NCBI RefSeq assembly: GCF_947504215.1
Contig: NZ_CANNGO010000005.1
Coordinates: 248,001-312,000, forward strand
Direction of reading: 5' to 3'
DNA: 64,000 nucleotides
Source of the DNA: an uncultured Ruegeria sp.
GTDB taxonomy: Bacteria > Pseudomonadota > Alphaproteobacteria > Rhodobacterales > Rhodobacteraceae
Part shown: one piece after another, positions 1 to 64,000 of the stretch
Layout: every line of letters starts with the position of its first letter
How positions within the stretch are numbered: the stretch's first letter is position 1
Notes under the pieces: generated by a model
The model's input: the letters and a program-made list of their open reading frames with translations, nothing else
What the model was told of the DNA's origin: nothing
Database searches by the model: none
Program-made: the position numbers and the translations under genes

Positions 1-2
1 GT

Positions 3-47
3 CCGGACGGTCGTGATCAACGCTGGCCGCATTTTGGTGGCTGGTAA
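3..47 (+). CDS. Possible C-terminal tail of an upstream gene
   Basis: The frame starting at base 3 is open from the window edge and ends with TAA at 45-47, giving a short tail ending RWPHFGGW. A second frame from base 1 is open to a TGA at 67-69. Neither can be assigned to a family, and the choice between them is a guess. About 90 bases follow before mutL. Confidence 0.25.
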   Translation, partial: PDGRDQRWPHFGGW

Positions 48-133
48 CGATTGTCCGGACGCCTGCTGAAACAGCAATCAATGACATTCAAACCAGTGGC
101 AGAATCGCGCTTGGTTGTGCTAGGTCTAGCGGT

Positions 134-1999
134 ATGGCGCAACCAAACCCCAATATCCGCGAAAATCGCCCCATGATTCGGCAACTCGACGATGCTGCGA
201 TAAACCGGATCGCGGCGGGTGAAGTCGTCGAACGTCCTGCCTCGGCCGTCAAGGAGCTGGTTGAAAACGCCATTGATGCAGGTGCCACCCGGATCGCCAT
301 CGATATTGCCGACGGGGGCAAGACACTTATCCGGGTCACTGACGATGGGTGTGGGATCGCGTCGCATGATCTGCCGCTGGCCTTGTCGCGCCATGCGACG
401 TCCAAGATTGATGGGTCTGACCTGCTGAACATCCATACTTTCGGCTTTCGTGGGGAAGCACTGCCTTCGCTGGGAGCTGTCGGCCGATTGACCATCACGA
501 GCCGCGTGCCAGAGGGTGAGGCCGCCTTGATCCGGGTATCGGGTGGGAAGACCGAGGCTGTGAAACCTGCGGCCTTGCGCGCCGGAACTGTGGTTGAATT
601 GCGGGATTTGTTTTTTGCCACACCCGCACGGCTGAAGTTCATGCGCACAGACCGGGCCGAGGCGCAGGCTATCTCGGATACGGTGAAACGCCTCGCTATG
701 GCGGAACCTGCGGTGACCTTCACTTTGCGTGACGTATCGGGTGGCGGTGAAGGCCGCGTGACCTTCCGCGCTGATCGCGAGAACGGTGATCTGTTCGACG
801 CTTTACATGCCAGACTGGCCCGCGTGATCGGCCGCGAGTTCGCCGAAAATGCGTTGCAGATTGATGCCACGCGTGAGGGGATCAGGCTGTATGGTTACGC
901 CGCATTGCCCACATATTCGCGTGGCGCGGCTGTGGCACAATATCTGTTCGTCAATGGTCGACCAGTGCGTGACAAGATGCTGACCGGCGCCCTGCGCGCC
1001 GCCTATTTTGATTTTCTGAGCCGCGACCGCCACCCGGCGGCGGCGCTGTTTATCGACTGCGAACCAACTCTGGTGGACGTGAACGTGCACCCTGCGAAAT
1101 CCGAAGTGCGGTTCCGTGATCCAGGCGTCGCGCGCGGGTTGATTGTTTCAAGCCTGCGCCACGCTCTGGCCGAGGCCGGGCATCGGGCGTCATCGACGGT
1201 ATCCAATGCAACCCTGGGCGCGATGCGGCCTGAACAGGCGGCACCCGGTCCGGCACGCGTCTATCAGATGGATCGGCCATCCCCTGCCGCGCGACAAGCG
1301 GCTTATCGGGCGCAATCGCCGGGCTTTGCTGAGCTGGCCAATGACTACAGCGGAAGCGTCGTTGACGCGAATCCCGCCGAGCGTGCGGGTGCTGCAGAGG
1401 TTGAACAATCTGCACAGGACCTTCCGTTGGGGGCAGCGCGCGGGCAGGTTCATGAAAACTACATCATCGCTCAAACCGCCGATGGTATGGTGATCGTCGA
1501 TCAGCACGCCGCGCATGAGCGGTTGGTTTACGAAAAACTGAAAACCCAGATGGCTGAGAATGGCGTGGCCGCGCAGGCGCTGTTGATTCCGGAAATCGTA
1601 GAACTGTCCGATGGGGATTGTGCGCGTCTGATGGCCGTCGCCGAGGATTTGTCGCGTCTCGGTCTGACCATCGAACCATTTGGTGGCGGTGCGGTTGCGG
1701 TGCGGGAAACTCCGGCCATTCTAGGCGAAGTCAACGCCCGCGCCATGATCCTCGACATACTGGATGAGCTGGCAGACCAGGGCGAAAGCCAGACGGTGCA
1801 GGCACGGATCGAGGCGATACTGAGCCGGGTGGCCTGTCACGGGTCCGTAAGGTCGGGCCGCCGGATGCGAGCGGAAGAGATGAACGCCCTGCTACGCGAA
1901 ATGGAGGCGACGCCGCATTCCGGTCAGTGCAATCATGGACGCCCGACATACGTTGAACTCAAGCTGAGCGATATCGAACGGCTGTTCGGACGCAGTTGA
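134..1999 (+). CDS. mutL: DNA mismatch repair protein MutL (endonuclease type)
   Basis: MutL couples mismatch recognition by MutS to strand incision and excision. The N-terminal GHKL ATPase motifs are visible: ELVENAIDAGATRI, DDGCGI and GFRGEAL within about the first 115 residues. A variable linker follows, then the C-terminal dimerisation domain. That domain carries the metal-dependent nuclease signature DQHAAHERLVYE (DQHAxxExxxxE), an ACH..SVR element and CNHGRPTY near the end. These belong to MutL of bacteria without MutH, so incision is probably done by this protein. The 621-residue length matches the family. The start at 134 leaves a short extension; an ATG at 173 (MIRQLDD) is the alternative. 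Confidence 0.97.
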   Translation: MAQPNPNIRENRPMIRQLDDAAINRIAAGEVVERPASAVKELVENAIDAGATRIAIDIADGGKTLIRVTDDGCGIASHDLPLALSRHATSKIDGSDLLNIHTFGFRGEALPSLGAVGRLTITSRVPEGEAALIRVSGGKTEAVKPAALRAGTVVELRDLFFATPARLKFMRTDRAEAQAISDTVKRLAMAEPAVTFTLRDVSGGGEGRVTFRADRENGDLFDALHARLARVIGREFAENALQIDATREGIRLYGYAALPTYSRGAAVAQYLFVNGRPVRDKMLTGALRAAYFDFLSRDRHPAAALFIDCEPTLVDVNVHPAKSEVRFRDPGVARGLIVSSLRHALAEAGHRASSTVSNATLGAMRPEQAAPGPARVYQMDRPSPAARQAAYRAQSPGFAELANDYSGSVVDANPAERAGAAEVEQSAQDLPLGAARGQVHENYIIAQTADGMVIVDQHAAHERLVYEKLKTQMAENGVAAQALLIPEIVELSDGDCARLMAVAEDLSRLGLTIEPFGGGAVAVRETPAILGEVNARAMILDILDELADQGESQTVQARIEAILSRVACHGSVRSGRRMRAEEMNALLREMEATPHSGQCNHGRPTYVELKLSDIERLFGRS

Positions 2000-2056
2000 T
2001 CCGACGCGTGGAACCGATTACAAGAATAGAAACAAAACGAGAACATACTGACTAAG

Positions 2057-3295
2057 ATGATAGAGATTGCAGGCATACAGTATTCGTTGATCGACCCAAT
2101 GGTTCTGACCGTTTTGGCGGGGGTCGGGGTGGTCCTGCTGATTCTGGTCCTACTGTTTTTGTCTTTACGTGCGGCCAGTCGATCAGCCCGGATGGCGGAA
2201 CCTCTGGCACGGCAAATGGCGCATTTGGGTCAACATGTACAGCAACTGGGCCAAGGGCAGGATCAGCTGCGGGGTGGGTTGCAGCATGTCTCGGATACGC
2301 AGGCCAACGCGCAGGTGCAGGTGATCCAGACGGTCGAGTCGCGGCTGTCTTCGGTTCAGCAGCAGATGAATGACCGTTTGGCCGACAACGCCATGAAATC
2401 CGCCCGTGCACTTGCTGATATGCAAGAGCGGATGAAGGAATCCTTACACGGATCATCGAAACAAACCGCGACCTCGCTGACGCAATTGCAGGAACGTCTG
2501 GCGGCGATTGACAAGGCGCAGGACAACATCACCAAGCTGTCGGGTGACGTGTTGTCCTTGCAGGATATCCTGTCGAACAAGCAAACGCGCGGTGCCTTTG
2601 GTGAGATTCAGCTGAACGATATTGTGTCCAAGGCTTTACCCTCTGACAGTTTTAAGCTGCAGGCGACCCTGTCAAATGGCCGTCGCGCTGATTGTCTTAT
2701 TCACCTGCCGAACCCGCCCGGACCTATTGTCATCGACAGTAAGTTCCCGCTGGAAGCCTATGAGGCTTTGATCAATTCGAGCACCGATTTGGAGCTGAAA
2801 GCGGCGGTACAGATGTTCCGAAGCACGGTGCGCAAGCACATCACGGACATCTCAGAGAAATACATACTGGACGGCGAAACTGCCGACGGTGCGCTGATGT
2901 TCCTGCCCTCCGAGGCTGTTTATGCCGAGCTGCACGCCAAGTTCCCGGAACTGGTTCAAGAGAGTTTTTCCAAGCGCGTCTGGATCGTCTCACCCACCAC
3001 GTGCATGGCGACCTTGAACACGATGCGCGCCATCCTCAAAGATGCGCGGATGCGGGAACAAACAGGCGCGATCCGCAAGGAATTGGGATTGCTCCACAAG
3101 GACGTCGACCGTCTGGGCGACCGGGTGACCAACCTGGATCGGCATTTTGGGCAGGCGGCAAAAGATATCTCGGAAATCAAGATCAGCGCCGAAAAGGCAG
3201 GCCGTCGGGCGCAGCGGCTGGACAATTTTGATTTCGAAGAACTGGCCCCGGATGAAACACCGGGAGTTGTTCCGTTGACCCGACAGGAAGGGTGA
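2057..3295 (+). CDS. rmuC: DNA recombination protein RmuC
   Basis: RmuC-family protein, 412 residues. E. coli RmuC limits inversions at short inverted repeats, and the family has a predicted nuclease-like core. Residues about 13-37 form one hydrophobic helix (LTVLAGVGVVLLILVLLF) that anchors it to the membrane. Residues about 45-170 are a long Gln-rich coiled coil. The RmuC core follows, including IDSKFPLEAYEALI. The C-terminal tail is polar. It follows mutL by 57 bases and overlaps the longest reading of the cyclase gene downstream, so the three genes may be co-transcribed. Confidence 0.93.
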   Translation: MIEIAGIQYSLIDPMVLTVLAGVGVVLLILVLLFLSLRAASRSARMAEPLARQMAHLGQHVQQLGQGQDQLRGGLQHVSDTQANAQVQVIQTVESRLSSVQQQMNDRLADNAMKSARALADMQERMKESLHGSSKQTATSLTQLQERLAAIDKAQDNITKLSGDVLSLQDILSNKQTRGAFGEIQLNDIVSKALPSDSFKLQATLSNGRRADCLIHLPNPPGPIVIDSKFPLEAYEALINSSTDLELKAAVQMFRSTVRKHITDISEKYILDGETADGALMFLPSEAVYAELHAKFPELVQESFSKRVWIVSPTTCMATLNTMRAILKDARMREQTGAIRKELGLLHKDVDRLGDRVTNLDRHFGQAAKDISEIKISAEKAGRRAQRLDNFDFEELAPDETPGVVPLTRQEG

Positions 3296-3345
3296 TCCCA
3301 AGCGAACGCACCGGTAGACAGGCAGCGTGGAGCTCATACAGCAAA

Positions 3346-4656
3346 ATGAACACAACTAGTCAGTCGCCGAATACTTCCGAGCTGCTCGAACAGGCCGAAC
3401 AGGACGCAGAACGGATTGTCGGATTGCTGCGCATGCTGGTCGCAGCTGGCCTGGCCCTGTTCTTTTTGTTTACGGTCCAGCCAGTGGTCAATTCAGGGCA
3501 CGCCGTTCTGGAGCGGCAATGGGTTTTTGCCCTGAGTACGATGCTTGCCTATTTCGTTCTGGGATTGGCAACGTGGTGGACCGCACGACGCGGTCATTTT
3601 TCAGCCTGGGTTGCCTGGCCTGTCTCAGCGGCGGATTCCCTATTTCTTGTTGCGAATGTCTGGGTGGGAATGCGCAACGTGGGTCTATCCGGGGATGCGG
3701 TTTTCGTGCTGCCAGCGGTTTGGCTGGTCCCGATTGTGCTCGCCTTCGGCGTCTTGCGTGGTAACCCAAAGATTATGGCATTGCAGGTAGGGTTACTTGT
3801 ACTGGGGTTGTTGATTTTGGTTGGCGTTGACGCTGGGTCGACGCGTGGATTGGAAGACAACCCGATCTGGTTGTTCTTGTCACTGCCGCCAAATCTTATC
3901 CGACTGTTCATGATTGCACTTGCAGGCATCGTGCTTATCGTCGCGGCACGCCGCGTCCATGCCTTGCTGTTCCGCTCGATTACAGAAGCACAACGCCGGG
4001 CCAACCTGACGCGGTACTTACCGTCTCAGGTGGTTGAAGATCTTGGCGACAGTGGCTTGGCCGCTCTCAAAACTGGGCGACGTCAGATGGCAGGCTTGAT
4101 TTTCATCGACTTGCGGGGGTTCACAACAGTGTCGCAACAGCTTCGCCCCGAGCAAGTGTCCGAACTGGTTTCGGATTACCGCAGCCGCGTTTCAGCGGTC
4201 GTTCGGGCCCAGAACGGGATCATCGACAAGTTTATCGGCGATGCGGTGATGATTGTTTTCGAAGGGGATCAAGCTGCCAGCCGTTGTCTAGATTGCGGTA
4301 TGGGGCTGTGGAAAGAAATGCAGGTGTGGAGCACCGAACGTAGACAGGCAGGGCGGCCAGCTTTGGACACAGGGATCGGGCTGCACTGGGGAGAGGTCTT
4401 TATCGGCGTGATTGGCGATCAGGAGCGGTTGGAATTTTCGGTGTTCGGGGACACCGTCAACATCGCGGCCCGGCTGGAAAACCTGACGCGATCACACGAA
4501 ATGGTCATGATCCTGTCGGCTGATCTAATCAGTGCTGCCGGTGAGGCCGGGCAGAATGCAAAGCTGGTGTCGCTGCCCCCGATCGAAGTCAGAGGTCGCA
4601 GAGGTACGTTGGAATTGCTTGGGATACCTCAAGAGCACTACACGGGCGGAAGTTGA
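3346..4656 (+). CDS. Membrane class III adenylate/guanylate cyclase
   Basis: Six hydrophobic segments (from about residue 31 to 200) precede a C-terminal class III nucleotide cyclase domain. That domain has the first metal-binding Asp in FIDLRGFT, the second in IDKFIGDAVMIVFE, and the transition-state Asn/Arg in GDTVNIAARLE. The Lys in IDKF fits an ATP-type substrate pocket, so an adenylate cyclase is favoured. The reading frame extends upstream to a GTG at 3292 that overlaps the rmuC stop. I chose the ATG at 3346 because the membrane region begins soon after it. The domain order (six TM then a catalytic domain) is the common membrane form in alphaproteobacteria. The input signal is unknown. 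Confidence 0.9.
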   Translation: MNTTSQSPNTSELLEQAEQDAERIVGLLRMLVAAGLALFFLFTVQPVVNSGHAVLERQWVFALSTMLAYFVLGLATWWTARRGHFSAWVAWPVSAADSLFLVANVWVGMRNVGLSGDAVFVLPAVWLVPIVLAFGVLRGNPKIMALQVGLLVLGLLILVGVDAGSTRGLEDNPIWLFLSLPPNLIRLFMIALAGIVLIVAARRVHALLFRSITEAQRRANLTRYLPSQVVEDLGDSGLAALKTGRRQMAGLIFIDLRGFTTVSQQLRPEQVSELVSDYRSRVSAVVRAQNGIIDKFIGDAVMIVFEGDQAASRCLDCGMGLWKEMQVWSTERRQAGRPALDTGIGLHWGEVFIGVIGDQERLEFSVFGDTVNIAARLENLTRSHEMVMILSADLISAAGEAGQNAKLVSLPPIEVRGRRGTLELLGIPQEHYTGGS

Positions 4657-4673
4657 TCCGACTGACGCCTAGG

Positions 4674-5333
4674 TCAGATCCGCAGGAAGGGCTGGAATAG
4701 GCGCGGCACGAGCTTGCTGAATTTCAGCGGCGCGTCGGTGACCGCAAGGCAGATGCAATCTTCGCCGATATCTGCAACAGGTGTGTGTTCCAGATCTTCG
4801 TCGGCAATCTCGACATCGCCACGGGCGAAGCGATCAACCTCATCGGAAAACGCACCCTGAAGCACCATTGTCAATTCCACGCCGTTGTGTCCGTGATCGG
4901 GCACTGCGGCACCTGCGGGAATGAACAACAGCCTTGCGGTGGCATCCTTACCAGTCGGCAGGATCGCCTGTTTGACGCCCATGCCGATGGACCGCCAGCG
5001 AATATCAGCAACACTACCGCCAACATAATCCTGCAGCGGGGCAGGTAAAACGGCGCAACCCGGTCGAGCGGGTTTGGGGGTCGGTGCGCCCTGAGCGATC
5101 AAAGCCATCGTGGCAGCTAGGGATTCATCGCTCATGCTGACGGGTTGGCCTTGCTGTTCCAGAACATGTCCACCCACAGCATCAAAGCTTTCAGCCCGCG
5201 CGCGGCAATCGTCGCACAGGGACAGATGCGTGGCGACCATCAGGTCGAACGCCTCGGGCAAGCTTCCGGCCGCATAAGCCATCAGCAAGTCGTCCGTCAG
5301 ATGATGTTTAATCGTTTTGCTCATCTCATTCAT
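4674..5333 (-). CDS. chrR: Anti-sigma factor ChrR (zinc-binding, cupin)
   Basis: ChrR binds and inhibits the ECF sigma factor RpoE and releases it under singlet oxygen stress (known from Rhodobacter sphaeroides). The N-terminal anti-sigma domain has the zinc site: a His near residue 9-10 plus HLSLCDDC (HxxxCxxC). The C-terminal cupin has HGHNGVE and a later His in LEHTP as probable metal ligands. Length is 219 residues. It lies directly after rpoE: the TGA of rpoE and the ATG of this gene are separated by a single base, so the pair should be translationally coupled. A second ATG nine bases in (MSKTIKHH) is an alternative start. Confidence 0.95.
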   Translation of the reverse strand: MNEMSKTIKHHLTDDLLMAYAAGSLPEAFDLMVATHLSLCDDCRARAESFDAVGGHVLEQQGQPVSMSDESLAATMALIAQGAPTPKPARPGCAVLPAPLQDYVGGSVADIRWRSIGMGVKQAILPTGKDATARLLFIPAGAAVPDHGHNGVELTMVLQGAFSDEVDRFARGDVEIADEDLEHTPVADIGEDCICLAVTDAPLKFSKLVPRLFQPFLRI

Positions 5334-5334
5334 C

Positions 5335-5979
5335 TCAGTTCATCGCATGGCGCAGGCGATCCAGCGCCAGCCGTATCCGTGATTTGATCGTGCCAAGGGG
5401 CAGCCCGGTCTGAGAGGCGATTTCTCGATGGCTCAGATCTCCGAAGTACGCCTTCTCGATCAGCTGTCTCTGCGCGTCTGGCAACGCCGATAGGGCGGTA
5501 CGCAATTGCGCGGTTTCTTGTTGCAGAACGATGACATCGTCCTGTTCGGGTTCCGCTTCGGGGCCCCAACCCAGTTCTTCGGGTTCGGGGCGGCGTTGTT
5601 TGCGCAGAACATCAATTCGTTTGTTTCGGGCGATTGTGAACACCCATGTCGCCACGGTTGCCCGTGTTGGATCAAACAGACGAGCCTTGTGCCACAGGGT
5701 CGCCATCACCTCTTGTGCGCACTCCTCGGCCATTGCAGGGTCAGATCCTGAGCGGATCAGGAAGGCCTTAATACGAGGTGCGAAGTGTTGGAACAGTTCG
5801 GCAAATGCCGCCTGGTCCTGCGTGTCCCGGATGCGTTTGACATGGTCCACCCACTCGGCCCTGGTGTCGCAACTTTCTTTGGTTCCGTTCACCGGCTTGC
5901 CCTTGATGTGTTTCTTTGCACGCCATGACCGAGACACGACCGTCTCGGTCGGGGGCTCGTCGATGGTCGCGGTATTCAT
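5335..5979 (-). CDS. rpoE: ECF sigma factor RpoE (singlet oxygen type)
   Basis: Group ECF11-like sigma factor partnered with ChrR. Region 2 contains FAELFQHFAPRIKAFL, AEECAQEVMATLWHKA and FTIARNKRIDVLRKQRRPEPEEL. Region 4 contains LSHREIASQTGLPLGTIKSR. The order sigma, then zinc-cupin anti-sigma, with a divergent DUF1365 gene, is the arrangement known from R. sphaeroides. The start is uncertain. The frame runs to a GTG at 5997, but a candidate promoter -10 lies at 6001-5996, so an ATG at 5979 is more likely. Even this gives an N-terminal extension of about 40 residues over the R. sphaeroides protein as I remember it. An internal GTG (VNGTKES) could be used instead. Confidence 0.94.
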   Translation of the reverse strand: MNTATIDEPPTETVVSRSWRAKKHIKGKPVNGTKESCDTRAEWVDHVKRIRDTQDQAAFAELFQHFAPRIKAFLIRSGSDPAMAEECAQEVMATLWHKARLFDPTRATVATWVFTIARNKRIDVLRKQRRPEPEELGWGPEAEPEQDDVIVLQQETAQLRTALSALPDAQRQLIEKAYFGDLSHREIASQTGLPLGTIKSRIRLALDRLRHAMN

Positions 5980-5995
5980 CTCGGTAAACATAACC

Positions 5996-6025
5996 ACATT
6001 ACGTGGCGCGGCCCAAGCCGGATCA
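5996..6025 (-). promoter_or_regulatory. Candidate RpoE-dependent autoregulated promoter
   Basis: On the minus strand TGATCC (6025-6020) is followed after exactly 18 bases by TAATGT (6001-5996). TGATCC with a TAA-type -10 at about this distance is the RpoE promoter pattern known in Rhodobacter. It is correctly placed to drive rpoE-chrR, as expected for autoregulation. It predicts a very short 5' leader. Confidence 0.6.
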
Positions 6026-6041
6026 CTTTACGGGGTCATTT

Positions 6042-6071
6042 TAATCCAAACTGCGCTAGCTTTCGTATTCA
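6042..6071 (+). promoter_or_regulatory. Possible weak RpoE-type promoter for DUF1365 gene
   Basis: TAATCC (6042-6047), one mismatch from TGATCC, is followed after 18 bases by TATTCA (6066-6071) on the plus strand, about 65 bases before the DUF1365 start. It mirrors the site on the other strand, but the match is poor. Confidence 0.3.
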
Positions 6072-6137
6072 GGTAAACAGGCTTTCGGGGAAAAGAACGC
6101 CTTTTGAACAGTTTACAGGCAGAACAGAAAACAACGA

Positions 6138-6911
6138 ATGACACAAATAGTCGATCATATTGCCGGTCATACCTATCATGGGCGCAAAGGCGCGATTGAA
6201 AACGCGTTTCGCTATTCGATAGACTACATTTTGCTCGACCCGGAAGCAGAACTGAAAACGCCAGCGCTGTTCTCAATTGACCGCGTGAACATCACAAATT
6301 GGCGGACCCGAGATCATGGTGGTGAGCCGGGGCAAGGCACAGGTGCCGCTTGGTTGCGTGCGCAATTTGACGTGAAAGATGTGTCGCAACCCGCGCGGAT
6401 CATGTTGTTGACGCAACCTCGTGTGCTGGGCCACGTATTCAACCCGGTCAGTTTCTGGTTCTGCTTTGACGAGGAAGAAACGCTTTATGCGGTGGTGGCC
6501 GAGGTCACCAATACCTTTGGCACGCGTCATAGCTATCTGTGTCACAAACCCGAATTTTCGCAGATCGAACCCGGGGATCGGGTCGTTGCGGACAAGTTGA
6601 TGCATGTCTCGCCCTTCCAAAAGATCGAAGGGTCATACACGTTCCGCTTTGACTATCGCCCGGATCGGGTTGGCGTTTGGATCGACTATGGACGTGACGG
6701 CGGTGGTCTGATTGCCACGCTGACCGGTCCGCGCCAGCCGCAGACCAATCGCGTGATTCTGTGGTCGCTGCTAAGGCGCCCATTCGGTGCGCGGCGAACG
6801 TTCACGCTGATCGTTTGGCAGGCCTTTAAGCTCTTGTTCAAAAAAGCAACCTTCCGTCCGTTTCGCACTGCCCCGGTTCCAGATCGGCCCATGTCCCGCG
6901 TACGCCGATAG
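6138..6911 (+). CDS. DUF1365 family protein
   Basis: The 257-residue protein matches the DUF1365 family. Recognisable parts are the N-terminal HTYHGRKGAIENAFRYSIDY, the central RVLGHVFNPVSFWFCFD and ADKLMHVSPFQKIEGSYTFR. The biochemical activity is not established. In R. sphaeroides a DUF1365 gene lies divergent to rpoE and belongs to the singlet-oxygen regulon, often with a cyclopropane-fatty-acid-synthase-like gene. Here that partner is absent and a DUF3775 gene follows. No clear Shine-Dalgarno sequence precedes the ATG. A role in membrane-lipid protection is inference from context only. Confidence 0.88.
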   Translation: MTQIVDHIAGHTYHGRKGAIENAFRYSIDYILLDPEAELKTPALFSIDRVNITNWRTRDHGGEPGQGTGAAWLRAQFDVKDVSQPARIMLLTQPRVLGHVFNPVSFWFCFDEEETLYAVVAEVTNTFGTRHSYLCHKPEFSQIEPGDRVVADKLMHVSPFQKIEGSYTFRFDYRPDRVGVWIDYGRDGGGLIATLTGPRQPQTNRVILWSLLRRPFGARRTFTLIVWQAFKLLFKKATFRPFRTAPVPDRPMSRVRR

Positions 6912-6996
6912 CCTTTTCAGTTTGCGTGAGATCAAAGACTCCGGCTTGGTTGAATGGTTGTCATGGGCAAGAACCGCGAACATGAGGAGCTGAAGG

Positions 6997-7314
6997 ATGT
7001 TGGAAATCTCGGCAAGAAAAGTCGCCCAGGTTGCGATGATGGGCCGCGAGCTGAACCGGGCCGAGGGCGAGCTACGCGCCTTTGTCGATCACATGAGCGA
7101 AGATGAGCAGGCCGAACTGGTTGCTATCATGTGGGTCGGTCGGGAGAGCTTTTTCGCCGAGGATCTGGCCGAAGCCATTGCGACAGCCAAAGCCGAAGCT
7201 TCGACCCCCTGCGCCGACTACTTGATCGGTACACCGCATATGTCTGACCATCTGGAAAACGGGTTGGACGCGCTTGGAATATCAGCCGAGGATGTTGAGA
7301 ACGACCTGATGTAG
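6997..7314 (+). CDS. DUF3775 domain protein
   Basis: A small acidic 105-residue protein resembling DUF3775. Family-like parts are ELRAFVDHMSEDEQAELVAI followed by MWVGRESF, and the C-terminal DYLIGTPHMSDHLENGL and LGISAEDVENDL. The function is unknown. An AGGAG lies about 10 bases before the ATG. It sits 85 bases after the DUF1365 gene on the same strand and could be read through from it. Confidence 0.8.
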   Translation: MLEISARKVAQVAMMGRELNRAEGELRAFVDHMSEDEQAELVAIMWVGRESFFAEDLAEAIATAKAEASTPCADYLIGTPHMSDHLENGLDALGISAEDVENDLM

Positions 7315-7384
7315 CTGTCTTTATCGACCAAACGCTCTTGGTGGCAGTTCGAGTGTCTTCAGACGTTTACCGTGAATTGAAGAT

Positions 7385-7400
7385 CCGTGTTGAGACACGG
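7385..7400 (+). other. Short hairpin in the leader of the DUF1127 gene
   Basis: CCGTGT-TGAG-ACACGG forms a perfect 6-bp stem with a 4-base loop, without a following T-run. It lies within the 239-base gap (7315-7553) before the first DUF1127-like gene. It may be part of a 5' UTR structure; nothing else is recognisable in that gap. Confidence 0.3.
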
Positions 7401-7553
7401 GTTGTAGCGTGGTCTTAGCGTATCAGACCCGCCGAAGCCTTGCTGCCAACGAGTCTAAAAGAACCTTAATGACCCGCTTTGGCAACGTTAAGGAAGCAGT
7501 CCCAGATATGAAGCTGTGAAGACAACGCAATTAGAGTTTAGGAGGAGAAAGAC

Positions 7554-7781
7554 ATGGCACATACACAGACTGTAGACGCCCGGAGCGGCCCTCTTGACGG
7601 CCTGTTTGCAAAATACGCAGATGCAAAGGTTGAGCACTTTCGCCGCCGGATTTACTCGAAAACCGTGCGGGATATGGAAAGGCTCGAAGATCATCAACTG
7701 GCCGACATCGGTGTCCAGCGGGACCAGATCAAGCGATGCGCGTATGAAAGTGTGTATCACAACAAGCCCTACCGGCAGTGA
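7554..7781 (+). CDS. DUF1127 family small protein
   Basis: A 75-residue protein with the DUF1127 signature near its C-terminus: TVRDMERLEDHQLADIGVQRDQI. A strong AGGAGGAG sits 7-8 bases before the ATG, so high expression is likely. Small DUF1127 proteins in alphaproteobacteria are linked to RNA turnover and stress responses; in R. sphaeroides one (CcaF1) binds RNA. Basic residues in the middle (FRRRIYSK) would suit that. It is followed after 59 bases by a related gene. Confidence 0.85.
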   Translation: MAHTQTVDARSGPLDGLFAKYADAKVEHFRRRIYSKTVRDMERLEDHQLADIGVQRDQIKRCAYESVYHNKPYRQ

Positions 7782-7840
7782 CGACGCACTCAGCGTGAAC
7801 TGATCCCAATCCCCATGACCATGCTTGTGAGGTAACCAGT

Positions 7841-8044
7841 ATGTTTGACGTTATCCAGCAAACCGATCAACCGGCCCCGGCTGCCAGCGCATTGTTGTTG
7901 TTCGACCGTGCTATGCGAATCCGGGCGATCAGCCCTGACATCGTCTGCGCTGCTCAGCAATTGAACGCTATGACCGATCACCAGTTGTCAGAGCTTGGCA
8001 TCAACCGAAGCGATGTCGAAGACACGATAGAGCGGTATATCTGA
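7841..8044 (+). CDS. DUF1127-like small protein
   Basis: A 67-residue protein whose C-terminal half (LNAMTDHQLSELGINRSDVE) resembles the DUF1127 motif of the gene just upstream, but it lacks the basic segment. GAGGTAACC precedes the ATG. A rho-independent terminator follows at 8098-8131, so the two small genes probably share one transcript. Function unknown. Confidence 0.7.
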   Translation: MFDVIQQTDQPAPAASALLLFDRAMRIRAISPDIVCAAQQLNAMTDHQLSELGINRSDVEDTIERYI

Positions 8045-8097
8045 AGGCCCAGTAAGATAAATTCAGACGATTATTACACACCCAAAGAAGAGCAATG

Positions 8098-8131
8098 AAA
8101 GCCATTCTAGAAAGTCTGGGATGGCTTTTTT
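8098..8131 (+). terminator. Terminator after the DUF1127 pair
   Basis: AAAGCCAT (8098-8105) pairs with ATGGCTTT (8121-8128) around a 15-base loop, with T-run 8126-8131. The A-run on the other strand may let it also serve the convergent saccharopine operon ending at 8139. Confidence 0.8.
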
Positions 8132-8138
8132 GTTTCAG

Positions 8139-9281
8139 TCAGGTCAGATGATCCACGATTTGCAAATGCTGCGCCAACGTGTCGATTTGGCTCATCCATG
8201 CAGAGACCAGCTTCGGATCGCTGGGCGCTGCATGCACGCCGACCGGGATCGCGCGGTTCAGAACGGCTTCGACGGCGAGCGATACCGGGACTGATACCAG
8301 CCGTGCCATTGCGGTGCCTCGTGCATCACCCCAGGCATCCATAACATAGGTTTTATGCCAGACCGCGACGCCGTCTTTTTCGGCCTTCAAGCCAACGCAC
8401 AGCACGACGCGATCGGGTTCGCCGTCGTCATAGGCGTTTTCGTCCCAGAACTGATCCGACATTTCCTTCAGGCGTGCGTCGCCTTCCGGGCCGGTCAGGG
8501 TTTCGATTTCGCTAAAAACGCCTGACCATGCATCTGCCCAGCCATTCAGGCGCAACGTGCCACGGACGAACTCTTTGACCGTCCAATGCTCCTCAAAATG
8601 GTACTGCCGCATGAAGGGCAGCGAGTCGCGGTTTGGATAGACCTCAAAGCTCTCTGGCGTGGGCAAAGGGGCCGTGTAACTGCTGATCGCGTCCCAGGGG
8701 CGGGACACATCCAGCGGCGCGTAATCTCGGATCGAGCGGGAAGGCGACCGCAACGCTTTGAGCACACCCAGCGGCGACCAGCTGAACTTGTACCGGAACG
8801 GGTTTGGGTTCTTGGGGATGCCGCCGCAATAGGAAATGAAGCTCAGGTGGTTTTCCGGATCGAACACGCCCGAGGCGCGGTAGTCGTCCAATAGCGCATG
8901 CGCCATCAGGTGATCGATGCCCGGATCAAGTCCAACTTCGTTGACAAGAACCACACCGGCTTCGCGGGCCTTGTCATCCAACGCGCGCATTTCCGGCGCG
9001 ATGTATGAGGACGAGACAAAATTTGCCTTCCTTGCGATTGCAAGTTCGGCCAAAGGAACGTGCCAGTCGCCCGGCAGCATCGAGACGATGACATCTCCGG
9101 GTTCCAGAACAGCTGTGAGCGCGTCAATTTCAAAGGCGCGGATGTTGTCGGTCAGATCGCCGATCTCGGCCCTGGCCTTTTCGACGGTTCGGTTCCACAC
9201 CGTAACACTGTGCCCGCTTTCGATCAGACGGCGCAAACCGGGAATGGCCGATAGGCCGGTGCCACACCAATGGATGGTCAT
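8139..9281 (-). CDS. Saccharopine dehydrogenase-like (glutamate-forming type) oxidoreductase
   Basis: A 380-residue saccharopine dehydrogenase/reductase-like protein. The N-terminus is a Rossmann fold (HWCGTGLSAIPGLRRLIESG) with an ISMLP-type strand (VIVSMLPGDWH) and SSSYIAPEMRALDDKAREAG; next comes NEVGLDPGIDHLMA, the conserved catalytic-domain entry. It is the third gene of a minus-strand operon after a GST and a Lys1-like enzyme, with 3 bases between it and the Lys1-like gene. The pair would convert lysine plus 2-oxoglutarate to saccharopine and then to aminoadipate semialdehyde plus glutamate. The window also has dapD, so lysine is made by the diaminopimelate route and these genes are most likely catabolic. 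Confidence 0.85.
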   Translation of the reverse strand: MTIHWCGTGLSAIPGLRRLIESGHSVTVWNRTVEKARAEIGDLTDNIRAFEIDALTAVLEPGDVIVSMLPGDWHVPLAELAIARKANFVSSSYIAPEMRALDDKAREAGVVLVNEVGLDPGIDHLMAHALLDDYRASGVFDPENHLSFISYCGGIPKNPNPFRYKFSWSPLGVLKALRSPSRSIRDYAPLDVSRPWDAISSYTAPLPTPESFEVYPNRDSLPFMRQYHFEEHWTVKEFVRGTLRLNGWADAWSGVFSEIETLTGPEGDARLKEMSDQFWDENAYDDGEPDRVVLCVGLKAEKDGVAVWHKTYVMDAWGDARGTAMARLVSVPVSLAVEAVLNRAIPVGVHAAPSDPKLVSAWMSQIDTLAQHLQIVDHLT

Positions 9282-9284
9282 CGC

Positions 9285-10340
9285 TCAGATCCCTTCGATA
9301 TGAGAATGGTAAGTTGCTGCTGCCCGGCCCCAAACTCCACTTTCTAGGTCTGGCAGGGTCAGCAGGGACGGCAACAATTGCGCCGCATAGTCTTCCGAAC
9401 TTTCGACCGGCAGCATCGACGGAAGATTGTCGATGGCGATCACGTCCAGAACCGGGTTGGTGGCCACGCGCAAGGCGGGGCGTTCCCACGTGGTGGCCTG
9501 ATCATAGACAGGCACAGGGTTATAGTCGCTGTCCGGATCGCAGGCGACATCGCCAATGGCTGTCAGGGTGCGCCTGGCATTCAAAGCCTCTGGTGGGACA
9601 AAGACAGGGGTTCCGGGGCGGGCAAAGATGCAGTTCAGGAACAGGTCATGGTCAAGGATCTCGGGGAATGGACCGCCGCTGGCCGTCTCGGCCATATCCC
9701 ATTTGGTGACCTGCACACCCATCGCCTCGCACAGATCAGCGGCGCCGGTTCCGACACGACCTAACGCGCCGATGACAATGGCCCGAGGGTGGGGGCACTC
9801 GGTGGCATCCACCTCGGCCAGCAGTTCTGAATTCAGCGCGTCTTTACTGGAATAGACGCCGACCGCAGGGCATTCTTCGCCGCGTTGCTGCGCGGCCCAG
9901 GTTTTGAGCGTCACCGCGGCCCCGGCATAACCGGCCCAATAGCCAAAAGCGGCGACACGGCGGCCGTCTTCTTGCACCAGATACTCCAGATCATACAGTG
10001 TTCCGCCCCCGGCCTTGAAGCGTTCAAGCAATGCGCGGCCGGAGTGTTGTCCCTTGTACGCATGGCCAAACATGATGTGCCGATGAGGCAGGGGTGAACC
10101 ATCTTCGGGCAGCTCCTTGAGGCCAAAGATGATCGCATCTGCAGGCGCCTTGGGCCAGGAATTCTCGGCAGCGATTTCGCATCCGACTGCTGTGTACCCA
10201 TCTATCGGGATCGCCCGGACCGAGCTTTCCTCGACTGTCACGCGGATGCCCGCAGCGATCAGGTCTGCGGCCCCTTGGGGCGTCAGGCCGACCCGTTCTT
10301 CGTTGGGGCGCTGTTCTGCCCTGACCCAGAGATGTGTCAT
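9285..10340 (-). CDS. Saccharopine dehydrogenase (NAD+, L-lysine-forming), Lys1-like
   Basis: A 351-residue homologue of fungal Lys1 and of the lysine-ketoglutarate reductase half of the animal/plant bifunctional enzyme. Visible features are the N-terminal RAEQRPNEERVGLTPQGA, the HIMFGHAYKGQ block, ALGRVGTGAADLCEAMG (nucleotide-binding loop), KWDMAET..GGPFPEI and the C-terminal DNLPSMLPVESSEDYAAQLL. All are strongly family-like. It lies 14 bases after the GST gene and 3 before the second dehydrogenase. In this context it most likely runs in the saccharopine-forming direction, for lysine breakdown. That direction is inference. Confidence 0.9.
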   Translation of the reverse strand: MTHLWVRAEQRPNEERVGLTPQGAADLIAAGIRVTVEESSVRAIPIDGYTAVGCEIAAENSWPKAPADAIIFGLKELPEDGSPLPHRHIMFGHAYKGQHSGRALLERFKAGGGTLYDLEYLVQEDGRRVAAFGYWAGYAGAAVTLKTWAAQQRGEECPAVGVYSSKDALNSELLAEVDATECPHPRAIVIGALGRVGTGAADLCEAMGVQVTKWDMAETASGGPFPEILDHDLFLNCIFARPGTPVFVPPEALNARRTLTAIGDVACDPDSDYNPVPVYDQATTWERPALRVATNPVLDVIAIDNLPSMLPVESSEDYAAQLLPSLLTLPDLESGVWGRAAATYHSHIEGI

Positions 10341-10354
10341 TTGCTATCCTATGT

Positions 10355-10969
10355 TCAGAGCATTCCGGCGGCCCTGACCGCCTGAACCGACGCGCGCGCC
10401 TCCATGGCGTCGCGAAAGGCGACGATCTTTGGGAAGTCGGCAACGTCTACACCGTCGCCTTCAAGCCAACTGCACACAATATAAAGATAGGCATCTGCAA
10501 GGCTGAACCGGTCGCCCAACACGAAAGGGCCTCGCAGACCATTTGATACAATGTAGTCGCAGGATGCGGTCATCGTCTCGGCCACTTTGGCAGTCATGTC
10601 GTCCCAGCTGGATTTCTTGTCCGCCCAGCGGTGCCCCCGCAACTTGTGAGCGTGGTTCACATGCATTGTGGTCGCAAGGTAATACATCACTTCGCGCATT
10701 CGGCCCGCCATAACGGGTCCATCGGGCACCAGTCCGGCCTCTGGGGCTTGGGCCGCGACATATTCCAGTAATGCTCCGGTTTCGGTCAGAATCCCGCCAT
10801 CCACCGCCAGCGCCGGAACCCGGCCTTTGGGATTGATTTGTTGATAGGCCGGTTTGGTTTGTTCACCTGCGGCGAAGTCCAAACGGATCGCTTCATACTC
10901 CAACCCGGATTCTTCTAGAGCGATGGCAACAGCGACCGAAATGGTCCGTGGGGCATAATAAAGCTGCAT
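10355..10969 (-). CDS. Glutathione S-transferase family protein
   Basis: A 204-residue GST. The N-terminal thioredoxin-like domain has MQLYYAPRTISVAVAIALEE and a cis-Pro region (GRVPALAVDGGILTETGALL); the helical C-terminal domain includes FVLGDRFSLADAYLYIV. The substrate is unknown. It is the first gene of the operon with the two saccharopine-type dehydrogenases, so it may detoxify the reactive semialdehyde product or simply be co-expressed. Both are inference. Confidence 0.88.
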   Translation of the reverse strand: MQLYYAPRTISVAVAIALEESGLEYEAIRLDFAAGEQTKPAYQQINPKGRVPALAVDGGILTETGALLEYVAAQAPEAGLVPDGPVMAGRMREVMYYLATTMHVNHAHKLRGHRWADKKSSWDDMTAKVAETMTASCDYIVSNGLRGPFVLGDRFSLADAYLYIVCSWLEGDGVDVADFPKIVAFRDAMEARASVQAVRAAGML

Positions 10970-10993
10970 CGCGTGTTCTCCGTTGCGATCGTA

Positions 10994-11644
10994 TTATAAG
11001 TGCGTTTGGGCAAACTGCCGGTCTGGTGCTTCCAGGTGCGGAACAGCATTGAACAGAACTGGGCTAAGTTGTGGGCCAATCGGGTGCAGACGATGCATCG
11101 ACGTGTTCATGATGGCAAGAGCGACGCGCGCCATCGATGAAACGTCCAAACCCATGACCTGTCGCACCACCATCGAGATCAGACCACCCGAGGTCACGAC
11201 GATTGCAGGGCCCCCTTCGGTTCCGATGTCATGCAGCGCGCCGGACACGCGGGATTCGAATTCGGAAAAAGTTTCCGGCGTATCGCTGATTTGGCCACTG
11301 GCCCATGCGGCGAAGGTTTTTGGCAGATGTTCCACAAACCCTTCGCGATCCGTTGGAACGACCTCACCATGCTGTTCTTCGAACAGTTTCGCGATGTTGA
11401 AATACTCGATCTCATTCAGTCGAGGATCCTGAATTGGATCTGACAGCCCCATGCTGGCTGCGGTTTCGATATGCCGAATAAGCGTACCGCAGTAAACGCG
11501 CGGGTGATGCGCGCGCGTGTCGCGCAAATGCGCTCCCAGCCATCGCGCTTGCTGATGGCCAAGCTCACTTAGCTTGTCATAGTTCTTTTCATCACTTGCG
11601 GCGGTATTGGCCTGGCCGTGACGAACCAGTGTGATGTGCGACAT
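10994..11644 (-). CDS. Histidine phosphatase family protein
   Basis: RHG-type histidine phosphatase, 216 residues from the ATG at 11644, which has AGAGGGA just upstream. The frame is open further upstream, but that part overlaps the promoter region of the divergent hydrolase and is unlikely to be translated. The phospho-accepting His is in LVRHGQAN. The second position, usually His in a SHGG element, reads VVTSGGLIS, so Ser replaces His. A TSGG form is common in one subfamily, so this is not necessarily inactivating. The substrate is unknown. Confidence 0.85.
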   Translation of the reverse strand: MSHITLVRHGQANTAASDEKNYDKLSELGHQQARWLGAHLRDTRAHHPRVYCGTLIRHIETAASMGLSDPIQDPRLNEIEYFNIAKLFEEQHGEVVPTDREGFVEHLPKTFAAWASGQISDTPETFSEFESRVSGALHDIGTEGGPAIVVTSGGLISMVVRQVMGLDVSSMARVALAIMNTSMHRLHPIGPQLSPVLFNAVPHLEAPDRQFAQTHL

Positions 11645-11800
11645 GGCGGTCCCTCTTGGCCGAAGTCTTAGGGCAGGATCCGTGCAGGGACCAGAGGGGT
11701 TTGCCAGCCACGCACTAAAAACACCGTGCAATTCATGCGATCGGCTTGCACGACGACGCGCCGGGCGTATGTTTGGGCCATCGTGGGAGCGGAGCAGTAC

Positions 11801-12979
11801 ATGGCCATTGACGAAAATCGGTTTCTGGCTGACCTGCACGCGCTGCGAGAGTTCGGTGCTGCGGGCGTCGGTAAGGGTGTGACACGACCCGCCTATTCAC
11901 AGGCAGATATTGCTGCGCGCCGTTGGCTGGCCACGCGCATGCAAGAGGCTGGACTGCAACCGCATTTCGATCCGGTCGGCAATCTGTTTGGTCTTGCCCA
12001 GGAACCATCCCTTTTGATGGGATCGCATTCAGACAGTCAGCCAGAAGGCGGCTGGTTGGACGGTGCGCTGGGGGTGATTGCGGCCCTTGAAGTGGCGCGC
12101 GCCTCAGACCGGCCCATTTCGGTCGTGAGCTTCCAGGACGAAGAAGGTCGGTTTGGTGTCACAACCGGATCAGCAATCTGGTCCGGAGGGTTGAACTTGT
12201 CACAGGCGGACAGTCTGACCGATCACGCAGGCGTAACCCTTGGGGCCGCACGTGCGTCCATGCGGGATTTGGCGCGGGGTTTTGTCGATCCCGGTCAGTT
12301 CACCGGGTTCATCGAAATGCATATCGAACAGGGCCCGTCGCTGGATGAAAGCGGAGATCTGATCGGCGTTGTGACGGATATTGTGGGCATCCGGGACATG
12401 GTGATCAGCTTCGAAGGTCAACAGAACCATGCCGGAACCACTCCGATGCACCTGCGCCGCGATGCGTTTCAGGCTTTGTCGCTGTTCAACGCGGAAATCA
12501 ACACGCGGTTCCGGAACGTTGTAACGCCACAAACGGTTTGGACGATCGGGCATGTGGAGGTGCATCCCAATGCATCCTCAATCGTTCCGGGCCGCGCCCG
12601 GTTTTCGATGCAGTGGCGCGATAGTGATCCAGACCGTCTGCTGCGAATGGAGGAGATCATTCGAAAGACCGCGCAGGACATTGCCGATCGCTTGGAAATG
12701 GGTTTAGCCTTTGGCCCGATGTTGGGGCTGGAGCCGGTCTCGATGGACAGGGCATTGCAGGCGAAACTGGAAGTTGGAGCACAGCGTGTTGCACCCGGAA
12801 AGTGGCGGAGTATGCCGTCGGGTGCGTTGCATGACGCGACCAACATCGCAAAGCTGATGCCAGCGGCGATGTTGTTCGTACCTTCGATCAAGGGAATCAG
12901 TCACGATTTTGCCGAGGATACTTTGGAAAAAGACCTGATTGCAGGCCTTCATGCGCTGGTTATTGCCGTTAACGGGTGA
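11801..12979 (+). CDS. M20-family amidohydrolase (N-carbamoyl amino acid/allantoate type)
   Basis: A 392-residue Zn-dependent hydrolase of the hydantoinase/carbamoylase (HyuC/AllC) family. Metal and substrate motifs are [43 protein letters not shown], a dimerisation-domain [12 protein letters not shown] and [16 protein letters not shown]. The family cleaves N-carbamoyl amino acids, allantoate or ureidoglycolate; the specificity cannot be told here. The start at 11801 has GGAGCGGAG upstream; the longer frame from 11726 has no support. It is divergent from the histidine phosphatase, with 156 bases between. Confidence 0.87.
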
Positions 12980-13373
12980 CCGAGCAGCAAGATCGCGTCA
13001 TTTAACCATTTGATGTATTTGTGAATATTCTAGAAACGCCTGAAAGTCACCTGCAAAGCTCATGCGATCACATCGCTTGCGGTTGGTTGTTGCCGAATGG
13101 AAAAAAGTTTCCTATAGGAGACAAAACGCGGTGTATCACCGTATACAGTTCGTCATTTGATCAAGCATCGGGGCAGTCATGATGGCCAGTGAATGGATAC
13201 GGCAAAGACCAATATCAGGGTGTTTCTCCGATGTCTTTTTGGACCGGTGCCACGTGTTTGGGCGCAAGATCATTCGACGCAACTGCCCCAAAAACAAGCA
13301 TTGAAAAACCGGCCATGTTCTTCGACCATAACGCCACCCGATCTCATGCCGCGACAAGAGAAGGAGACTCACA
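12980..13373 (+). other. 394-base intergenic region upstream of gcvT
   Basis: No convincing gene lies here. I looked for the glycine riboswitch core (GGAGAG, ACCGAAGG, CTCAGG, GACAGGGG elements) and did not find it. A small inverted repeat TGTAT-N6-ATACA falls at about 13132-13147. GAAGGAGA just before 13374 is the gcvT ribosome binding site. Confidence 0.5.
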
Positions 13374-14468
13374 ATGACTGACCCAAAACGCACTCCGCTT
13401 TATGATCTGCATGTTGAGTTGGGTGGTAAGATGGTCGATTTTGCCGGGTGGGAGATGCCCGTTCAGTATCCTCTGGGGATTATGGGCGAACACAAGCAGT
13501 GCCGCGAAAGGGCAGCGGTGTTTGACGTGAGCCATATGGGCCAAGTGATCCTGCGTGGCGAGAATGTGGGGGAGAAGCTGGAAGCTTTGTGCCCGCAGGC
13601 TTATGCGACGCTGAAGGAAGGCAAGGCGCGGTATGGGTTTTTCACCAATGCGGACGGCGGGATCATGGATGACCTGATCGTGTCGAACGCGGGCGATCAC
13701 TACTTTGTGGTGGTGAACGCGGCGCTGCGTCATCAGGACATTCCGCATATGCAGGCCAATCTGGACGGCGTCGAAGTGATTGAAATCTTCGACCGCGCGC
13801 TGGTGGCGGTTCAGGGTCCTGCCGCAGAAAACGTTGTGGGCGAGCTGTGTCCGGCGGCGCGGGATCTGAAGTTCATGGAAACCACCGTGGCCGATATCAA
13901 CGGCGTCGAATGCCGCATCTCGCGGTTGGGCTATACCGGCGAGGACGGGTACGAGATCTCGATCCCCGAAGAAAAGGCCGTGGAGGTGACCCGCGCCTTT
14001 CTGGCGCATGAAGATTGTGAAGCTGCCGGTCTCGGCGCGCGAGACAGCCTGAGGCTGGAGGCAGGTCTTTGCCTATATGGCAACGACATTGACCAGAGCA
14101 CCTCACCGATCGAGGCATCTTTAGGCTGGGCGATCCAGAAGCGCCGCAAGGAAGAAGGCGGTTTCCCGGGCGCGGACCGGGTGCAAAAGGAACTGGCCGA
14201 TGGGGCCTCGCGCAAGCTGGTCGGCATCAGGCCAGAAGGCCGCGCACCGGCGCGCCACGGCGTGGAGATCCAATCTTCCCAAGGAAACACGATTGGTCAG
14301 ATCACGTCGGGCGGGTTCGGCCCCACAGTTGGTGGCCCGGTGGCGATGGGCTATGTCGCAGCCGGACATGGTGAGCCGGGTGAGGTGGTGAACCTAATCA
14401 TTCGGGGCAAGCCACAACCGGCGCAGATCGTGGCGCTGCCCTTTGTCATACAGAATTACAAGCGTTGA
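13374..14468 (+). CDS. gcvT: Glycine cleavage system aminomethyltransferase (T protein)
   Basis: T protein transfers the aminomethyl carbon from lipoyl-H protein to tetrahydrofolate and releases ammonia. The 364-residue sequence has LHVELGGKMVDFAGWEMPVQ at the N-terminus, VFDVSHMGQ, SRLGYTGEDGYEISIPEE and the C-terminal barrel with KLVGI and GQITSGGFGPTVGGPVAMGY. AAGGAGACTCACA precedes the ATG. It leads a gcvT-gcvH-gcvP operon, 18 bases before gcvH. Confidence 0.97.
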   Translation: MTDPKRTPLYDLHVELGGKMVDFAGWEMPVQYPLGIMGEHKQCRERAAVFDVSHMGQVILRGENVGEKLEALCPQAYATLKEGKARYGFFTNADGGIMDDLIVSNAGDHYFVVVNAALRHQDIPHMQANLDGVEVIEIFDRALVAVQGPAAENVVGELCPAARDLKFMETTVADINGVECRISRLGYTGEDGYEISIPEEKAVEVTRAFLAHEDCEAAGLGARDSLRLEAGLCLYGNDIDQSTSPIEASLGWAIQKRRKEEGGFPGADRVQKELADGASRKLVGIRPEGRAPARHGVEIQSSQGNTIGQITSGGFGPTVGGPVAMGYVAAGHGEPGEVVNLIIRGKPQPAQIVALPFVIQNYKR

Positions 14469-14486
14469 AGTCAGGAGAGAGACAAC

Positions 14487-14852
14487 ATGGCAACCTATTA
14501 TTCCGATGAGCATGAATGGCTGACCGTCGAAGGCGACACGGCCACGCTGGGGATCACCAAACACGCGGCCGAGCAATTGGGCGATGTGGTGTTCGTGGAA
14601 CAGCAGGAAGCAGGTGACGAGTTTGAGAAAGGCGGCGAGATCGGTGTGATCGAATCCGTCAAGGCAGCCTCCGAGCTGTACGCGCCGGTTGATGGCGAGA
14701 TCGTCGAGGTGAACGAGGCGCTGGTCGACAACCCCGGTTCGCTGAACGACGATCCCGAAGGTGAAGCCTGGATCTACAAGATCAAGATTGCGGATGCATC
14801 GCAGTTGGAAGATCTGATGGATCTGGACGGCTACAAAGCCCTGATCGGCTGA
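14487..14852 (+). CDS. gcvH: Glycine cleavage system H protein
   Basis: A 121-residue lipoyl carrier that shuttles the aminomethyl group between P, T and L proteins. The lipoylated Lys is in the [17 protein letters not shown] motif, about residue 60. The N-terminal [21 protein letters not shown] and [14 protein letters not shown] are typical. CAGGAGAGAGACAAC precedes the ATG. It is the middle gene of the operon. No lpd or lipoate ligase gene is in the window. Confidence 0.97.
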
Positions 14853-14961
14853 TCCTTGGTTGGGTCCCCGCGCGGGCCCACCGCTTCATCTTTTTCCAAA
14901 TACTCCCGCCGGAGGCTCCTGCCAGAGCGGCTTGGAGAGACATTGCTTGAGGAGCGCACAA

Positions 14962-17817
14962 ATGGCCTTCAAACTCACTGACTACGAAGCCTATGACTTC
15001 GCCAACCGACGCCATATCGGACCAAGCCCGACCGAGATGCGCGATATGCTCAAGGTGATCGGCTTCAAGACACTGGACCAGCTGATCGACGCCACGGTTC
15101 CGCCTGCGATCCGGCAGAAAGAACCCTTGGACTGGGGTCCGGCGATGACGGAACGCGATGCGCTGTTCTACATGAAAGAGGTAGCGAGCAAGAACAAGGT
15201 TCTGACCTCGCTGATCGGTCAGGGCTATTACGGCACCACCACACCGGCGCCGATCCTGCGCAACATCCTGGAAAACCCGGCCTGGTACACCGCCTACACC
15301 CCCTATCAGCCCGAGATCAGCCAGGGCCGTCTTGAGGCGCTGCTGAACTTCCAGACCATGGTCAGCGACCTGACCGGGCTGGACGTGGCCAACGCGTCCT
15401 TGCTGGACGAAGCCACTGCTGCGGCGGAAGCGATGGCGATGGCCAAGCGCGGCGGGCGGTCCAAGGCCAATAATGCGGCCTTCTTCGTGGACAAGAACTG
15501 CCACCCGCAGACCATTGCGGTGATCAAGACCCGGGCTGAGCCTCTGGGCATCGACGTGCAGGTCGCCGATCCAGACACGCTGGATGCAGGGTCGGTGTTT
15601 GGTGCGATCTTCCAGTATCCCGGCACCCATGGCCATGTGCGCGACTTCACCTCGGAAATCGCCGCGTTGCATGAGCACAAGGCGATTGCCATTGTTGCCG
15701 CCGACATCCTGTCGCTGGCGCTGCTGAAATCCCCCGGTGAGATGGGCGCGGATATCGCCATCGGCTCGACCCAGCGCTTTGGCGTGCCGATGGGCTATGG
15801 CGGGCCGCACGCCGCCTATATGGCGACCACCGACAAGCTGAAACGCTCGATGCCGGGCCGGATCATCGGCGTCAGCATCGACAGCCGGGGCAACAAGGCC
15901 TACCGCCTGTCGCTGCAAACCCGCGAGCAGCATATCCGCCGCGAAAAAGCCAACTCCAACGTCTGCACCGCGCAGGCGCTGCTGGCCGTCATCGCCTCAA
16001 TGTATGCCGTGTACCATGGCCCCGATGGCATCAAGGCCATCGCGCAATCGGTGCACCGCAAGACCTCGCGCCTGGCCGCAGGCCTGGAAGAGGCAGGCTT
16101 TGCCGTGGAACCAGAAGTGTTCTTCGACACCATCACGGTTGAGGTCGGCCACCTGCAGAACGTGGTGATGGAGGCCGCCGTGGCGCGCGGCGTCAACCTG
16201 CGCAAGGTTGGTGAGACGAAAGTGGGCATCAGCCTGGACGAACAGACCCGCCCCGAGACCATCGAGGCGGTCTGGGGCGCCTTCGGCATCGACCGCACCG
16301 ATGACAGCTCAAACAAGCAATACCGTCTGCCGGACTATGCCCTGCGTGAAAGCGCGTATCTGACTCACCCGATCTTCCACAAGAACCGGGCCGAGGCCGA
16401 GATCACGCGCTATATGCGCCGTCTGGCCGACCGCGATCTGGCGCTGGATCGGGCGATGATCCCGCTGGGGTCGTGCACTATGAAGCTGAACGCCACGATC
16501 GAGATGATCCCGGTCACCTGGCCCGAGTTCGGCAACCTGCACCCGTTCTGCCCTGAAGATCAGGCGCAGGGCTACATGCAGATGATCGACGATCTGAACG
16601 ACAAGCTGTGCCAGATCACCGGCTATGACGCGATCTCCCAGCAGCCCAATTCGGGCGCGCAGGGGGAATATGCGGGGCTGCTGACTATCCGCAACTACCA
16701 CTTCGCCCGCGGCGAAGGGCAGCGCAATGTCTGCCTGATCCCAACCTCGGCGCATGGAACCAACCCGGCCTCGGCCCAGATGGTGGGATGGCAGGTTGTG
16801 CCTGTGCAGGCCGATGAGAACGGCAATATCGATCTGAATGACTTCCGTGCCAAAGCGGAAAAGCACAGCGACCATCTGGCTGGCTGCATGATCACTTACC
16901 CCTCGACCCATGGCGTGTTCGAGACCACCGTGCAGGAGGTCTGCCAGATCACCCATGACCATGGGGGTCAGGTCTATATCGATGGCGCCAACATGAACGC
17001 GATGGTCGGCCTGTCGCGTCCCGGTGACATTGGCGGTGACGTCAGCCACCTGAACCTGCACAAGACGTTCTGCATACCGCATGGCGGCGGCGGCCCCGGC
17101 ATGGGGCCGATCGGCGTCAAGGCGCACCTGACCGAGCATCTGCCGGGCCACCCGGAATACGGCACCGCAGTGGGTCCGGTCTCTGCGGCGCCCTTTGGCT
17201 CACCGTCGATCCTGCCGGTCAGCTGGGCTTATGTGTTGCTGATGGGTGGCGCGGGTCTGACGCAGGCCACTAAGGTGGCGATCCTGAACGCCAACTACAT
17301 CGCGGCACGCCTGCAGGATGCCTACCCTATCCTCTACACCTCGGAAACGGGCCGCGTGGCGCATGAATGCATCCTCGACACCCGCCCGCTGGACGAGGCC
17401 GCGCATGTGACCGTGGATGACGTGGCCAAGCGTCTGGTCGATTCAGGTTTCCATGCCCCGACGATGAGCTGGCCGGTTGCCGGCACCTTGATGGTCGAGC
17501 CCACGGAATCGGAACCCAAGGACGAGTTGGACCGCTTCTGCGACGCCATGCTCTCGATCCGGGCCGAGGCGCAAGACATCATAGACGGCAAGATCGACGC
17601 GGAAAACAACCCGCTGAAGAACGCCCCCCACACGGTGCGCGATCTGGTTGGTGATTGGGATCGCCCCTATACCCGTGAGCAGGCTTGCTTCCCTCCGGGT
17701 TCGATGGGCGTCGACAAGTATTGGTCGCCGGTCAACCGCGTCGACAACGCATATGGCGATCGAAACCTCGTCTGCACGTGCCCGCCGATGTCGGAATACG
17801 AAGAAGCCGCCGAGTGA
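14962..17817 (+). CDS. gcvP: Glycine dehydrogenase (decarboxylating), P protein
   Basis: A 951-residue single-chain P protein that decarboxylates glycine with PLP and loads the H protein. N-terminal half: [19 protein letters not shown], a [17 protein letters not shown] block and [13 protein letters not shown]-terminal half: the PLP-binding Lys in [18 protein letters not shown], plus [11 protein letters not shown]. The start at 14962 ([10 protein letters not shown]) has GAGGAGCGCAC upstream; the open frame to 14860 lies in the gap after gcvH. A perfect terminator follows the stop. Confidence 0.97.
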
Positions 17818-17820
17818 AAA

Positions 17821-17855
17821 AGAAAACCCCCGCCAGCGCTGGCGGGGGTTTTCTT
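17821..17855 (+). terminator. Strong bidirectional terminator after gcvP
   Basis: A 35-base perfect palindromic hairpin whose arms read AGAAAACCCCCGCCAGC and GCTGGCGGGGGTTTTCT. The T-rich 3' side and A-rich 5' side let it act in both directions. It overlaps the last bases of the convergent cytochrome peroxidase gene. Confidence 0.95.
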
Positions 17856-19140
17856 AGGGTATAAACCCGGCGGGTACGCCAAACGGCAACGTGTCTACGC
17901 TGGTTCCGGTTAACGCATTCAGGAAGGCGACGAGATTGTCGATTTCCGCATCTGACAAGTCGACTGGGGCAATGTCGATCCTGTTGCGTTGGCGTTCCAT
18001 TTCGAAACGATCATCCCAAACCACAAAATCTGCCTTTTGCAGCCACGGCACCTGTGGCAAAGCAGCCATTGCACGCTCCCATCGTGACAGGCTGCTTTCA
18101 GGGTTCAGATGGTGGCGGATCATGCTTTCCAGATCGGGAAACGCCCCGTTGTGACCATAGGGCGCCGTCAGCGCAACGTTGCGCAGCATTGGGGTGCGGA
18201 ACCGATAGGCGTCTTCCAATCGGTTGCTTTCGCCCATGCGTCCCACATCCCGGACAAAAGGATCCCACTGTCGGGTCCTGCCCGGCCCGAAGGGCGGCAG
18301 ACCCAAAGCGTGAAACTTTTGGTCAGACATCAACGGACCGGAATGGCAGGTTGCGCATCGCGCTTTGCCATAGAACAGGTCCATTCCGTTCTTTTGTGTG
18401 GCAGAAAGCGCGGCGGTGTCCCCGGCCAAGTATTGGTCGAACGGGCTGTCTGTGCTGCGCCACTCTATTGCCATGAAGGCCGCAAGCGCATTTGCGATTT
18501 GGGTTATTGTTATGTCTTTGGCCGTTTCAACGTCGTCGAACGCGTTGACCATGGCTGACCCATATCTCGGATCTGTACGGACACGTTTGGCAAGGATGGG
18601 CCAGCCCTTGTCGATCCGGTCATGTACCGCTCCGGTGACCTGATTTTCGGCCACATTCCCGGCCATTTCGAACTGCGCGGTTAACGGGAACAGCGCTTGT
18701 GCGGCCAGTAACGAGTTTAATCCCTCGGGCAGCCATTCCTGCGCCGGAGAATTGAAGCCGTTGCCATAGATATCGGATTTGCTGAGACGTCCATCGTGAA
18801 ACAGCGTGTGTATGTCTTTGGCCCCAAGGTTCCACAAGCCGGGTGCGTTGCGTGGGATACGCTTGCGAATTCTATCCGCCCCGGTTCCGGGCGTGCGGTC
18901 CGGCCCCAGCCCAACGCCACCTTCCCCGATGCCCAAGGACAGCCCGTCAGACGTACCAAAATCCGGATGGTGGCAATGGGCACAGGTAATGTTCCGATTG
19001 CCCGACAGGATCGGATCGTAAAAGAGTTGATGACCGATGGCGGCCTGTTCCATATCAAAGGGCAGGAAATCATCATCGGTCAGCGGACGCGGCAAATCCT
19101 GTGCCCCAGCAGCGCCAGCCCACAGGAGTACAGCACCCAT
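17854..19140 (-). CDS. Diheme cytochrome c peroxidase / MauG family protein
   Basis: A periplasmic diheme protein of about 428 residues with two c-type heme sites, CAHCH (ITCAHCHHPDFGTSDG) and CATCH (ARCATCHSGPLMSDQ), as in bacterial cytochrome c peroxidases and MauG-like enzymes. The domain between them has the expected FDDVETAKDITITQIANALAAF and LRNVALTAPYGHNG. The N-terminus from the ATG at 19140 (MGAVLLWAGAAGAQ) resembles a short signal peptide, but a few more upstream residues (CTG start, KLAH) may belong to it. The frame is open for another 140 residues upstream; that part is antisense to the Sel1 gene and is not credible. The substrate (H2O2 or a protein-modification target) is undecided. 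Confidence 0.87.
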   Translation of the reverse strand: MGAVLLWAGAAGAQDLPRPLTDDDFLPFDMEQAAIGHQLFYDPILSGNRNITCAHCHHPDFGTSDGLSLGIGEGGVGLGPDRTPGTGADRIRKRIPRNAPGLWNLGAKDIHTLFHDGRLSKSDIYGNGFNSPAQEWLPEGLNSLLAAQALFPLTAQFEMAGNVAENQVTGAVHDRIDKGWPILAKRVRTDPRYGSAMVNAFDDVETAKDITITQIANALAAFMAIEWRSTDSPFDQYLAGDTAALSATQKNGMDLFYGKARCATCHSGPLMSDQKFHALGLPPFGPGRTRQWDPFVRDVGRMGESNRLEDAYRFRTPMLRNVALTAPYGHNGAFPDLESMIRHHLNPESSLSRWERAMAALPQVPWLQKADFVVWDDRFEMERQRNRIDIAPVDLSDAEIDNLVAFLNALTGTSVDTLPFGVPAGFIP

Positions 19141-19611
19141 ATGCGCCAGTTTGTAATTGCCCTTTGCCTGATTGCTACACCGGCGCTGGCCGAACTGGAA
19201 CAAGCCCGCGATCTGATGGAGGCCGGAGAATTCGAGGCTGCCCGCGAAGAACTGTTGCCAGCCGCGCGGTCCGGCAATGCCGAGGCCGAGGAACTGATTG
19301 GCGTGATGTACGGGTTGGGCCTTGGGGTCGAACAGGACTATCAGCGGGCGTTTGATTGGTATCTGCGCGCCTCGATGAAGGGGCATCCGGGGGCGCAGTC
19401 TGGGGTGGGGTGGTATTATGAGTTGGGTCTTGGCATGCCCGCGCCTGATCTGGTGCGCGCTTATATGTGGTACACGCTCAGCGCGATTGGTGGTGATCCC
19501 GATGCCGCGATCAGCCTGGAAGAAGTGGTCAAGAAAATGACGCCGGAGCAGATCGAAAAGGCTCATGTCCTGGTGAACGATTACAAAGTGTGGATGTATC
19601 CGTTTCGGTAG
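19141..19611 (+). CDS. Secreted Sel1-repeat protein
   Basis: A 156-residue protein with a clean signal peptide (MRQFVIALCLIATPALA) followed by a leading helix pair and two Sel1-like repeats: AEELIGVMYGLGLGVEQDY and GVGWYYELGLGMPAPDLVRA. Sel1 repeats are alpha-solenoid protein-binding modules. Its ATG directly abuts the start codon of the divergent peroxidase gene (CATATG at 19138-19143), so its promoter would lie inside that gene. A hairpin follows the stop. Confidence 0.85.
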   Translation: MRQFVIALCLIATPALAELEQARDLMEAGEFEAAREELLPAARSGNAEAEELIGVMYGLGLGVEQDYQRAFDWYLRASMKGHPGAQSGVGWYYELGLGMPAPDLVRAYMWYTLSAIGGDPDAAISLEEVVKKMTPEQIEKAHVLVNDYKVWMYPFR

Positions 19612-19640
19612 ATGGGCCGGGCTGAAAAAACCCGGCCCAT
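19612..19640 (+). terminator. Convergent hairpin terminator
   Basis: ATGGGCCGGG (19612-19621) pairs perfectly with CCCGGCCCAT (19631-19640) around a CTGAAAAAA loop. It sits between the Sel1 gene and the end of the TRAP operon. It lacks a long T-run after the stem, so intrinsic termination is likely but not certain. Confidence 0.7.
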
Positions 19641-19645
19641 ATCGC

Positions 19646-20707
19646 TTAGTTCAGGTCCGCGTCGCGTGACGCATTGATATCCGCCTCAGCCGCTGCCACG
19701 GCATCTGTCAGCGCAGTGAAGACCTGATCGCCACGGGTTACGTTGGTTTGGAACCACTCGTAAACCGGAGTTGCAGCCTCTTTGAACGCGGCCTTTTGCT
19801 CGGGTGTGGGCACATAGAGGTCACCGCCACCGGCGACGAAATCCTCATAAGCCTGAATCGACTTGCGTTTGGGCGAAGCAAAGGTCGCCTGCTGCAAAGC
19901 ATAGAACCCGTCGACAACCACACGACGCATGTCTTCAGGCATTTCCTGAAACTTGGCGTTGTTCATCCACCACAGCGCGCCCATGTAGGCGTGTCCGTCC
20001 AGAGTGACATATTGCAAACCCGCATCCGGGAATTTCATACCCATGATATCGGTGATGCCGTTCTTGGATCCCTCAACCACGCCTGTCTGAAAGCTGGTGA
20101 ACAGTTCCGGCCACGGGATCGGGGTAGGCGAGGCACCCAGTGCCTTGACCAGCTCTTGCGGCAAGTCTGCGACCACGGTGCGGATTTTCAACCCTTCCAT
20201 ATCGGCGGGCTCGGCCACGCGGCGTTGAGTGTTGGCAAAGTTGCGCCAGCCGCCGGTATTGCCGATGGTCATCAGGCGGATCGCGCCGCCAGAATCCTCA
20301 AGCGCCATGTCGCGCACCTGGCGGGTGAAATCACCGGACAGAACATGCTCGGCCACGCGGTCATCCGCCATCAGGTAGGGCAGATCCAGAACCTGCACGT
20401 AGGGGAAGATGCCTGATGCACCGCCTGAGGTCGAAATGTAGATATCGATGGTGCCATCGGCGACACCCTGTAGGCATTCGGCGCCGTTGGAACACAGCTG
20501 CGTACCGATGAACAACTCAACCTCAATTGCTCCGTTGGATGCGTTCTCGACGAAGTTCTTGAAGACGATCAGGCCGTCATAGTCTTCGTCGTTTTCATTC
20601 GAGTTGGCCGTGGCGCGCAGCGTGTAGTCGGCCGCTGTGGCTGCGATGGCGGATGCTGCCACCAGCGATGTGGCCACCGCTGCGGTTTTGATGAATCTTC
20701 TGAGCAT
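19646..20707 (-). CDS. TRAP transporter solute-binding protein (DctP family)
   Basis: A 353-residue periplasmic DctP-type binding protein with a signal peptide (basic MLRRFIKT, then AAVATSLVAASAIAATA). The family core is visible: LQGVADGTIDIYISTSG, LDLPYLMADDRVAEHVL, ADMEGLKIRTVVADLP and ELFTSFQTGVVEGSKNG. Two cysteines in LCSNGAECLQG may form a disulfide. It is the last gene of the minus-strand operon monooxygenase - aldo-keto reductase - flavin reductase - DctQ - DctM - DctP. The ligand is unknown; the context suggests a sulfonated or otherwise oxidisable carbohydrate-like acid. Confidence 0.92.
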   Translation of the reverse strand: MLRRFIKTAAVATSLVAASAIAATAADYTLRATANSNENDEDYDGLIVFKNFVENASNGAIEVELFIGTQLCSNGAECLQGVADGTIDIYISTSGGASGIFPYVQVLDLPYLMADDRVAEHVLSGDFTRQVRDMALEDSGGAIRLMTIGNTGGWRNFANTQRRVAEPADMEGLKIRTVVADLPQELVKALGASPTPIPWPELFTSFQTGVVEGSKNGITDIMGMKFPDAGLQYVTLDGHAYMGALWWMNNAKFQEMPEDMRRVVVDGFYALQQATFASPKRKSIQAYEDFVAGGGDLYVPTPEQKAAFKEAATPVYEWFQTNVTRGDQVFTALTDAVAAAEADINASRDADLN

Positions 20708-20731
20708 GCGTTTCCTCCCTGTGATACTCAG

Positions 20732-22021
20732 TTAGTTTGCAAATCCCGTTATTCTCGGGATCGTCATTGATAGTGCCGGGATATAGGTGATCAGGAAGAT
20801 CACTATGATTTCGACTGCCAGGAACGGCAGGATGGCCTTGGCGATGGTCTCAACCCGTTCACGCGAGACTGCTGCGGCCACAAACAGGACCAGCCCCATC
20901 GGTGGCGTGGCCAGACCGACGGTCAGGTTGACGCTCATGATGATGGCGAAATGGATTGGGTCGACGCCGAGGCTGGTGAAGATCGGACCCAGGATCGGGC
21001 CAAGGATGATGATCGCTGGCCCAGCGTCCAGAAACATACCGACAACAAATAGCAGCAGGTTGATCAGGAACAAAAGGATCAGCGGGTTTTCCGACAGGCT
21101 GAGGATCAGCGACGCCAGTTGTTCCGGCGCGTGGCTGAGGCTGACCACGGTCTTGAACGCCATTGCGGCGCCAACCAGCAGCAAGACAACCGCCGAGGTC
21201 ATACCAGCGTTGCTGAGAACCTCGGGCACTTCTTTCCACGACAACGTGCGCAAAACAAAAAATCCGATGAGGAAGGCATAGCCCACGGCGACCGCCGCCG
21301 CCTCGGTCGGGGTAAAGATACCGCCGAGGATTCCCCCCAGAATGATGACGGGCGTCAGCAAAGGGAAGAATGCCTTGAGGCTGGCTTGCCTGCGTTCGCC
21401 CCAGGTGTATTTTCGGCTGGCAACCGGGAAGTCGTAGCGATCTGCCATGAGTTTGATCATCAGCATCAGGCCTACGCCAACCATAACCCCGGGCACGATC
21501 CCGGCCAGAAACAGCGCCGCGACGCTTTCGCCCATGACATATGCGTAGATGATCATGATGCCCGAGGGCGGGATGATCGGACCAATGACCGAACTGGCTG
21601 CGGTAATGGCAGCGGCGAATTTGCGAGTATAGCCCTGTTTCTCCATCGCCGGGATCAGCATGGATCCCAGGGCCGAGGTGTCGGCTACTGCAGAACCCGA
21701 AAGGCCCGCAAACAGGATCGAGCTGAGAACGTTTACATGCGCCAGACCGCCGCGCAAATGACCCATCAGGGCCTGACTGAATTCGACAAGGCGGATGGTT
21801 ATGCCACCTCGGTTCATCAATTCTCCGGCCAGCATGAAGAACGGGATCGCCATCAAGGGGAAACTGTCCATGCCATTGTAGACATTGCGGTAGAGCAGGG
21901 TGATGTCGTTGGTCTGACCGTTCAGCCACAGCAGAATGCCGGGCGCGGCCAACAGTGCGAAGAACACGGGCAAGCCGATCAACAGGAAGATCAGGAAAGT
22001 GGGCAGGAACCATATCAACAT
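20732..22021 (-). CDS. TRAP transporter large permease (DctM family)
   Basis: A 429-residue integral membrane protein with about 12 hydrophobic segments. Typical DctM motifs are PLMAIPFFMLAGELMNRGGI, GGLAHVNVLSSILFAGLSGS, FAAAITAASSVIGPIIPPSG and GLATPPMGLVLFV. It forms the transport channel with the DctQ protein. Its ATG follows the DctQ stop codon with no gap. Transport is driven by a Na+ gradient in characterised members. Confidence 0.95.
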   Translation of the reverse strand: MLIWFLPTFLIFLLIGLPVFFALLAAPGILLWLNGQTNDITLLYRNVYNGMDSFPLMAIPFFMLAGELMNRGGITIRLVEFSQALMGHLRGGLAHVNVLSSILFAGLSGSAVADTSALGSMLIPAMEKQGYTRKFAAAITAASSVIGPIIPPSGIMIIYAYVMGESVAALFLAGIVPGVMVGVGLMLMIKLMADRYDFPVASRKYTWGERRQASLKAFFPLLTPVIILGGILGGIFTPTEAAAVAVGYAFLIGFFVLRTLSWKEVPEVLSNAGMTSAVVLLLVGAAMAFKTVVSLSHAPEQLASLILSLSENPLILLFLINLLLFVVGMFLDAGPAIIILGPILGPIFTSLGVDPIHFAIIMSVNLTVGLATPPMGLVLFVAAAVSRERVETIAKAILPFLAVEIIVIFLITYIPALSMTIPRITGFAN

Positions 22022-22609
22022 TTATTCAGCCCCCACTGCTGCATCAGGAATTTCTGGCAATAGGTGACCGCCGCCCAACATGGTGATGAATGACCGGAGG
22101 ATCAGTTCGATGTTGACTGAAATAAGCAGAACGATCCCCACAAGTAACGAGGCCATCATCCAACTGCGGGGAATGCGGTACCATTCGTCAAACCCGAAGG
22201 ATGTTGGAAGGTAAAGCGCAGCGGTAGCGAACTTGCCGCCAAAGCCCGTCACCTCGGACCAGCCGATTGTGACCGCGACCAGCAAAACCGCCAATGAGAC
22301 CAGAAGGAGAAAAATGTTCAGTGTTTGTCCGACAACGCGCGGCAGGAACCGTTGCAGCATGTCGATGGCGACGAAACCACCGCGTCGGAATGCGGTCGGA
22401 GCCATCAGACCGGTCATCCATAACATGCAGAACCGCGCTGCCTCATCCGGCCAGGGCAGGGCGTTGCCCAGAACATACCGGAAGAACACCTGAATTAGGA
22501 TCGCGATCACCATCAATGCAATCGCAACGACACCAACCGCGCGGCCCAGACGCAGCGCGGCTTCGTTCACGAATGCAATCGGCGCCAGCACCGATGCCAG
22601 TCCGCCCAT
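22022..22609 (-). CDS. TRAP transporter small permease (DctQ family)
   Basis: A 195-residue four-TM DctQ subunit. The start at 22609 (MGGLASVLAPIAFVNEAALR) has GGGAGGAACCGC upstream; the open frame extends 29 codons further without support. The typical segment MVIAILIQVFFRYVLGNALP is present, as is PDEAARFCMLWMTGL. It lies 52 bases after the flavin reductase gene and abuts DctM. Confidence 0.92.
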   Translation of the reverse strand: MGGLASVLAPIAFVNEAALRLGRAVGVVAIALMVIAILIQVFFRYVLGNALPWPDEAARFCMLWMTGLMAPTAFRRGGFVAIDMLQRFLPRVVGQTLNIFLLLVSLAVLLVAVTIGWSEVTGFGGKFATAALYLPTSFGFDEWYRIPRSWMMASLLVGIVLLISVNIELILRSFITMLGGGHLLPEIPDAAVGAE

Positions 22610-22661
22610 GCGGTTCCTCCCTATGTCAGCTGCGGGTCTTTCCGCAGCGGTCTTCTCGCGC

Positions 22662-23180
22662 TTATTGGTGCGCGAATTGGCCGAGTTTCCCGGCATAAAA
22701 GGTCAGCGCGTCTCCATCCGCCATGCTGGCCTTCAAAACTTTACCCACGACAATAACGTGATCACCTGCGTTGTGATACGCATGTTGTTCGCATTCGAAC
22801 CGCGCCAGACAATCCGGCAGCAGCGGAGTCCCGTTTTCACAGCGCTCATGTTCGATATCCCGCAGGGCATGGGCGTTCTTGGAACACCCAAAGCACAGCT
22901 CGGCCTGTTCGGCTGACAAAACGTGAACGCTGAAGTGGCGCGCCTTCTGAAAATAGGGGAAGCGGCGAGAGTTTCGGTCGCCAGCCCACATCACCAAAGG
23001 CGGATCCAGTGACAGGGACGAAAAGCTGTTGGCTGTGATGCAGATCGGCCCGTCCTCGCTGTGGCAGGTCACGATCGTCACCCCGGTGGCAAAACGGCCA
23101 AAAGCATCCCTAAGGGTTCGGGTGTCGTCTTTATGCGGGACGAATGTACGGCTCATGTCCTTTGAGATTGCGTTCATCAT
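22662..23180 (-). CDS. Flavin reductase (two-component monooxygenase partner)
   Basis: A 172-residue flavin reductase-like (FMN-binding split barrel) protein. Family motifs are RDAFGRFATGVTIVTCHSED, ITANSFSSLSLDPPLVMWAG and FSVHVLSAEQ. It would use NAD(P)H to reduce FMN or FAD for the luciferase-like monooxygenase encoded two genes upstream. Its ATG overlaps the stop of the aldo-keto reductase gene (ATGA), supporting the start at 23180 and tight co-translation. In the sulfo-SMO pathway the equivalent role is played by SmoA; that correspondence is inference. Confidence 0.9.
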   Translation of the reverse strand: MMNAISKDMSRTFVPHKDDTRTLRDAFGRFATGVTIVTCHSEDGPICITANSFSSLSLDPPLVMWAGDRNSRRFPYFQKARHFSVHVLSAEQAELCFGCSKNAHALRDIEHERCENGTPLLPDCLARFECEQHAYHNAGDHVIVVGKVLKASMADGDALTFYAGKLGQFAHQ

Positions 23181-24067
23181 GGTACCTCATGTCCCAGCGC
23201 CGCCTCATAAAGGCGATACCAGGTTTCGCGATCCAGATTGACTTTCATGGCGTCGGAAATCCGTTTGATACGGTCCAGATTGTTGGTGCCTAGCACCGGA
23301 AGGATACCTGCCGGATGAGCCAGCAGGAATGCAACCGCAACAGCAGCACGGTCGACACCGAACTCCTCGGCAATTTCGTCAGCAACCAATCCGACCGGGG
23401 GATTCCCGGCCATCAGCATCCCGCCACCCAAGGGGGACCACGCCATCACAGCGTGGCCGTGCTGCTGGTGAAACGCCAAATCGCCATTGGTGAACGGACC
23501 AATCTCGCCCAGAGAAATTTCGATCTGATTGGTGACCAGCTGCGTTTTCATGGCCGATTGCAACAGCTGCCAATCCCACGGACGGAAGTTGGATACACCA
23601 ACGGCCCCCACTTTGCCGCTGGCGACCACCTCATCCAGCACCGCACCAGTCTCGTGGTGATCCATGAACGGATCGGGGCGGTGAATCAGCAGTAGATCGA
23701 TGTGATCAATAGCCATTTCCTGCAGTGAAATTTCGACGGACTTCAGGATGTGCGCACGCGACGTGTCATAGTATTTGGCCTTGGCATCGGCATACCGGCC
23801 GCAGGGCGCAACGATGTCACATTTGGTGACAATCTCCATCTTTTGACGCAGGCCGGGATTGGCGCGCAGGGCATTGCCCAGAACGGCTTCGGCGCCATAG
23901 TCGCCATAGATATCCGCCTGATCGAAGGTGGTGATGCCCTGATCCAGGCAAGCTTGGACCTTGGCCTCGACATGACCAGCCGAGGTGTCGCTGTCATCGC
24001 CCAGCCGCCACATGCCGTAAACCAGACGGCTCAATTTCAGCGTTTCAGATAGTTTGACACGTTGCAT
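23177..24067 (-). CDS. Aldo/keto reductase, YdhF/SmoB-like
   Basis: A 296-residue NADPH-dependent aldo-keto reductase. Recognisable are LSRLVYGMWRLGDDSDTS, the catalytic region TTFDQADIYGDYGAEAVLGN (Asp and Tyr), the Lys in EIVTKCDIVAP, LLLIHRPDPFMDHHETG, TNQIEISLGE and AWSPLGGGMLM. The sequence resembles the YdhF group and, from memory, the SQ-pathway enzyme SmoB, which reduces 6-oxo-glucose to glucose. The start overlaps the upstream monooxygenase stop (TGATG). Position between the monooxygenase and flavin reductase genes fits a shared pathway. Confidence 0.88.
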   Translation of the reverse strand: MQRVKLSETLKLSRLVYGMWRLGDDSDTSAGHVEAKVQACLDQGITTFDQADIYGDYGAEAVLGNALRANPGLRQKMEIVTKCDIVAPCGRYADAKAKYYDTSRAHILKSVEISLQEMAIDHIDLLLIHRPDPFMDHHETGAVLDEVVASGKVGAVGVSNFRPWDWQLLQSAMKTQLVTNQIEISLGEIGPFTNGDLAFHQQHGHAVMAWSPLGGGMLMAGNPPVGLVADEIAEEFGVDRAAVAVAFLLAHPAGILPVLGTNNLDRIKRISDAMKVNLDRETWYRLYEAALGHEVP

Positions 24068-25221
24068 CAACGACGCACTCCGTTGCCCAGCGGCGTCGCT
24101 GGGATGTTGTTGGGAACCCGTCCGTAAGCTTCGGGAAGGGAGCAGGTTTTTAGGTTGGGCATCACGCGGGTGCCGAAATGGCGTGCTTCGTCCATGTGTG
24201 GATAGCCCGAGAAGATGAAGGCGCGGATGCCCATCTTCTGGTATTCTTCAATCTTGGACATGACCTGATCGGTCGAGCCGACCAATGCTGCACCGCAACC
24301 CGACCGGGCGCGGCCAACGCCTGTCCAAAGGCCCGGCTCGACATACCCATATTCATCGGCCAGATCGCGGTTTTTGGATTGATGTGCGACGCCCAGAGAT
24401 GTGGAGTCCAAGGCGCGCTCTCGTATGGCGCGGCCATATTCATCGTCCAGCTTGGACACGATGTAGTCGGCGTATTCCTGTGCCTCAGCCTCGGTATCGC
24501 GGACAATCATGTGAACCCGTAGACCATAATCCAGTGTGCGACCGCATTCGTCGGCGACTGCATGAACGGCTTTCATCCGTTCGGCCAACTGGTCCTTTGT
24601 TTCCGGCCACATCAGGTAGACGTCACAATGTTCGCCGCACAACTGCAAGGCGGATGGGGAATAGCCACCGAAATACAGCAGCGGGCCGCCGGTTTGATAC
24701 GGTTTTGCGGGATCAGTGGTCAGACCGCCGAAATTGTAGACCTCGCCCGCATAGTTGATCTCATCATGTGTCCAAGCCTGTTTCAGGATCTCGACCACTT
24801 CGCGCGAGCGTTGGTAGCGATAGGCGCTGTCAGCTTTTTCGCCGGGAAAATCGGATGAGATGATGTTGACGGTTAACCGTCCCTTCAACATGTGATCAAG
24901 CGTGGCGATGGTTCGGGCCAGCATAATGGGCTGCATCTCGCCGCAGCGCACCGCAGCCAGCATGTTGATCTTTTCGGTGATCGGTGCGCAGCCCGCGACA
25001 AAGCTGAGCGTGTCCTGACCGACTTGATATGAAGATGGGCACAGGATGTTGCGAAACCCCTGCGCCTCGGCTTCTTTCACGATGCTGGAACAATGATCCC
25101 AGCTGGATCGCAGGTCACCATCCGGCACGCCAAGAAACTGATAATCATCCGAGCAAAGCGCTGCAAACCACGAAACCTCAGCCGCATCCAGATCGGGTGA
25201 CGTGATGGGGACAATTGTCAT
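24067..25221 (-). CDS. LLM-class flavin-dependent monooxygenase, SsuD-like
   Basis: A luciferase-like monooxygenase of about 384 residues. The C-terminal part is closely SsuD-like: VGRARSGCGAALVGSTDQV, MGIRAFIFSGYPHMDEARHFG and VMPNLK. The middle has LARTIATLDHMLKGRLTVNI and YAGEVYNFGG. SsuD-type enzymes cleave C-S bonds of sulfonates with FMNH2 and O2; SmoC does so for sulfoquinovose. It heads a six-gene operon with a flavin reductase and a TRAP importer. The ATG at 25221 has GGAG about 10 bases upstream; an ATG at 25239 is the alternative. Other LLM substrates remain possible. Confidence 0.87.
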   Translation of the reverse strand: MTIVPITSPDLDAAEVSWFAALCSDDYQFLGVPDGDLRSSWDHCSSIVKEAEAQGFRNILCPSSYQVGQDTLSFVAGCAPITEKINMLAAVRCGEMQPIMLARTIATLDHMLKGRLTVNIISSDFPGEKADSAYRYQRSREVVEILKQAWTHDEINYAGEVYNFGGLTTDPAKPYQTGGPLLYFGGYSPSALQLCGEHCDVYLMWPETKDQLAERMKAVHAVADECGRTLDYGLRVHMIVRDTEAEAQEYADYIVSKLDDEYGRAIRERALDSTSLGVAHQSKNRDLADEYGYVEPGLWTGVGRARSGCGAALVGSTDQVMSKIEEYQKMGIRAFIFSGYPHMDEARHFGTRVMPNLKTCSLPEAYGRVPNNIPATPLGNGVRR

Positions 25222-25272
25222 CTGTTGCGCGCTCCGCATTGATTTTGCTTTTTCTCTTGCGTAGCAATCACA

Positions 25273-25286
25273 TTGATGTAGATCAA
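25273..25286. promoter_or_regulatory. Perfect FNR/FnrL-type box or GntR operator
   Basis: TTGATGTAGATCAA is an exact TTGAT-N4-ATCAA palindrome, extended by one more matching base on each side. It lies about 58 bases before the monooxygenase ATG and about 45 before the GntR start. It could be an Fnr/Crp-family site or the GntR operator. A third TTGAT element occurs close by on the minus strand (25297-25293). Confidence 0.6.
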
Positions 25287-25327
25287 TAGTGTATCAATTT
25301 TTCCTGCGACCGAATGAAGCGTCTGCT

Positions 25328-26038
25328 GTGACACCAACCAGCCGAAATCCAAATGCCCTGCCGATGTATATTCAAATCTCGGAACTGCTGATCCGGGATA
25401 TTGCGGCTGGTCGCCTGATCGACGGAGAGCGCCTGCCCCCGGAAAGGGACATGGCGGCTGAGCTTCAGGTTTCGGTCGGGACTTTGCGAAAATCGCTCGC
25501 AGAGCTTGAGAAAAAGGGGATGTTGGAGCGTATTCAGGGCTCGGGCAATTACGTGCGCGAGACCGGAACGCAGAACAGCGTCTATGCGATGTTCCGACTA
25601 GAGCTGCCGGAAGGCGGCGGTTTGCCACGCGCCGATATCCTGTCGGTTGATCAATTGGAAAAGCCAGACGATCTGCCGGAATTCGGAAAATCCAACATCG
25701 GGTCACGCGTGCGCAGAATGCGGTATCTGAATGACACAATTATCGCTGTCGAGGAAATCTGGCTGGACGAATCAGTGGGTCTAATCGACCAGAACCTGCT
25801 GTCGGACTCGCTTTATCGCTACTACCAGCAGCAATTGGGGTTCTGGATATCGCGCGCGGAAGATCGGGTTTCGGTCGGATTGATGCCGCACTGGACGCCA
25901 CTTGGGTTCACCAAGCCGATCGGAGAAACGGTTGGATATATCGAGCGGTTTAGTTGGTCGGAAAAACCCGACCCAGTCGAGTTTTCAAAAACATGGTTCG
26001 ATGCGGATCGGGCCACTTATGTACAACGCCTGAAGTAA
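25328..26038 (+). CDS. GntR/HutC-family transcriptional regulator
   Basis: A GntR winged-helix domain (PMYIQISELLIRDIAAGRL, LPPERDMAAELQVSVGTLRK, LEKKGMLERIQGSGNYV) is followed by a UTRA-type effector domain (IAVEEIWLDESVGLIDQNL and the C-terminal YIERFSWSEKPDPVEF). HutC-type regulators usually repress a catabolic operon until a small sugar or acid binds. The frame opens at a GTG at 25289, but that lies next to the palindrome at 25273-25286; a GTG at 25328 or ATG at 25364 is more likely. It is divergent from the monooxygenase operon and followed after 19 bases by the Gfo/Idh gene. Confidence 0.88.
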   Translation: MTPTSRNPNALPMYIQISELLIRDIAAGRLIDGERLPPERDMAAELQVSVGTLRKSLAELEKKGMLERIQGSGNYVRETGTQNSVYAMFRLELPEGGGLPRADILSVDQLEKPDDLPEFGKSNIGSRVRRMRYLNDTIIAVEEIWLDESVGLIDQNLLSDSLYRYYQQQLGFWISRAEDRVSVGLMPHWTPLGFTKPIGETVGYIERFSWSEKPDPVEFSKTWFDADRATYVQRLK

Positions 26039-26057
26039 GAAGAATGAGGAAATACGC

Positions 26058-27158
26058 ATGACCCGGACGATCAATTACGGGCTGATTGGATGCGGCATGA
26101 TGGGGCAAGAGCACCTGCACAATATTGCCCTGCTGGACGGCACCCGCGTGTCGGCGATTTTCGAACCTGATGCGGGTATGGCAAAGATCGCGCAGGACAT
26201 TGCACCGGACGCGACGATCGTGTCTTCGGTTCAGGCGTTGCTGGCGGTTGACGATCTGGATTGTCTGGTGATCGCCAGCCCAAATCACTTGCATGCTGAT
26301 CAACTTGACGAAATCGCCCAGACACGCCCGCTACCGTTGCTGGTCGAAAAGCCCTTGTTCACCGATCCCAACGATACCGCCCGGTTGGAGGTGATCCGGC
26401 AAAGCTATCCCCACCCAATCTGGGTTGCGATGGAGTACCGGTACATGCCCCCGATCGCGGAACTGATCTCGCAGGCTCGGGCGGTCAGCGGCGGTGCGAA
26501 AATGTTGTCGATCCGGGAACACCGCTTTCCTTTTCTTGAAAAGGTCGGGCACTGGAACCGATTTAACCGTAACACCGGCGGAACCTTTGTCGAGAAATGC
26601 TGCCATTTCTTCGACCTGATGCGGTTGATCCTGCAATCTGATCCGGTGCGGATCACTGCGAGCGGGGGACAAGCGGTCAATCATCTGGACGAAACCTATG
26701 AAGGGGAAACACCGGACGTCCTGGATCACGGTTATGTGCTGGTTGATTTTGCGTCCGGTGCACGGGCGATGCTGGAATTATGCATGTTTGCCGAGGGTTC
26801 TCGTTACCAAGAAGAAATCTCGGCCATTGGCCCAGATGCCAAGATCGAAGCCTTAGTGCCCGGGCCGGGTCGCTTCTGGCCTGAACATCTGGGTGCACCG
26901 CCGGTGCCGCAGGTGATTGTCAGTCCGCGTGATCCGAAAGGTCCGGTTGTCAAAGATATTCCGGTCGATCCACGTTTGCTTGCAGCGGGGGACCACAACG
27001 GATCCACCTTTTATCAGCATCAGGGATTCCTGGAGTTGGTGCGCGGAGATCGCGCCGAACCGGATGTGTCAATGCGCGATGGGCTGTGGGCGGTTCAGAT
27101 GGGATTGGCGGCTCAGCAGGCTTTGATCACCGGCGAAGCTGTTCACCTGACGGGTTGA
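26058..27158 (+). CDS. Gfo/Idh/MocA-family oxidoreductase (possible NAD+-dependent glycosidase)
   Basis: A 366-residue protein with an N-terminal Rossmann domain (NYGLIGCGMMGQEHLHNIAL), the family catalytic Lys in VEKPLF and the C-terminal domain with EHRFPFLEKVGHWNRFNRN followed by GGTFVEKCCHFFDLMR (His of the active site). Members oxidise sugars and inositols. Some, such as the GH188 sulfoquinovosidases and GH109, use NAD+ to hydrolyse glycosides. Placed next to an SsuD-like/flavin reductase/SmoB-like set, a GH188-like role on sulfoquinovosyl glycerol is conceivable but not shown. GAAGAATGAGGAAATACGC precedes the ATG. Confidence 0.87.
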   Translation: MTRTINYGLIGCGMMGQEHLHNIALLDGTRVSAIFEPDAGMAKIAQDIAPDATIVSSVQALLAVDDLDCLVIASPNHLHADQLDEIAQTRPLPLLVEKPLFTDPNDTARLEVIRQSYPHPIWVAMEYRYMPPIAELISQARAVSGGAKMLSIREHRFPFLEKVGHWNRFNRNTGGTFVEKCCHFFDLMRLILQSDPVRITASGGQAVNHLDETYEGETPDVLDHGYVLVDFASGARAMLELCMFAEGSRYQEEISAIGPDAKIEALVPGPGRFWPEHLGAPPVPQVIVSPRDPKGPVVKDIPVDPRLLAAGDHNGSTFYQHQGFLELVRGDRAEPDVSMRDGLWAVQMGLAAQQALITGEAVHLTG

Positions 27159-27244
27159 GCGCCGGCGGCAAGCTCTAAACTGGCCAAGGAATTGCGCCTA
27201 TCGGAAACGCGCGTTCCCAATGCCCACATTTTTCGGTGTCGTTT

Positions 27245-27345
27245 TTGACCTTCAAAGGGTCTTTTCCGCTTGCGCGGCTGTTTCAGGGAAAATACGTCTG
27301 GCGGCGGGACACCCCTCCCCAACGAGGGGCGTGTATCTGGAAGGA
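27245..27345 (+). promoter_or_regulatory. Structured leader of serC
   Basis: Two hairpin-forming elements precede serC. TTTTCC (27262-27267) can pair with GGAAAA (27287-27292), competing with an inner CCGC/GCGG helix (27266-27269 with 27274-27277). A second hairpin CCCCTC (27312-27317) with GAGGGG (27324-27329) ends about 24 bases before the ATG, just ahead of the GGAAGGA ribosome binding site. A conserved serC RNA motif is known upstream of serC in alphaproteobacteria; I cannot confirm membership by eye. Confidence 0.5.
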
Positions 27346-27353
27346 TAATACAC

Positions 27354-28508
27354 ATGAGCACTGAACAACCGGCGACGCGGCCGGCCAATCCGCGTTTTTC
27401 TTCTGGCCCCTGTGCCAAACCCCCCACATTTGACCTGACCAAACTGGCCGATGCCGCGTTGGGCCGTTCGCACCGTGCCGCTGTTGGCAAGGACAAGCTG
27501 AAAGCGGCCATCGAAGGCACGCGTGACGTTTTGGGCATCCCGGCAGATTACAAGATCGGCATTGTTCCCGCATCGGACACCGGTGCGGTCGAAATGGCGC
27601 TGTGGTCGCTGTTGGGCGAGCGCAAGGTCGAGATGCTGGCGTGGGAAAGCTTTGGGTCCGGCTGGGTCACGGATGTGATCAAGCAGCTGAAAATCGATGC
27701 CGAGGTCAAAACGGCAGATTATGGCCAGCTCGTTGACCTAGCTTCGATCGATTTCTCCAATGACGTTGTCTTTACCTGGAACGGCACCACCTCGGGCGTG
27801 CGGGTTCCAAACGGCGATTGGATCGCGGATGACCGTCAGGGTCTGACGATCTGCGACGCGACTTCCGCGGCATTCGCGATGGATCTGCCTTGGGACAAGC
27901 TGGATGTGACCACGTTTAGCTGGCAAAAGGTTCTGGGTGGCGAAGCGGCGCACGGAATGCTGATCCTGAGCCCCCGTGCGGTGGAGCGGCTGGAAAGCTA
28001 CACCCCCGCATGGCCCCTGCCCAAGATTTTTCGCCTGACCAAAGGCGGTAAACTGATCGACGGCATCTTTACCGGAGCCACAATCAACACGCCTTCGATG
28101 CTGGCGGTTGAGGATTACCTGTTCGCGCTGGACTGGGCGCGCTCGGTCGGCGGGTTGCAGGGGCTGATCGCCCGCGCGGATGCCAATGCCGGTGCGGTGC
28201 ATGCGTTTTGCGCGCAGAATGATTGGATCGCCAATCTGGCTGAAGATGAGGCAACACAGTCGAACACATCTGTTTGCCTGAAATTCACCGACGCCCGTAT
28301 TAAGGACGGTGCGAGTTTCGCTAAGGCCGTGGCCAAACGGCTTGAGGCTGAAAACATCGCGCTGGACATCGGTGCCTATCGCGACGCGCCTGCCGGTCTT
28401 CGCATCTGGTGCGGCGGCACGGTCGAAACATCGGATATCGAAGCGATGTTGCCCTGGCTGGCCTGGGCCTTTGAGGCTGAACTCGCGGAGCAGGCCGAAG
28501 CTGCCTGA
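27354..28508 (+). CDS. serC: Phosphoserine aminotransferase
   Basis: A 384-residue class V aminotransferase of the alphaproteobacterial SerC type. It converts 3-phosphohydroxypyruvate and glutamate to phosphoserine. Diagnostic parts are the N-terminal [28 protein letters not shown], the [18 protein letters not shown] block and the PLP Lys in [17 protein letters not shown]. The start at 27354 has GGAAGGATAATACAC upstream; the open frame extends back to 27270 through the leader hairpins and is rejected. serA follows after 63 bases. Confidence 0.95.
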
Positions 28509-28571
28509 GCATTTCCAATTTTCACCGGGCCGTAACTGGCCCGGCTCTCCACATATTCAAGGACCACAGAC

Positions 28572-30167
28572 ATGGCCCCTAAAGTACTCGTATCCGACAA
28601 ACTCAGCGAAACCGCTGTTCAGATATTCCGTGACCGCGGGATCGACGTGGATTTCATGCCCGATCTGGGCAAGGACAAAGACAAGCTGGCCGAGGTAATT
28701 GGCCAATATGACGGCCTTGCGATCCGGTCGGCCACCAAGGTTACGCCGACTATTCTGGACAAGGCAGACAAGCTGAAGGTCATCGGTCGTGCCGGGATTG
28801 GCACGGACAATGTCGACAAGGACGCAGCCTCGAAAAAAGGCGTGATCGTGATGAACACGCCGTTTGGTAATATGATCACGACCGCCGAACACGCGATTGC
28901 GATGATGTTCGCCGTGGCGCGGCAAATCCCCGAGGCGAGTACCTCGACCCACGCGGGCAAGTGGGAGAAGTCCAAGTTCATGGGGATCGAGCTGACCAAT
29001 AAAACGCTCGGTGTAATCGGCGCGGGCAATATCGGTGGAATTGTTTGTGAGCGTGCCTTGGGTCTGCGGATGAAAGTGGTCGCCTATGATCCCTATCTGG
29101 GTGAAGAAAAAGCCGCCAAAATGGGCGTTGAGAAAGTCGAGCTGGATGAGCTGCTTGCACGCGCTGATTTCATCACTCTGCACGTGCCGCTGACCGACCA
29201 AACCCGCAACATTCTGAGCCGCGAGAATCTGGCCAAGACGAAACCCGGCGTGCGTATTGTCAATTGTGCCCGTGGCGGTTTGGTCGATGAAGAAGCGCTG
29301 GCCGAGATGCTAAAGTCTGGTCATGTCGCAGGCGCCGCCTTTGACGTGTTCAAAGAGGAACCGGCAAAAGACAACCCGCTGTTCAACCTGCCCAACGTGG
29401 TCTGCACCCCTCATCTGGGCGCGGCGACCACCGAAGCTCAGGAAAACGTAGCGCTGCAAGTGGCCGAGCAGATCTCGAACTACCTGCTGACCGGCGCGGT
29501 AGAAAACGCGCTGAACATGCCCAGCGTTACGGCAGAAGAGGCCAAGGTCATGGGGCCATGGATCAAACTGGCCGGACATCTGGGCAGCTTTATTGGCCAG
29601 ATGACGGACGAGCCGATCAAAGCCATTAACATCCTCTATGATGGTGTGGCGGCCGACATGAACCTCGCCGCTCTGAACTGTTCTGTAGTCGCGGGGATTA
29701 TGAAAAAGTTCAATCCTGAGGTGAACATGGTGTCGGCTCCGGTCGTCGCCAAAGAGCGTGGGATCAAAATCTCAACCACCAATCAGGACAAGTCGGGCGC
29801 CTTCGAAGGCTACATCAAAGTCACGGTCGTCACAGACAAGCGCGAACGCTCAATCGGTGGAACTGTGTTCAGCGATGGCAAGCCGCGGTTTATTCAGATC
29901 AAAGGGATCAACATCGACGCTGAAGTTGGCGCCCACATGCTGTACACCACGAACGAAGATGTCCCGGGCATTATTGGCACGCTGGGTCAAACTATGGGTG
30001 AGCATGGGGTCAACATCGCGAACTTTACTCTGGGCCGGTCTGAGGCCGGGGGTGAGGCGATTGCGCTGCTCTATGTTGATGAGCTGGTTCCAGCAGAAGC
30101 GCGCGCCAAACTGGCTGAGACCGGCCTCTTCACGCAGATCAAGCCGCTGGAATTTGACGTTGTCTGA
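28572..30167 (+). CDS. serA: D-3-phosphoglycerate dehydrogenase
   Basis: A 531-residue long-form SerA catalysing the first step of serine synthesis. The NAD-binding motif is GVIGAGNIGGIVCERALGL. The catalytic Arg, Glu and His lie in NCARGGLVDEEAL, FDVFKEEP and TPHLGAATTEAQ. An intervening (ASB) domain and a C-terminal ACT domain (TNEDVPGIIGTLGQTMGEHG) follow, so serine feedback inhibition is possible. It forms an operon with serC and is followed by a strong terminator. Confidence 0.97.
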   Translation: MAPKVLVSDKLSETAVQIFRDRGIDVDFMPDLGKDKDKLAEVIGQYDGLAIRSATKVTPTILDKADKLKVIGRAGIGTDNVDKDAASKKGVIVMNTPFGNMITTAEHAIAMMFAVARQIPEASTSTHAGKWEKSKFMGIELTNKTLGVIGAGNIGGIVCERALGLRMKVVAYDPYLGEEKAAKMGVEKVELDELLARADFITLHVPLTDQTRNILSRENLAKTKPGVRIVNCARGGLVDEEALAEMLKSGHVAGAAFDVFKEEPAKDNPLFNLPNVVCTPHLGAATTEAQENVALQVAEQISNYLLTGAVENALNMPSVTAEEAKVMGPWIKLAGHLGSFIGQMTDEPIKAINILYDGVAADMNLAALNCSVVAGIMKKFNPEVNMVSAPVVAKERGIKISTTNQDKSGAFEGYIKVTVVTDKRERSIGGTVFSDGKPRFIQIKGINIDAEVGAHMLYTTNEDVPGIIGTLGQTMGEHGVNIANFTLGRSEAGGEAIALLYVDELVPAEARAKLAETGLFTQIKPLEFDVV

Positions 30168-30196
30168 GCTGCGGCGCTGAATTTGTGACCCAATCG

Positions 30197-30235
30197 ATGC
30201 CCGCGCTGAATAATGCGCGGGCATTGGCTTTTTTT
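30197..30235 (+). terminator. Terminator after serC-serA
   Basis: ATGCCCGCGC (30197-30206) pairs perfectly with GCGCGGGCAT (30215-30224) around an 8-base loop, followed by TGGC and seven T (30229-30235). Confidence 0.93.
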
Positions 30236-30286
30236 AGCGGCCTGATTACGGCAAAAGACCCGTAACCAATTCGAAGAGGCGCCGGT

Positions 30287-31024
30287 TTGACAACTCCTAT
30301 CTATGCCGTTGGTGACATCCACGGGCAGCTGGGCATGCTGCAAAACGCGCTGTCCCGGATTGAGGCGGATGGTGGTCCAGATGCACGCGTCGTTTTTCTG
30401 GGGGACTACGTGGATCGCGGCCCTAATAGCCGTGAGGTGTTGGACCTGCTGATCGAGGGGCAACAGGCGGGGCGAAACTGGGTCGTGGTGAAGGGTAATC
30501 ACGACCGGATGATGGCCCGGTTTGTGCAAGAATGTGAGATTGCGGACAAGCAGCTGCCGATCGCCTTGAACTGGCTGAACCCGCGTCTGGGTGGTCGTGA
30601 AACGCTTGCGTCTTACGGCGTCGAAGTCACGGACAATGATCGCATCTATCAGGTCCATGAACGCGCCTGCGCTGCTGTGCCGCCCGCGCATCTGGACTTT
30701 ATCAATGCCTTGCCGAACTATCATCAGGAGGGTGAGCTGCTATTTGTCCACGCCGGTATCCGGCCCGGTATCCCTCTGCCGCAACAATCCGAAGATGATC
30801 TGGTCTGGATCCGGCAGGAGTTCTTGATGGAGGCCGGTCCGCACCCCTGGCTGATCGTGCATGGCCATACACCCGTGGATGCGGCAGAGCATTTCGGGAA
30901 CCGGATCAATCTGGATGCAGGCGCAGGCTATGGCCGGCCGCTGGCCACTGCGGTGTTCGAAGGCCGCCAGTGTTGGTTACTGACGGAATGCGGGCGAACG
31001 CTGTTAACTCCTAGCCCTTTGTAA
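30287..31024 (+). CDS. PPP-family metallophosphoesterase (Ser/Thr phosphatase-like)
   Basis: A 245-residue phosphatase with the three PPP signature blocks, GDIHGQ, GDYVDRGPNS and GNHDRMM, plus VHGHTPVDA for the last metal His. These residues bind a dinuclear metal centre. The start is a TTG at 30287 with GAAGAGGC seven bases upstream; no ATG fits. The 3' end overlaps the convergent acyl-CoA synthetase gene by 14 bases. Candidate substrates are phosphoproteins or nucleotides (ApaH-like); undecided. Confidence 0.88.
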   Translation: MTTPIYAVGDIHGQLGMLQNALSRIEADGGPDARVVFLGDYVDRGPNSREVLDLLIEGQQAGRNWVVVKGNHDRMMARFVQECEIADKQLPIALNWLNPRLGGRETLASYGVEVTDNDRIYQVHERACAAVPPAHLDFINALPNYHQEGELLFVHAGIRPGIPLPQQSEDDLVWIRQEFLMEAGPHPWLIVHGHTPVDAAEHFGNRINLDAGAGYGRPLATAVFEGRQCWLLTECGRTLLTPSPL

Positions 31025-32528
31025 AAAGGCCGCGGTAGTAGTCGCGCAGCACGTTTTTCTGAACCTTGCCCATGGTGTTGCGGGGTAACTTGTCCAGCAT
31101 GATCAGTTTGCGCGGATGTTTGAACCGGGCCAGTTCTGTTTGAATGGTGGCCAGAATGGCTTCTGCGTCAGGTGATTGGCCGGGTTCCGCGACAAGAATG
31201 CCCAGAACAGTCTCGCCAAAGTCTGGATGCGGTACGCCGATGACGGCGCTTTCCAAAACACCGGGCTGGTCGTCCAGCACCAGCTCGATCTCTTTGGGAT
31301 AGATGTTGTACCCGCCCGAGATGATCAGGTCCTTGCCGCGCCCAACAATGTGCACATAGCCATCCGGATCCACGCGGCCCAAATCACCGGTGATGAAGAA
31401 CCCATCCTCGCGTAGTTCGGCGGCGGTCTTCTCGGGCATTTGCCAATAGCCGTCGAACACGTTGGGACCGCGCACTTCGATGATTCCAATCTCGCCCTGC
31501 GGCAGGTTTTCGCCCGTGTCGGGGTCGGTGACCTTCAGTTCTACACCCGGCAGAGGAAACCCGACCGTCCCGGCACGGCGTTCGCCGTCATACGGGTTGG
31601 AGGTGTTCATGTTGGTCTCGGTCATGCCATAGCGTTCCAGGATGCGGTGACCGGTGCGCGCCTGAAACCGTTCGTGGGTTTCCGCCAGCAAGGGGGCCGA
31701 GCCTGAAATGAACAGCCGCATATGTCGCGTCAGATCACCGGTGAACCGATCATCATCCAGTAGGCGCGTGTAGAAGGTCGGAACTCCCATCATGGATGTC
31801 GCCTTGGGCATCAGCCTCAGGATGTCATCCAGATCGAATTTCGGCAGAAAGATCATCGACCCGCCCGAAGCCAAGATGACATTTGTCGCCACAAACAGCC
31901 CGTGAGTGTGAAAGATCGGCAACGCGTGTAGCAGGACGTCTTCAGGTGTGAACCGCCATTCACGTACCAGTGTTTCCGCGTTGGACAACAGGTTGGCTTG
32001 CGTCAGCATTGCGCCCTTGGAGCGTCCTGTGGTGCCGGATGTGTAAAGGAAAGCGGCCAGGTCACTTTCGGACCTTTTGACCGGTTCAAAGGCAGGTAGC
32101 ATTCCCAACGCGCGACGCATCAGGCTGCCGGTGCCATCTGCGTTCAACGTGACCAACTGCGCATTTTGTGCCTGCGCGATGGGCCTAAGCCCGGCTTCGT
32201 TGGCCTGATCGCAGACAACCAGAGACGCTTCGCTATTTTCGATAAAGTAGCTCAGCTCAGCGGTCGTGTAGGCAGTGTTCAAAGGCAGAAAGATTAAACC
32301 CGTCTGAGCGCAAGCCGCATAAAGCGCCAGTGCTTCGGGGGATTTTTCCACCTGAATGGCCACGCGGTCGCCGGGCTCCAACTCCAGTCCAGTCAGCGCG
32401 TTGGCAATTCGAGAGGACATGTCGAGGAATTCGGTGTGGGTGACGACTCGACCATCTGGCAGATGCAGGAATGGCGTGGTCTTGCCAGCGTGGCGCCCGA
32501 ACAAGCGATCATACAGCGGGTTACCCAT
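31011..32528 (-). CDS. Acyl-CoA synthetase, malonyl-CoA synthetase (MatB)-like
   Basis: A 505-residue ANL-superfamily adenylating enzyme with P-loop-like YTSGTTGRSKGAMLTQ, the A5 motif ERYGMTETNMN, DLGRVDPDGYVHIVGRGKDL and SGGYNIYPKEIE, and a C-terminal catalytic Lys in PRNTMGKVQKNVLRD. Overall features, including the N-terminus PLYDRLFGRHAGKTTPFLHL, resemble malonate/methylmalonate-CoA ligases (MatB). The substrate assignment is moderate. AGGAGAATTGGG precedes the ATG. It is divergent from serB with 167 bases between. Confidence 0.88.
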   Translation of the reverse strand: MGNPLYDRLFGRHAGKTTPFLHLPDGRVVTHTEFLDMSSRIANALTGLELEPGDRVAIQVEKSPEALALYAACAQTGLIFLPLNTAYTTAELSYFIENSEASLVVCDQANEAGLRPIAQAQNAQLVTLNADGTGSLMRRALGMLPAFEPVKRSESDLAAFLYTSGTTGRSKGAMLTQANLLSNAETLVREWRFTPEDVLLHALPIFHTHGLFVATNVILASGGSMIFLPKFDLDDILRLMPKATSMMGVPTFYTRLLDDDRFTGDLTRHMRLFISGSAPLLAETHERFQARTGHRILERYGMTETNMNTSNPYDGERRAGTVGFPLPGVELKVTDPDTGENLPQGEIGIIEVRGPNVFDGYWQMPEKTAAELREDGFFITGDLGRVDPDGYVHIVGRGKDLIISGGYNIYPKEIELVLDDQPGVLESAVIGVPHPDFGETVLGILVAEPGQSPDAEAILATIQTELARFKHPRKLIMLDKLPRNTMGKVQKNVLRDYYRGLFTKG

Positions 32529-32695
32529 CCCAATTCTCCTTTAGTCCTAACCCTGCTGAACCTGTCTTGGATTTGCTGGACGGTAAAGCCCTGAAATCGA
32601 TGAAAACCGGGCGTTTTTGGCTGTTTTGTCCCATCCGCCTCTGGCGAAAATGCTGCACCTGCGATATGCGCGTGTCAGACTGTCGGAGACTGAAA

Positions 32696-33574
32696 ATGCT
32701 CGTTGCCACCCTGCTGACCAACCCTGCGGCGCCCTCGCTTGATGGCACTCTGGTCGAGTCGTTGCGAAATGCATGGGGAGGGGGGGATGTCGTTTGGTTG
32801 AACTCTGATGAGGCGGCCGAGTTTCCGTTGGTGGAGATGCCAGACAACCGCTGGGATGTCTGGGCGGATCTGCAGGGTATGGGCGTCGACTTGATACTGC
32901 AGCCGATTGAAGGGCGTCGTAAAAAAATGCTTTTGGCGGATATGGACAGCACCATGATCCAACAGGAATGCATCGACGAACTGGCCGATGAAGCTGGGGT
33001 TGGCGAACGCGTCAAAGACATCACGGCGCGTGCGATGAACGGTGAATTGGATTTTGATGGTGCCTTGCTTGAACGGGTTGGTCTGCTGAAAGGCCTGGAT
33101 GAGGCGGTGATCGATCAGGTGCTAAACACGCGGATCACCCTGATGCCCGGTGGCCGCGAACTGGTTGCAACGATGCGCGCGGCCGGTGGCTACGCGGCGC
33201 TCGTCTCGGGTGGGTTCACCGCGTTCACAGCTCGGGTGGCTGAACGGTTGGGGTTCGATGAAAACCGAGCCAACACTTTGCTATCTGAAAATGGGCACCT
33301 GACCGGCGATGTGAAACGTCCGATTCTTGGACGTCAGGCCAAAGTCGAATCCCTGGAACGCATTACTGCGCGGTTGGGTATTGAAGAAGCTGATGTAATT
33401 GCCGTGGGCGATGGGGCTAACGATTTGGGCATGCTGGGCCGCGCCGGGACGGGTGTTGCGCTGCATGCCAAGCCTGCGGTCGCAGAGCAATGCGACATTC
33501 GGATCAACCATGGCGATTTGTCTGCACTGTTGTACGTACAAGGCTATGCCCGACCAGATTTTGTCAGCGCCTGA
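32696..33574 (+). CDS. serB: Phosphoserine phosphatase
   Basis: A 292-residue HAD-family SerB that hydrolyses phosphoserine to serine. The nucleophile motif is LLADMDSTMIQQECIDELAD. Next come RVGLLKGLDEAVIDQVL, the motif II Ser in ALVSGGFTAFT and the motif III/IV region VIAVGDGANDLGMLGRAGTG. The first 75 residues are the usual extra N-terminal domain. The ATG at 32696 has CGGAGACTG upstream; the frame continues back to 32471 over the promoter region. With serC and serA 4-5 kb away, the window encodes the whole phosphorylated serine pathway. Confidence 0.95.
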   Translation: MLVATLLTNPAAPSLDGTLVESLRNAWGGGDVVWLNSDEAAEFPLVEMPDNRWDVWADLQGMGVDLILQPIEGRRKKMLLADMDSTMIQQECIDELADEAGVGERVKDITARAMNGELDFDGALLERVGLLKGLDEAVIDQVLNTRITLMPGGRELVATMRAAGGYAALVSGGFTAFTARVAERLGFDENRANTLLSENGHLTGDVKRPILGRQAKVESLERITARLGIEEADVIAVGDGANDLGMLGRAGTGVALHAKPAVAEQCDIRINHGDLSALLYVQGYARPDFVSA

Positions 33575-33594
33575 TACAGCGTACTTTCTTTTAT

Positions 33595-33610
33595 TTAACA
33601 CGTGTGTTAA
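33595..33610. promoter_or_regulatory. Palindromic operator before the ArsR gene
   Basis: TTAACAC-GT-GTGTTAA is a perfect 7-bp inverted repeat ending 9 bases before the ArsR ATG (33620). Position and symmetry fit autorepression by the ArsR-type regulator. Confidence 0.6.
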
Positions 33611-33619
33611 TAAGTGGTT

Positions 33620-33949
33620 ATGAGCACACTTCTAACCGCCTTTTCGGCACTATCTGATGCCACAAGGTTCTCGATTGTCGAACAGCTGATGGAGAACGGA
33701 GAGTTGCCCGTCGGCGACCTGATTGACGGCAAGGGCATGTCCGGCGCAGCCATTTCGCGCCATCTGAAAGTTCTGCGAGAGGCCGGGTTGGTCCAGCAGC
33801 GGGTGCACGGGACGCGGCGCATGTATTCGATCCAGCCCGATGGTCTGCGTGCGATTGCGGAATGGACGATCTCGAAACGGCAGTTTTGGGAAGGTAGTCT
33901 CGACCGTTTGGGTGATATTCTGGAGGGGGAGAATTCATGGCCGACCTGA
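33620..33949 (+). CDS. ArsR-family transcriptional regulator
   Basis: A 109-residue winged-helix repressor: FSALSDATRFSIVEQLMENG, the recognition region GAAISRHLKVLREAGLV and RRMYSIQPDGL. No cysteine metal site is visible, so it is not a typical arsenic or metal sensor. It overlaps the start of an SRPBCC gene by 13 bases, the usual ArsR-SRPBCC pairing. The ATG at 33620 is preferred to a GTG two codons upstream. Confidence 0.9.
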   Translation: MSTLLTAFSALSDATRFSIVEQLMENGELPVGDLIDGKGMSGAAISRHLKVLREAGLVQQRVHGTRRMYSIQPDGLRAIAEWTISKRQFWEGSLDRLGDILEGENSWPT

Positions 33950-34365
33950 AACTGGAGCGGGATTTCCCTGTCAGCCCCGAAACCCTGTTCGATTGGATCA
34001 GCAATGGACCAAAACTGCTGCAATGGTGGGGGCCTGAAGGGGTGCATGTAACGGAACATGATCTGGATTTTTCACGCCTTGGGCCGTGGTATTCGGTTAT
34101 GGAAAACGGTGAAGGTCAAAGGTTCAAAGTCTCAGGCCATGTCACACATGTCGATCCACCAAACTCGGTGGGGTTTACCTGGGCCTGGCACGATGATCAG
34201 GACCAGCGCGGCGCTGAAAGCCACGTCACTTTTTACGTCGCCGCATCGCAAACTGGGTCGCGTTTGGTCTTGGACCACCGCGAATTGGCAGATGCCGACA
34301 TTGCAGGGAACCACGAACAAGGCTGGACATCGTCGTTGCGCAAACTCGAAGCGCGCTGCAAATAG
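33937..34365 (+). CDS. SRPBCC (AHSA1-like) domain protein
   Basis: A 142-residue START/SRPBCC-type hydrophobic-pocket protein: LERDFPVSPETLFDWISNG, LLQWWGPEG, GHVTHVDPPNSVGFTWAW and HEQGWTSSLRKLE. The family includes AHSA1-like proteins that bind lipid-like ligands; no enzymatic role is assigned. GGAGGGGGAG precedes the ATG and it is translationally coupled to the ArsR gene. Confidence 0.87.
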   Translation: MADLKLERDFPVSPETLFDWISNGPKLLQWWGPEGVHVTEHDLDFSRLGPWYSVMENGEGQRFKVSGHVTHVDPPNSVGFTWAWHDDQDQRGAESHVTFYVAASQTGSRLVLDHRELADADIAGNHEQGWTSSLRKLEARCK

Positions 34366-34386
34366 TTTTTAACAAGGAGAAATGGA

Positions 34387-34707
34387 ATGCCCCAATATCT
34401 GTTTGTTTATCACGGTGGTACGACTCCAAGCGACCCCGCCGAAGTCGAAGCAACCATGGCCGCCTGGGGCGCATGGTTTCAGGGTATGGGGGATGCGCTG
34501 GACATTCCCGGCAATCCGGTTGGTCAATCCCACACAGTCAGCAGCAGCGGTGTTGCGGATAATGGTGGCGCCAACCCGGCCTCGGGCTTTACCGTGATCA
34601 AAGCCGATAGCATCGACGCCGCGACCGAGATGGCCAAGGGCTGTCCGATGGTCGTGAACGGATCGGGTTCGGTCGAGGTCGCCGAGGTGCATGAAATCGA
34701 GATGTGA
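34387..34707 (+). CDS. YCII-related domain protein
   Basis: A 106-residue protein of the YCII/DGPF-like type: MPQYLFVYHGGTTP at the N-terminus, AWGAWFQGMGDALDIPGNPV and GFTVIKADSIDAATEMAKGC. AAGGAGAAATGGA precedes the ATG. It is the third gene of the ArsR-SRPBCC operon. YCII proteins often sit beside stress regulators; the activity is unknown. Confidence 0.85.
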   Translation: MPQYLFVYHGGTTPSDPAEVEATMAAWGAWFQGMGDALDIPGNPVGQSHTVSSSGVADNGGANPASGFTVIKADSIDAATEMAKGCPMVVNGSGSVEVAEVHEIEM

Positions 34708-34712
34708 CGGCC

Positions 34713-35711
34713 CTAGCCGGGGAAACCCGGCGCAGGTCTGATCTCGCCGCATTCCAGCCCGCGACGGCTGTACTGCGGTGCGTTCATGAATTTGCGGGCG
34801 GCCGGGTGATCGGCGTCCAACACCCCAAGGCTGACCAGAATGGCGGCGATGGCGCATTCACTGGCGCGGGTTGCACCATCGGCGATTTTCAGTGCAACGC
34901 CCATCCGTTTTTCCGGGATGATTGCGACAAAAACGGCTTCAGCACCCGTCTTGATGGCGGCCCGGCCAGCCATTGCGCGCATCAATTCAGTACAGGCGCG
35001 GGTTTCCCCAGCGACCAGTTCAGGGTGTTTGATCATCGCGGCCGTCAACTGCTGAGCTGCATCGCTGGCGCGATCAGATCTGTCAGCGGAGGATGCGAAC
35101 CACGCCATCGACCGTGCCAACCCGGCCAGCGAGGTTGCAAAATTCGGGGCAGAACAGCCGTCGATACCGTAGGCTGGGCTGGTCTCGCCTGTGGTTTCTT
35201 CCACCGCAGACAGGCAGGCCTGCTGCACGGGGTGGTCGATCTCCAGGTATTCGGGTCCGGCCCCCATATGCTGGGCCACGGTCAGAAATCCGCAATGTTT
35301 GCCGGAACAATTGTTGTGGATCTGGCAAGGCGTGTCATCAGCCAGAATCAGCCCATCCCGCGCTGCCATATCGGCTGGCTCTTGTGGTCCGCAGCGCAGG
35401 TCCGGTTCTGCCAGACCTAAATGATCCAGCCATGCGGATACACGCTCGGTGTGAATCGCGGCCCCATTGTGCGAAGCACAGGCCAATGCTAGATGCTCAG
35501 TGTTCAGCCCATATTTCGCAGCCGCGCCTGACGTAATCAGTGGCAAAGCTTGAATCATCTTGGCCGAAGATCGCGGGTAGATGACTGCCTTGGGATCACC
35601 CCAACTGCGCACGATTTGTCCGGTATCGTCGCAGATCACAGCGTGGCCCAGATGCAAGCTCTCTAACAGCGGTCCACGCCACAATTCTGTCATTGGTACG
35701 GGCTGCGTCAT
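34713..35711 (-). CDS. L-asparaginase, ReAII (class 3) family
   Basis: A 332-residue asparaginase II-family protein unlike E. coli AnsB and similar to Rhizobium etli ReAII. It has the Ser-Lys tandem in RSSAKMIQALP, the second Lys with metal-binding Cys in NNCSGKHCGF, and the other Cys in GIDGCSAPNFA. These are the active-site and zinc residues of that class. The start at 35711 has GGAGGTCCAG upstream, an excellent ribosome site. It is convergent with the YCII gene, with 5 bases between stops. Confidence 0.9.
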   Translation of the reverse strand: MTQPVPMTELWRGPLLESLHLGHAVICDDTGQIVRSWGDPKAVIYPRSSAKMIQALPLITSGAAAKYGLNTEHLALACASHNGAAIHTERVSAWLDHLGLAEPDLRCGPQEPADMAARDGLILADDTPCQIHNNCSGKHCGFLTVAQHMGAGPEYLEIDHPVQQACLSAVEETTGETSPAYGIDGCSAPNFATSLAGLARSMAWFASSADRSDRASDAAQQLTAAMIKHPELVAGETRACTELMRAMAGRAAIKTGAEAVFVAIIPEKRMGVALKIADGATRASECAIAAILVSLGVLDADHPAARKFMNAPQYSRRGLECGEIRPAPGFPG

Positions 35712-35888
35712 CTGGACCTCCGGTTTTATGCGCAAAAAACTGCCAATCGCCCTTTCGCCTGTGGCGAAACCTGCGTTAGTGTGTGTATGTCGGCAATCAT
35801 CGGGATGCGCAACGTTACAGACGAACCGGCAGGGTTCGCAGCCTTTTCCGATGGATAAGAGGTATGGGTCGAGCTAGGAGGCTGGACA

Positions 35889-36422
35889 ATGGGATCAATG
35901 CTCGTCCGCGTGATCGCGGGCCTGTGTGTGGCGGGATTGGCCACAACTGCAATCGCTCAGCAGGCGACAAGCACAAACCGGGTTGCGGCAAAAACCGATT
36001 GGAGCGTTTTTGTTGAAGATGATCCCACCGAATGCTGGAGCGTCTCTGCGCCTAAGGAAACCGTGAACACCAAGGGGGGTCGTGTTGTGTCCGTGCGGCG
36101 CAGCGACATCCTGTTGTTTGTGTTCTACCGTCCCAATGCCGAGGTCAAAGGCCAGGTCACGTTCACTGGCGGCTATCCGTTTGCAGCTGGGTCGACAGTG
36201 AACCTGACAGTCGACGGCAGTGAATTCGAGCTGTTTACCGAAGGCGAGTGGGCTTGGCCGGCGACAGCCGCGGATGATGCCAAGATCGTCACCGCGATGA
36301 AGCGCGGCACCGAGGCCGTGTTAACGGCACGGTCTGAACGCGGGACGCAGACCAAAGATACTTTTTCGCTGTTGGGTTTTACGGCTGCAATTGAAGATGC
36401 TGAAAAGCGCTGCACAAACTAA
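35889..36422 (+). CDS. Invasion-associated locus B (IalB) family protein
   Basis: A 177-residue periplasmic protein with a signal peptide (MLVRVIAGLCVAGLATTAIA) and an IalB-like beta domain: TDWSVFVEDDPTECWSVSAP, SVRRSDILLFVFYRP, EFELFTEGEWAWP and TKDTFSLLGFTAAIEDAEKR. Two Cys, in ECWSV and KRCTN, may pair. AGGAGGCTGGACA precedes the ATG. IalB proteins are widespread in free-living alphaproteobacteria, so a pathogenicity role should not be inferred. Confidence 0.9.
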   Translation: MGSMLVRVIAGLCVAGLATTAIAQQATSTNRVAAKTDWSVFVEDDPTECWSVSAPKETVNTKGGRVVSVRRSDILLFVFYRPNAEVKGQVTFTGGYPFAAGSTVNLTVDGSEFELFTEGEWAWPATAADDAKIVTAMKRGTEAVLTARSERGTQTKDTFSLLGFTAAIEDAEKRCTN

Positions 36423-36443
36423 ACTTGGTTTGTGTAGCTTCTG

Positions 36444-36470
36444 AGCCTCGTCTTGCTCGCGAGGCTTTTT
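36444..36470 (+). terminator. Terminator after the IalB gene
   Basis: AGCCTCG (36444-36450) pairs with CGAGGCT (36460-36466) around a 9-base loop, with T-run 36466-36470. Confidence 0.85.
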
Positions 36471-36526
36471 GATTCAGATATCCACGGATGTAGTAGCGAC
36501 GTCTTACGCGACGTCCGATTCTCGAT

Positions 36527-36540
36527 TTGATCCGGATCAA
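36527..36540. promoter_or_regulatory. Perfect FNR/FnrL-type box
   Basis: TTGATCCGGATCAA is an exact TTGAT-N4-ATCAA palindrome, the consensus for FNR-type oxygen regulators. Its centre is 63 bases upstream of the small lipoprotein ATG, a distance compatible with activation at about -41.5. No other gene start is close. Confidence 0.7.
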
Positions 36541-36596
36541 TGTGAAGCTCTGCCATTTCTGAACTAACTGGTTCAGACACAAACAGGAGCTGCCCG

Positions 36597-36764
36597 ATGC
36601 TTAAAAAATCTTTTGTCATATTGCTGATGCTATCCGCGCCCTTGCTGAGTGCGTGTGAGAATACTGGTGAGACGTACCCCGTTAGTGGTGAACAATGCGG
36701 TCCGGAAGATCCGGTGAAAACCCTGGACGCGGCCGATTGTAACGTACCGCCCGCAGGGATTTGA
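36597..36764 (+). CDS. Small lipoprotein (55 residues)
   Basis: A 55-residue protein beginning MLKKSFVILLMLSAPLLSAC, a textbook lipoprotein signal with lipobox LLSAC. The mature part is 36 residues with two further cysteines (EQCGPED and ADCNVPP). CAGGAGCTGCCCG gives a good ribosome binding site. It has no family I can name. A perfect FNR-type box upstream suggests induction at low oxygen. It stands alone after the IalB terminator. Confidence 0.7.
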   Translation: MLKKSFVILLMLSAPLLSACENTGETYPVSGEQCGPEDPVKTLDAADCNVPPAGI

Positions 36765-36913
36765 TACGTAGCCCCGTTCCGGTTGCGTGACGGGTTTCGA
36801 AAAAGTGCTTTCGGCCGCAGGGGAGCCACCTTTGCGGCCGAGCTTCGTTTAGCTGCACGACAGTTATTGTGCTAAGCTGCTGCGAAAAGTGAGTTCTAAC
36901 GGAGTATCGGACC

Positions 36914-37291
36914 ATGCGCTGGGCTATTTTCGCGATGTTCTTGCCAAGTGCCGTAGTGGCGGACCCGGCAATGGAGTGCTCCGATGCGAGTTCGCAGGTC
37001 GAGGTTGGCGCTTGCGTTACTGAAATGGAAGGGCGCGTGAATGGCGCGCTGGAAGAAAGCTATTCTTTCGCTATTGCCGCAGCGAAGGAACTTGATGACG
37101 TGACCGGACGGGTCGCTGCGTTACCTGCGTTGGAAGCCGCGCAAAACGCGTGGGCCGCGTTCCGGGATGCACAATGCGAAGCGGTTGGCACCTCGTTCGG
37201 TGGCGGATCTGGCACGGGAATTGCAATTACGTCTTGCAGGATCGATTTGGGCCGTGCCCGCGTGGAAGAATTGCTGCATTTCGCAAATTGA
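36914..37291 (+). CDS. LprI/DUF1311-family secreted protein
   Basis: A 125-residue protein with a short signal (MRWAIFAMFLPSAVVA) and an LprI-like domain: ECSDASSQVEVGACVTEME, LPALEAAQNAWAAFRDAQCE and CRIDLGRARVEEL, with spaced cysteines. The family includes lysozyme inhibitors of the LprI type; here the function is unproven. CTAACGGAGTATCGGACC precedes the ATG. Confidence 0.87.
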   Translation: MRWAIFAMFLPSAVVADPAMECSDASSQVEVGACVTEMEGRVNGALEESYSFAIAAAKELDDVTGRVAALPALEAAQNAWAAFRDAQCEAVGTSFGGGSGTGIAITSCRIDLGRARVEELLHFAN

Positions 37292-37369
37292 TCGGTACGA
37301 ATTCTTTTGATCTTTGCGCGCAGTCCTATATAGAGGCGCATCCCAAGCCCGAAGCCCTGAGATTCAATC

Positions 37370-38557
37370 ATGTCAGCCAAAGCGCCGATCACCCAAGACG
37401 TCATGACCATCCCCCGCAAACTGCCGGAGGGAAAGGTCAATCTTGTCGGCTTGACGCGCGACCGGCTGCGCGATGTTCTGATCGAACATGGCACGCCTGA
37501 AAAACAGGCCAAGATGCGAACGGGGCAGATCTGGCAATGGATCTATCAATGGGGTGTGCGTGACTTCGCAGAGATGACCAACCTGGCCAAAGCTTATCGC
37601 GCGCAACTGGCCGAAAACTTTGTCATCGAAACCCCCGAAGTTGTGACGCGTCAGGTGTCTGAAGATGGCACGCGCAAATATCTGGTCCGCATCGCGGGCG
37701 GGCATGAAGTCGAAGTAGTCTACATCCCAGAAGAAGATCGCGGCACGCTGTGTATCTCGTCGCAGGTTGGGTGCACGTTAACCTGTTCGTTCTGTCACAC
37801 CGGCACCCAAAAACTGGTGCGCAACCTGACGGCGGCTGAGATCGTCGGTCAGGTGATGATGGCGCGCGACGACTTGGACGAATGGCCGACGCCCGGCGCC
37901 CCCAAGGACGAAACCCGCCTGCTGTCGAACATCGTTCTGATGGGTATGGGCGAGCCGCTTTATAATTTCGAGAATGTTCGCGATGCGATGAGGATTGCGA
38001 TGGACCCCGAAGGGATTTCCCTGTCGCGGCGCCGCATCACCCTGTCAACCTCGGGTGTTGTGCCCGAGATTGCGCGCACTGCTGAAGAAATCGGCTGTCT
38101 GCTGGCGATCTCGTTTCATGCCACCACCGACGACACCCGCGATTTTCTGGTGCCGATCAACAAACGCTGGAACATCGAAGAACTACTGCAGGCGCTGGCC
38201 AGCTATCCCAAAGTCTCGAACTCTGAGCGGATCACGTTTGAATACGTGATGCTGGCTGGCGTGAATGACAGTGACGAGGATGCCCATCGCCTGATCGATC
38301 ATATCAAGCGCCACAAAATCCCAGCCAAGATCAATCTGATCCCGTTCAATGAATGGCCCGGTGCGCCGTACAAGCGTAGCTCGAACAACCGTATTCGCGC
38401 TTTTGCGAACATCATCTATCAGGCGGGCTATGCCTCACCCATCCGCAAGACGCGGGGTGAGGATATCATGGCCGCCTGTGGCCAGCTGAAATCGGCGACC
38501 GAACGCGCGCGTAAATCACGCAAACAGATCGAGGCCGAGGCGGGATTGAAGGGTTAG
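37370..38557 (+). CDS. rlmN: 23S rRNA (adenine-2503-C2) methyltransferase
   Basis: A 395-residue radical SAM methyltransferase that modifies A2503 of 23S rRNA and A37 of some tRNAs. The cluster motif is CTLTCSFC (CxxxCxxC). Also seen are [54 protein letters not shown] and the methyl-carrier Cys in AACGQLKS. The N-terminal RlmN domain includes [15 protein letters not shown]. The ATG at 37370 is one of two close starts (a second at 37403). Confidence 0.97.
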
Positions 38558-38587
38558 TCCCGACCGCATCTCAACTCAACGCGTCAG

Positions 38588-38599
38588 ATCAGATCTGAT
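38588..38599. promoter_or_regulatory. 12-bp palindrome between rlmN and the P460 locus
   Basis: ATCAGATCTGAT is a perfect 12-bp palindrome, 76 bases before the small upstream ORF. It may be an operator. The remaining gap (38558-38663) shows nothing else. Confidence 0.35.
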
Positions 38600-38663
38600 A
38601 CATTTTAGGTAACCAAAACCCGGTTTGGCATCTCAAATCTGCGCACAAGGCAGTGAGCGCGTC

Positions 38664-38762
38664 ATGGCGAAATTGGCAACTCGCCTGATGATTGCTATTA
38701 TTGCCCTTGCCAATCTACATGGCAAAACGGCGAACTGGTTTTCAGGTGGGCCACTATTATGA
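38664..38762 (+). CDS. Possible 32-residue membrane leader peptide
   Basis: A 32-residue ORF starting MAKLATRLMIAIIALANLHG has a hydrophobic helix. Its stop TGA overlaps the ATG of the cytochrome P460 gene (ATGA), a typical coupling arrangement. AAGGCAGTGAGCG lies upstream. It could instead be chance. Confidence 0.35.
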   Translation: MAKLATRLMIAIIALANLHGKTANWFSGGPLL

Positions 38763-39379
38763 TCATAAATTTTAAACAGAATTTCCAAAAAACAACGATA
38801 GCATTTGCCTTGCTTCTGGCTTTTACCAGTACGGCGATGGCCGACGAACAAGATGCGCATCTGGCGATCGAGAACCCAGCCGAGCTGAGCAAGGAAGAGG
38901 CCGAGGCGTTCTATCGGTCTTTGACCCGCCGCATGGCCCGGGGCTATGCGGCCGCCCGAATGGATCTGATCCGAAACTATCAAAACTGGCCATTGTTCAA
39001 CGACGCACCCTACATCTCGGCCACCCATGGGCAGCGCTACGTCAACAGCTATGCCAACCGGATGGCGCACAATTATGGCACCCTGCTGGAAGGCGAAGCC
39101 CTGCCTATGGGCTCCGTTCTGGCCAAAGACAGTATGACCGTCACCGATGAAGGCAATGTGCACCCCGGCGCCATGTTTGTGATGGAAAAGCTGCCCGAAA
39201 GCACCAGCCCTGATACAGCTGACTGGCGGTACATTATGGTCTTACCGGACGGGTCGGTGTTCGGCGATACCACGGGTGATCGGTCTGCGGCTGTTGCCTA
39301 TTGCCACGATTGCCATGAACAAGTCGCGGATCGCGATTACACGTTCTTTGTGCCGGAAGAGTACCGGGTGGACAACTAA
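38759..39379 (+). CDS. Cytochrome P460-family protein
   Basis: A 206-residue secreted protein with a signal peptide (FALLLAFTSTAMA) and one c-type heme motif near the C-terminus, YCHDCHEQVADRDYTFF. The body fits the cytochrome P460 fold: THGQRYVNSYANRMAHNYG, LPMGSVLAKDSM and ADWRYIMVLPDGSVFG. Known members oxidise hydroxylamine or bind NO. The Lys in VLAKDS could be the crosslinking residue, but this needs alignment. It overlaps the convergent cbpM-like gene by 4 bases. Confidence 0.82.
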   Translation: MIINFKQNFQKTTIAFALLLAFTSTAMADEQDAHLAIENPAELSKEEAEAFYRSLTRRMARGYAAARMDLIRNYQNWPLFNDAPYISATHGQRYVNSYANRMAHNYGTLLEGEALPMGSVLAKDSMTVTDEGNVHPGAMFVMEKLPESTSPDTADWRYIMVLPDGSVFGDTTGDRSAAVAYCHDCHEQVADRDYTFFVPEEYRVDN

Positions 39380-39720
39380 TTTTGGCGGAAGCGCGCAGTG
39401 CCGATCACCTCGATCAAGGTGTTGCGAACAGCGTCAGGCTGGGCTTCGACCGCGCTCAGCACTTCCCGAAGTTCTGCCCGCAGACAATGCATCTGATCGA
39501 TCAGAGAAATCATCATCGACAGCGCATCGGCTTCCATGTCGTATTGTTCATGCAACTCGCACGCCAGCTCAAGCCGTGCGACATCGATGCTCTGATACAC
39601 CCAACCCTGTTCCGATTGCTCGGGGATCACGATTTCCGCGGCCAGATATTCTGATAAACGGTCTGAGGTGAGGCGGGTTATGGTGGCGATCAGTTCCTCT
39701 TCGGTCAGCGTACGGGTCAT
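39376..39720 (-). CDS. CbpM-like chaperone modulator
   Basis: A 114-residue, mostly helical protein: TLTEEELIATITRLTSDRLS, VYQSIDVARLELACELHEQY and the MMISLIDQMHCLRAELREV helix. CbpM modulates the DnaJ-like chaperone CbpA by binding its J domain. The adjacent upstream gene is a CbpA homologue whose stop overlaps this ATG (ATGA), which supports the assignment more than sequence alone does. Confidence 0.82.
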   Translation of the reverse strand: MTRTLTEEELIATITRLTSDRLSEYLAAEIVIPEQSEQGWVYQSIDVARLELACELHEQYDMEADALSMMISLIDQMHCLRAELREVLSAVEAQPDAVRNTLIEVIGTARFRQN

Positions 39721-40643
39721 GACGGCATTCCTTTTCGAGGATCATAGCGGTGCGTTTCGCGCCAGCTCTCCATGAAGGTCTTCAGATCATCGTCAATTTT
39801 ATCGGGCACTGAGACAGTCAGCTCGATCAACTGATCCCCTCTGTCGGACGATCCACGCTTCTTGACACCTTTGCCCCGCAGTCGCAGGGTTTTGCCGCTG
39901 CTGGTTCCGGCCGGAACGTTGACATTGACGCCGCCATCAATTGTTGGGGCGGGGACTTTGCCACCCAGAACGGCCTCATCAATTGTGATGGGCAGCGTGA
40001 TGTGGATGTCATCGCCCTGACGGTCAAACACCGGATGATCAGCAACCGATACCGACACCAGGGCATCACCCGCTGGGCCATCGCCGTAGCCAGGCGCGCC
40101 TTTACCGCGCAGACGGATGGTCTGTCCATTGGTGATGCCAGCAGGGATTTTGACCTCGATCCGATCGCCGTCGGGCAGCGTCAGCTTTTGGCTGGCGCCA
40201 AAAACTGCATCCAGAAAACTGATCTGAAGCGAATAGTTTAGGTTGTGGCCCGGGGCGTGAAACTGATGGGTGCGCTGCTGGCTATGCTGCCCACGTCCGC
40301 GCATAAACTCGGCAAATATGTCGGACATGTCGTCGGGTTCGCCATAAGCCGCGCCCGAGCGATAGGGGTTTCCAGCGGCTTCAGCGTAGTCGCGATAGTA
40401 CTGTTGCTGTGGACGTTCCTGACCCGAGGCGTCAATCTCTCCATTGTCGTACCGTGTGCGGGTTTCGGGATCTTTCAACAGATCATATGCCGCTGCGGCG
40501 GCTTTGAACTTTGCTTCCGCCTTGGCATCACCGGGCTTGAGATCCGGGTGACATTCCTTGGCGATACGCCGATAGGCTTTCTTGATATCGGCTGCGCTGG
40601 CATCCTTCTGGACACCGAGGACCGTGTAAGGATCGTCGCTCAT
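39717..40643 (-). CDS. DnaJ-like chaperone CbpA
   Basis: A 308-residue type II DnaJ. The J domain (residues 1-70) contains AYRRIAKECHPDLKPGD with the essential HPD. A Gly-poor linker follows, then two C-terminal substrate-binding beta domains (KLTLPDGDRIEVKIPAGI, GQTIRLRGKGAPG and a repeat VNVPAGTSSGKTLRLRGKG). There is no zinc-finger region, so it is CbpA-like, not DnaJ. It forms an operon with the CbpM-like gene. Confidence 0.92.
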   Translation of the reverse strand: MSDDPYTVLGVQKDASAADIKKAYRRIAKECHPDLKPGDAKAEAKFKAAAAAYDLLKDPETRTRYDNGEIDASGQERPQQQYYRDYAEAAGNPYRSGAAYGEPDDMSDIFAEFMRGRGQHSQQRTHQFHAPGHNLNYSLQISFLDAVFGASQKLTLPDGDRIEVKIPAGITNGQTIRLRGKGAPGYGDGPAGDALVSVSVADHPVFDRQGDDIHITLPITIDEAVLGGKVPAPTIDGGVNVNVPAGTSSGKTLRLRGKGVKKRGSSDRGDQLIELTVSVPDKIDDDLKTFMESWRETHRYDPRKGMPS

Positions 40644-40802
40644 CTCACTCTCGCTGGTGTGGTCAGGTCTGATCTTGATGAAAGTGTTTTATCACGTGAT
40701 TTCAACAGGTCAAAATGAAGAAGGGCACAAGCAGCCTCGTAAATTTTCGCAACTCTGTTAGAATTTACGTGTTTCGAATTATTTGTTGACGGAGGCCGAC
40801 CC

Positions 40803-41186
40803 ATGTCACGCAGAATTAAGTCCGCTTTGGCCTTGCTGGCCGGGAACGCCATTGGTTTGTTATTGGCGACGCTGCTTTTGGCCGGGTTTGCGATCCGGCC
40901 GCTTTCATTCATCGTGGTGGTGATTGTCTTCACCTTGGTTCAGCTTGTGGCCGAGCCTTTGATCCTGAAGCTGGGCGAAAAGAAAGCGCCCGCGCTGAAA
41001 GGCGGGATCGCTTTGATCGTTACGTTCGTTGGGCTGTTGGTAACGGATTTGATCACGGCAGGTCTGACGGTTGGTGGTATTTCAAACCTTTTAGCCGCCA
41101 CATTGCTGGTCTGGCTGGGAGCGCTGATCGCCAGCGTCGTTCTGCCGATCTATGTCTTCAAAGAACTGCGCGACCCTAAGCACTGA
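40803..41186 (+). CDS. Four-TM holin-like membrane protein
   Basis: A 127-residue protein with four predicted TM helices: ALLAGNAIGLLLATLLLAG, FIVVVIVFTLVQLVAEPLIL, GGIALIVTFVGLLVTDLI and LLAATLLVWLGALIASVVLP. It resembles the four-TM putative phage-holin-like proteins (superfamily IV) seen in many bacteria. Lysis is not implied, and there is no phage gene nearby. Its stop abuts the end of the convergent lyase gene. Confidence 0.7.
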   Translation: MSRRIKSALALLAGNAIGLLLATLLLAGFAIRPLSFIVVVIVFTLVQLVAEPLILKLGEKKAPALKGGIALIVTFVGLLVTDLITAGLTVGGISNLLAATLLVWLGALIASVVLPIYVFKELRDPKH

Positions 41187-42290
41187 CTATAGCGCATTCA
41201 GGCTGGCCTCGATCGCCTGCCAAAGCTCCTCAACAGGTTCACAGCCGACAGACAGGCGAATAAAGGCCGGATCGACATCGTCCCCCCACCGGGCGCGGCG
41301 TTCTGCGGAACTGTGAACGCCACCAAAGGAGGTAGCAGGTCGCAACAGGGGGCACGCGTTGATGAACTGTTCGGCTTTTGCTTCGTCTTTTAATGTGATC
41401 GACAGTAAGAATCCGAACCGGGCCGTTTGCGCCTGAGCAAGGGGATGAGAGGGGTCGTCCGGCAGGCCTGGATAGCGGACTTGTTGCACAGCCTTGTGCG
41501 CCATGAAACGCTCGGCCAGAACCTGAGCAGACGTACACATCCGGTCAAACCGAACGTCCAGCGTTTCCAACCCGCGATGCAAAAGCCACGCTTCATGCGG
41601 GCCCGGAATCGCGCCGGACACACGTCGCCACTCTTCGATCCGTTCCATGATCGGTGCGCTACGACTGGCGACATGACCCATAAGAAGATCCGAATGCCCC
41701 CCCATTGCCTTGGTGTCAGAGGACACAACAATGTCGATCCCGAGATCCAGCGGGCGCTGACCCAAAGGCGTCAGTGTTGTGTTATCGGCAATCGTAATGC
41801 CGCCAGCCGCACGGACGTCCCTTGCGACAGAAGCAAGGTCAATCGTCTCGAGACCCGGGTTCGAGGGGCTTTCGACAAACACCACATCGAAGCCATCAAA
41901 CCCACCATCAGCGAAGGCTAAGGTGGGGCGCTCTTCGACCGCAACCCAGAGGTTGGATAAGAATCTGTCGGCCAGCAGCCGCGTAACGTAGTAGCCATCC
42001 GACGGGATCAGAATTCGCGATCCGGCTTTGACAGTTGCAAACAAAGCTGCCGAAATCGCTGCCATACCAGATGGGAAAGTCAGACAGGGTGCGTTTTCCA
42101 GATGCGACAGCACATGCTCTAGGTGAAGCCATGTTGGGTTGTCGACACGCCCGTAAGCCGCGTGCCCGTCCGGCGCGCCGGGCAGGTGGAACATGCTGCT
42201 TTGGGTCAACGGCAATGCCACCGGATCGCCTTTGGTCAGGGCGTTTCCGCGCAAATGAAGCATTTCGCCTAGTTTTAGGGGAGGTTTCAT
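41187..42290 (-). CDS. PLP-dependent Cys/Met metabolism enzyme (cystathionine beta/gamma-lyase-like)
   Basis: A 367-residue member of the Cys/Met-metabolism PLP family (MetB/MetC). Visible are YGRVDNPTWLHLEHVLSHLE, FPSGMAAISAALFATVKAGS, the PLP Lys in SSDTKAMGGHSDLLMG, and the C-terminal FGGVHSSAERRARWG followed by IRLSVGCEPVEELW. The ATG at 42290 follows the LOG-gene stop by 4 bases; the frame open to 42377 is in that gene. Lyase or synthase activity cannot be distinguished. Confidence 0.87.
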   Translation of the reverse strand: MKPPLKLGEMLHLRGNALTKGDPVALPLTQSSMFHLPGAPDGHAAYGRVDNPTWLHLEHVLSHLENAPCLTFPSGMAAISAALFATVKAGSRILIPSDGYYVTRLLADRFLSNLWVAVEERPTLAFADGGFDGFDVVFVESPSNPGLETIDLASVARDVRAAGGITIADNTTLTPLGQRPLDLGIDIVVSSDTKAMGGHSDLLMGHVASRSAPIMERIEEWRRVSGAIPGPHEAWLLHRGLETLDVRFDRMCTSAQVLAERFMAHKAVQQVRYPGLPDDPSHPLAQAQTARFGFLLSITLKDEAKAEQFINACPLLRPATSFGGVHSSAERRARWGDDVDPAFIRLSVGCEPVEELWQAIEASLNAL

Positions 42291-42294
42291 AATG

Positions 42295-43137
42295 TCAGCG
42301 CCCGGGAATCTCATCCCGAGGCGGGGCAGGTTCCCAGTTCTCGATGATGTCAACCGCTTGCTGCGCCGTGTCGACAAAACGGAAAAGGTTCAGATCCTCA
42401 TCTGAAATCGTGCCGGCATCGGCCAGAGCTTCCCAGTTGATCACCTTCTCCCAGAACTCTCGCCCGAACAGCAGGAAGGGGACGCGTTCCATGCGACCGG
42501 TCTGAATCAGGGTCAGGGATTCGAACAGTTCATCCATCGTGCCGAACCCGCCCGGGAAAATCGTAATTGCGCGGGCGCGCATCAGGAAATGCATCTTGCG
42601 GATGGCGAAATAGTGAAAGTTGAAGCTGAGTTCGGGTGTCACATATAGGTTCGGTGCCTGCTCGTGCGGCAGCACAATGTTCAGACCGATCGAGCAACCG
42701 CCCGCATCCTGCGCGCCACGGTTTCCCGCCTCCATCACACCGGGACCACCGCCGGTGACAATCACGTTTTCGTGGCCGCCACTTTGGTGCGATTTCTCTG
42801 TCATCAACCGGGCGAACTCGCGCGCCTCATCATAATATTGCGACAAACCAGCCAGTGTTTCGGTCCGCGCGGTGTGCTTCCGCGCAGGCTCAGGGATACG
42901 CGCGCCTCCGAACATCACGATGGTCGAGGTGATCTCACGCTCGGTCATGATCATTTCGGGTTTCAGCAGCTCCAATTGCAGGCGCACAGGGCGTAGTTCA
43001 TCCCGGCACATGAAATCTTCGTCGGCGAACGCAAGACGATAGGCCGAGGAACGTGTCTGTGGCGTGTCCGGCACCTCGCTCGCGGTCGAGCGGTCAGTTT
43101 GTGCATCGCGAAAGGGGCTGAGGCGGTCTTCTCTCAT
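42295..43137 (-). CDS. LOG-like Rossmann-fold protein (TIGR00730 type)
   Basis: A 280-residue protein with the LOG/lysine-decarboxylase-like motifs GGGPGVMEAGNRGAQ and FPGGFGTMDELFESLTLIQ (PGGxGTxxE). Such proteins act as cytokinin or nucleotide 5'-monophosphate phosphoribohydrolases. The 80-residue N-terminal extension before IVMFGGARIPEP makes it the longer form. It is transcribed with the PLP lyase and is divergent from a threonine dehydratase gene. Confidence 0.85.
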   Translation of the reverse strand: MREDRLSPFRDAQTDRSTASEVPDTPQTRSSAYRLAFADEDFMCRDELRPVRLQLELLKPEMIMTEREITSTIVMFGGARIPEPARKHTARTETLAGLSQYYDEAREFARLMTEKSHQSGGHENVIVTGGGPGVMEAGNRGAQDAGGCSIGLNIVLPHEQAPNLYVTPELSFNFHYFAIRKMHFLMRARAITIFPGGFGTMDELFESLTLIQTGRMERVPFLLFGREFWEKVINWEALADAGTISDEDLNLFRFVDTAQQAVDIIENWEPAPPRDEIPGR

Positions 43138-43216
43138 TGCTGGGGCTTCCCTGCTTGCGTGTTTTTTAAACAGCTATAGGGTTCCCGGGCAGAGTGCCAG
43201 TCACGGAAAGACAAGA

Positions 43217-44125
43217 ATGAATTGGAAGTCGGAAATTAAGGCAGCGGGCGATCGCATTGCTGGATACGCGCAGGTGACACCGGTCATGAAAAGCGACATC
43301 CCCGGATACCCGATTGAAATGAAGCTGGAACATTTGCAGCACACCGGCAGCTTCAAAGCGCGTGGGGCTTTCAACACGTTGCTCAGTTCTGATGTGCCAA
43401 GCGCAGGTGTGGTGGCCGCGTCGGGCGGCAATCATGGCGCAGCGGCAGCCTACGCCGCCCGCGCCTTGGGATATCCGGCGAAAATTTTCGTGCCAGAGCT
43501 GGCAGGCCCATCCAAAATTGCGCTGATTGAACAGACTGGCGCGGACCTGAGCGTGGTTTCTGGCGAGTATGCCAACGCTCTGACAACGGCGCGCGCGCAT
43601 GAAAAAGAAACCGGAGCCATGCAGATCCACGCCTATGACGCACCAGCAACAGTGGCTGGGCAAGGCACCTGTTTTGCAGAATGGGACGCGCAGGGTTTAC
43701 GGGCCGATACAGTCCTGATCGCTGTTGGCGGCGGCCTGATTGCCGGGGCACTGGCCTGGTTTCAGGGTGCGCGCAAAGTGGTCGCGGTCGAACCCGAAAC
43801 CTCATGCGCTTTGAATGCCGCGCTAAAGGCCAACAAGCCGGTGGATGTTACCGTCTCAGGCATTGCGGCCAACGCGCTGGGCGCCCGCCAGATCGGGCAG
43901 ATCTGCTTCGGGCTGGCGCAGGATGTAACCTCGGTGCTTGTGCCGGACGCCGCGATTTCCAAGGCCCAAAAGGCATTGTGGCAATCCCATCGGCTTCTGG
44001 TCGAACCGGCCGGGGCGACCGCGCTGGCCGCTTTGACGTCGGGGCGGTATCAGCCGGAGCCGGGTGAACGGGTGGCGGTTTTGATCTGTGGCGGGAATGT
44101 TGCTCCGGATCCGTTTGCGTCCTAG
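43217..44125 (+). CDS. Threonine/serine dehydratase family protein
   Basis: A 302-residue fold-type II PLP enzyme without an ACT domain: the PLP Lys is in TGSFKARGAFNTLL, the phosphate loop in IAVGGGLIAGALAWF, with ASGGNHGAAAAYAARALGYP between. This is the catabolic threonine dehydratase / serine racemase-like size class. The ATG at 43217 has GGAAAGACAAG upstream; the frame to 43064 overlaps the promoter of the divergent LOG-like gene. Exact substrate not determined. Confidence 0.88.
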   Translation: MNWKSEIKAAGDRIAGYAQVTPVMKSDIPGYPIEMKLEHLQHTGSFKARGAFNTLLSSDVPSAGVVAASGGNHGAAAAYAARALGYPAKIFVPELAGPSKIALIEQTGADLSVVSGEYANALTTARAHEKETGAMQIHAYDAPATVAGQGTCFAEWDAQGLRADTVLIAVGGGLIAGALAWFQGARKVVAVEPETSCALNAALKANKPVDVTVSGIAANALGARQIGQICFGLAQDVTSVLVPDAAISKAQKALWQSHRLLVEPAGATALAALTSGRYQPEPGERVAVLICGGNVAPDPFAS

Positions 44126-44276
44126 TCAGACTGTCTTGTGAAACTCAGGTTTCTGCCATGGTTCGCGGATTGATCGGGCGCTGACGCAATTTGGTTCACC
44201 TACGTCGCATTGCGCCATGGGCCATGCTTGCGTATAGGCCAAACCAACGTGAACAGATTCTGCAGGGAGTACCCCC

Positions 44277-45104
44277 ATGTCCAACGCACAATTGGAAGCC
44301 GCGATTGAAGCCGCCTGGGAGGCACGTGACACGATCACCCCAGCCACCACAGGTGAGCAGCGCGAGGCGATCGAGGACACTCTGAACGCGCTGGACAGTG
44401 GCGCATTGCGTGTGGCCGAAAAGCAAAGTGATGGCAGCTGGCATGTGAACCAGTGGGCCAAGAAGGCGGTTTTACTGGGCTTCCGCATCAAGGACATGGA
44501 AGTCCAAACTGGCGGTCCGCAGGACGGTGGTTGGTGGGATAAGGTGGACAGCAAGTTCGCCGGTTGGGGTGAAAACCAATGGCGCGCTGCCGGTTTCCGG
44601 GCCGTGCCGAACTGCATTGTCCGTAAATCCGCGTATGTGGCGCCGGGCGTCGTTCTGATGCCGTCCTTCGTTAATCTGGGCGCCTATGTCGACGAAGGCA
44701 CCATGGTCGACACCTGGGCAACCGTCGGGTCCTGTGCGCAGATCGGCAAAAACGTACACCTGTCGGGCGGTGTCGGCATTGGCGGTGTGCTAGAGCCGAT
44801 GCAGGCAGGCCCAACCATTATCGAGGACAACTGCTTTATTGGCGCACGTTCCGAAGTTGTCGAAGGCTGCATCGTCCGCGAAGGCTCGGTTCTGGGGATG
44901 GGCGTCTACATTGGCCAATCCACAAAGATCGTGGATCGCGAAACCGGCGAGGTTACATACGGTGAAGTGCCGCCTTACTCGGTTGTTGTGTCGGGGTCGA
45001 TGCCATCCAAGAACAACATCAGCCTGTATTGCGCTGTTATCGTGAAGCGGGTCGACGAAAAGACCCGGTCAAAAACTGGCATCAACGAGCTGTTGCGCGA
45101 CTGA
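44277..45104 (+). CDS. dapD: Tetrahydrodipicolinate N-succinyltransferase
   Basis: A 275-residue DapD of the lysine/diaminopimelate succinylase pathway. The left-handed beta-helix hexapeptide region includes [60 protein letters not shown] and [10 protein letters not shown]. The N-terminal helical domain has [25 protein letters not shown] precedes the ATG. A terminator follows. It shows that lysine is made by the DAP route. Confidence 0.97.
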
Positions 45105-45131
45105 TCCGATCACAGTGTCTCGGAATTGAAG

Positions 45132-45164
45132 CAGGTCGCTGCGGCAGTCGCTGCGACCTTTTTT
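45132..45164 (+). terminator. Terminator after dapD
   Basis: AGGTCGC (45133-45139) pairs with GCGACCT (45153-45159) around a 13-base loop, followed by six T (45159-45164). Confidence 0.88.
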
Positions 45165-45365
45165 CTGCGACGCCAAAGTGCAAAGCTTAACAGAGTCTAA
45201 GTAGAAACTACCCATTCTTTGTCTGCAGTGCAGGCCAAACCTGCCACTACTTTAGATCAGATCGATGTCTGCAGTTGTGTTTAGCCGGTGCTCCCCGCAG
45301 AACACCTCTTCGTCTTCTTTTCCAGATGGGCTATCTCCCTTTTCGGTGAGCTCAGGAAGAAACTG

Positions 45366-45668
45366 ATGGTCAAGCGCAAAACTGGGGACAAGCTGGGTGA
45401 CATCCGTCGCGCAACCATAGCGGAGGTCGTGGAATGTAGGTCTTCGGCTGCTTCCGTGATCGCTATTGCCAAACGCGCAGGGCTGGCTGTCGGAACTGTG
45501 TACCGCTACTATGAGAACAAGGAACAGCTCCTTCGTGCCGTCTATCTTGCGGTCAAAACGGAGCTCCACAATGCAATGATGACCGCTGCGGCAGAGGCAT
45601 CAGGATCTAAGGCAAAAATTCGATCCATGTGGTTCGCTGTGCTGGCGCGCCATAAAGGCTTGATCTAA
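45366..45668 (+). CDS. Truncated TetR-family regulator
   Basis: Only 100 residues: the N-terminal TetR HTH (IAIAKRAGLAVGTVYRYYEN, then KEQLLRAVY) and the start of the ligand domain, then a stop after RHKGLI. Normal TetR proteins are about 190-210 residues. The next gene starts 48 bases on, so most of the effector domain is missing. It may still bind DNA. Two AATGA-N8-TCATT palindromes at 45674-45691 and 47253-47270 are candidate operators. Confidence 0.7.
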   Translation: MVKRKTGDKLGDIRRATIAEVVECRSSAASVIAIAKRAGLAVGTVYRYYENKEQLLRAVYLAVKTELHNAMMTAAAEASGSKAKIRSMWFAVLARHKGLI

Positions 45669-45673
45669 CGTAA

Positions 45674-45691
45674 AATGAGCAATCAGTCATT
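45674..45691. promoter_or_regulatory. Candidate TetR operator (AATGA-N8-TCATT)
   Basis: AATGA (45674-45678), 8 bases, TCATT (45687-45691), extended by two matching bases on each side. It lies 24 bases before the ATG of the NTF2-like gene and directly after the truncated TetR gene. The same half-sites and spacing recur at 47253-47270. Confidence 0.55.
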
Positions 45692-45715
45692 TTAGAAACT
45701 ATCAATAGGTCCGCC

Positions 45716-46639
45716 ATGCGTCGCTCGTCCATCCTTCTTTCGGCCACCATTCTAGCAACTTCTGCCACTCAGGGGGTCGCTCAGATGACGGAAGATGAGA
45801 TTCGCCGGGGTTTTCAGGAACATGCTGCACTGGCCCAATACTACCGATGGTATCAGTTCTACGAGCGTGTCGAGGGCGGCGTGTCGAACGCCATCGATAT
45901 TCTCGCCGAAGATGTGGTCGTCACATCTGGTTTGGGGACAGCCAGAGGTCATGACGAATATGCGGCACGTGTGTCACAACTCCCGGATACTTGGAACAAT
46001 GCGCATCACGTGCAGTCGGTCGCTATCGAGCATGGTGATGAGGGGGCTATGACGCTCAACGCTCAGATTACTTACCAGAATCGGGGCATGTTACCGGACG
46101 GTGCGGTGCGGCAGGCTGATCTAAGTTACACCGTCGAAATGGTGCCTGGGGAAACGGTCTTACCGCTACTGTCCAACGTTCTGATTGAGCAGGATGCTGA
46201 AACCGAAGCTGAAGACTTCAAGGATGCTTACGCCACTAACCGGATGCGGAGTCTTGTGCATTACTGGCTTGCGCTTATCGAAGATCCATCACGCAATGCG
46301 GGCCCGGTGCGCGAAATCCTCGCTGACGACTTCTCTTTGAACTTTTCGAGCGGCGCGATCACCGACTTTGACGGCGTTGCTGCGTGGCTGGCAGGACCAG
46401 GCTCCCAGGTGGTCGCGAGTACCCATCTCATCAGCAACTTCCAAGCTGAAGAAACAGCTTCCAACACCTATTCGGTGACAATGGATTTCGACTGGTCAGG
46501 CATCCTTCCCAATGAAACGGTTTTGGTCGCTAAAACTCAACACAGTTGGGTGGTCACAAACGATCCAACCGAGCGGTTCGCACGCATTCAATCCGTCGAT
46601 GTCGAGGTACTTGAAGCTTTCCGCCCTCGAGAAAACTAG
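45716..46639 (+). CDS. Secreted protein with two NTF2/SnoaL-like domains
   Basis: A 307-residue protein with a signal peptide (SSILLSATILATSATQGVAQ). It then contains two similar NTF2-like (SnoaL) units: residues about 30-150 (LAQYYRWYQFYERVEGGVSN, IDILAEDVVVTSG) and 170-300 (SLVHYWLALIEDPSRNAGPV, REILADDFSLNFSSG, HSWVVTNDPTERFARIQSVDV). Each has the long helix followed by a D-D/F-type strand pattern. Catalytic function is unknown. The gene stands between a broken regulator and a broken hydrolase. Confidence 0.7.
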   Translation: MRRSSILLSATILATSATQGVAQMTEDEIRRGFQEHAALAQYYRWYQFYERVEGGVSNAIDILAEDVVVTSGLGTARGHDEYAARVSQLPDTWNNAHHVQSVAIEHGDEGAMTLNAQITYQNRGMLPDGAVRQADLSYTVEMVPGETVLPLLSNVLIEQDAETEAEDFKDAYATNRMRSLVHYWLALIEDPSRNAGPVREILADDFSLNFSSGAITDFDGVAAWLAGPGSQVVASTHLISNFQAEETASNTYSVTMDFDWSGILPNETVLVAKTQHSWVVTNDPTERFARIQSVDVEVLEAFRPREN

Positions 46640-46654
46640 TGTCTTAGAATCGAC

Positions 46655-47255
46655 CGTCGGACCAGGTTGCGGGGGAGGTTGCTGAACAGATTACTGCTGG
46701 TAGTGGCATTGCAGGAAGCCTTTCCCCGTATTTACGGGCACTCAGGAAAGCACGGATTCCATTCGCAACGATATCAGGAACCTCGATTTGCCGAACACGG
46801 CCAGCATTCTCTATCGTGATCAGTTCTGAAATCGAATTCTTCGTCGGTTTCGATGTCTTTTCCGAATCCAGTTTAGGTGGCATGATCGTTAAGCTTGAGC
46901 GTGGCCGCATTCAGCAGAACGAGCTTTTTGACATCGTCGGAGTATTTGATCGCGTAGGCGGAAGACGTGTGGCCGCCTATGGAAATCCCGACAAGGTGGA
47001 ACTCATCCATATCAATTGCGCAGGAACGCAGGCAGGACAGACGAGTGCCTATCTATGGAGTAGTCCCGGCTCGGATTCCGCGTTCCCGCCGAGTCCGGCG
47101 AGGTCCGTTAGAACGAGATGATAGCACTCGGAAAATATCCCGCCAGACTGCAGGAAACTGTTCTTGTCGCCATCCAATCCGTGGACCAGCATGAGGGTTT
47201 CCTTGTCCGATGAGTTTACGCTTTCGAAATAGTTAACCTCGTAGCTGTTCAGAAT
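46655..47255 (-). pseudogene. Decayed alpha/beta-hydrolase gene
   Basis: Translation of the minus strand gives three pieces of one hydrolase in different frames. First, from about 47255: ETLMLVHGLDGDKNSF (oxyanion HG motif), stopped by TAG at 47051-47049. Second, from 47010: MDEFHLVGISIGGHTSS (nucleophile elbow GxSxGG) and DDVKKLVLLNAATLK, stopped by TAA at 46874. Third, from about 46840: IENAGRVRQIEVPDIVANGI (C-terminal His region; the His position reads Arg). At least two frameshifts and two stops make it non-functional. No ATG start remains. A palindrome overlaps its 5' end. Confidence 0.75.
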
Positions 47256-47270
47256 GAATGATCATTCATT
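47253..47270. promoter_or_regulatory. 18-bp perfect palindrome, TetR-type operator
   Basis: AATGAATGATCATTCATT is a perfect 18-bp palindrome at the 5' edge of the hydrolase pseudogene. It contains AATGA-N8-TCATT, identical in half-sites and spacing to the site at 45674-45691. The 130 bases that follow up to 47400 show nothing further. Confidence 0.65.
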
Positions 47271-47400
47271 ATACAGGCCGAGGAGAGCGAGACCAACCTA
47301 GGCTGATCGAGCCGCCAATAACCATCAGAAATTGTGCTACCAAGTGACTGAGAAGGCCAAAATCGAAGTAGATCAGTCACGAGTTGGACGGCAGCATACT

Positions 47401-47772
47401 TTAGAGCAGACGCGGCGCAGCTTTATCGCGTTCATCAGACTCAAGCGCAAGAATGTCGGCGGCGGGTAGCTGAGAAAGCTGGACGCGCTCCTCGACCGGA
47501 ATGAGCCCTCTCATCTGTAAATCAAGGTATCGCAGGCAGCACACGCGCAAGAAGGATGTGAAGTTACCAACGTCATGCCCGGCATCCAGGCTTTCATTGT
47601 AGAGACGATGCAGCAATTGCGGAACGCTGAGATCATCTCGCTCGCCAATCGTTTCCAGCGTCCGCCAGAAGAGTTCTTCCATGCGGACGCTTGTGACCAT
47701 CCCATCCATACGGAACGAGCGGGTATGAGACGCCCAAAGTGCCGGATCAGCATCGATAAAGAGTTGGCACAT
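47401..47772 (-). CDS. Ribbon-helix-helix domain protein
   Basis: A 123-residue protein with an RHH_4-type domain: SFRMDGMVTSVRMEELFWRT followed by LETIGERDDLSVPQLLHRLY, and a C-terminal helical tail (FTSFLRVCCLRYLDLQMRG). RHH_4 proteins are small DNA-binding-like proteins, widely found in alphaproteobacteria; targets are unknown. It is the last gene of a minus-strand trio, 14 bases after the muconolactone-isomerase-like gene. Confidence 0.8.
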   Translation of the reverse strand: MCQLFIDADPALWASHTRSFRMDGMVTSVRMEELFWRTLETIGERDDLSVPQLLHRLYNESLDAGHDVGNFTSFLRVCCLRYLDLQMRGLIPVEERVQLSQLPAADILALESDERDKAAPRLL

Positions 47773-47786
47773 TTCGACGTCTCCTA

Positions 47787-48107
47787 TTAGGCAGCTCGGC
47801 CGATCCGGCTTTTAACATCAGCTGCAAAGTCTTCATAACGGCGCAGAGATTTGACCTCGACCTGCACATGATGACCCATCTTCTGCATGATAGGCAAATC
47901 GAACAGAATGCGGTCGAGGACATCGGGGTTCTCAACTTCAACGATAGCGACAACTTTGCGCTCCCCGACAACTTTCCAAAGGTCTTTGACAACGCCCGCA
48001 TCTTTTGCGCCAAGAGCTGCCTCAGCTTCCTCCTCCCAGACGCCAAGCAGGCCTTGTTGCGCCATCGTTGAATCGTACTCAACAGTAAAATCGAGCTTAT
48101 AAAGCAT
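47787..48107 (-). CDS. Muconolactone delta-isomerase-like protein
   Basis: A 106-residue ferredoxin-like fold protein of the muconolactone isomerase type: MLYKLDFTVEYDSTMAQQG, LWKVVGERKVVAIVEVENPD and LFDLPIMQKMGHHVQVEVKS. CatC isomerises muconolactone in the catechol branch, but no other beta-ketoadipate gene is near, so another role in the same fold family is likely. GGGAGGAAACC precedes the ATG. Confidence 0.75.
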   Translation of the reverse strand: MLYKLDFTVEYDSTMAQQGLLGVWEEEAEAALGAKDAGVVKDLWKVVGERKVVAIVEVENPDVLDRILFDLPIMQKMGHHVQVEVKSLRRYEDFAADVKSRIGRAA

Positions 48108-48135
48108 GGTTTCCTCCCTTTATGCTTCTGTGGTC

Positions 48136-48531
48136 TTAGGCAAAGCGACCACCCTTCTCGATGACCTCGATCTGATAACCGTCGGGATCGTTCACAAAAA
48201 AGAAACGCGCGACACGATCTCCACCGGGACAAAAGTCGACGATGTCTTTTGGTGTTGCTCCAGCGGTTTCAGTCTTGGCCCTGGCGGCCTCAAGATCATC
48301 AACAACGATCGCCAGATGACCGTATCCATCCCCAATGTCGTAAGGTGTGTCGCGCTCTTTGTTGACGGTCAGTTCGATTTCGAAGTTGGCGGTGGGCAAC
48401 GCCATGTAGATCAACGTGAACTTCTCAAAGTCCAGGCGGTCGACAATCTCTAAATCGAAGGCCCTCTGATAGAACGAGACGGATGTATCCTCGTTGATCA
48501 CGCGGATCATGGAATGCGCAAGTTTGGTCAT
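48136..48531 (-). CDS. VOC-family lyase (glyoxalase I-like)
   Basis: A 131-residue vicinal-oxygen-chelate protein of the lactoylglutathione lyase type: HSMIRVINEDTSVSFYQRAF, metal ligands in HSMIRV and FEIELT, GYGHLAIVVDDLEAA and the final Glu in DGYQIEVIEKG. GGAGGAGCC precedes the ATG. It heads a trio with the isomerase-like and RHH genes, 28 bases before the former. Confidence 0.85.
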   Translation of the reverse strand: MTKLAHSMIRVINEDTSVSFYQRAFDLEIVDRLDFEKFTLIYMALPTANFEIELTVNKERDTPYDIGDGYGHLAIVVDDLEAARAKTETAGATPKDIVDFCPGGDRVARFFFVNDPDGYQIEVIEKGGRFA

Positions 48532-48851
48532 GGCTCCTCCTATCGAATGCTCCTAGCATTTGTTTACGAGGAGGTGGTATTAGGGGGCTACTACTTGCGG
48601 AATTTCTAGATTGGCGAAACGGACTTTCGTTGCAGCGTCTTTCCGGGCAGGAGAGTTGTCGTCGTTTCGTATTCGTTGCTGAAGTTTGTGGTCTGTGTAA
48701 GTCAGAAAGAACACACGCTTCGCTGAATGGCGGATCATAGAAATCCTGTTCGGCTTTTGTTTCCAGAAAACTCAAATTTGGGATTAGAGGTCTTGGGATG
48801 GACGGCAAAAACCGTCTGTGATCCTATGCGGTCGCAAATAATGGGCAGTCC
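48532..48851. other. 320-base divergent intergenic region
   Basis: This gap separates the VOC gene and dctB, divergently transcribed, and should hold both promoters. I see no ORF with a credible start, no clear sigma-54 box and no strong palindrome other than a small hairpin, ACGG-CAAAAA-CCGT, at about 48802-48815. Confidence 0.5.
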
Positions 48852-50582
48852 ATGCGATCAATGCCGTACATTGTTGGTTTTTTTGGGGCCGCTGTCGCCA
48901 GCGTTGGCCTCTATCTGATGTCCTATCAGTATTTTCTTTCAGAAGAACACTCCAAGGTTCAGGGGCGGTTGTCTCTGTACCAAAGCTCGGTCAAGGCCGA
49001 GTTGGAGCGGTTTTCCCACCTCACATATGTGCTGTCAAAAGACCCCTTTGTCATCGGAACAGCCGAAGGAGACGGCACAGGAACGTTGAACCGGCGCCTC
49101 GAGGATTTCGCGGCGCAGGCAGGTCTGGATGCGATTTACCTAATGGATAAAAACGGTATCACCATTTCCGCATCGAATTACCGCGATGTCGGAAGCTTTG
49201 TGGGTCAAAACTACGCTTTCCGCCCGTACTTTCAGAACGCCCTCTCGGGTGAGCAAGGGCAGTTTTATGCAATTGGAGCGACGACCGGTCTGCCGGGATA
49301 CTTTATTGCCAATGTGGTACTCGACGACGCGGCCGCGCCTACCGGTGTCATTGCGATCAAGATTGATTTTTCGGGTCTTCAGGAAAGTTGGAGAAATTCT
49401 GGTGAGCAGGTCCTGCTGGCAAACGAGGACGGAGTTGTTCTTTTGTCCTCTGATCCGGATTGGCAGTACCGTGTGTTGAATCCGCTTTCTGATCAACAAC
49501 AGGAAAGGATCAGACAGGCTCGGCAGTTTACAGGTCATAAGCTTGATCCGTTGGACTGGATCGAGTTGCCGGGAAACCAAGCCAGGATTTCAGGGGCGAA
49601 ACGTCTTCATCTGGCCGCAACCGACCTACCGCATGGTTGGTCGCTTCATTATTTTGCAAGTGACGACCGGGCGGTCGCGCGAAGCTGGCTCGTCACCGCT
49701 CTCTTCGTCCTCCTTGCAGGTGTGGCGTTCATCTTCCTGCAAATACAACGAACGCGCCGCGTCGGGGCTGCGTTGGCAAGATCTGAGCAGGAAGAGGCAC
49801 AGCTGCGTCAGGCAAACGAGCGGCTTGCAATCGAAATCGACGACCGGAAGACTGCGGAACGACGCCTCAAGCGCACACAAGGCGAGTTGGAGCGCGCAAG
49901 TCGGCTGGCTGCTTTGGGGCAACTCTCTGCGTCTGTCACGCACGAACTGGGTCAACCCATTGCTGCCATGCGTAACCATCTGGTGGCAGCTGAGATCGGC
50001 ACATCTGGCCAAGCCTCGCTAGCGCAGAAAGTCGGCAGCCTTGTAGATCGCATGGAGGGCATAACACGCCAGTTGCGGTTCTTCGCTCGTTCGGAAAACG
50101 AACCGTTCGATAACGTCGATCTGTGCAACTCTGTGCGCGCCGCCCTGGCCCTGGTCGATCCGAATATTGAGCAGGCAAAAGTGGAAGTTTCGCTGGATGT
50201 ACCAGCCAATCCAGTTCTGATCCGAGGAATTGCTTTACGTGTCGAACAGGTGATAACCAACTTGTTGCGAAATGCCATGGACGCAACAGACGAAACGAGC
50301 GCGCCTGAAATTCGAATAGCCGTCACAGTTTCCGAAGACCAAGCCACACTTGAAATTCAAGACAATGGTCACGGCTTAGGGGAGGCGACACTGGCCGAGT
50401 TGCAAGAACCATTTGTAACCACAAGGGAGAGCGGCCGCGGCATGGGTTTGGGGTTGGCCATTTCCGCCAGCATTGTCAAAGATCACGATGGCACAATGAC
50501 GGCCCGAAACCGGAGTGGCGGTGGAACGGTATTCTGTGTCACCTTCCCGATAGCGTCACGACCTGAAGAAGCGAACGAATGA
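48852..50582 (+). CDS. dctB: Sensor histidine kinase DctB-like
   Basis: A 576-residue membrane kinase. TM1 is at about residues 5-27 (YIVGFFGAAVASVGLYLMS). A periplasmic double-Cache sensor follows to about residue 275. TM2 is at 279-300 (WLVTALFVLLAGVAFIFLQI). A coiled coil then leads to the H-box (SASVTHELGQPIAAMRNHL), N-box (NLLRNAMDATDE), G1 (DNGHGLGEA) and G2 (GRGMGLGLAISAS). DctB kinases sense C4-dicarboxylates. Its stop overlaps the dctD start by 4 bases. The adjacent TRAP genes are the probable target. Confidence 0.92.
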   Translation: MRSMPYIVGFFGAAVASVGLYLMSYQYFLSEEHSKVQGRLSLYQSSVKAELERFSHLTYVLSKDPFVIGTAEGDGTGTLNRRLEDFAAQAGLDAIYLMDKNGITISASNYRDVGSFVGQNYAFRPYFQNALSGEQGQFYAIGATTGLPGYFIANVVLDDAAAPTGVIAIKIDFSGLQESWRNSGEQVLLANEDGVVLLSSDPDWQYRVLNPLSDQQQERIRQARQFTGHKLDPLDWIELPGNQARISGAKRLHLAATDLPHGWSLHYFASDDRAVARSWLVTALFVLLAGVAFIFLQIQRTRRVGAALARSEQEEAQLRQANERLAIEIDDRKTAERRLKRTQGELERASRLAALGQLSASVTHELGQPIAAMRNHLVAAEIGTSGQASLAQKVGSLVDRMEGITRQLRFFARSENEPFDNVDLCNSVRAALALVDPNIEQAKVEVSLDVPANPVLIRGIALRVEQVITNLLRNAMDATDETSAPEIRIAVTVSEDQATLEIQDNGHGLGEATLAELQEPFVTTRESGRGMGLGLAISASIVKDHDGTMTARNRSGGGTVFCVTFPIASRPEEANE

Positions 50583-51919
50583 CTCAACAGCAACCCTTCA
50601 AAGTGTTGATCGTCGACGATGATAAATCGATGCGACAATCCCTTATTGAGTTGCTCGAAGCCACAGGGTGGCGCGTCAGCGCCGTGTCGCGCGCGACTCA
50701 GGTGGCGGAATATCTGACCGGTGCCACGCCGGATGTAATCCTTTCGGATGTGCGGATGCCAGGTATGTCAGGTCTTGAACTACTGGCCAGCCTGGATAAA
50801 CAGATCGCGCCGCCGGTTGTGATTATCTCGGCGCATGGCGACATCCCGATGGCAGTGCAAGCCATTCAGGATGGGGCATATGGGTTCATCGAAAAACCCT
50901 ATGAGCCGCGCCGTCTGCTGACGGTGCTGACACACGCGGCTGAGCAAAGCCGTATGCGGAAAAGCAACGCGCGGCTGAAGGACAGGCTGCTAAAACTGTC
51001 CGGACTGGACCGCATTTTGCTTGGCCGAACCGATACGATTACAGCGTTGCGGCAAGAGGTTCTCGATCTTGCGGACACCTCTGTTGCGGTCCTTTTGCAA
51101 GGCGATACAGGGACCGGAAAGGAGCTGGTAGCCCATGCCTTACATGATTTGGGTGGTTCGCCCGATGCACCGTTTCTTGCTCTGAACTGTGCAGCTTTAT
51201 CCACCGATACGTTCGAAGCCGAAATGTTTGGGGTCGCGGGGGCATCTCACGGAAGGCTGGTGGCGGCATCGGGTGGAACCTTGTTTCTGGATGAAATTTG
51301 CTCGTGTCCACTCGTGGTTCAGGCCAAGCTGCTAAGGGTAATCGAAGATCAGCAGGTGTTGCCGGTAGGTGCTGTCTCGCCGTTGCCGGTAAGCTTCAGG
51401 GTCGTGTCAGCGACTAACGAAGATGTCGTACAGGCAGCCGAGGAAGGCCGCCTGCGTCAGGACCTTTTGTTTCGATTGAACACGGTCGTATTGACTTTGC
51501 CTCCGTTGCGGCAAAGACGGGATGATCTGGTTCTTTTGGCAACGCATTTTCTGAACGAATACGCTCAGGTTTACGAGATCGATGCGCCAGAGCTCAATCA
51601 GGACGATCTCGCCGCTTTGCTTGCACATGACTGGCCCGGCAATGTGCGTGAATTGCGCCATGTCTGCGAACGGCGCATTTTGGCGGCCCGACGCGGAGGA
51701 GGGTCGGTGGCGCAGGCTATCCAAAGCGATCAGCACTTTGACGATGTGCCGGATACGCTGCGCGAAGCGGTTGCTGCTTTCGAACGCGAGCTCATTGGCA
51801 AAGCCATAAAGGCGCACAAAGGCCGTATGGATGCCGCCGCCGAAGCGCTTGGAATCGGACGACGTACTCTCAACGAAAAGATCGTCAAACTTGGTCTCGA
51901 TAAAGAGACCTTGCTTTAA
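50579..51919 (+). CDS. dctD: NtrC-type response regulator DctD-like, without GAFTGA
   Basis: A 446-residue regulator. The receiver domain has DDDKSMRQ, phospho-Asp in VILSDVRMPGMSG, and Lys in FIEKPYEP. The AAA+ domain has Walker A GDTGTGKELVA, Walker B GGTLFLDEI and an arginine finger in RQDLLFRLNTV. The C-terminal Fis-type HTH is MDAAAEALGIGRRTLNEKI. The sigma-54 contact loop between FG and GGTLFLDE is about eight residues short and lacks GAFTGA (reads VAGASHGRLVAAS). So it probably does not activate sigma-54 in the normal way, as for the Rhodobacter NtrC. Confidence 0.9.
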   Translation: MTQQQPFKVLIVDDDKSMRQSLIELLEATGWRVSAVSRATQVAEYLTGATPDVILSDVRMPGMSGLELLASLDKQIAPPVVIISAHGDIPMAVQAIQDGAYGFIEKPYEPRRLLTVLTHAAEQSRMRKSNARLKDRLLKLSGLDRILLGRTDTITALRQEVLDLADTSVAVLLQGDTGTGKELVAHALHDLGGSPDAPFLALNCAALSTDTFEAEMFGVAGASHGRLVAASGGTLFLDEICSCPLVVQAKLLRVIEDQQVLPVGAVSPLPVSFRVVSATNEDVVQAAEEGRLRQDLLFRLNTVVLTLPPLRQRRDDLVLLATHFLNEYAQVYEIDAPELNQDDLAALLAHDWPGNVRELRHVCERRILAARRGGGSVAQAIQSDQHFDDVPDTLREAVAAFERELIGKAIKAHKGRMDAAAEALGIGRRTLNEKIVKLGLDKETLL

Positions 51920-51930
51920 GCGATACAGCC

Positions 51931-51946
51931 CTGCGGAAATCCGCAG
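51931..51946. promoter_or_regulatory. Inverted repeat upstream of TRAP genes, possible DctD site
   Basis: CTGCGG-AAAT-CCGCAG is a perfect 6-bp inverted repeat, just after the dctD stop and 99 bases before the dctP ATG. It is not followed by a T-run, so it is more likely a DNA-binding site than a terminator. Confidence 0.5.
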
Positions 51947-52044
51947 AGTACGTGGAACATGACCCGCATTTTCCTTCATAGTCAGCAAGCGTCGCATTCT
52001 GAATACTCCGCCCAAACGAATTGCGTGATCTGGGAGGAGCCACT

Positions 52045-53055
52045 ATGCGCAAACACCTTAACCGGGCGGCCATTGCCGTCCTGTCGCTGACCGTCGCATC
52101 TGAGGCATTGGCCGTTGAATGGAATGTTTCCCTTTGGGGCAAGCGCCGCGCCTTTACGGAGCATGTCGAAAAACTTGCCGAACTGGTGAACGAAAAGACC
52201 AACGGCGAATTTACCCTGAACATCAGCTACGGCGGGCTGTCGAAGAACAAGGAAAACCTCGACGGTATTTCGATCGGTGCCTTTGAAATGGCTCAGTTCT
52301 GCGCTGGCTATCACCGCGACAAGAATCCATCGATCACCGTTCTGGAACTGCCGTTCTTGGGCGTGACATCACTGGAACAGGAAGTCGACTTGTCGATGGC
52401 TGTCTACCAGCACCCGGCGGTGATCGAGGATCTGGCCCGCTGGGACGCGACCCTACTGATGCCGTCGCCCCTGCCGCAATACAACCTTGTCGGTGTTGGT
52501 GAAGCGCCGAAATCTCTGGCGGATTTTGAAGGTCTGAGTGTGCGTGCTACCGGCGGTATCGGCAAGGCAATGGAGACAGTTGGGGCGGTTCCAACTTCGA
52601 TGTCCGCGTCCGAAGTACGTCAGGCAATGGACAGCGGTATCGTCAAGGCCGTCAGCTTCGCACCGCACGCCCATATGTCCTTCGGGACCATTGAGAACGG
52701 TACGTGGTGGACGACGAACCTGAACCCCGGAACCGTCAACTGCCCGGTCGTGGTGAACACACTCGCACTGGAAGGCCTTTCAGATGAGCATCGTGAGGCT
52801 CTGATGGGTTCGGTTGATGAAGCGCTGGATCACTACGTTTCCCACTACCAGACCAAAACGATGGAAGCCTGGGGCCCCGAGCTGGATCAGCGCGGCATCG
52901 AACGCGTCACGTTCAGCGATGAAGAAATCGCAGCGTTCAAAGAAGCAGCCGCCGCACCCGCTGCAGAGGCTTGGATTGCAGATAACACCGAACGCGGCCT
53001 ACCAGCACAAGAGCTTTATGATCTTGTGACCGGGAAGATCGCAAACGGTAGCTAG
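52045..53055 (+). CDS. TRAP transporter solute-binding protein (DctP family)
   Basis: A 336-residue binding protein with a signal peptide (AAIAVLSLTVASEALA). Family regions include LDGISIGAFEMAQFCAGYHR, LELPFLGVTSLEQEVDLSMA, LADFEGLSVRATGGIGKAME and RQAMDSGIVKAVSFAPHAH. The start at 52045 has GGGAGGAGCC upstream; a TTG at 52021 is unlikely. The ligand is unknown; the DctB/DctD context suggests a carboxylate. A hairpin terminator lies between this gene and the permease genes. Confidence 0.92.
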   Translation: MRKHLNRAAIAVLSLTVASEALAVEWNVSLWGKRRAFTEHVEKLAELVNEKTNGEFTLNISYGGLSKNKENLDGISIGAFEMAQFCAGYHRDKNPSITVLELPFLGVTSLEQEVDLSMAVYQHPAVIEDLARWDATLLMPSPLPQYNLVGVGEAPKSLADFEGLSVRATGGIGKAMETVGAVPTSMSASEVRQAMDSGIVKAVSFAPHAHMSFGTIENGTWWTTNLNPGTVNCPVVVNTLALEGLSDEHREALMGSVDEALDHYVSHYQTKTMEAWGPELDQRGIERVTFSDEEIAAFKEAAAAPAAEAWIADNTERGLPAQELYDLVTGKIANGS

Positions 53056-53063
53056 TCCACTCA

Positions 53064-53100
53064 CTACCCGGCGGCAAAACGGCCGCCGGGTAGTCTTTCT
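53064..53100 (+). terminator. Attenuating hairpin between dctP and dctQ
   Basis: CTACCCGGCGGC (53064-53075) pairs perfectly over 12 bp with GCCGCCGGGTAG (53082-53093), followed by TCTTTCTTTC. A strong intergenic hairpin here would favour the binding protein over the permeases, a common TRAP arrangement. Confidence 0.85.
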
Positions 53101-53121
53101 TTCCTGATAGCGGAGGAAACG

Positions 53122-53754
53122 ATGGCCGGGTCATCCCTTGTGCTGTCCGACGACAGCCGTCTTAGCATTCTTGATCAGCGCCTCTACAAGCTCGAAGGTT
53201 TTTTGGCCCTGATCAGCGGTCTGGCAGTCTTTTCCCTGATGCTGATGGCCGTGGTTTCCGTCGGCGGCAGAAATTTCGCCAACGCCCCATTGCCTGGCTA
53301 TGTCGACTGGATCGAGCAGGCGATGCCGCTGATTGCCTTCATGGGCATATCCTACGCACAGCGCGATGGTGGTCACATTCGAATGGACATGGTTGTAGGC
53401 GCACTAAAAGGGCGAACGTTGTACATTGTCGAATTCGTGACGACCGCTGTCATTCTGGCGCTGATCGTCTTGCTGATCTGGGGAAGTTGGGCGCATTTCG
53501 CACGCAGTTTCGACTTTGGCGCACCGCTTTGGAGCCGCGACAGTTCCATCGATATCGGCATTCCGCTGTGGCCCGCCAAGCTGTTGGCCCCGGTGGCCTT
53601 CAGTGTTCTTTGTCTAAGGCTCTTTCTGCAGCTCTGGGCCTACGGTCGCGCCATCCGTCACCCTGAACAATCGCCCATCGCCGTCCCGCTAATCGCTGAC
53701 GCCGCCACTCAGGCTGCGATGGAAGCCGAGCATGTCTCCGGCCACGACAACTGA
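53122..53754 (+). CDS. TRAP transporter small permease (DctQ family)
   Basis: A 210-residue four-TM DctQ-type protein: LALISGLAVFSLMLMAVVSV, GYVDWIEQAMPLIAFMGISY, VEFVTTAVILALIVLLIWGS and LLAPVAFSVLCLRLFLQLWA. The sequence RDGGHIRMDMVVG is a family motif. It precedes DctM by 11 bases. GCGGAGGAAACG gives a good ribosome binding site. Confidence 0.92.
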   Translation: MAGSSLVLSDDSRLSILDQRLYKLEGFLALISGLAVFSLMLMAVVSVGGRNFANAPLPGYVDWIEQAMPLIAFMGISYAQRDGGHIRMDMVVGALKGRTLYIVEFVTTAVILALIVLLIWGSWAHFARSFDFGAPLWSRDSSIDIGIPLWPAKLLAPVAFSVLCLRLFLQLWAYGRAIRHPEQSPIAVPLIADAATQAAMEAEHVSGHDN

Positions 53755-53765
53755 GGTAAAATCTG

Positions 53766-55166
53766 ATGGAACCCATTGATATTGGCCTGATTGTCTCTGG
53801 CGGTATGCTTGTTCTTGTGGTGCTTGGAATGCGTGTGGCTTTTGCCGCCGCGACTGCGGGCATGGTTGGGCTGATCTGGATTTTCTGGGCCAAGTTCGGA
53901 TACGATCCGGCGCGGTTCGGCAAGGCTGTGACTGTGGCGGTCAAAACCGCCGGGCAGGTACCTCATTCAAAGATTTCGAGCCAGGCGCTGAGCCTTATCC
54001 CGACCTTCATCCTTATTGGCTACCTCGCCTATTACGCGGGCCTGACCAAAGCGCTGTTCGAAGCCGCCAAGCGTTGGCTCGCCTGGGTTCCAGGCGGGCT
54101 GGCGGTTTCGACTGTCTTCGCGACCGCCGGGTTCGCTGCGGTTTCAGGAGCCTCGGTTGCCACGTCAGCCGTTTTCGCCCGCATCGCCATCCCCGAGATG
54201 CTGAAAATCGGCTACGACAAGCGCTTTGCTGCAGGTGTCGTCGCTGCAGGCGGCACGTTGGCCTCACTCATCCCTCCCTCGGCCATTCTGGTCATCTACG
54301 CGATCATCGTGGAGCAAGACGTGGGCAAACTGCTTTTAGCCGGTTTCATTCCGGGCATGTTCTCGGCGCTGATCTACGGCTTGTTGATCATTGGCATGGC
54401 CGTTGTGATCAAAGACTTTGGTCCGGCAGTCTCAGGCTTTACATGGAAAGAGCGATTCATGTCTTTGCCGCCCGCACTGCCTATCTTGTTTGTCGTCGTG
54501 ACGATTATCTTCTTTGTCTACAACCCATTCGGAGGCGATGCTTGGGGCACGCCAACCGAGGGTGGCGCAATCGGTGCCTTCGTTGTCTTTCTGATGGCGC
54601 TGTACCAGGGCATGCGCTGGTCCGAACTGAAAGACGCGTTGCTGGAGACAGCCAAGCTTAGCGTCATGATCTTTACCATCATCTGGGGCGTGTTGGTCTA
54701 CGTTCGCTTTCTGGGATTTGCCGAGCTGCCGAACGCCTTTTCCGACTGGATAACCTCGCTTGAGATGTCACCCATGTTGATCCTGATCTGTATTCTTCTG
54801 GCCTACGCGGTTCTGGGCATGTTCATGGATGCGATCGGGATGCTGCTGCTGACACTGCCGGTCGTCTACCCCGCCGTCATGGCGCTGAACGGTGGCGACG
54901 CCGTGAGTGCAGCCGACAGTACCTTCGGCATGTCTGGGCCAATGTGTGCAATCTGGTTCGGTATCCTGGTCGTCAAAATGGCCGAATTCTGTCTGATCAC
55001 GCCACCGATTGGATTGAACTGCTTTGTCGTGGCTGGCGTGCGTGATGATCTAAGTGTTCAGGATGTCTTTAAAGGCGTAACACCCTTCTTTCTGGCGGAT
55101 GCGGCGACAATCGCAATGCTCGTTGCCTTCCCCGCAATCGTACTTTGGCTCCCAGGACAGGTTTGA
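53766..55166 (+). CDS. TRAP transporter large permease (DctM family)
   Basis: A 466-residue integral membrane protein with about 12 hydrophobic segments. Family motifs are SGASVATSAVFARIAIPEML, AAGGTLASLIPPSAILVIYA, GLNCFVVAGVRDDLSVQDVF and LLLTLPVVYPAVMALNGGD. Compared with the other DctM in the window it has a longer N-terminal half. It completes the dctPQM operon; no terminator is evident after it. Confidence 0.94.
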   Translation: MEPIDIGLIVSGGMLVLVVLGMRVAFAAATAGMVGLIWIFWAKFGYDPARFGKAVTVAVKTAGQVPHSKISSQALSLIPTFILIGYLAYYAGLTKALFEAAKRWLAWVPGGLAVSTVFATAGFAAVSGASVATSAVFARIAIPEMLKIGYDKRFAAGVVAAGGTLASLIPPSAILVIYAIIVEQDVGKLLLAGFIPGMFSALIYGLLIIGMAVVIKDFGPAVSGFTWKERFMSLPPALPILFVVVTIIFFVYNPFGGDAWGTPTEGGAIGAFVVFLMALYQGMRWSELKDALLETAKLSVMIFTIIWGVLVYVRFLGFAELPNAFSDWITSLEMSPMLILICILLAYAVLGMFMDAIGMLLLTLPVVYPAVMALNGGDAVSAADSTFGMSGPMCAIWFGILVVKMAEFCLITPPIGLNCFVVAGVRDDLSVQDVFKGVTPFFLADAATIAMLVAFPAIVLWLPGQV

Positions 55167-55431
55167 AGTGTCATGGGGGTGGTTACAATGAAATTCGAAA
55201 AGACGAGTGGAAAGCATGAGCGTTCAATTTACGCGTCGTAGCGCATGAGGTTAAACCGTTTGCAACTAAAGCAATCTTTGTCCGCGTTTGGTGAATTCAC
55301 TAAACTCAAAGTTTTGCGCCTGCGACGAACGTCAGAAAAGCGGGCAGCTACTGCATCGCGGTACCTGTTGATGTCTCTCATGGGCTACTACGGTCATTTG
55401 ATTTGTGACCGATTACTTTCGCCGGGCTGAC
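55167..55431. other. 265-base gap between TRAP and AraC genes
   Basis: A 61-codon ORF (55245-55430) is basic and unremarkable, with no ribosome site; I treat it as noise. No terminator or palindrome is obvious. Confidence 0.4.
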
Positions 55432-56511
55432 TCATTTAGCGTCTAGCGGATTTTGACCGTCGAACCGAGGTTTCTGCGTGGATTTGCGTAGTGTCCGGTA
55501 CTCGATAGGCGATTGTCCGTAGACCCGTTGGAATGCACGATAGAAGTTTGAACGTGCGATGAACCCTGATTGAGTAGCGATTTTGGCAACGCTTTCGTCA
55601 GTGTCGGTAAGCAATCGGGCCGCGTGAGCCAAACGAAACTCGTTCACGTATTGCGACATGTTGGTTCCCTGAGTTCTGTTGACAGCAGACGACACAGCGC
55701 GGGCCGGAAGGCTCAGGCGCTTGGCAAGTCGTTGGACGGTAATGTTGGGGTCCAGAAAAAGCTGTTGTTCATCCATCAATACCTGCAGTCGATCCACGAC
55801 TTCTGCTTCTTCAGTACTGGCAACTGGCGCTGAGTTTGACGCCGCGTTGACCTTGGAAAACATCAATGGGAGCGTGATTGATGTCGCAAGAAGAAGAAGG
55901 ATCAACGGAACAGTTCCGTAAGAAATCAGCATTGAGGCATTTGCGCCCTTGTTAACTGCAAAGTCGATTGCGATCGCGCTGTCCAAAACAAGTACAAAGA
56001 CGAGAAACCCAATGCTGCGTAAAAGCCAGTTGGAAAGGGTCTGGGTAACATCGACCCGTGCTTGACTCAGTGCGTCGGGACCCTTCCGCCAAAGTAAGAA
56101 GAGAGCGACGCAATAATACGAATAGCTGGCACTGATAACCCAATCCAAACTTCTCAAGTCGCTGGCCAAGAGCAGGTACAACCCGATCAAAATGAATGGC
56201 GCAGCCAGGTGCATCAAGACGATCTTGGCGACGTCGTTCCTTTCGAGGGCCATCGATGCAAAGCTCAGATAAAGGAGTGGCCCGAGGAACAAGGGCAACG
56301 TGCGTTGCAGCGGGATCAACTCCTCGATTCCATAGCCAAACCGCAGACCGACCAACAGGGATGAGAAGGCGCCCAACCCAAAAAAGGCCGAGAACAACAT
56401 GTTGGCCAGACGAAAGCCCAGATCCAGCCGCCAGGCCAGCATGGTTAGAACACCGCAAAGCAACGCCGTCGCCAGCGGCAAGGGGAAACTGATCAACCCG
56501 GGGCTGTCCAT
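55432..56511 (-). CDS. Membrane-embedded AraC-family regulator
   Basis: A 359-residue protein with an N-terminal half of about seven hydrophobic segments (for example PLPLATALLCGVLTMLAW, IVLMHLAAPFILIGLYLLLA, MLISYGTVPLILLLLATSI) and a C-terminal AraC HTH: VQRLAKRLSLPARAVSSAVN, then VAKIATQSGFIARSNFYRAF and VYGQSPIEYRTLRK. The start at 56511 has AGAGGACAAA upstream. AraC proteins with a membrane input domain are known but uncommon; they sense an envelope signal and must act on DNA close to the membrane. Confidence 0.87.
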   Translation of the reverse strand: MDSPGLISFPLPLATALLCGVLTMLAWRLDLGFRLANMLFSAFFGLGAFSSLLVGLRFGYGIEELIPLQRTLPLFLGPLLYLSFASMALERNDVAKIVLMHLAAPFILIGLYLLLASDLRSLDWVISASYSYYCVALFLLWRKGPDALSQARVDVTQTLSNWLLRSIGFLVFVLVLDSAIAIDFAVNKGANASMLISYGTVPLILLLLATSITLPLMFSKVNAASNSAPVASTEEAEVVDRLQVLMDEQQLFLDPNITVQRLAKRLSLPARAVSSAVNRTQGTNMSQYVNEFRLAHAARLLTDTDESVAKIATQSGFIARSNFYRAFQRVYGQSPIEYRTLRKSTQKPRFDGQNPLDAK

Positions 56512-56638
56512 TTGTCCTCTTTCTATCGCGGCCTGTCCTCGATCAGGATCAAGTACAGGTATAGGCAATGCAACTCATTGTTTCAAATAAACCTACGGCT
56601 CAGCTTTGACGTATCTTGAACGATGATCGGAGCTTTCG

Positions 56639-57670
56639 ATGAGACAAACTTCTTACCTTTTTGCTGGAATCTTAGCTATGTGCGCAGCCACGGCATTTGC
56701 CCAGCCGTACCGGTCTGCAATGACAGAACTCAAGATCGCCGACGTCGAGGGAGAACGCCATCTGTCCGGGTTTATTTGGTATCCAACAGATGCCACTGGG
56801 CCAGAAACTTACGACTTCGACAGTGAAGTGTGGGTGGGGACGAAAGTTGTGAAAGATGCTGCGCCAGCGACGAGCCGGTTCCCACTTGTTGTCTTATCTC
56901 ATGGTATGTTTGGTAACGCTTACAATCAGGCGTGGCTTGCCGGGGCCCTAGCGCAACGCGGTTACATTGTCGCCGCCATCAGCCATCCTGGTACATCAAC
57001 CTGGTCCCGCGATCCCGATCTAACGCGGCAACTATGGGAGCGGCCAAAGGACATTTCCCGTGTTATCGACCATGCGACTGGCGCATCTGATTTTTCGCAA
57101 TATGTCGATTCAGACAGGATCTATATGGCGGGACACTCACTGGGTGGGTTCACGGCTGTTGCCCTAGCCGGTGCGCGCTACGACGCGGCTGGGTTAAGTC
57201 AGTTTTGCGCCACTCAGCCAGACGAGCTGGCCTGCGGCATCCTTTCGAATTGGAAAATCGCGCAAACACCTGAAGATCGCGTTCAGATGGAGGCCGATCT
57301 GTCCGACAGCCGGATCAAGGCATTTGCCGTTTTTGACCTTGGCGGAACTCAGAGCTTTTCCGGCACCAGCCTTCGTCAAATTGACCGACCCATGCTTGTC
57401 TTTGGGGCACCAATCATGAATTCGGGTCTGACGCTCGACATTGAATCCCGCGCGCTGATTGCCGCCCTACCAGAGAGTAATTCGCGCTACATTGAACCGG
57501 AGACGCTATCGCATTTCGATTTCTTGGGTCGCTGCAAGCCTGAAGGCTATGAACTTCTGGCAAAAGAAGAACCGGGAGACGAGATCATCTGCTCAGATGG
57601 CGGCACAGCGCGCGCTGCCAAGCATGAGATGATCATCGACGCTGTTACGGATTTCTTCTCGAATTCCTAA
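56639..57670 (+). CDS. Secreted alpha/beta-hydrolase (PAF-acetylhydrolase/dienelactone-like)
   Basis: A 343-residue protein with a signal peptide (YLFAGILAMCAATAFAQ) and an alpha/beta-hydrolase core: PLVVLSHGMFGNAYNQAW, nucleophile elbow YMAGHSLGGFTAVAL (GHSLGG), and a C-terminal His in LSHFDFLGRC. It has two Cys pairs (FCATQPDELACG and RCKPEG...IICSDGG). It resembles platelet-activating-factor acetylhydrolase isoform II-like or dienelactone hydrolases. It is divergent from the AraC regulator with 127 bases between; regulation by it is plausible. Confidence 0.83.
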   Translation: MRQTSYLFAGILAMCAATAFAQPYRSAMTELKIADVEGERHLSGFIWYPTDATGPETYDFDSEVWVGTKVVKDAAPATSRFPLVVLSHGMFGNAYNQAWLAGALAQRGYIVAAISHPGTSTWSRDPDLTRQLWERPKDISRVIDHATGASDFSQYVDSDRIYMAGHSLGGFTAVALAGARYDAAGLSQFCATQPDELACGILSNWKIAQTPEDRVQMEADLSDSRIKAFAVFDLGGTQSFSGTSLRQIDRPMLVFGAPIMNSGLTLDIESRALIAALPESNSRYIEPETLSHFDFLGRCKPEGYELLAKEEPGDEIICSDGGTARAAKHEMIIDAVTDFFSNS

Positions 57671-57750
57671 CGCGACCGGAGGCGGAGTGCTATGGCGATA
57701 CCGGCCCTCCGCTTTCGCCATCAACAGCTGTCATGATCGCATAAACCAGT

Positions 57751-59292
57751 TTAAGCGACACCACCTTCGACGACCTGCTCGGGAAATCGTTCCGCCCAAT
57801 CTGACAAAAACTCGGATACAACGTCCTGGCTTGCCAGTTCTATGGCACGGTGCGGGAGAGCGACACCTTCCCGCAGTGCCAGACTCAGACACCGAGTATA
57901 GTCGCGGTCTAATCGTTGCGGGCAGTTCTCCGATCCATGAATAATTGTCGACAGAAGTGTTCCCCCATAGCCGTTCACATGTGTCAGGTCTGGCTTTAAC
58001 GACAGAAGGTATTCCATGACCTCTGGCAAGCCCTCCCATCCGGCGACCTGCACCGGCGTCAATCCTTCGGTATCCGGGCGGTCATATTCAACTCCTACGG
58101 CGACCAGCCGTTGAACGTGATCCAGTTTGCCCGGGATATGCAAGATCATTCGGATGATATTGCGGTAAGCGTCAGGTATCTTGTCTGGATCAACTTTGCC
58201 CGGCGGCTGAACGCCATCGGCAACAGCAGCTAGTAGTGTTTCGATCTCACTCAAATCAGTATCTGCGCCGCGCTCTTCGAGCACCCTCGCCAAACTGGCA
58301 TTTCCAAACACTCGCGCATAAGCATAGGGCGTTGTGTTCTCGAAAGGGCGGTTCAATTCGGCGCCATTTTCAAGAAGAAGTTCCACCATATCTGGTGTGG
58401 CCATCCTTCGCGCCGCTTGGTGTAGCGCAGGAACGACCCATGGTGCTTCGCCGCCAACATGCGTCCCGTCAAATTCATCTACTTTAGCCCCATGGTTGAG
58501 AAGCATCTGAACCGCCGTTGTGTCATGGAAGTCCATCGCGCGCAGCAATGCGTTTGTCCCCTTCGGGTCGGCGCCATGATCCAGAAGCAGTTGCAATCCC
58601 TTATGATGACCGAGCTCGGTAGAGTGATAAAGGCTCTCGCCGTCGTTCGGATTTGCTCCGTTCTCCAGCAGCCACTGTCCAAGAACCATATTGTCCGCAT
58701 GGCCGATGGCGAAGTAAAGCGGCGATAGCTTATAGTCGTTGCCATGATAGACTGGCGCACCGAGATCGACATCAGCACCAGATTTCAAAAGTGCGTTTGC
58801 GATATCAAGCATGTCATTAGCCAGCTCAGGTGCGCGATGGATCCACTTGGATCGGGCAAGGATCGTTAAAGGAGGCGCCAGATCGCCAATGAGCTGCGTC
58901 ACCAATTTAGGCGTCCGGTCTAGAAGTTCCCTTACGTCGGACTTGCGATAAAGGGCCAAACAAAGCCCGAAATCTCCGTCTGCCAAGTCTGGTGTGTCAG
59001 CAAGAAGTTGATCAACAGCGGTGAAGTGACCTTGAGCAAGCGCCAGTTTCAGGCGTTGCCGCTTGGCGGCTTTGTCCATGCCAAGCAAATCGGCCGCGAA
59101 CTTTAGGGCAGGCCAGGATGGAAAACTGTGCTCGCGCGCAATGACGTGCAAATAGTCGGAGTGTTTAAGAGCTGTTGTCTCCGGTCGAGGTGGATAGTTT
59201 GCGATGCGTTGACGGGCACGCAATTTGCCTGCTTCATAGGCTTTGCGAAGTGCTTTGGCGTCGCGGCGCAATTGGTCCAGGGATTTTGTCAT
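57751..59292 (-). CDS. Ankyrin-repeat protein
   Basis: A 513-residue soluble protein with an N-terminal helical region (LRRDAKALRKAYEAGKLRAR) and several ankyrin-like repeats: FTAVDQLLADTPDLADGDFG, GHHKGLQLLLDHGADPKGTN, TTAVQMLLNHGAKVDEFDGT, PDMVELLLENGAELNRPFEN, SLARVLEERGADTDLSEIET and GLPEVMEYLLSLKPDLTHVN. No catalytic domain is recognised. Repeats of this type bind proteins. The start at 59292 has GAGGACACCG upstream; the frame is open another 68 codons, which look non-coding. Confidence 0.8.
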   Translation of the reverse strand: MTKSLDQLRRDAKALRKAYEAGKLRARQRIANYPPRPETTALKHSDYLHVIAREHSFPSWPALKFAADLLGMDKAAKRQRLKLALAQGHFTAVDQLLADTPDLADGDFGLCLALYRKSDVRELLDRTPKLVTQLIGDLAPPLTILARSKWIHRAPELANDMLDIANALLKSGADVDLGAPVYHGNDYKLSPLYFAIGHADNMVLGQWLLENGANPNDGESLYHSTELGHHKGLQLLLDHGADPKGTNALLRAMDFHDTTAVQMLLNHGAKVDEFDGTHVGGEAPWVVPALHQAARRMATPDMVELLLENGAELNRPFENTTPYAYARVFGNASLARVLEERGADTDLSEIETLLAAVADGVQPPGKVDPDKIPDAYRNIIRMILHIPGKLDHVQRLVAVGVEYDRPDTEGLTPVQVAGWEGLPEVMEYLLSLKPDLTHVNGYGGTLLSTIIHGSENCPQRLDRDYTRCLSLALREGVALPHRAIELASQDVVSEFLSDWAERFPEQVVEGGVA

Positions 59293-59824
59293 CGGTGTCC
59301 TCACTTTTGGCTCGATGGTCCGCTGGAAACGAGCATGAGACATACCGAAAGAAGGTTGTCGTCTTGTTGATAGAGATGCCGATGACAGCTTTCCGCGGAC
59401 CTGGACGCTTTCCCTAAAAGCATTCACAACATAACCACTCGAAGTAGTACCCGCAAGATCAGCTTGAGTGGGGCGCAAAGGGCGGAACGACCGCAAAGCA
59501 AAAGCCGCGATGCAGAGAGAAGTACACTTGTGGATGTCCGCCTTGGGTCGTCCTCGAGATTTGTCAGATGTGGGGCAGGGGGTTACAATGCACTACCTCC
59601 GATGTCTGCTGCGAACCCAACCTATGAATTCGATTTTCTCGCGGCGTGCGCTCGCGGCAGAAACGTTTCTGCATCTGCTCAGCTTTTGGTATCGCAGTGC
59701 CGCATGATAACCGTTCGTAAGCGCTCAGCGAGGCGACGACGGCCAAGGGTCAAGTTGCGGGCTTTGCTGCTGTTGGCCGGGGGTCTGGAATGGTGTGAAG
59801 AAAAGAAAAGCCGGAGGCTAAGCA
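59293..59824. other. 532-base region without a supported gene
   Basis: Two overlapping ORFs on the plus strand (59464-60057 and 59468-59707) are open but rich in Arg/Ser, lack start signals and, for the longer one, overlap fosX in another frame. They look like chance. The region is otherwise unassigned and may contain degenerated sequence. Confidence 0.4.
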
Positions 59825-60229
59825 GTGATCGAAGGGTTAAGTCACATGACGTTCATCGTGAGCGATCTCGACAAGATGGAGGAGATGCTAACGAGTGTTC
59901 TGGACGCAAAGAAAATCTACGACAGCGGAGAGAAGACTTTTTCGCTTTCGAAGGAACGCTTTTTCGATATTGGCGGTGTTTGGGTTGCGACTATGGAAGG
60001 CGAGCCCCTTGCAGAGAAGACCTACAACCATGTGGCTTTCAAAATGGCAGCCGATGAATACGATGACAGGCTACAGCGGATACAGGCGCTAGGATTGGAA
60101 GTCCGAGAAGGTCGCTCGCGCGTTGATGGTGAAGGACACTCGATCTATTTCTATGACCATGACAACCACATGTTTGAATTGCACAGTGGCTCGCTGGACG
60201 AGCGGTTACGACGTTACGCAGAAACCTGA
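59825..60229 (+). CDS. fosX: FosX-like fosfomycin epoxide hydrolase
   Basis: A 134-residue VOC-fold protein closely similar to Listeria/Mesorhizobium-type FosX, which opens the fosfomycin epoxide with water using Mn2+. Metal ligands match: His in LSHMTFIV, His in TYNHVAFKM and Glu in MFELHSGSLDERL. The catalytic Glu is present in FSLSKERFFDIGGVW. Also SIYFYDHDNHMF. The start is GTG at 59825 with CGGAGGCTAAGCA upstream. Family members can also act on other epoxides, so resistance is predicted, not shown. Confidence 0.85.
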   Translation: MIEGLSHMTFIVSDLDKMEEMLTSVLDAKKIYDSGEKTFSLSKERFFDIGGVWVATMEGEPLAEKTYNHVAFKMAADEYDDRLQRIQALGLEVREGRSRVDGEGHSIYFYDHDNHMFELHSGSLDERLRRYAET

Positions 60230-60457
60230 AACCTCTCGTTTGCTGTACCCTGTCCAATGAGCGAGTTGGGCTAGACGCAGACATTTGTTTCATGCCCTAG
60301 CGACGCCAATTCCCGTCGTCATACTTGTAATTTCACACCAGCGACCATTTGACCGACTAAATTTGTCAGTTTTTGTTGCATCTCTCCCAGAATCGTTTAA
60401 TTGACCAAATCAGTCGGATTAAACTCCGCCAAGAGATTTACTATGTTGGGAGACATT

Positions 60458-61474
60458 ATGCTGAAATCCTCGACCTGTATTGCGGCCGCTTTGACAGCCG
60501 TCATTGCCACCTCGGCGGCCGCCGAAGGTGAGTTGAACCTCTATTCCTCACGCCACTATGACACGGATGAGCGCCTGTATTCGGATTTCGAAGACGCGAC
60601 TGGCATCAAGATCAACCGCATCGAAGGCAAGGCCGACGAGCTGATTGCCCGGATGGAAGCCGAAGGTGCCAATTCTCCTGCAGACATTCTGCTGACCGTC
60701 GATACGTCGCGCCTGGAACGCGCCAAAAACGCAGGGGTTCTGCAGTCGATCGACAGCGCCGTTCTGGAAGAGCGTATCCCATCCAACCTTCAGGACAGCG
60801 ACAATGAATGGTTCGGCTTCTCTCAGCGTGCCCGGATCCTGTTCTATGACAAGAACGACGTGAGCGAACCGCCACAGACCTATGCCGAACTGGCTGATCC
60901 CAAATATAAGGGGATGGTCTGCATCCGCTCGAGCTCTAACGTGTACAGCCAGACGATCCTGGCGGCCATCATCGAGCATGCTGGCGCCGACGCTGCCAAA
61001 GAATGGGCCGAAGGTGTGGTTGCGAACTTTGCCCGTGATCCGCAGGGTGGGGATACCGACCAACTGCGCGGCATCGTATCCGGCGAGTGCGACATCTCGA
61101 TGTCGAACACCTATTATTTTGCTCGCGCTATCCGCAAAGACGTTGAGGGTGTCTCGGCCGACCGCGAGATGATCGGCTGGGTCTTCCCGGATCAAGGCGG
61201 CAACGGGGCACACGTAAACCTGTCGGGTGGCGGCGTAGCAGCACATGCCCCGAACAAAGAGAACGCGATCATGTTCCTAGAGTATCTGGCAAGCGATCAG
61301 GCGCAACAGTACTTCTCGGCGGGTAACGACGAATACCCGACTGTTGAGGGCGTGGCCCTGTCTGCTTCGGTTGCCGCTCTGGGTGACTATCAGGCCGACG
61401 CTGTTGACCTTTCGGCAGTTGCGAAGAACGTTCCCGACGCTCAGAAAATCTTCAATGAGGTTGGCTGGAAGTAA
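60458..61474 (+). CDS. Fe(3+) ABC transporter substrate-binding protein (FbpA/FutA-like)
   Basis: A 338-residue periplasmic binding protein with a signal peptide (TCIAAALTAVIATSAAA). The N-terminus LNLYSSRHYDTDERLYSDFE and the paired Tyr in MSNTYYFARAIRKD (iron ligands) mark the FbpA/FutA type. Also ADPKYKGMVCIRSSSN and PDQGGNGAHVNLSGGGV. The ATG at 60458 has GGGAGACATT upstream. No permease or ATPase gene lies nearby, so its partner must be elsewhere. A terminator follows. Confidence 0.92.
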   Translation: MLKSSTCIAAALTAVIATSAAAEGELNLYSSRHYDTDERLYSDFEDATGIKINRIEGKADELIARMEAEGANSPADILLTVDTSRLERAKNAGVLQSIDSAVLEERIPSNLQDSDNEWFGFSQRARILFYDKNDVSEPPQTYAELADPKYKGMVCIRSSSNVYSQTILAAIIEHAGADAAKEWAEGVVANFARDPQGGDTDQLRGIVSGECDISMSNTYYFARAIRKDVEGVSADREMIGWVFPDQGGNGAHVNLSGGGVAAHAPNKENAIMFLEYLASDQAQQYFSAGNDEYPTVEGVALSASVAALGDYQADAVDLSAVAKNVPDAQKIFNEVGWK

Positions 61475-61500
61475 TTCAACCCAAAGAACTACGCAGGCCA

Positions 61501-61529
61501 AGGGTGCAGATTATTCTGCACTCTTTTTT
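61501..61529 (+). terminator. Terminator after the iron-binding protein gene
   Basis: AGGGTGCAGA (61501-61510) pairs with TCTGCACTCT (61515-61524) around a TTAT loop (one G-T pair), followed by T-run 61524-61529. Confidence 0.9.
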
Positions 61530-61592
61530 GTTGCGCGGTTATATATTTCAGTTACTTTTCTCATATTCGGAACTGATTCTCGGATATGAACT

Positions 61593-62147
61593 ATGTTGGA
61601 CGATCTCTCAAACAGACTCGCAAACCATCTGGGCGAGCTTCGCAAGGCGCGCCGTTGGTCCCTGGATCAATTGTCAGAACACAGTGGTATCAGCAGGGCC
61701 ACCTTGTCCCGGATGGAAAAGGGCGAGGTCAGCCCGACCGCCGAAAGCCTCGGGCGCTTGTGCGCAGCTTACGGCGTGCCGATGTCACGTTTGCTGATGA
61801 TGGTCGAAGACAGTTTTGACCCCAAAGTCCCTTTTGACCGACAGGCTGAATGGCGCGATCCAGAAACGGGTTTTACCCGACGCTCCGTTTCTCCTCCCTC
61901 GGCTGGCCTGACCGGAGAGGTGCTGGAGTGTCACCTGCCCCGTGACACAGATATCACGTACGAGGCCCCCCCAAAACCGGGCCAGGAACATCACCTGATC
62001 ATGCTGGACGGCATGTTGACCCTGACGGTCGACAATACTGCGCATGTGCTGTCTGGCGGTGATTGCCTGCGCTATCACCTGTCCGGGCCGACCCGATTTG
62101 AAACAGGCGCACGGCGTGGTGCGCGTTACATTCTGGTGCTGATATGA
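61593..62147 (+). CDS. XRE-family regulator with cupin domain
   Basis: A 184-residue protein: an HTH_3 domain (LGELRKARRWSLDQLSEHSG, ISRATLSRMEKGEVSPTAES) followed by a cupin sensor (GQEHHLIMLDGMLTLTVDNT, LSGGDCLRYHLSGPTRFE). Such XRE-cupin proteins control amino acid or polyamine catabolic genes in many bacteria. Its stop overlaps the GNAT gene start (ATGA), so the pair forms an operon; self-regulation is likely. Confidence 0.88.
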   Translation: MLDDLSNRLANHLGELRKARRWSLDQLSEHSGISRATLSRMEKGEVSPTAESLGRLCAAYGVPMSRLLMMVEDSFDPKVPFDRQAEWRDPETGFTRRSVSPPSAGLTGEVLECHLPRDTDITYEAPPKPGQEHHLIMLDGMLTLTVDNTAHVLSGGDCLRYHLSGPTRFETGARRGARYILVLI

Positions 62148-62671
62148 TCACCCGACTGACCGCGGATTACTTCCCAGACGTGTTGGATGATCTGACGGAT
62201 ATCTTACACGCCTGCGTGCATACCGGTGCCAGCATCGGGTTCATACTCCCCTTCTTGCCCGATGATGCCCGAGCTTATTGGACAACGCGCGTACAGTCCG
62301 ACATGGGCTCAGGTGGTCTGGATCTGTTTGTCGCTTATGGCGAAGGTCGCGTTTTGGGAACGGTGCAACTGATCCCTGCGGCCATGCCAAATCAACCGCA
62401 TCGCGCCGATGTGGCGAAGCTGCTTGTTCATCCGGATGCCAGGCGACGTGGGCTCGGACGTACTTTGATGCATGCTCTTGAATGCCGCGCTTCAGAACTG
62501 GGAAGAACCATGCTGGTACTGGACACACGCAGCTCGGATCCATCCCGTCTTTTGTATCAAAGTCTGGGATTTCAGATCGCCGGCGAAATCCCTAACTATT
62601 GCCGCAACCCTTTTGAAGACAGGTTGGAGCCGACGACGTTTATGTACAAAGACCTGAGTCCGGGCACCTGA
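62144..62671 (+). CDS. GNAT-family N-acetyltransferase
   Basis: A 175-residue GNAT. The acetyl-CoA loop is VHPDARRRGLGRTLMHALEC and the C-terminal part has SRLLYQSLGFQIAGEIPNYC. The substrate is unknown. It is translationally coupled to the XRE-cupin regulator, so its ligand may also be that regulator's effector; this is inference. Confidence 0.88.
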   Translation: MITRLTADYFPDVLDDLTDILHACVHTGASIGFILPFLPDDARAYWTTRVQSDMGSGGLDLFVAYGEGRVLGTVQLIPAAMPNQPHRADVAKLLVHPDARRRGLGRTLMHALECRASELGRTMLVLDTRSSDPSRLLYQSLGFQIAGEIPNYCRNPFEDRLEPTTFMYKDLSPGT

Positions 62672-62702
62672 AAGCGGGCGCCAGCCCTCCTGCAGTCACT
62701 TT

Positions 62703-63503
62703 TTATTCTGCGGCGGTGACTTTCTCGGGGAATTTGTTTGGTAGCAAGCCAAGCTTGCGGGCATGCCGGATATCAGCCAGCAGATCACGATCCGCTGCTG
62801 CAAAAAGGTCCTCTGAATCGTTTAGAACAAAATAGCCCATCTGGTGCATATCAATACGGTATGGGGTGCGCAGGATTGTCAGGATGTCGAACGGATCCCG
62901 ATCCGGCGTATCACTTGTAACTGCGTAAACCAATTCGGTCGGTGAAGACGCAAGCCCGGACCCTAGCGCTTTGATTTCACCATCCTGACGACGCAGTCCA
63001 AATTCGATTGAGAACCAATAGAGCCGGATCAACCATGCATAATCCGCTGCATCCGCCCGGGTTCCGGCCTGCCCGATGGCGTGGCTGAAGGCGGCAAAGC
63101 GGGCATCGCTCAGCAGCGGTGTGTGGCCGAAAATCTCGTGAAAGATATCGGGCTCTTCAATATAGTCGAAATCCTCGCGCGAGCGGATAAAGGATGCAGC
63201 TGGGAAGACGCGATCTGCCAGCATACCGAAGAAGGTTTTGAACCCGATCAACGCAGGAACCGGTTGAACGCGCCATCCGGTCAGATCCAGCAAACGTTCA
63301 GAAATATCGGCGCAAGACGGAACGGAGGTTTTCGGCAAATCCAACCGCGTCAGCCCGTCAAGATATTCCCGCGCCATGTATTGCTGAACATTCTCTTCCT
63401 GTGCGGCATATAGATCAGCCCAGACGGCGTCTTCTTCGGCGGTGTAATCGATATGGCCGCGTGCATCGGCAATTTTGGCGACATATTTGGTCGATTTGGG
63501 CAT
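62703..63503 (-). CDS. phhA: Phenylalanine 4-monooxygenase
   Basis: A 266-residue pterin-dependent hydroxylase that converts phenylalanine to tyrosine. The iron ligands are in PDIFHEIFGHTPLL (two His) and WFSIEFGLRR (Glu). Other features are FAAFSHAIGQAG and TPYRIDMHQMGYFVL. No regulatory ACT domain is present, as usual for bacterial PhhA. AAGGAGGAGTCC precedes the ATG. It is divergent from an Lrp/AsnC regulator, which probably controls it. Confidence 0.96.
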   Translation of the reverse strand: MPKSTKYVAKIADARGHIDYTAEEDAVWADLYAAQEENVQQYMAREYLDGLTRLDLPKTSVPSCADISERLLDLTGWRVQPVPALIGFKTFFGMLADRVFPAASFIRSREDFDYIEEPDIFHEIFGHTPLLSDARFAAFSHAIGQAGTRADAADYAWLIRLYWFSIEFGLRRQDGEIKALGSGLASSPTELVYAVTSDTPDRDPFDILTILRTPYRIDMHQMGYFVLNDSEDLFAAADRDLLADIRHARKLGLLPNKFPEKVTAAE

Positions 63504-63622
63504 TGGACTCCTCCTTCTGGATGACAGGATACCCCCTCCTCATCGACAAAATTCGTTTGAATGTAGAGAGATTTGAGGTAACTTGAAAAATATATATCGT
63601 TTTTGGAGATAATCCGAAACAA

Positions 63623-64000
63623 ATGCTTCAAACTGCAAATATTGCCATTCTCCGCGAGCTGCAAATCAGTGGACGCTTGTCGATGCAAGAGCTCGCCGAG
63701 CGCACGGGACTTTCCGCGTCGCAGTGTTGGCGGCGTGTTCGTGATCTTGAGGCGTCAGGTGTAGTGTCTGGCTATCGTGCGCAAGTGGCCGCAAAGGCCG
63801 TTGGGTTGAATGCGATCGCGTATGTCCATATTGCCCTGCAGGATCATCAGGAAAAAAGCATCTCGGATTTCCTGCGCCTCGTCGAAACTGAACCACAGAT
63901 CGTCGAGTGCGCTTCGATCACCGGAGATCATGATTTCATTCTTAAGGTATATGCCAAAACCCCCGAGGATCTGGAGGTGTTTATCATGCAGCGCTTGCTG
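63623..64000 (+). CDS. Lrp/AsnC-family regulator (cut by window end)
   Basis: The first 126 codons of an Lrp-type protein: MLQTANIAILRELQISGRLS, HTH LAERTGLSASQCWRRVRDLE, then a ligand (RAM) domain IAYVHIALQDHQE, ECASITGDHDFILKVYAK. The gene runs off the end of the window. It is divergent from phhA with 119 bases between; the gap has an AT-rich stretch (AAATATATATC). Likely role: control of phenylalanine catabolism; inference. Confidence 0.9.
   Translation, partial: MLQTANIAILRELQISGRLSMQELAERTGLSASQCWRRVRDLEASGVVSGYRAQVAAKAVGLNAIAYVHIALQDHQEKSISDFLRLVETEPQIVECASITGDHDFILKVYAKTPEDLEVFIMQRLL

Follow-up and report, generated by a model that had tools for sequence, protein, structure and literature searches.

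A predicted sulfo-SMO gene cluster with a GH188 sulfoquinovosidase and a TRAP importer in an uncultured Ruegeria

How does a marine bacterium with the apparent enzymes of a sulfoquinovose (SQ) pathway take up this sugar? SQ is a plant and algal sulfosugar, and Roseobacters are notable marine consumers of it. It is made at approximately 10 billion tons per year (PMC10755693). The sulfo-SMO (sulfo-ASMO) pathway of Agrobacterium tumefaciens and Novosphingobium aromaticivorans comprises a flavin reductase, an aldo-keto reductase (AKR) and an LLM monooxygenase, the same three kinds of enzyme as in the locus described here; its expected products are sulfite and glucose, as stated in PMC12890257. For A. 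tumefaciens, PMC9594981 describes uptake of sulfoquinovosyl glycerol by an ABC importer, with a sulfoquinovosidase reported separately, whereas a TRAP transporter is encoded here. The passages of the SQ literature consulted credit uptake to ABC or other non-TRAP importers. We assign a probability of approximately 0.82 to the reading that the island serves sulfolytic SQ utilisation by a sulfo-SMO pathway that includes GH188 as the sulfoquinovosidase and TRAP as the importer.

Gene content and organisation of the island

The window, i.e. the whole stretch of 64,000 nucleotides analysed, contained all eight open reading frames of the island recognised in the initial annotation: a minus-strand series from the LLM monooxygenase to DctP, and a divergent plus-strand pair (Table 1). 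Pfam matches were above cut-off for Bac_luciferase, Aldo_ket_red, Flavin_Reduct, DctQ, DctM, DctP, GntR with UTRA, and GFO_IDH_MocA. The overlapping stop and start codons noted earlier amount to 4 bases each, for LLM/AKR and for AKR/flavin reductase. Judging from the annotated genes of Ruegeria THAF33, the true starts of the LLM, GntR and DctQ genes probably lie slightly inside the reading frames.

Table 1. Features of the island and its flank in the window
Feature	Position	Strand	Basis
MauG-like dihaem cytochrome c peroxidase family protein	17854..19140	-	NCBIfam below cut-off and PDB matches
Secreted TPR/SEL1-repeat protein	19141..19611	+	co-occurrence with SmoC
DctP, TRAP solute-binding protein	19646..20707	-	PF03480 above cut-off
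DctM, large TRAP permease	20732..22021	-	TIGR00786, 437 bits vs cut-off 268
DctQ, small TRAP permease	22022..22696	-	PF04290; likely start ~22609
SmoA-like flavin reductase	22662..23180	-	Flavin_Reduct; assigned from operon position
SmoB-like aldo-keto reductase	23177..24070	-	Aldo_ket_red; PDB 7bbz/7bby matches
SmoC-like FMNH2-dependent sulfoquinovose monooxygenase (predicted)	24067..25239	-	Bac_luciferase; 7olf/7oh2; likely start ~25221
Operator-like element (putative), between divergent genes	25272..25300	.	conservation across intergenic regions
GntR/HutC (UTRA) regulator, divergent	25289..26038	+	PF00392 and PF07702; likely start ~25328
SqgA-like GH188 NAD+-dependent sulfoquinovosidase (predicted)	26058..27158	+	GFO_IDH_MocA; 8zn9, 8qc3/8qc2

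The arrangement is not due to chance, since the core order was kept across 80 related loci. Of these, 77 had the divergent SqgA-GntR pair, 79 the AKR with the flavin reductase, and 65 a complete TRAP transporter; in the 65 loci where at least 6.5 kb of downstream sequence was available, the transporter was complete in 54.

Predicted sulfosugar enzymes

The LLM protein was SmoC-like rather than SsuD-like by both sequence search and phylogeny, the kind of comparison suggested in the initial annotation. It matched PDB chain 7olf with 710 bits (E = 7.6e-213) and 7oh2 with a similar E-value (6.2e-210), at 77% identity to each, whereas the best chain outside these two reached 192 bits. We take 7olf and 7oh2 to be SmoC and 7bbz to be SmoB; a literature search for the identity of 7olf, 7oh2, 7bbz and 8zn9 returned unrelated papers. 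In a quick tree of 25 hand-picked locus proteins, the window protein and four PDB rows, 7olf and 7oh2 nested within the group of the LLM protein, and the SsuD and MsuD chains (31–33% identity) fell outside it. The phylogeny covered the LLM protein among the three enzymes LLM, AKR and Gfo/Idh. The suggested check of sulfonate-contacting residues held in so far as W211, R241, H243, Y346 and H348 were invariant across 15 aligned rows, including that of the window. It failed to discriminate, since SsuD also has these five residues, and was discarded as proof of SmoC specificity. An AlphaFold model of SmoC (pLDDT 43) was too poor for use.

The AKR, as anticipated, was SmoB-like, with 407 bits to 7bbz (E = 4.4e-121; 7bby, 5.8e-121) against 203 bits for the best chain outside this pair. 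The flavin reductase was encoded in the same operon as the AKR and LLM proteins. Its best solved match was 4xhy, a flavin reductase without recognised Smo identity, and it matched the NCBIfam FerA family below cut-off. With the PDB identities presumed above, homologues of SmoB and SmoC are encoded together, the combination that marks sulfo-SMO in PMC13372026. The three enzymes are of a known kind.

The Gfo/Idh protein, previously a candidate sulfoquinovosidase, was of the GH188 type. Its best PDB match was 8zn9 (588 bits, E = 7e-176), followed by the GH188 chains 8qc3 (E = 3.4e-113) and 8qc2 (E = 3.6e-113) with 382 bits, and the next chain reached 51 bits. The similarity to these GH188 enzymes (FlSqgA and ArSqgA; 8QC2, 8QC3) extended over nearly the full length, although the window protein is nearer to 8zn9. 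Nine catalytic or SQ-binding positions were kept (K98, Y127, E154, R156, L160, K162, E179, H183 and H313), among them the sulfonate-binding Arg/Leu/Lys and the catalytic Lys/Tyr/Glu/His; the published Glu163 of GH188 aligned one position off. In A. tumefaciens the sulfoquinovosidase belongs to GH31, in contrast to the GH188 protein predicted here. The whole genome gave no match to GH31 (PF01055), so the GH188 protein is the sole sulfoquinovosidase candidate found in it.

It might be argued that the LLM and AKR proteins have a different substrate, either another sulfonated sugar or, like SsuD-type enzymes, a small alkanesulfonate, and that the GH188-like protein works as a sugar dehydrogenase. 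Below the NCBIfam cut-offs, the LLM protein indeed matched alkanesulfonate monooxygenase and the Gfo/Idh protein inositol dehydrogenase, and PDB labels vary, the SmoC and SmoB matches being titled methanesulfonate sulfonatase, alkanesulfonate monooxygenase and aryl-alcohol dehydrogenase. We nevertheless consider this highly improbable: the bit scores to the SmoC, SmoB and GH188 structures were 2–7 times those of the next chains, SsuD and MsuD were placed outside on the tree, and R156, L160, K162 and the catalytic residues of GH188 were conserved in 184 of 184 rows.

The absence of a sulfite oxidase from the island is no objection to an SQ pathway, because SoxC and a three-gene molybdopterin oxidoreductase set are encoded elsewhere in the genome. 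Also encoded outside the island are a YeiH-type protein (PF03601) and five of the TauE type.

The TRAP transporter and its genomic partners

By Pfam, DctP, DctQ and DctM are all encoded, as expected of a TRAP transporter. SmoC was present in 28 of 37 Ruegeria genomes, and exactly these 28 encoded a DctP at least 81% identical to that of the window, the counts being non-independent for linked genes within one genus. In the nine SmoC-free genomes the best-scoring DctP was at most 32% identical, and other DctP proteins in the genus reached at most 34% among the matches listed. In a family sample of 198 genomes, which shares genomes with the 80-locus survey, SmoC was found in 88. The TRAP genes adjoined SmoC in 48 of 79 family-sample loci with full flank, with two loci in which DctM was under the identity threshold counted by hand as TRAP. 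The transporter was missing beside SmoC in the other 31; a sugar ABC importer was within reach in 11 of these, and in 20 of the 79 no importer was recognised beside SmoC among those sought (this TRAP and two ABC types). The TRAP transporter as an obligatory partner of SmoC was rejected on these numbers. It was present on eight of nine annotated plasmid records examined.

The same transporter also occurred without SmoC. Fifteen SmoC-free loci were found via the TPR gene, and 13 contained this TRAP, a result partly expected from selection by a TRAP-linked gene; the informative part is the SQ genes beside it. The 15 loci encoded GH188 (10), an SQ-isomerase-like protein (10), a kinase (11) and an aldolase (10), and the isomerase-like gene was present in 10 of the 13 TRAP-bearing loci. 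Three isomerase-like proteins scanned scored 258–279 of a 700-bit NCBIfam cut-off. Neither the isomerase (>40% identity) nor the aldolase (>50%) was detected in any of 189 other loci examined. The genetic linkage of this TRAP to SQ genes is hence independent of any one pathway, as it extends to a sulfo-EMP-like gene set with GH188.

The DctP phylogeny mixed both kinds of cluster. In a quick tree (SH-aLRT support alone; 99 of 131 distinct rows after thinning of sulfo-SMO rows), sulfo-SMO and sulfo-EMP-like labels interleaved with nine changes, at least five of which were forced by well supported branches. The scatter was close to that of shuffled labels (mean 10.6 changes; as low in 32 of 500 shuffles), which is what mixing predicts. 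Across 138 DctPs from both kinds of cluster, dozens of polar and aromatic residues, including R176, were conserved in 136 or more. Reading a ligand from an AlphaFold model of DctP was abandoned at a pLDDT of 43, too poor for use. The occurrence of the same TRAP in SmoC-free sulfo-EMP-like clusters with GH188, together with the mixed tree, indicates that the transporter tracks the sulfosugar and not the chemistry of its breakdown. It looks like a little-noticed sulfosugar route common to two breakdown pathways, and we propose that DctP binds SQ or its glycerol glycoside. The initial suggestion of a TRAP-based version of the sulfo-SMO pathway is thereby supported at the sequence level and extended to a second SQ gene set.

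The enzymes could still degrade SQ while the TRAP imports another marine compound, such as a different sulfonate or a sugar acid, with SQ entering via an ABC importer elsewhere. Judged by sequence, the closest solute-binding proteins of solved structure include ones for isethionate and sialic acid; the isethionate DctP 8t9t, of the same family, was the third-best profile match (E = 1.3e-33), although it and other sulfonate TRAP systems are distant. The genome has 12 DctP-like matches, and some loci have ABC importers or none. Against this, the TRAP accompanies GH188 and two unrelated SQ gene sets, the DctP label switches repeatedly, and a sugar ABC importer was within reach in 11 of the 31 full-flank loci without the TRAP. 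We therefore regard import of another compound as unlikely. The broader reading, towards which we lean slightly, is that a single TRAP family is dedicated to importing SQ or sulfoquinovosyl glycerol in Alphaproteobacteria, chiefly the Rhodobacterales. It would have been exchanged repeatedly between sulfolytic (sulfo-SMO) and sulfoglycolytic (sulfo-EMP-like) clusters, and its uptake module would include two proteins acting in the periplasm, a MauG-like dihaem enzyme and a TPR protein.

Both sulfo-SMO and GH188 have already been published for Roseobacters. The text of PMC10755693 reports GH188 as near-universal in marine Roseobacter sulfo-SMO clusters, the organisms that its Figure 5 legend lists as having GH188 clusters, which belong to several pathways, include Dinoroseobacter shibae and Phaeobacter inhibens, and PMC13372026 calls sulfo-SMO prevalent in Roseobacters. 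It is quite possible, if somewhat short of an even chance, that the cluster including its TRAP has been fully described (Liu 2023 ISME J, Ma 2025 Nat Commun, Sharma 2022 PNAS), which would bear on novelty only. Against this, the titles and abstract openings retrieved on sulfoquinovose and TRAP assign no TRAP to SQ, the word transporter is absent from the main text of PMC10755693, and in the main texts searched TRAP was absent or denoted equipment. What is new is that clusters lacking SmoC but holding GH188 and a sulfo-EMP-like gene set encode the same TRAP, and that the DctP tree mixes both kinds of cluster. If the TRAP carries SQ, the importer would be a gene marker for sulfosugar uptake valid across two pathways, and DctP a ready target for binding assays.

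Predicted pathway, companion genes and regulation

In the sulfo-SMO reading, periplasmic SQ or sulfoquinovosyl glycerol would be captured by DctP and imported through DctQM at the expense of an ion gradient. Cytoplasmic SqgA, with bound NAD+, would free SQ from glycerol, and SmoA would reduce FMN. SmoC would then convert SQ, FMNH2 and O2 to sulfite and 6-dehydroglucose, which SmoB would reduce to glucose, and the sulfite may be oxidised or exported via the systems elsewhere in the genome.

Two frequent TRAP companions, the TPR and dihaem peroxidase-like genes (17854–19611), lie outside the coordinates of the initial annotation. The dihaem protein matched TIGR03981/MauG below the NCBIfam cut-offs, and its PDB matches were dihaem peroxidases; at 65% identity or more it was present in the same 28 of 37 Ruegeria genomes as SmoC and DctP. 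In the family sample, 37 of the 88 SmoC genomes had the TPR gene, and in 27 of these 37 it was no more than 12 kb from SmoC; it also occurred in 15 genomes without SmoC, and the pair was accordingly rejected as obligatory. Sulfite handling as the main role of the dihaem gene was also rejected, because the gene also occurs in clusters without SmoC, where no sulfite is expected from the first stage of the pathway. If the importer is a dedicated one, the target of the periplasmic pair is perhaps the substrate, the binding protein or peroxide. It raises the question of why a peroxidase-like protein accompanies a sulfosugar importer.

Until the sulfosugar arrives, both divergent transcripts are probably kept repressed by the GntR-type regulator, acting at the putative element between them. 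The element consists of an ATTGAT...ATCAAT palindrome and a further ATTGATACACTATTGAT unit, overlaps a putative -35 and occurs at a single place in the window. Its 19-base core was found, with at most two mismatches, in 150 of 169 intergenic regions.

Enzymes of the probable sulfosugar island

The genes named in the initial annotation were all present at their positions (see table), each with the expected Pfam domains. The observation is real, and its reading as an oxidative sulfosugar island with a TRAP importer is well supported. Overlaps of 4 bases join the three enzyme genes, and DctQ, DctM and DctP come next; the GntR/UTRA regulator and Gfo/Idh genes have the opposite orientation.

In a search against all solved structures, the LLM monooxygenase matched 7olf (710 bits) and 7oh2 (700 bits), with the next chain at 192 bits. 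We take both to be SmoC (the PDB labels differ). The aldo-keto reductase matched 7bbz (407 bits) and 7bby (406 bits; next 203), of which 7bbz is presumably SmoB, again under another PDB label. The top solved match of the flavin reductase was 4xhy (144 bits), which is not known to us as a Smo protein. The SmoC assignment also agreed with a quick tree of 30 LLM proteins, in which 7olf and 7oh2, both 77% identical to the window protein, nested within its group. A second group of approximately 50% identity, including Novosphingobium, was placed beside it (support for the window's group against this one, 79%), and 1nqk and 7jv3 (SsuD/MsuD-type, 31–33%) fell outside, behind a fully supported branch. 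Conservation of sulfonate-contacting residues had been proposed as a further check: all five (W211, R241, H243, Y346, H348) were kept and invariant in 15 aligned rows, but SmoC and SsuD both have these residues at their sulfonate site. Among surveyed loci in other genomes (L-numbers), L160–L162, L164 and L166 carried a separate SmoC-like group (approximately 50% identity) with GH188-like (42–49%) and aldo-keto reductase (34–40%) neighbours. The window's TRAP was absent from these five loci, which are probably Novosphingobium-type SquD clusters.

The Gfo/Idh protein scored 588 bits to 8zn9 and 382 bits to 8qc3/8qc2 (next 51) in the search against all solved structures. According to PMC10755693, 8QC2/8QC8 are FlSqgA and 8QC3/8QC5/8QC6 are ArSqgA, the founding GH188 sulfoquinovosidases. 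With a single offset, eight of the nine published residues mapped onto the right letters, and the ninth, Glu163, was one position off. In line with the suspected GH188 identity, the window protein retains all nine, which were invariant in all 184 aligned rows, the window among them (identity of 40% or more over 300 residues). Since GH188 needs NAD+, it should act in the cytoplasm, so that sulfoquinovosyl glycerol or a similar glycoside would have to enter intact and be cut there. Both the enzyme type and the group that carries it are already known; the part worth following is the TRAP importer, common to two sulfoquinovose (SQ) gene sets.

Features of the window and of related loci
Feature	Position	Strand or context
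Dihaem (MauG-like) and secreted TPR/SEL1 genes	17854-19611	divergent pair
DctQ, DctM, DctP (TRAP)	19646-22696	minus
Flavin reductase (SmoA-like)	22662-23180	minus
Aldo-keto reductase (SmoB-like)	23177-24070	minus
LLM monooxygenase (SmoC-like)	24067-25239	minus
Control element AATTGATACACTATTGATCTACATCAAT	within 25272-25300	between divergent genes, read in SmoC direction
GntR/UTRA regulator	25289-26038	plus
Gfo/Idh (SqgA-like, GH188)	26058-27158	plus
L252, L253, L255, L258, L261, L263, L264, L265, L266		TRAP, dihaem, TPR, SQ-isomerase-like, PfkB-kinase, LacD-aldolase
Xsc and acetate kinase-family genes	L266:10646-13573	adjoining TRAP/dihaem cluster

Gene company of SmoC and the linked TRAP importer

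The host is Ruegeria-like: among GTDB genomes with a name, the 21 top loci were all from Ruegeria. SmoC (at least 83% identity) occurred in 28 of 37 genomes of the genus, the window's own counted, and the same 28 encoded this DctP (at least 81%; best-scoring DctP in the other nine at most 32%) and the dihaem peroxidase-like protein (at least 65%; paralogues elsewhere at most 51%). These are not three independent tests, because linkage allows joint loss of the genes. Among the best 80 genome loci (SmoC at least 83%; Rhodobacterales and Roseibium), SmoB and SmoA were found in 79 and the divergent SqgA–GntR pair in 77; the TRAP was full in 65, partial in 4 (3 truncated at contig ends) and absent in 11. 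Ten plasmid records were examined, of which nine came from the eleven that reached 60% identity and the other stood at 48%. Nine were annotated, eight with the TRAP and one (Marinovum) with an ABC sugar importer; the tenth had no annotated genes at the locus. On a Qingshengfaniella plasmid (L117), GntR, SmoC and TRAP were kept, and SmoB, SmoA and SqgA were not beside them.

The family sample comprised 198 genomes, close to one for each genus; SmoC was present in 88 (87 loci besides the window), and GH188 accompanied it in 81 of the 87. Only this TRAP and two sugar ABC types were sought in the 79 loci with at least 6.5 kb downstream: the TRAP was found in 48 (46 passed the identity threshold and 2 were assigned manually), three or more components of a sugar ABC importer in 11, in some several kb off or upstream, and neither in 20. 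The surveys overlap in some genomes, such as that of L081 and L173. In L081, L189 and L246, an alpha-glucoside-type ABC importer, which might carry sulfoquinovosyl glycerol, and a GH13 enzyme followed the SMO genes in place of the TRAP. L154 had SmoC (80%) beside a different, distant TRAP (DctM 31%), and a SmoB match was missing there.

GH188 is described as near-universal in Roseobacter sulfo-SMO clusters in PMC10755693, and sulfo-SMO, with SmoB plus SmoC as the criterion, as prevalent in Roseobacters in PMC13372026. Importers for SQ or sulfofucose are of ABC or other types in passages of PMC9594981, PMC12421959 and PMC11659671. The word TRAP is absent from the main text of PMC12890257, PMC13372026, PMC9594981 and PMC10755693, and a word search found it for equipment only in PMC12421959 and PMC11659671. 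Among the papers listed by literature searches that combined sulfoquinovose with TRAP transporters, no title or abstract opening assigned a TRAP to SQ.

The same importer in clusters lacking SmoC

SmoC-free loci were located through the TPR gene, a neighbour of DctP, in the same 198 genomes. It occurred in 52, 37 with SmoC and 15 without (Fisher p = 8.5 × 10−6). This TRAP was present in 13 of the 15 (DctP 72–88% identical), which is partly expected because the TPR gene is itself TRAP-linked; the neighbouring genes are the informative part. With the genes of L252 as reference for similarity, an SQ-isomerase-like protein was encoded in ten of the 15 loci, a PfkB-type kinase in eleven and a LacD-type aldolase in ten; nine had all three. 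GH188 was found in ten, all nine residues kept. The three isomerases scanned matched the NCBIfam sulfoquinovose isomerase model below its cut-off, the three kinases were PfkB or ribokinase-like, and the three aldolases were of the tagatose-bisphosphate type. By sequence, this gene set is sulfo-EMP-like. An L252-type isomerase (>40%) or aldolase (>50%) occurred in none of 189 other loci examined. The nine loci in the table, eight of which additionally carry GH188, are predicted TRAP-fed sulfo-EMP-like clusters.

In a quick tree of 99 DctPs, eleven from SmoC-free clusters were scattered among SmoC-linked ones, with nine label changes, at least five of them forced by well supported branches. Pathway and importer would thus have recombined several times, the importer staying with SQ genes. 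As judged from these gene comparisons, the TRAP importer tracks the sulfosugar rather than the route by which it is degraded. The strongest support here for SQ or its glycoside as the TRAP substrate comes from the SmoC-free SQ clusters and the mixed DctP tree.

In L262, SqgA, GntR and TRAP were in the usual order, with SmoC, SmoB and SmoA missing between them. The sulfoacetaldehyde acetyltransferase (Xsc) and acetate kinase-family genes of L266 hint at a C2-sulfonate branch.

Adjacent genes, control element and sulfite handling

The dihaem protein resembles MauG and dihaem peroxidases. In THAF33, an annotated Ruegeria genome, the dihaem and TPR start codons nearly touch (annotated gap of 3 bases). 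Of the best 80 loci, 51 had the TRAP and a flank of 9 kb or more; the dihaem gene followed in 43 of these, many of them Ruegeria. In the family sample (two loci reassigned manually), it lay beside 24 of the 44 TRAP loci whose flank reached 8.5 kb, versus 2 of 31 others (Fisher p = 1.5 × 10−5). Its link is with the TRAP and not with desulfonation. The dihaem/TPR pair is a frequent companion of the sulfosugar TRAP.

The 19-base core of the control element was exact in 97 of 169 intergenic regions and had at most two mismatches in 150. The element includes a palindrome and overlaps TTGATC, 17 bases before TACGCA, plausibly a promoter. None of the 15 SmoC-free loci had the core with fewer than three mismatches; the single locus with three, L262, keeps the GntR gene. 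A DeoR-type regulator gene similar to that of L252 was found in nine of the 15.

As candidates for sulfite handling, the genome encodes SoxC beside SoxB (584 bits versus a cut-off of 420) and, in a set of three genes, a molybdopterin oxidoreductase with a DmsC-type anchor, which may be SoeABC. It also encodes five TauE-type proteins and, on another contig, one PF03601 (YeiH-type) exporter. Some relatives carry the gene for a putative sulfate exporter of YeiH type within or beside the cluster.
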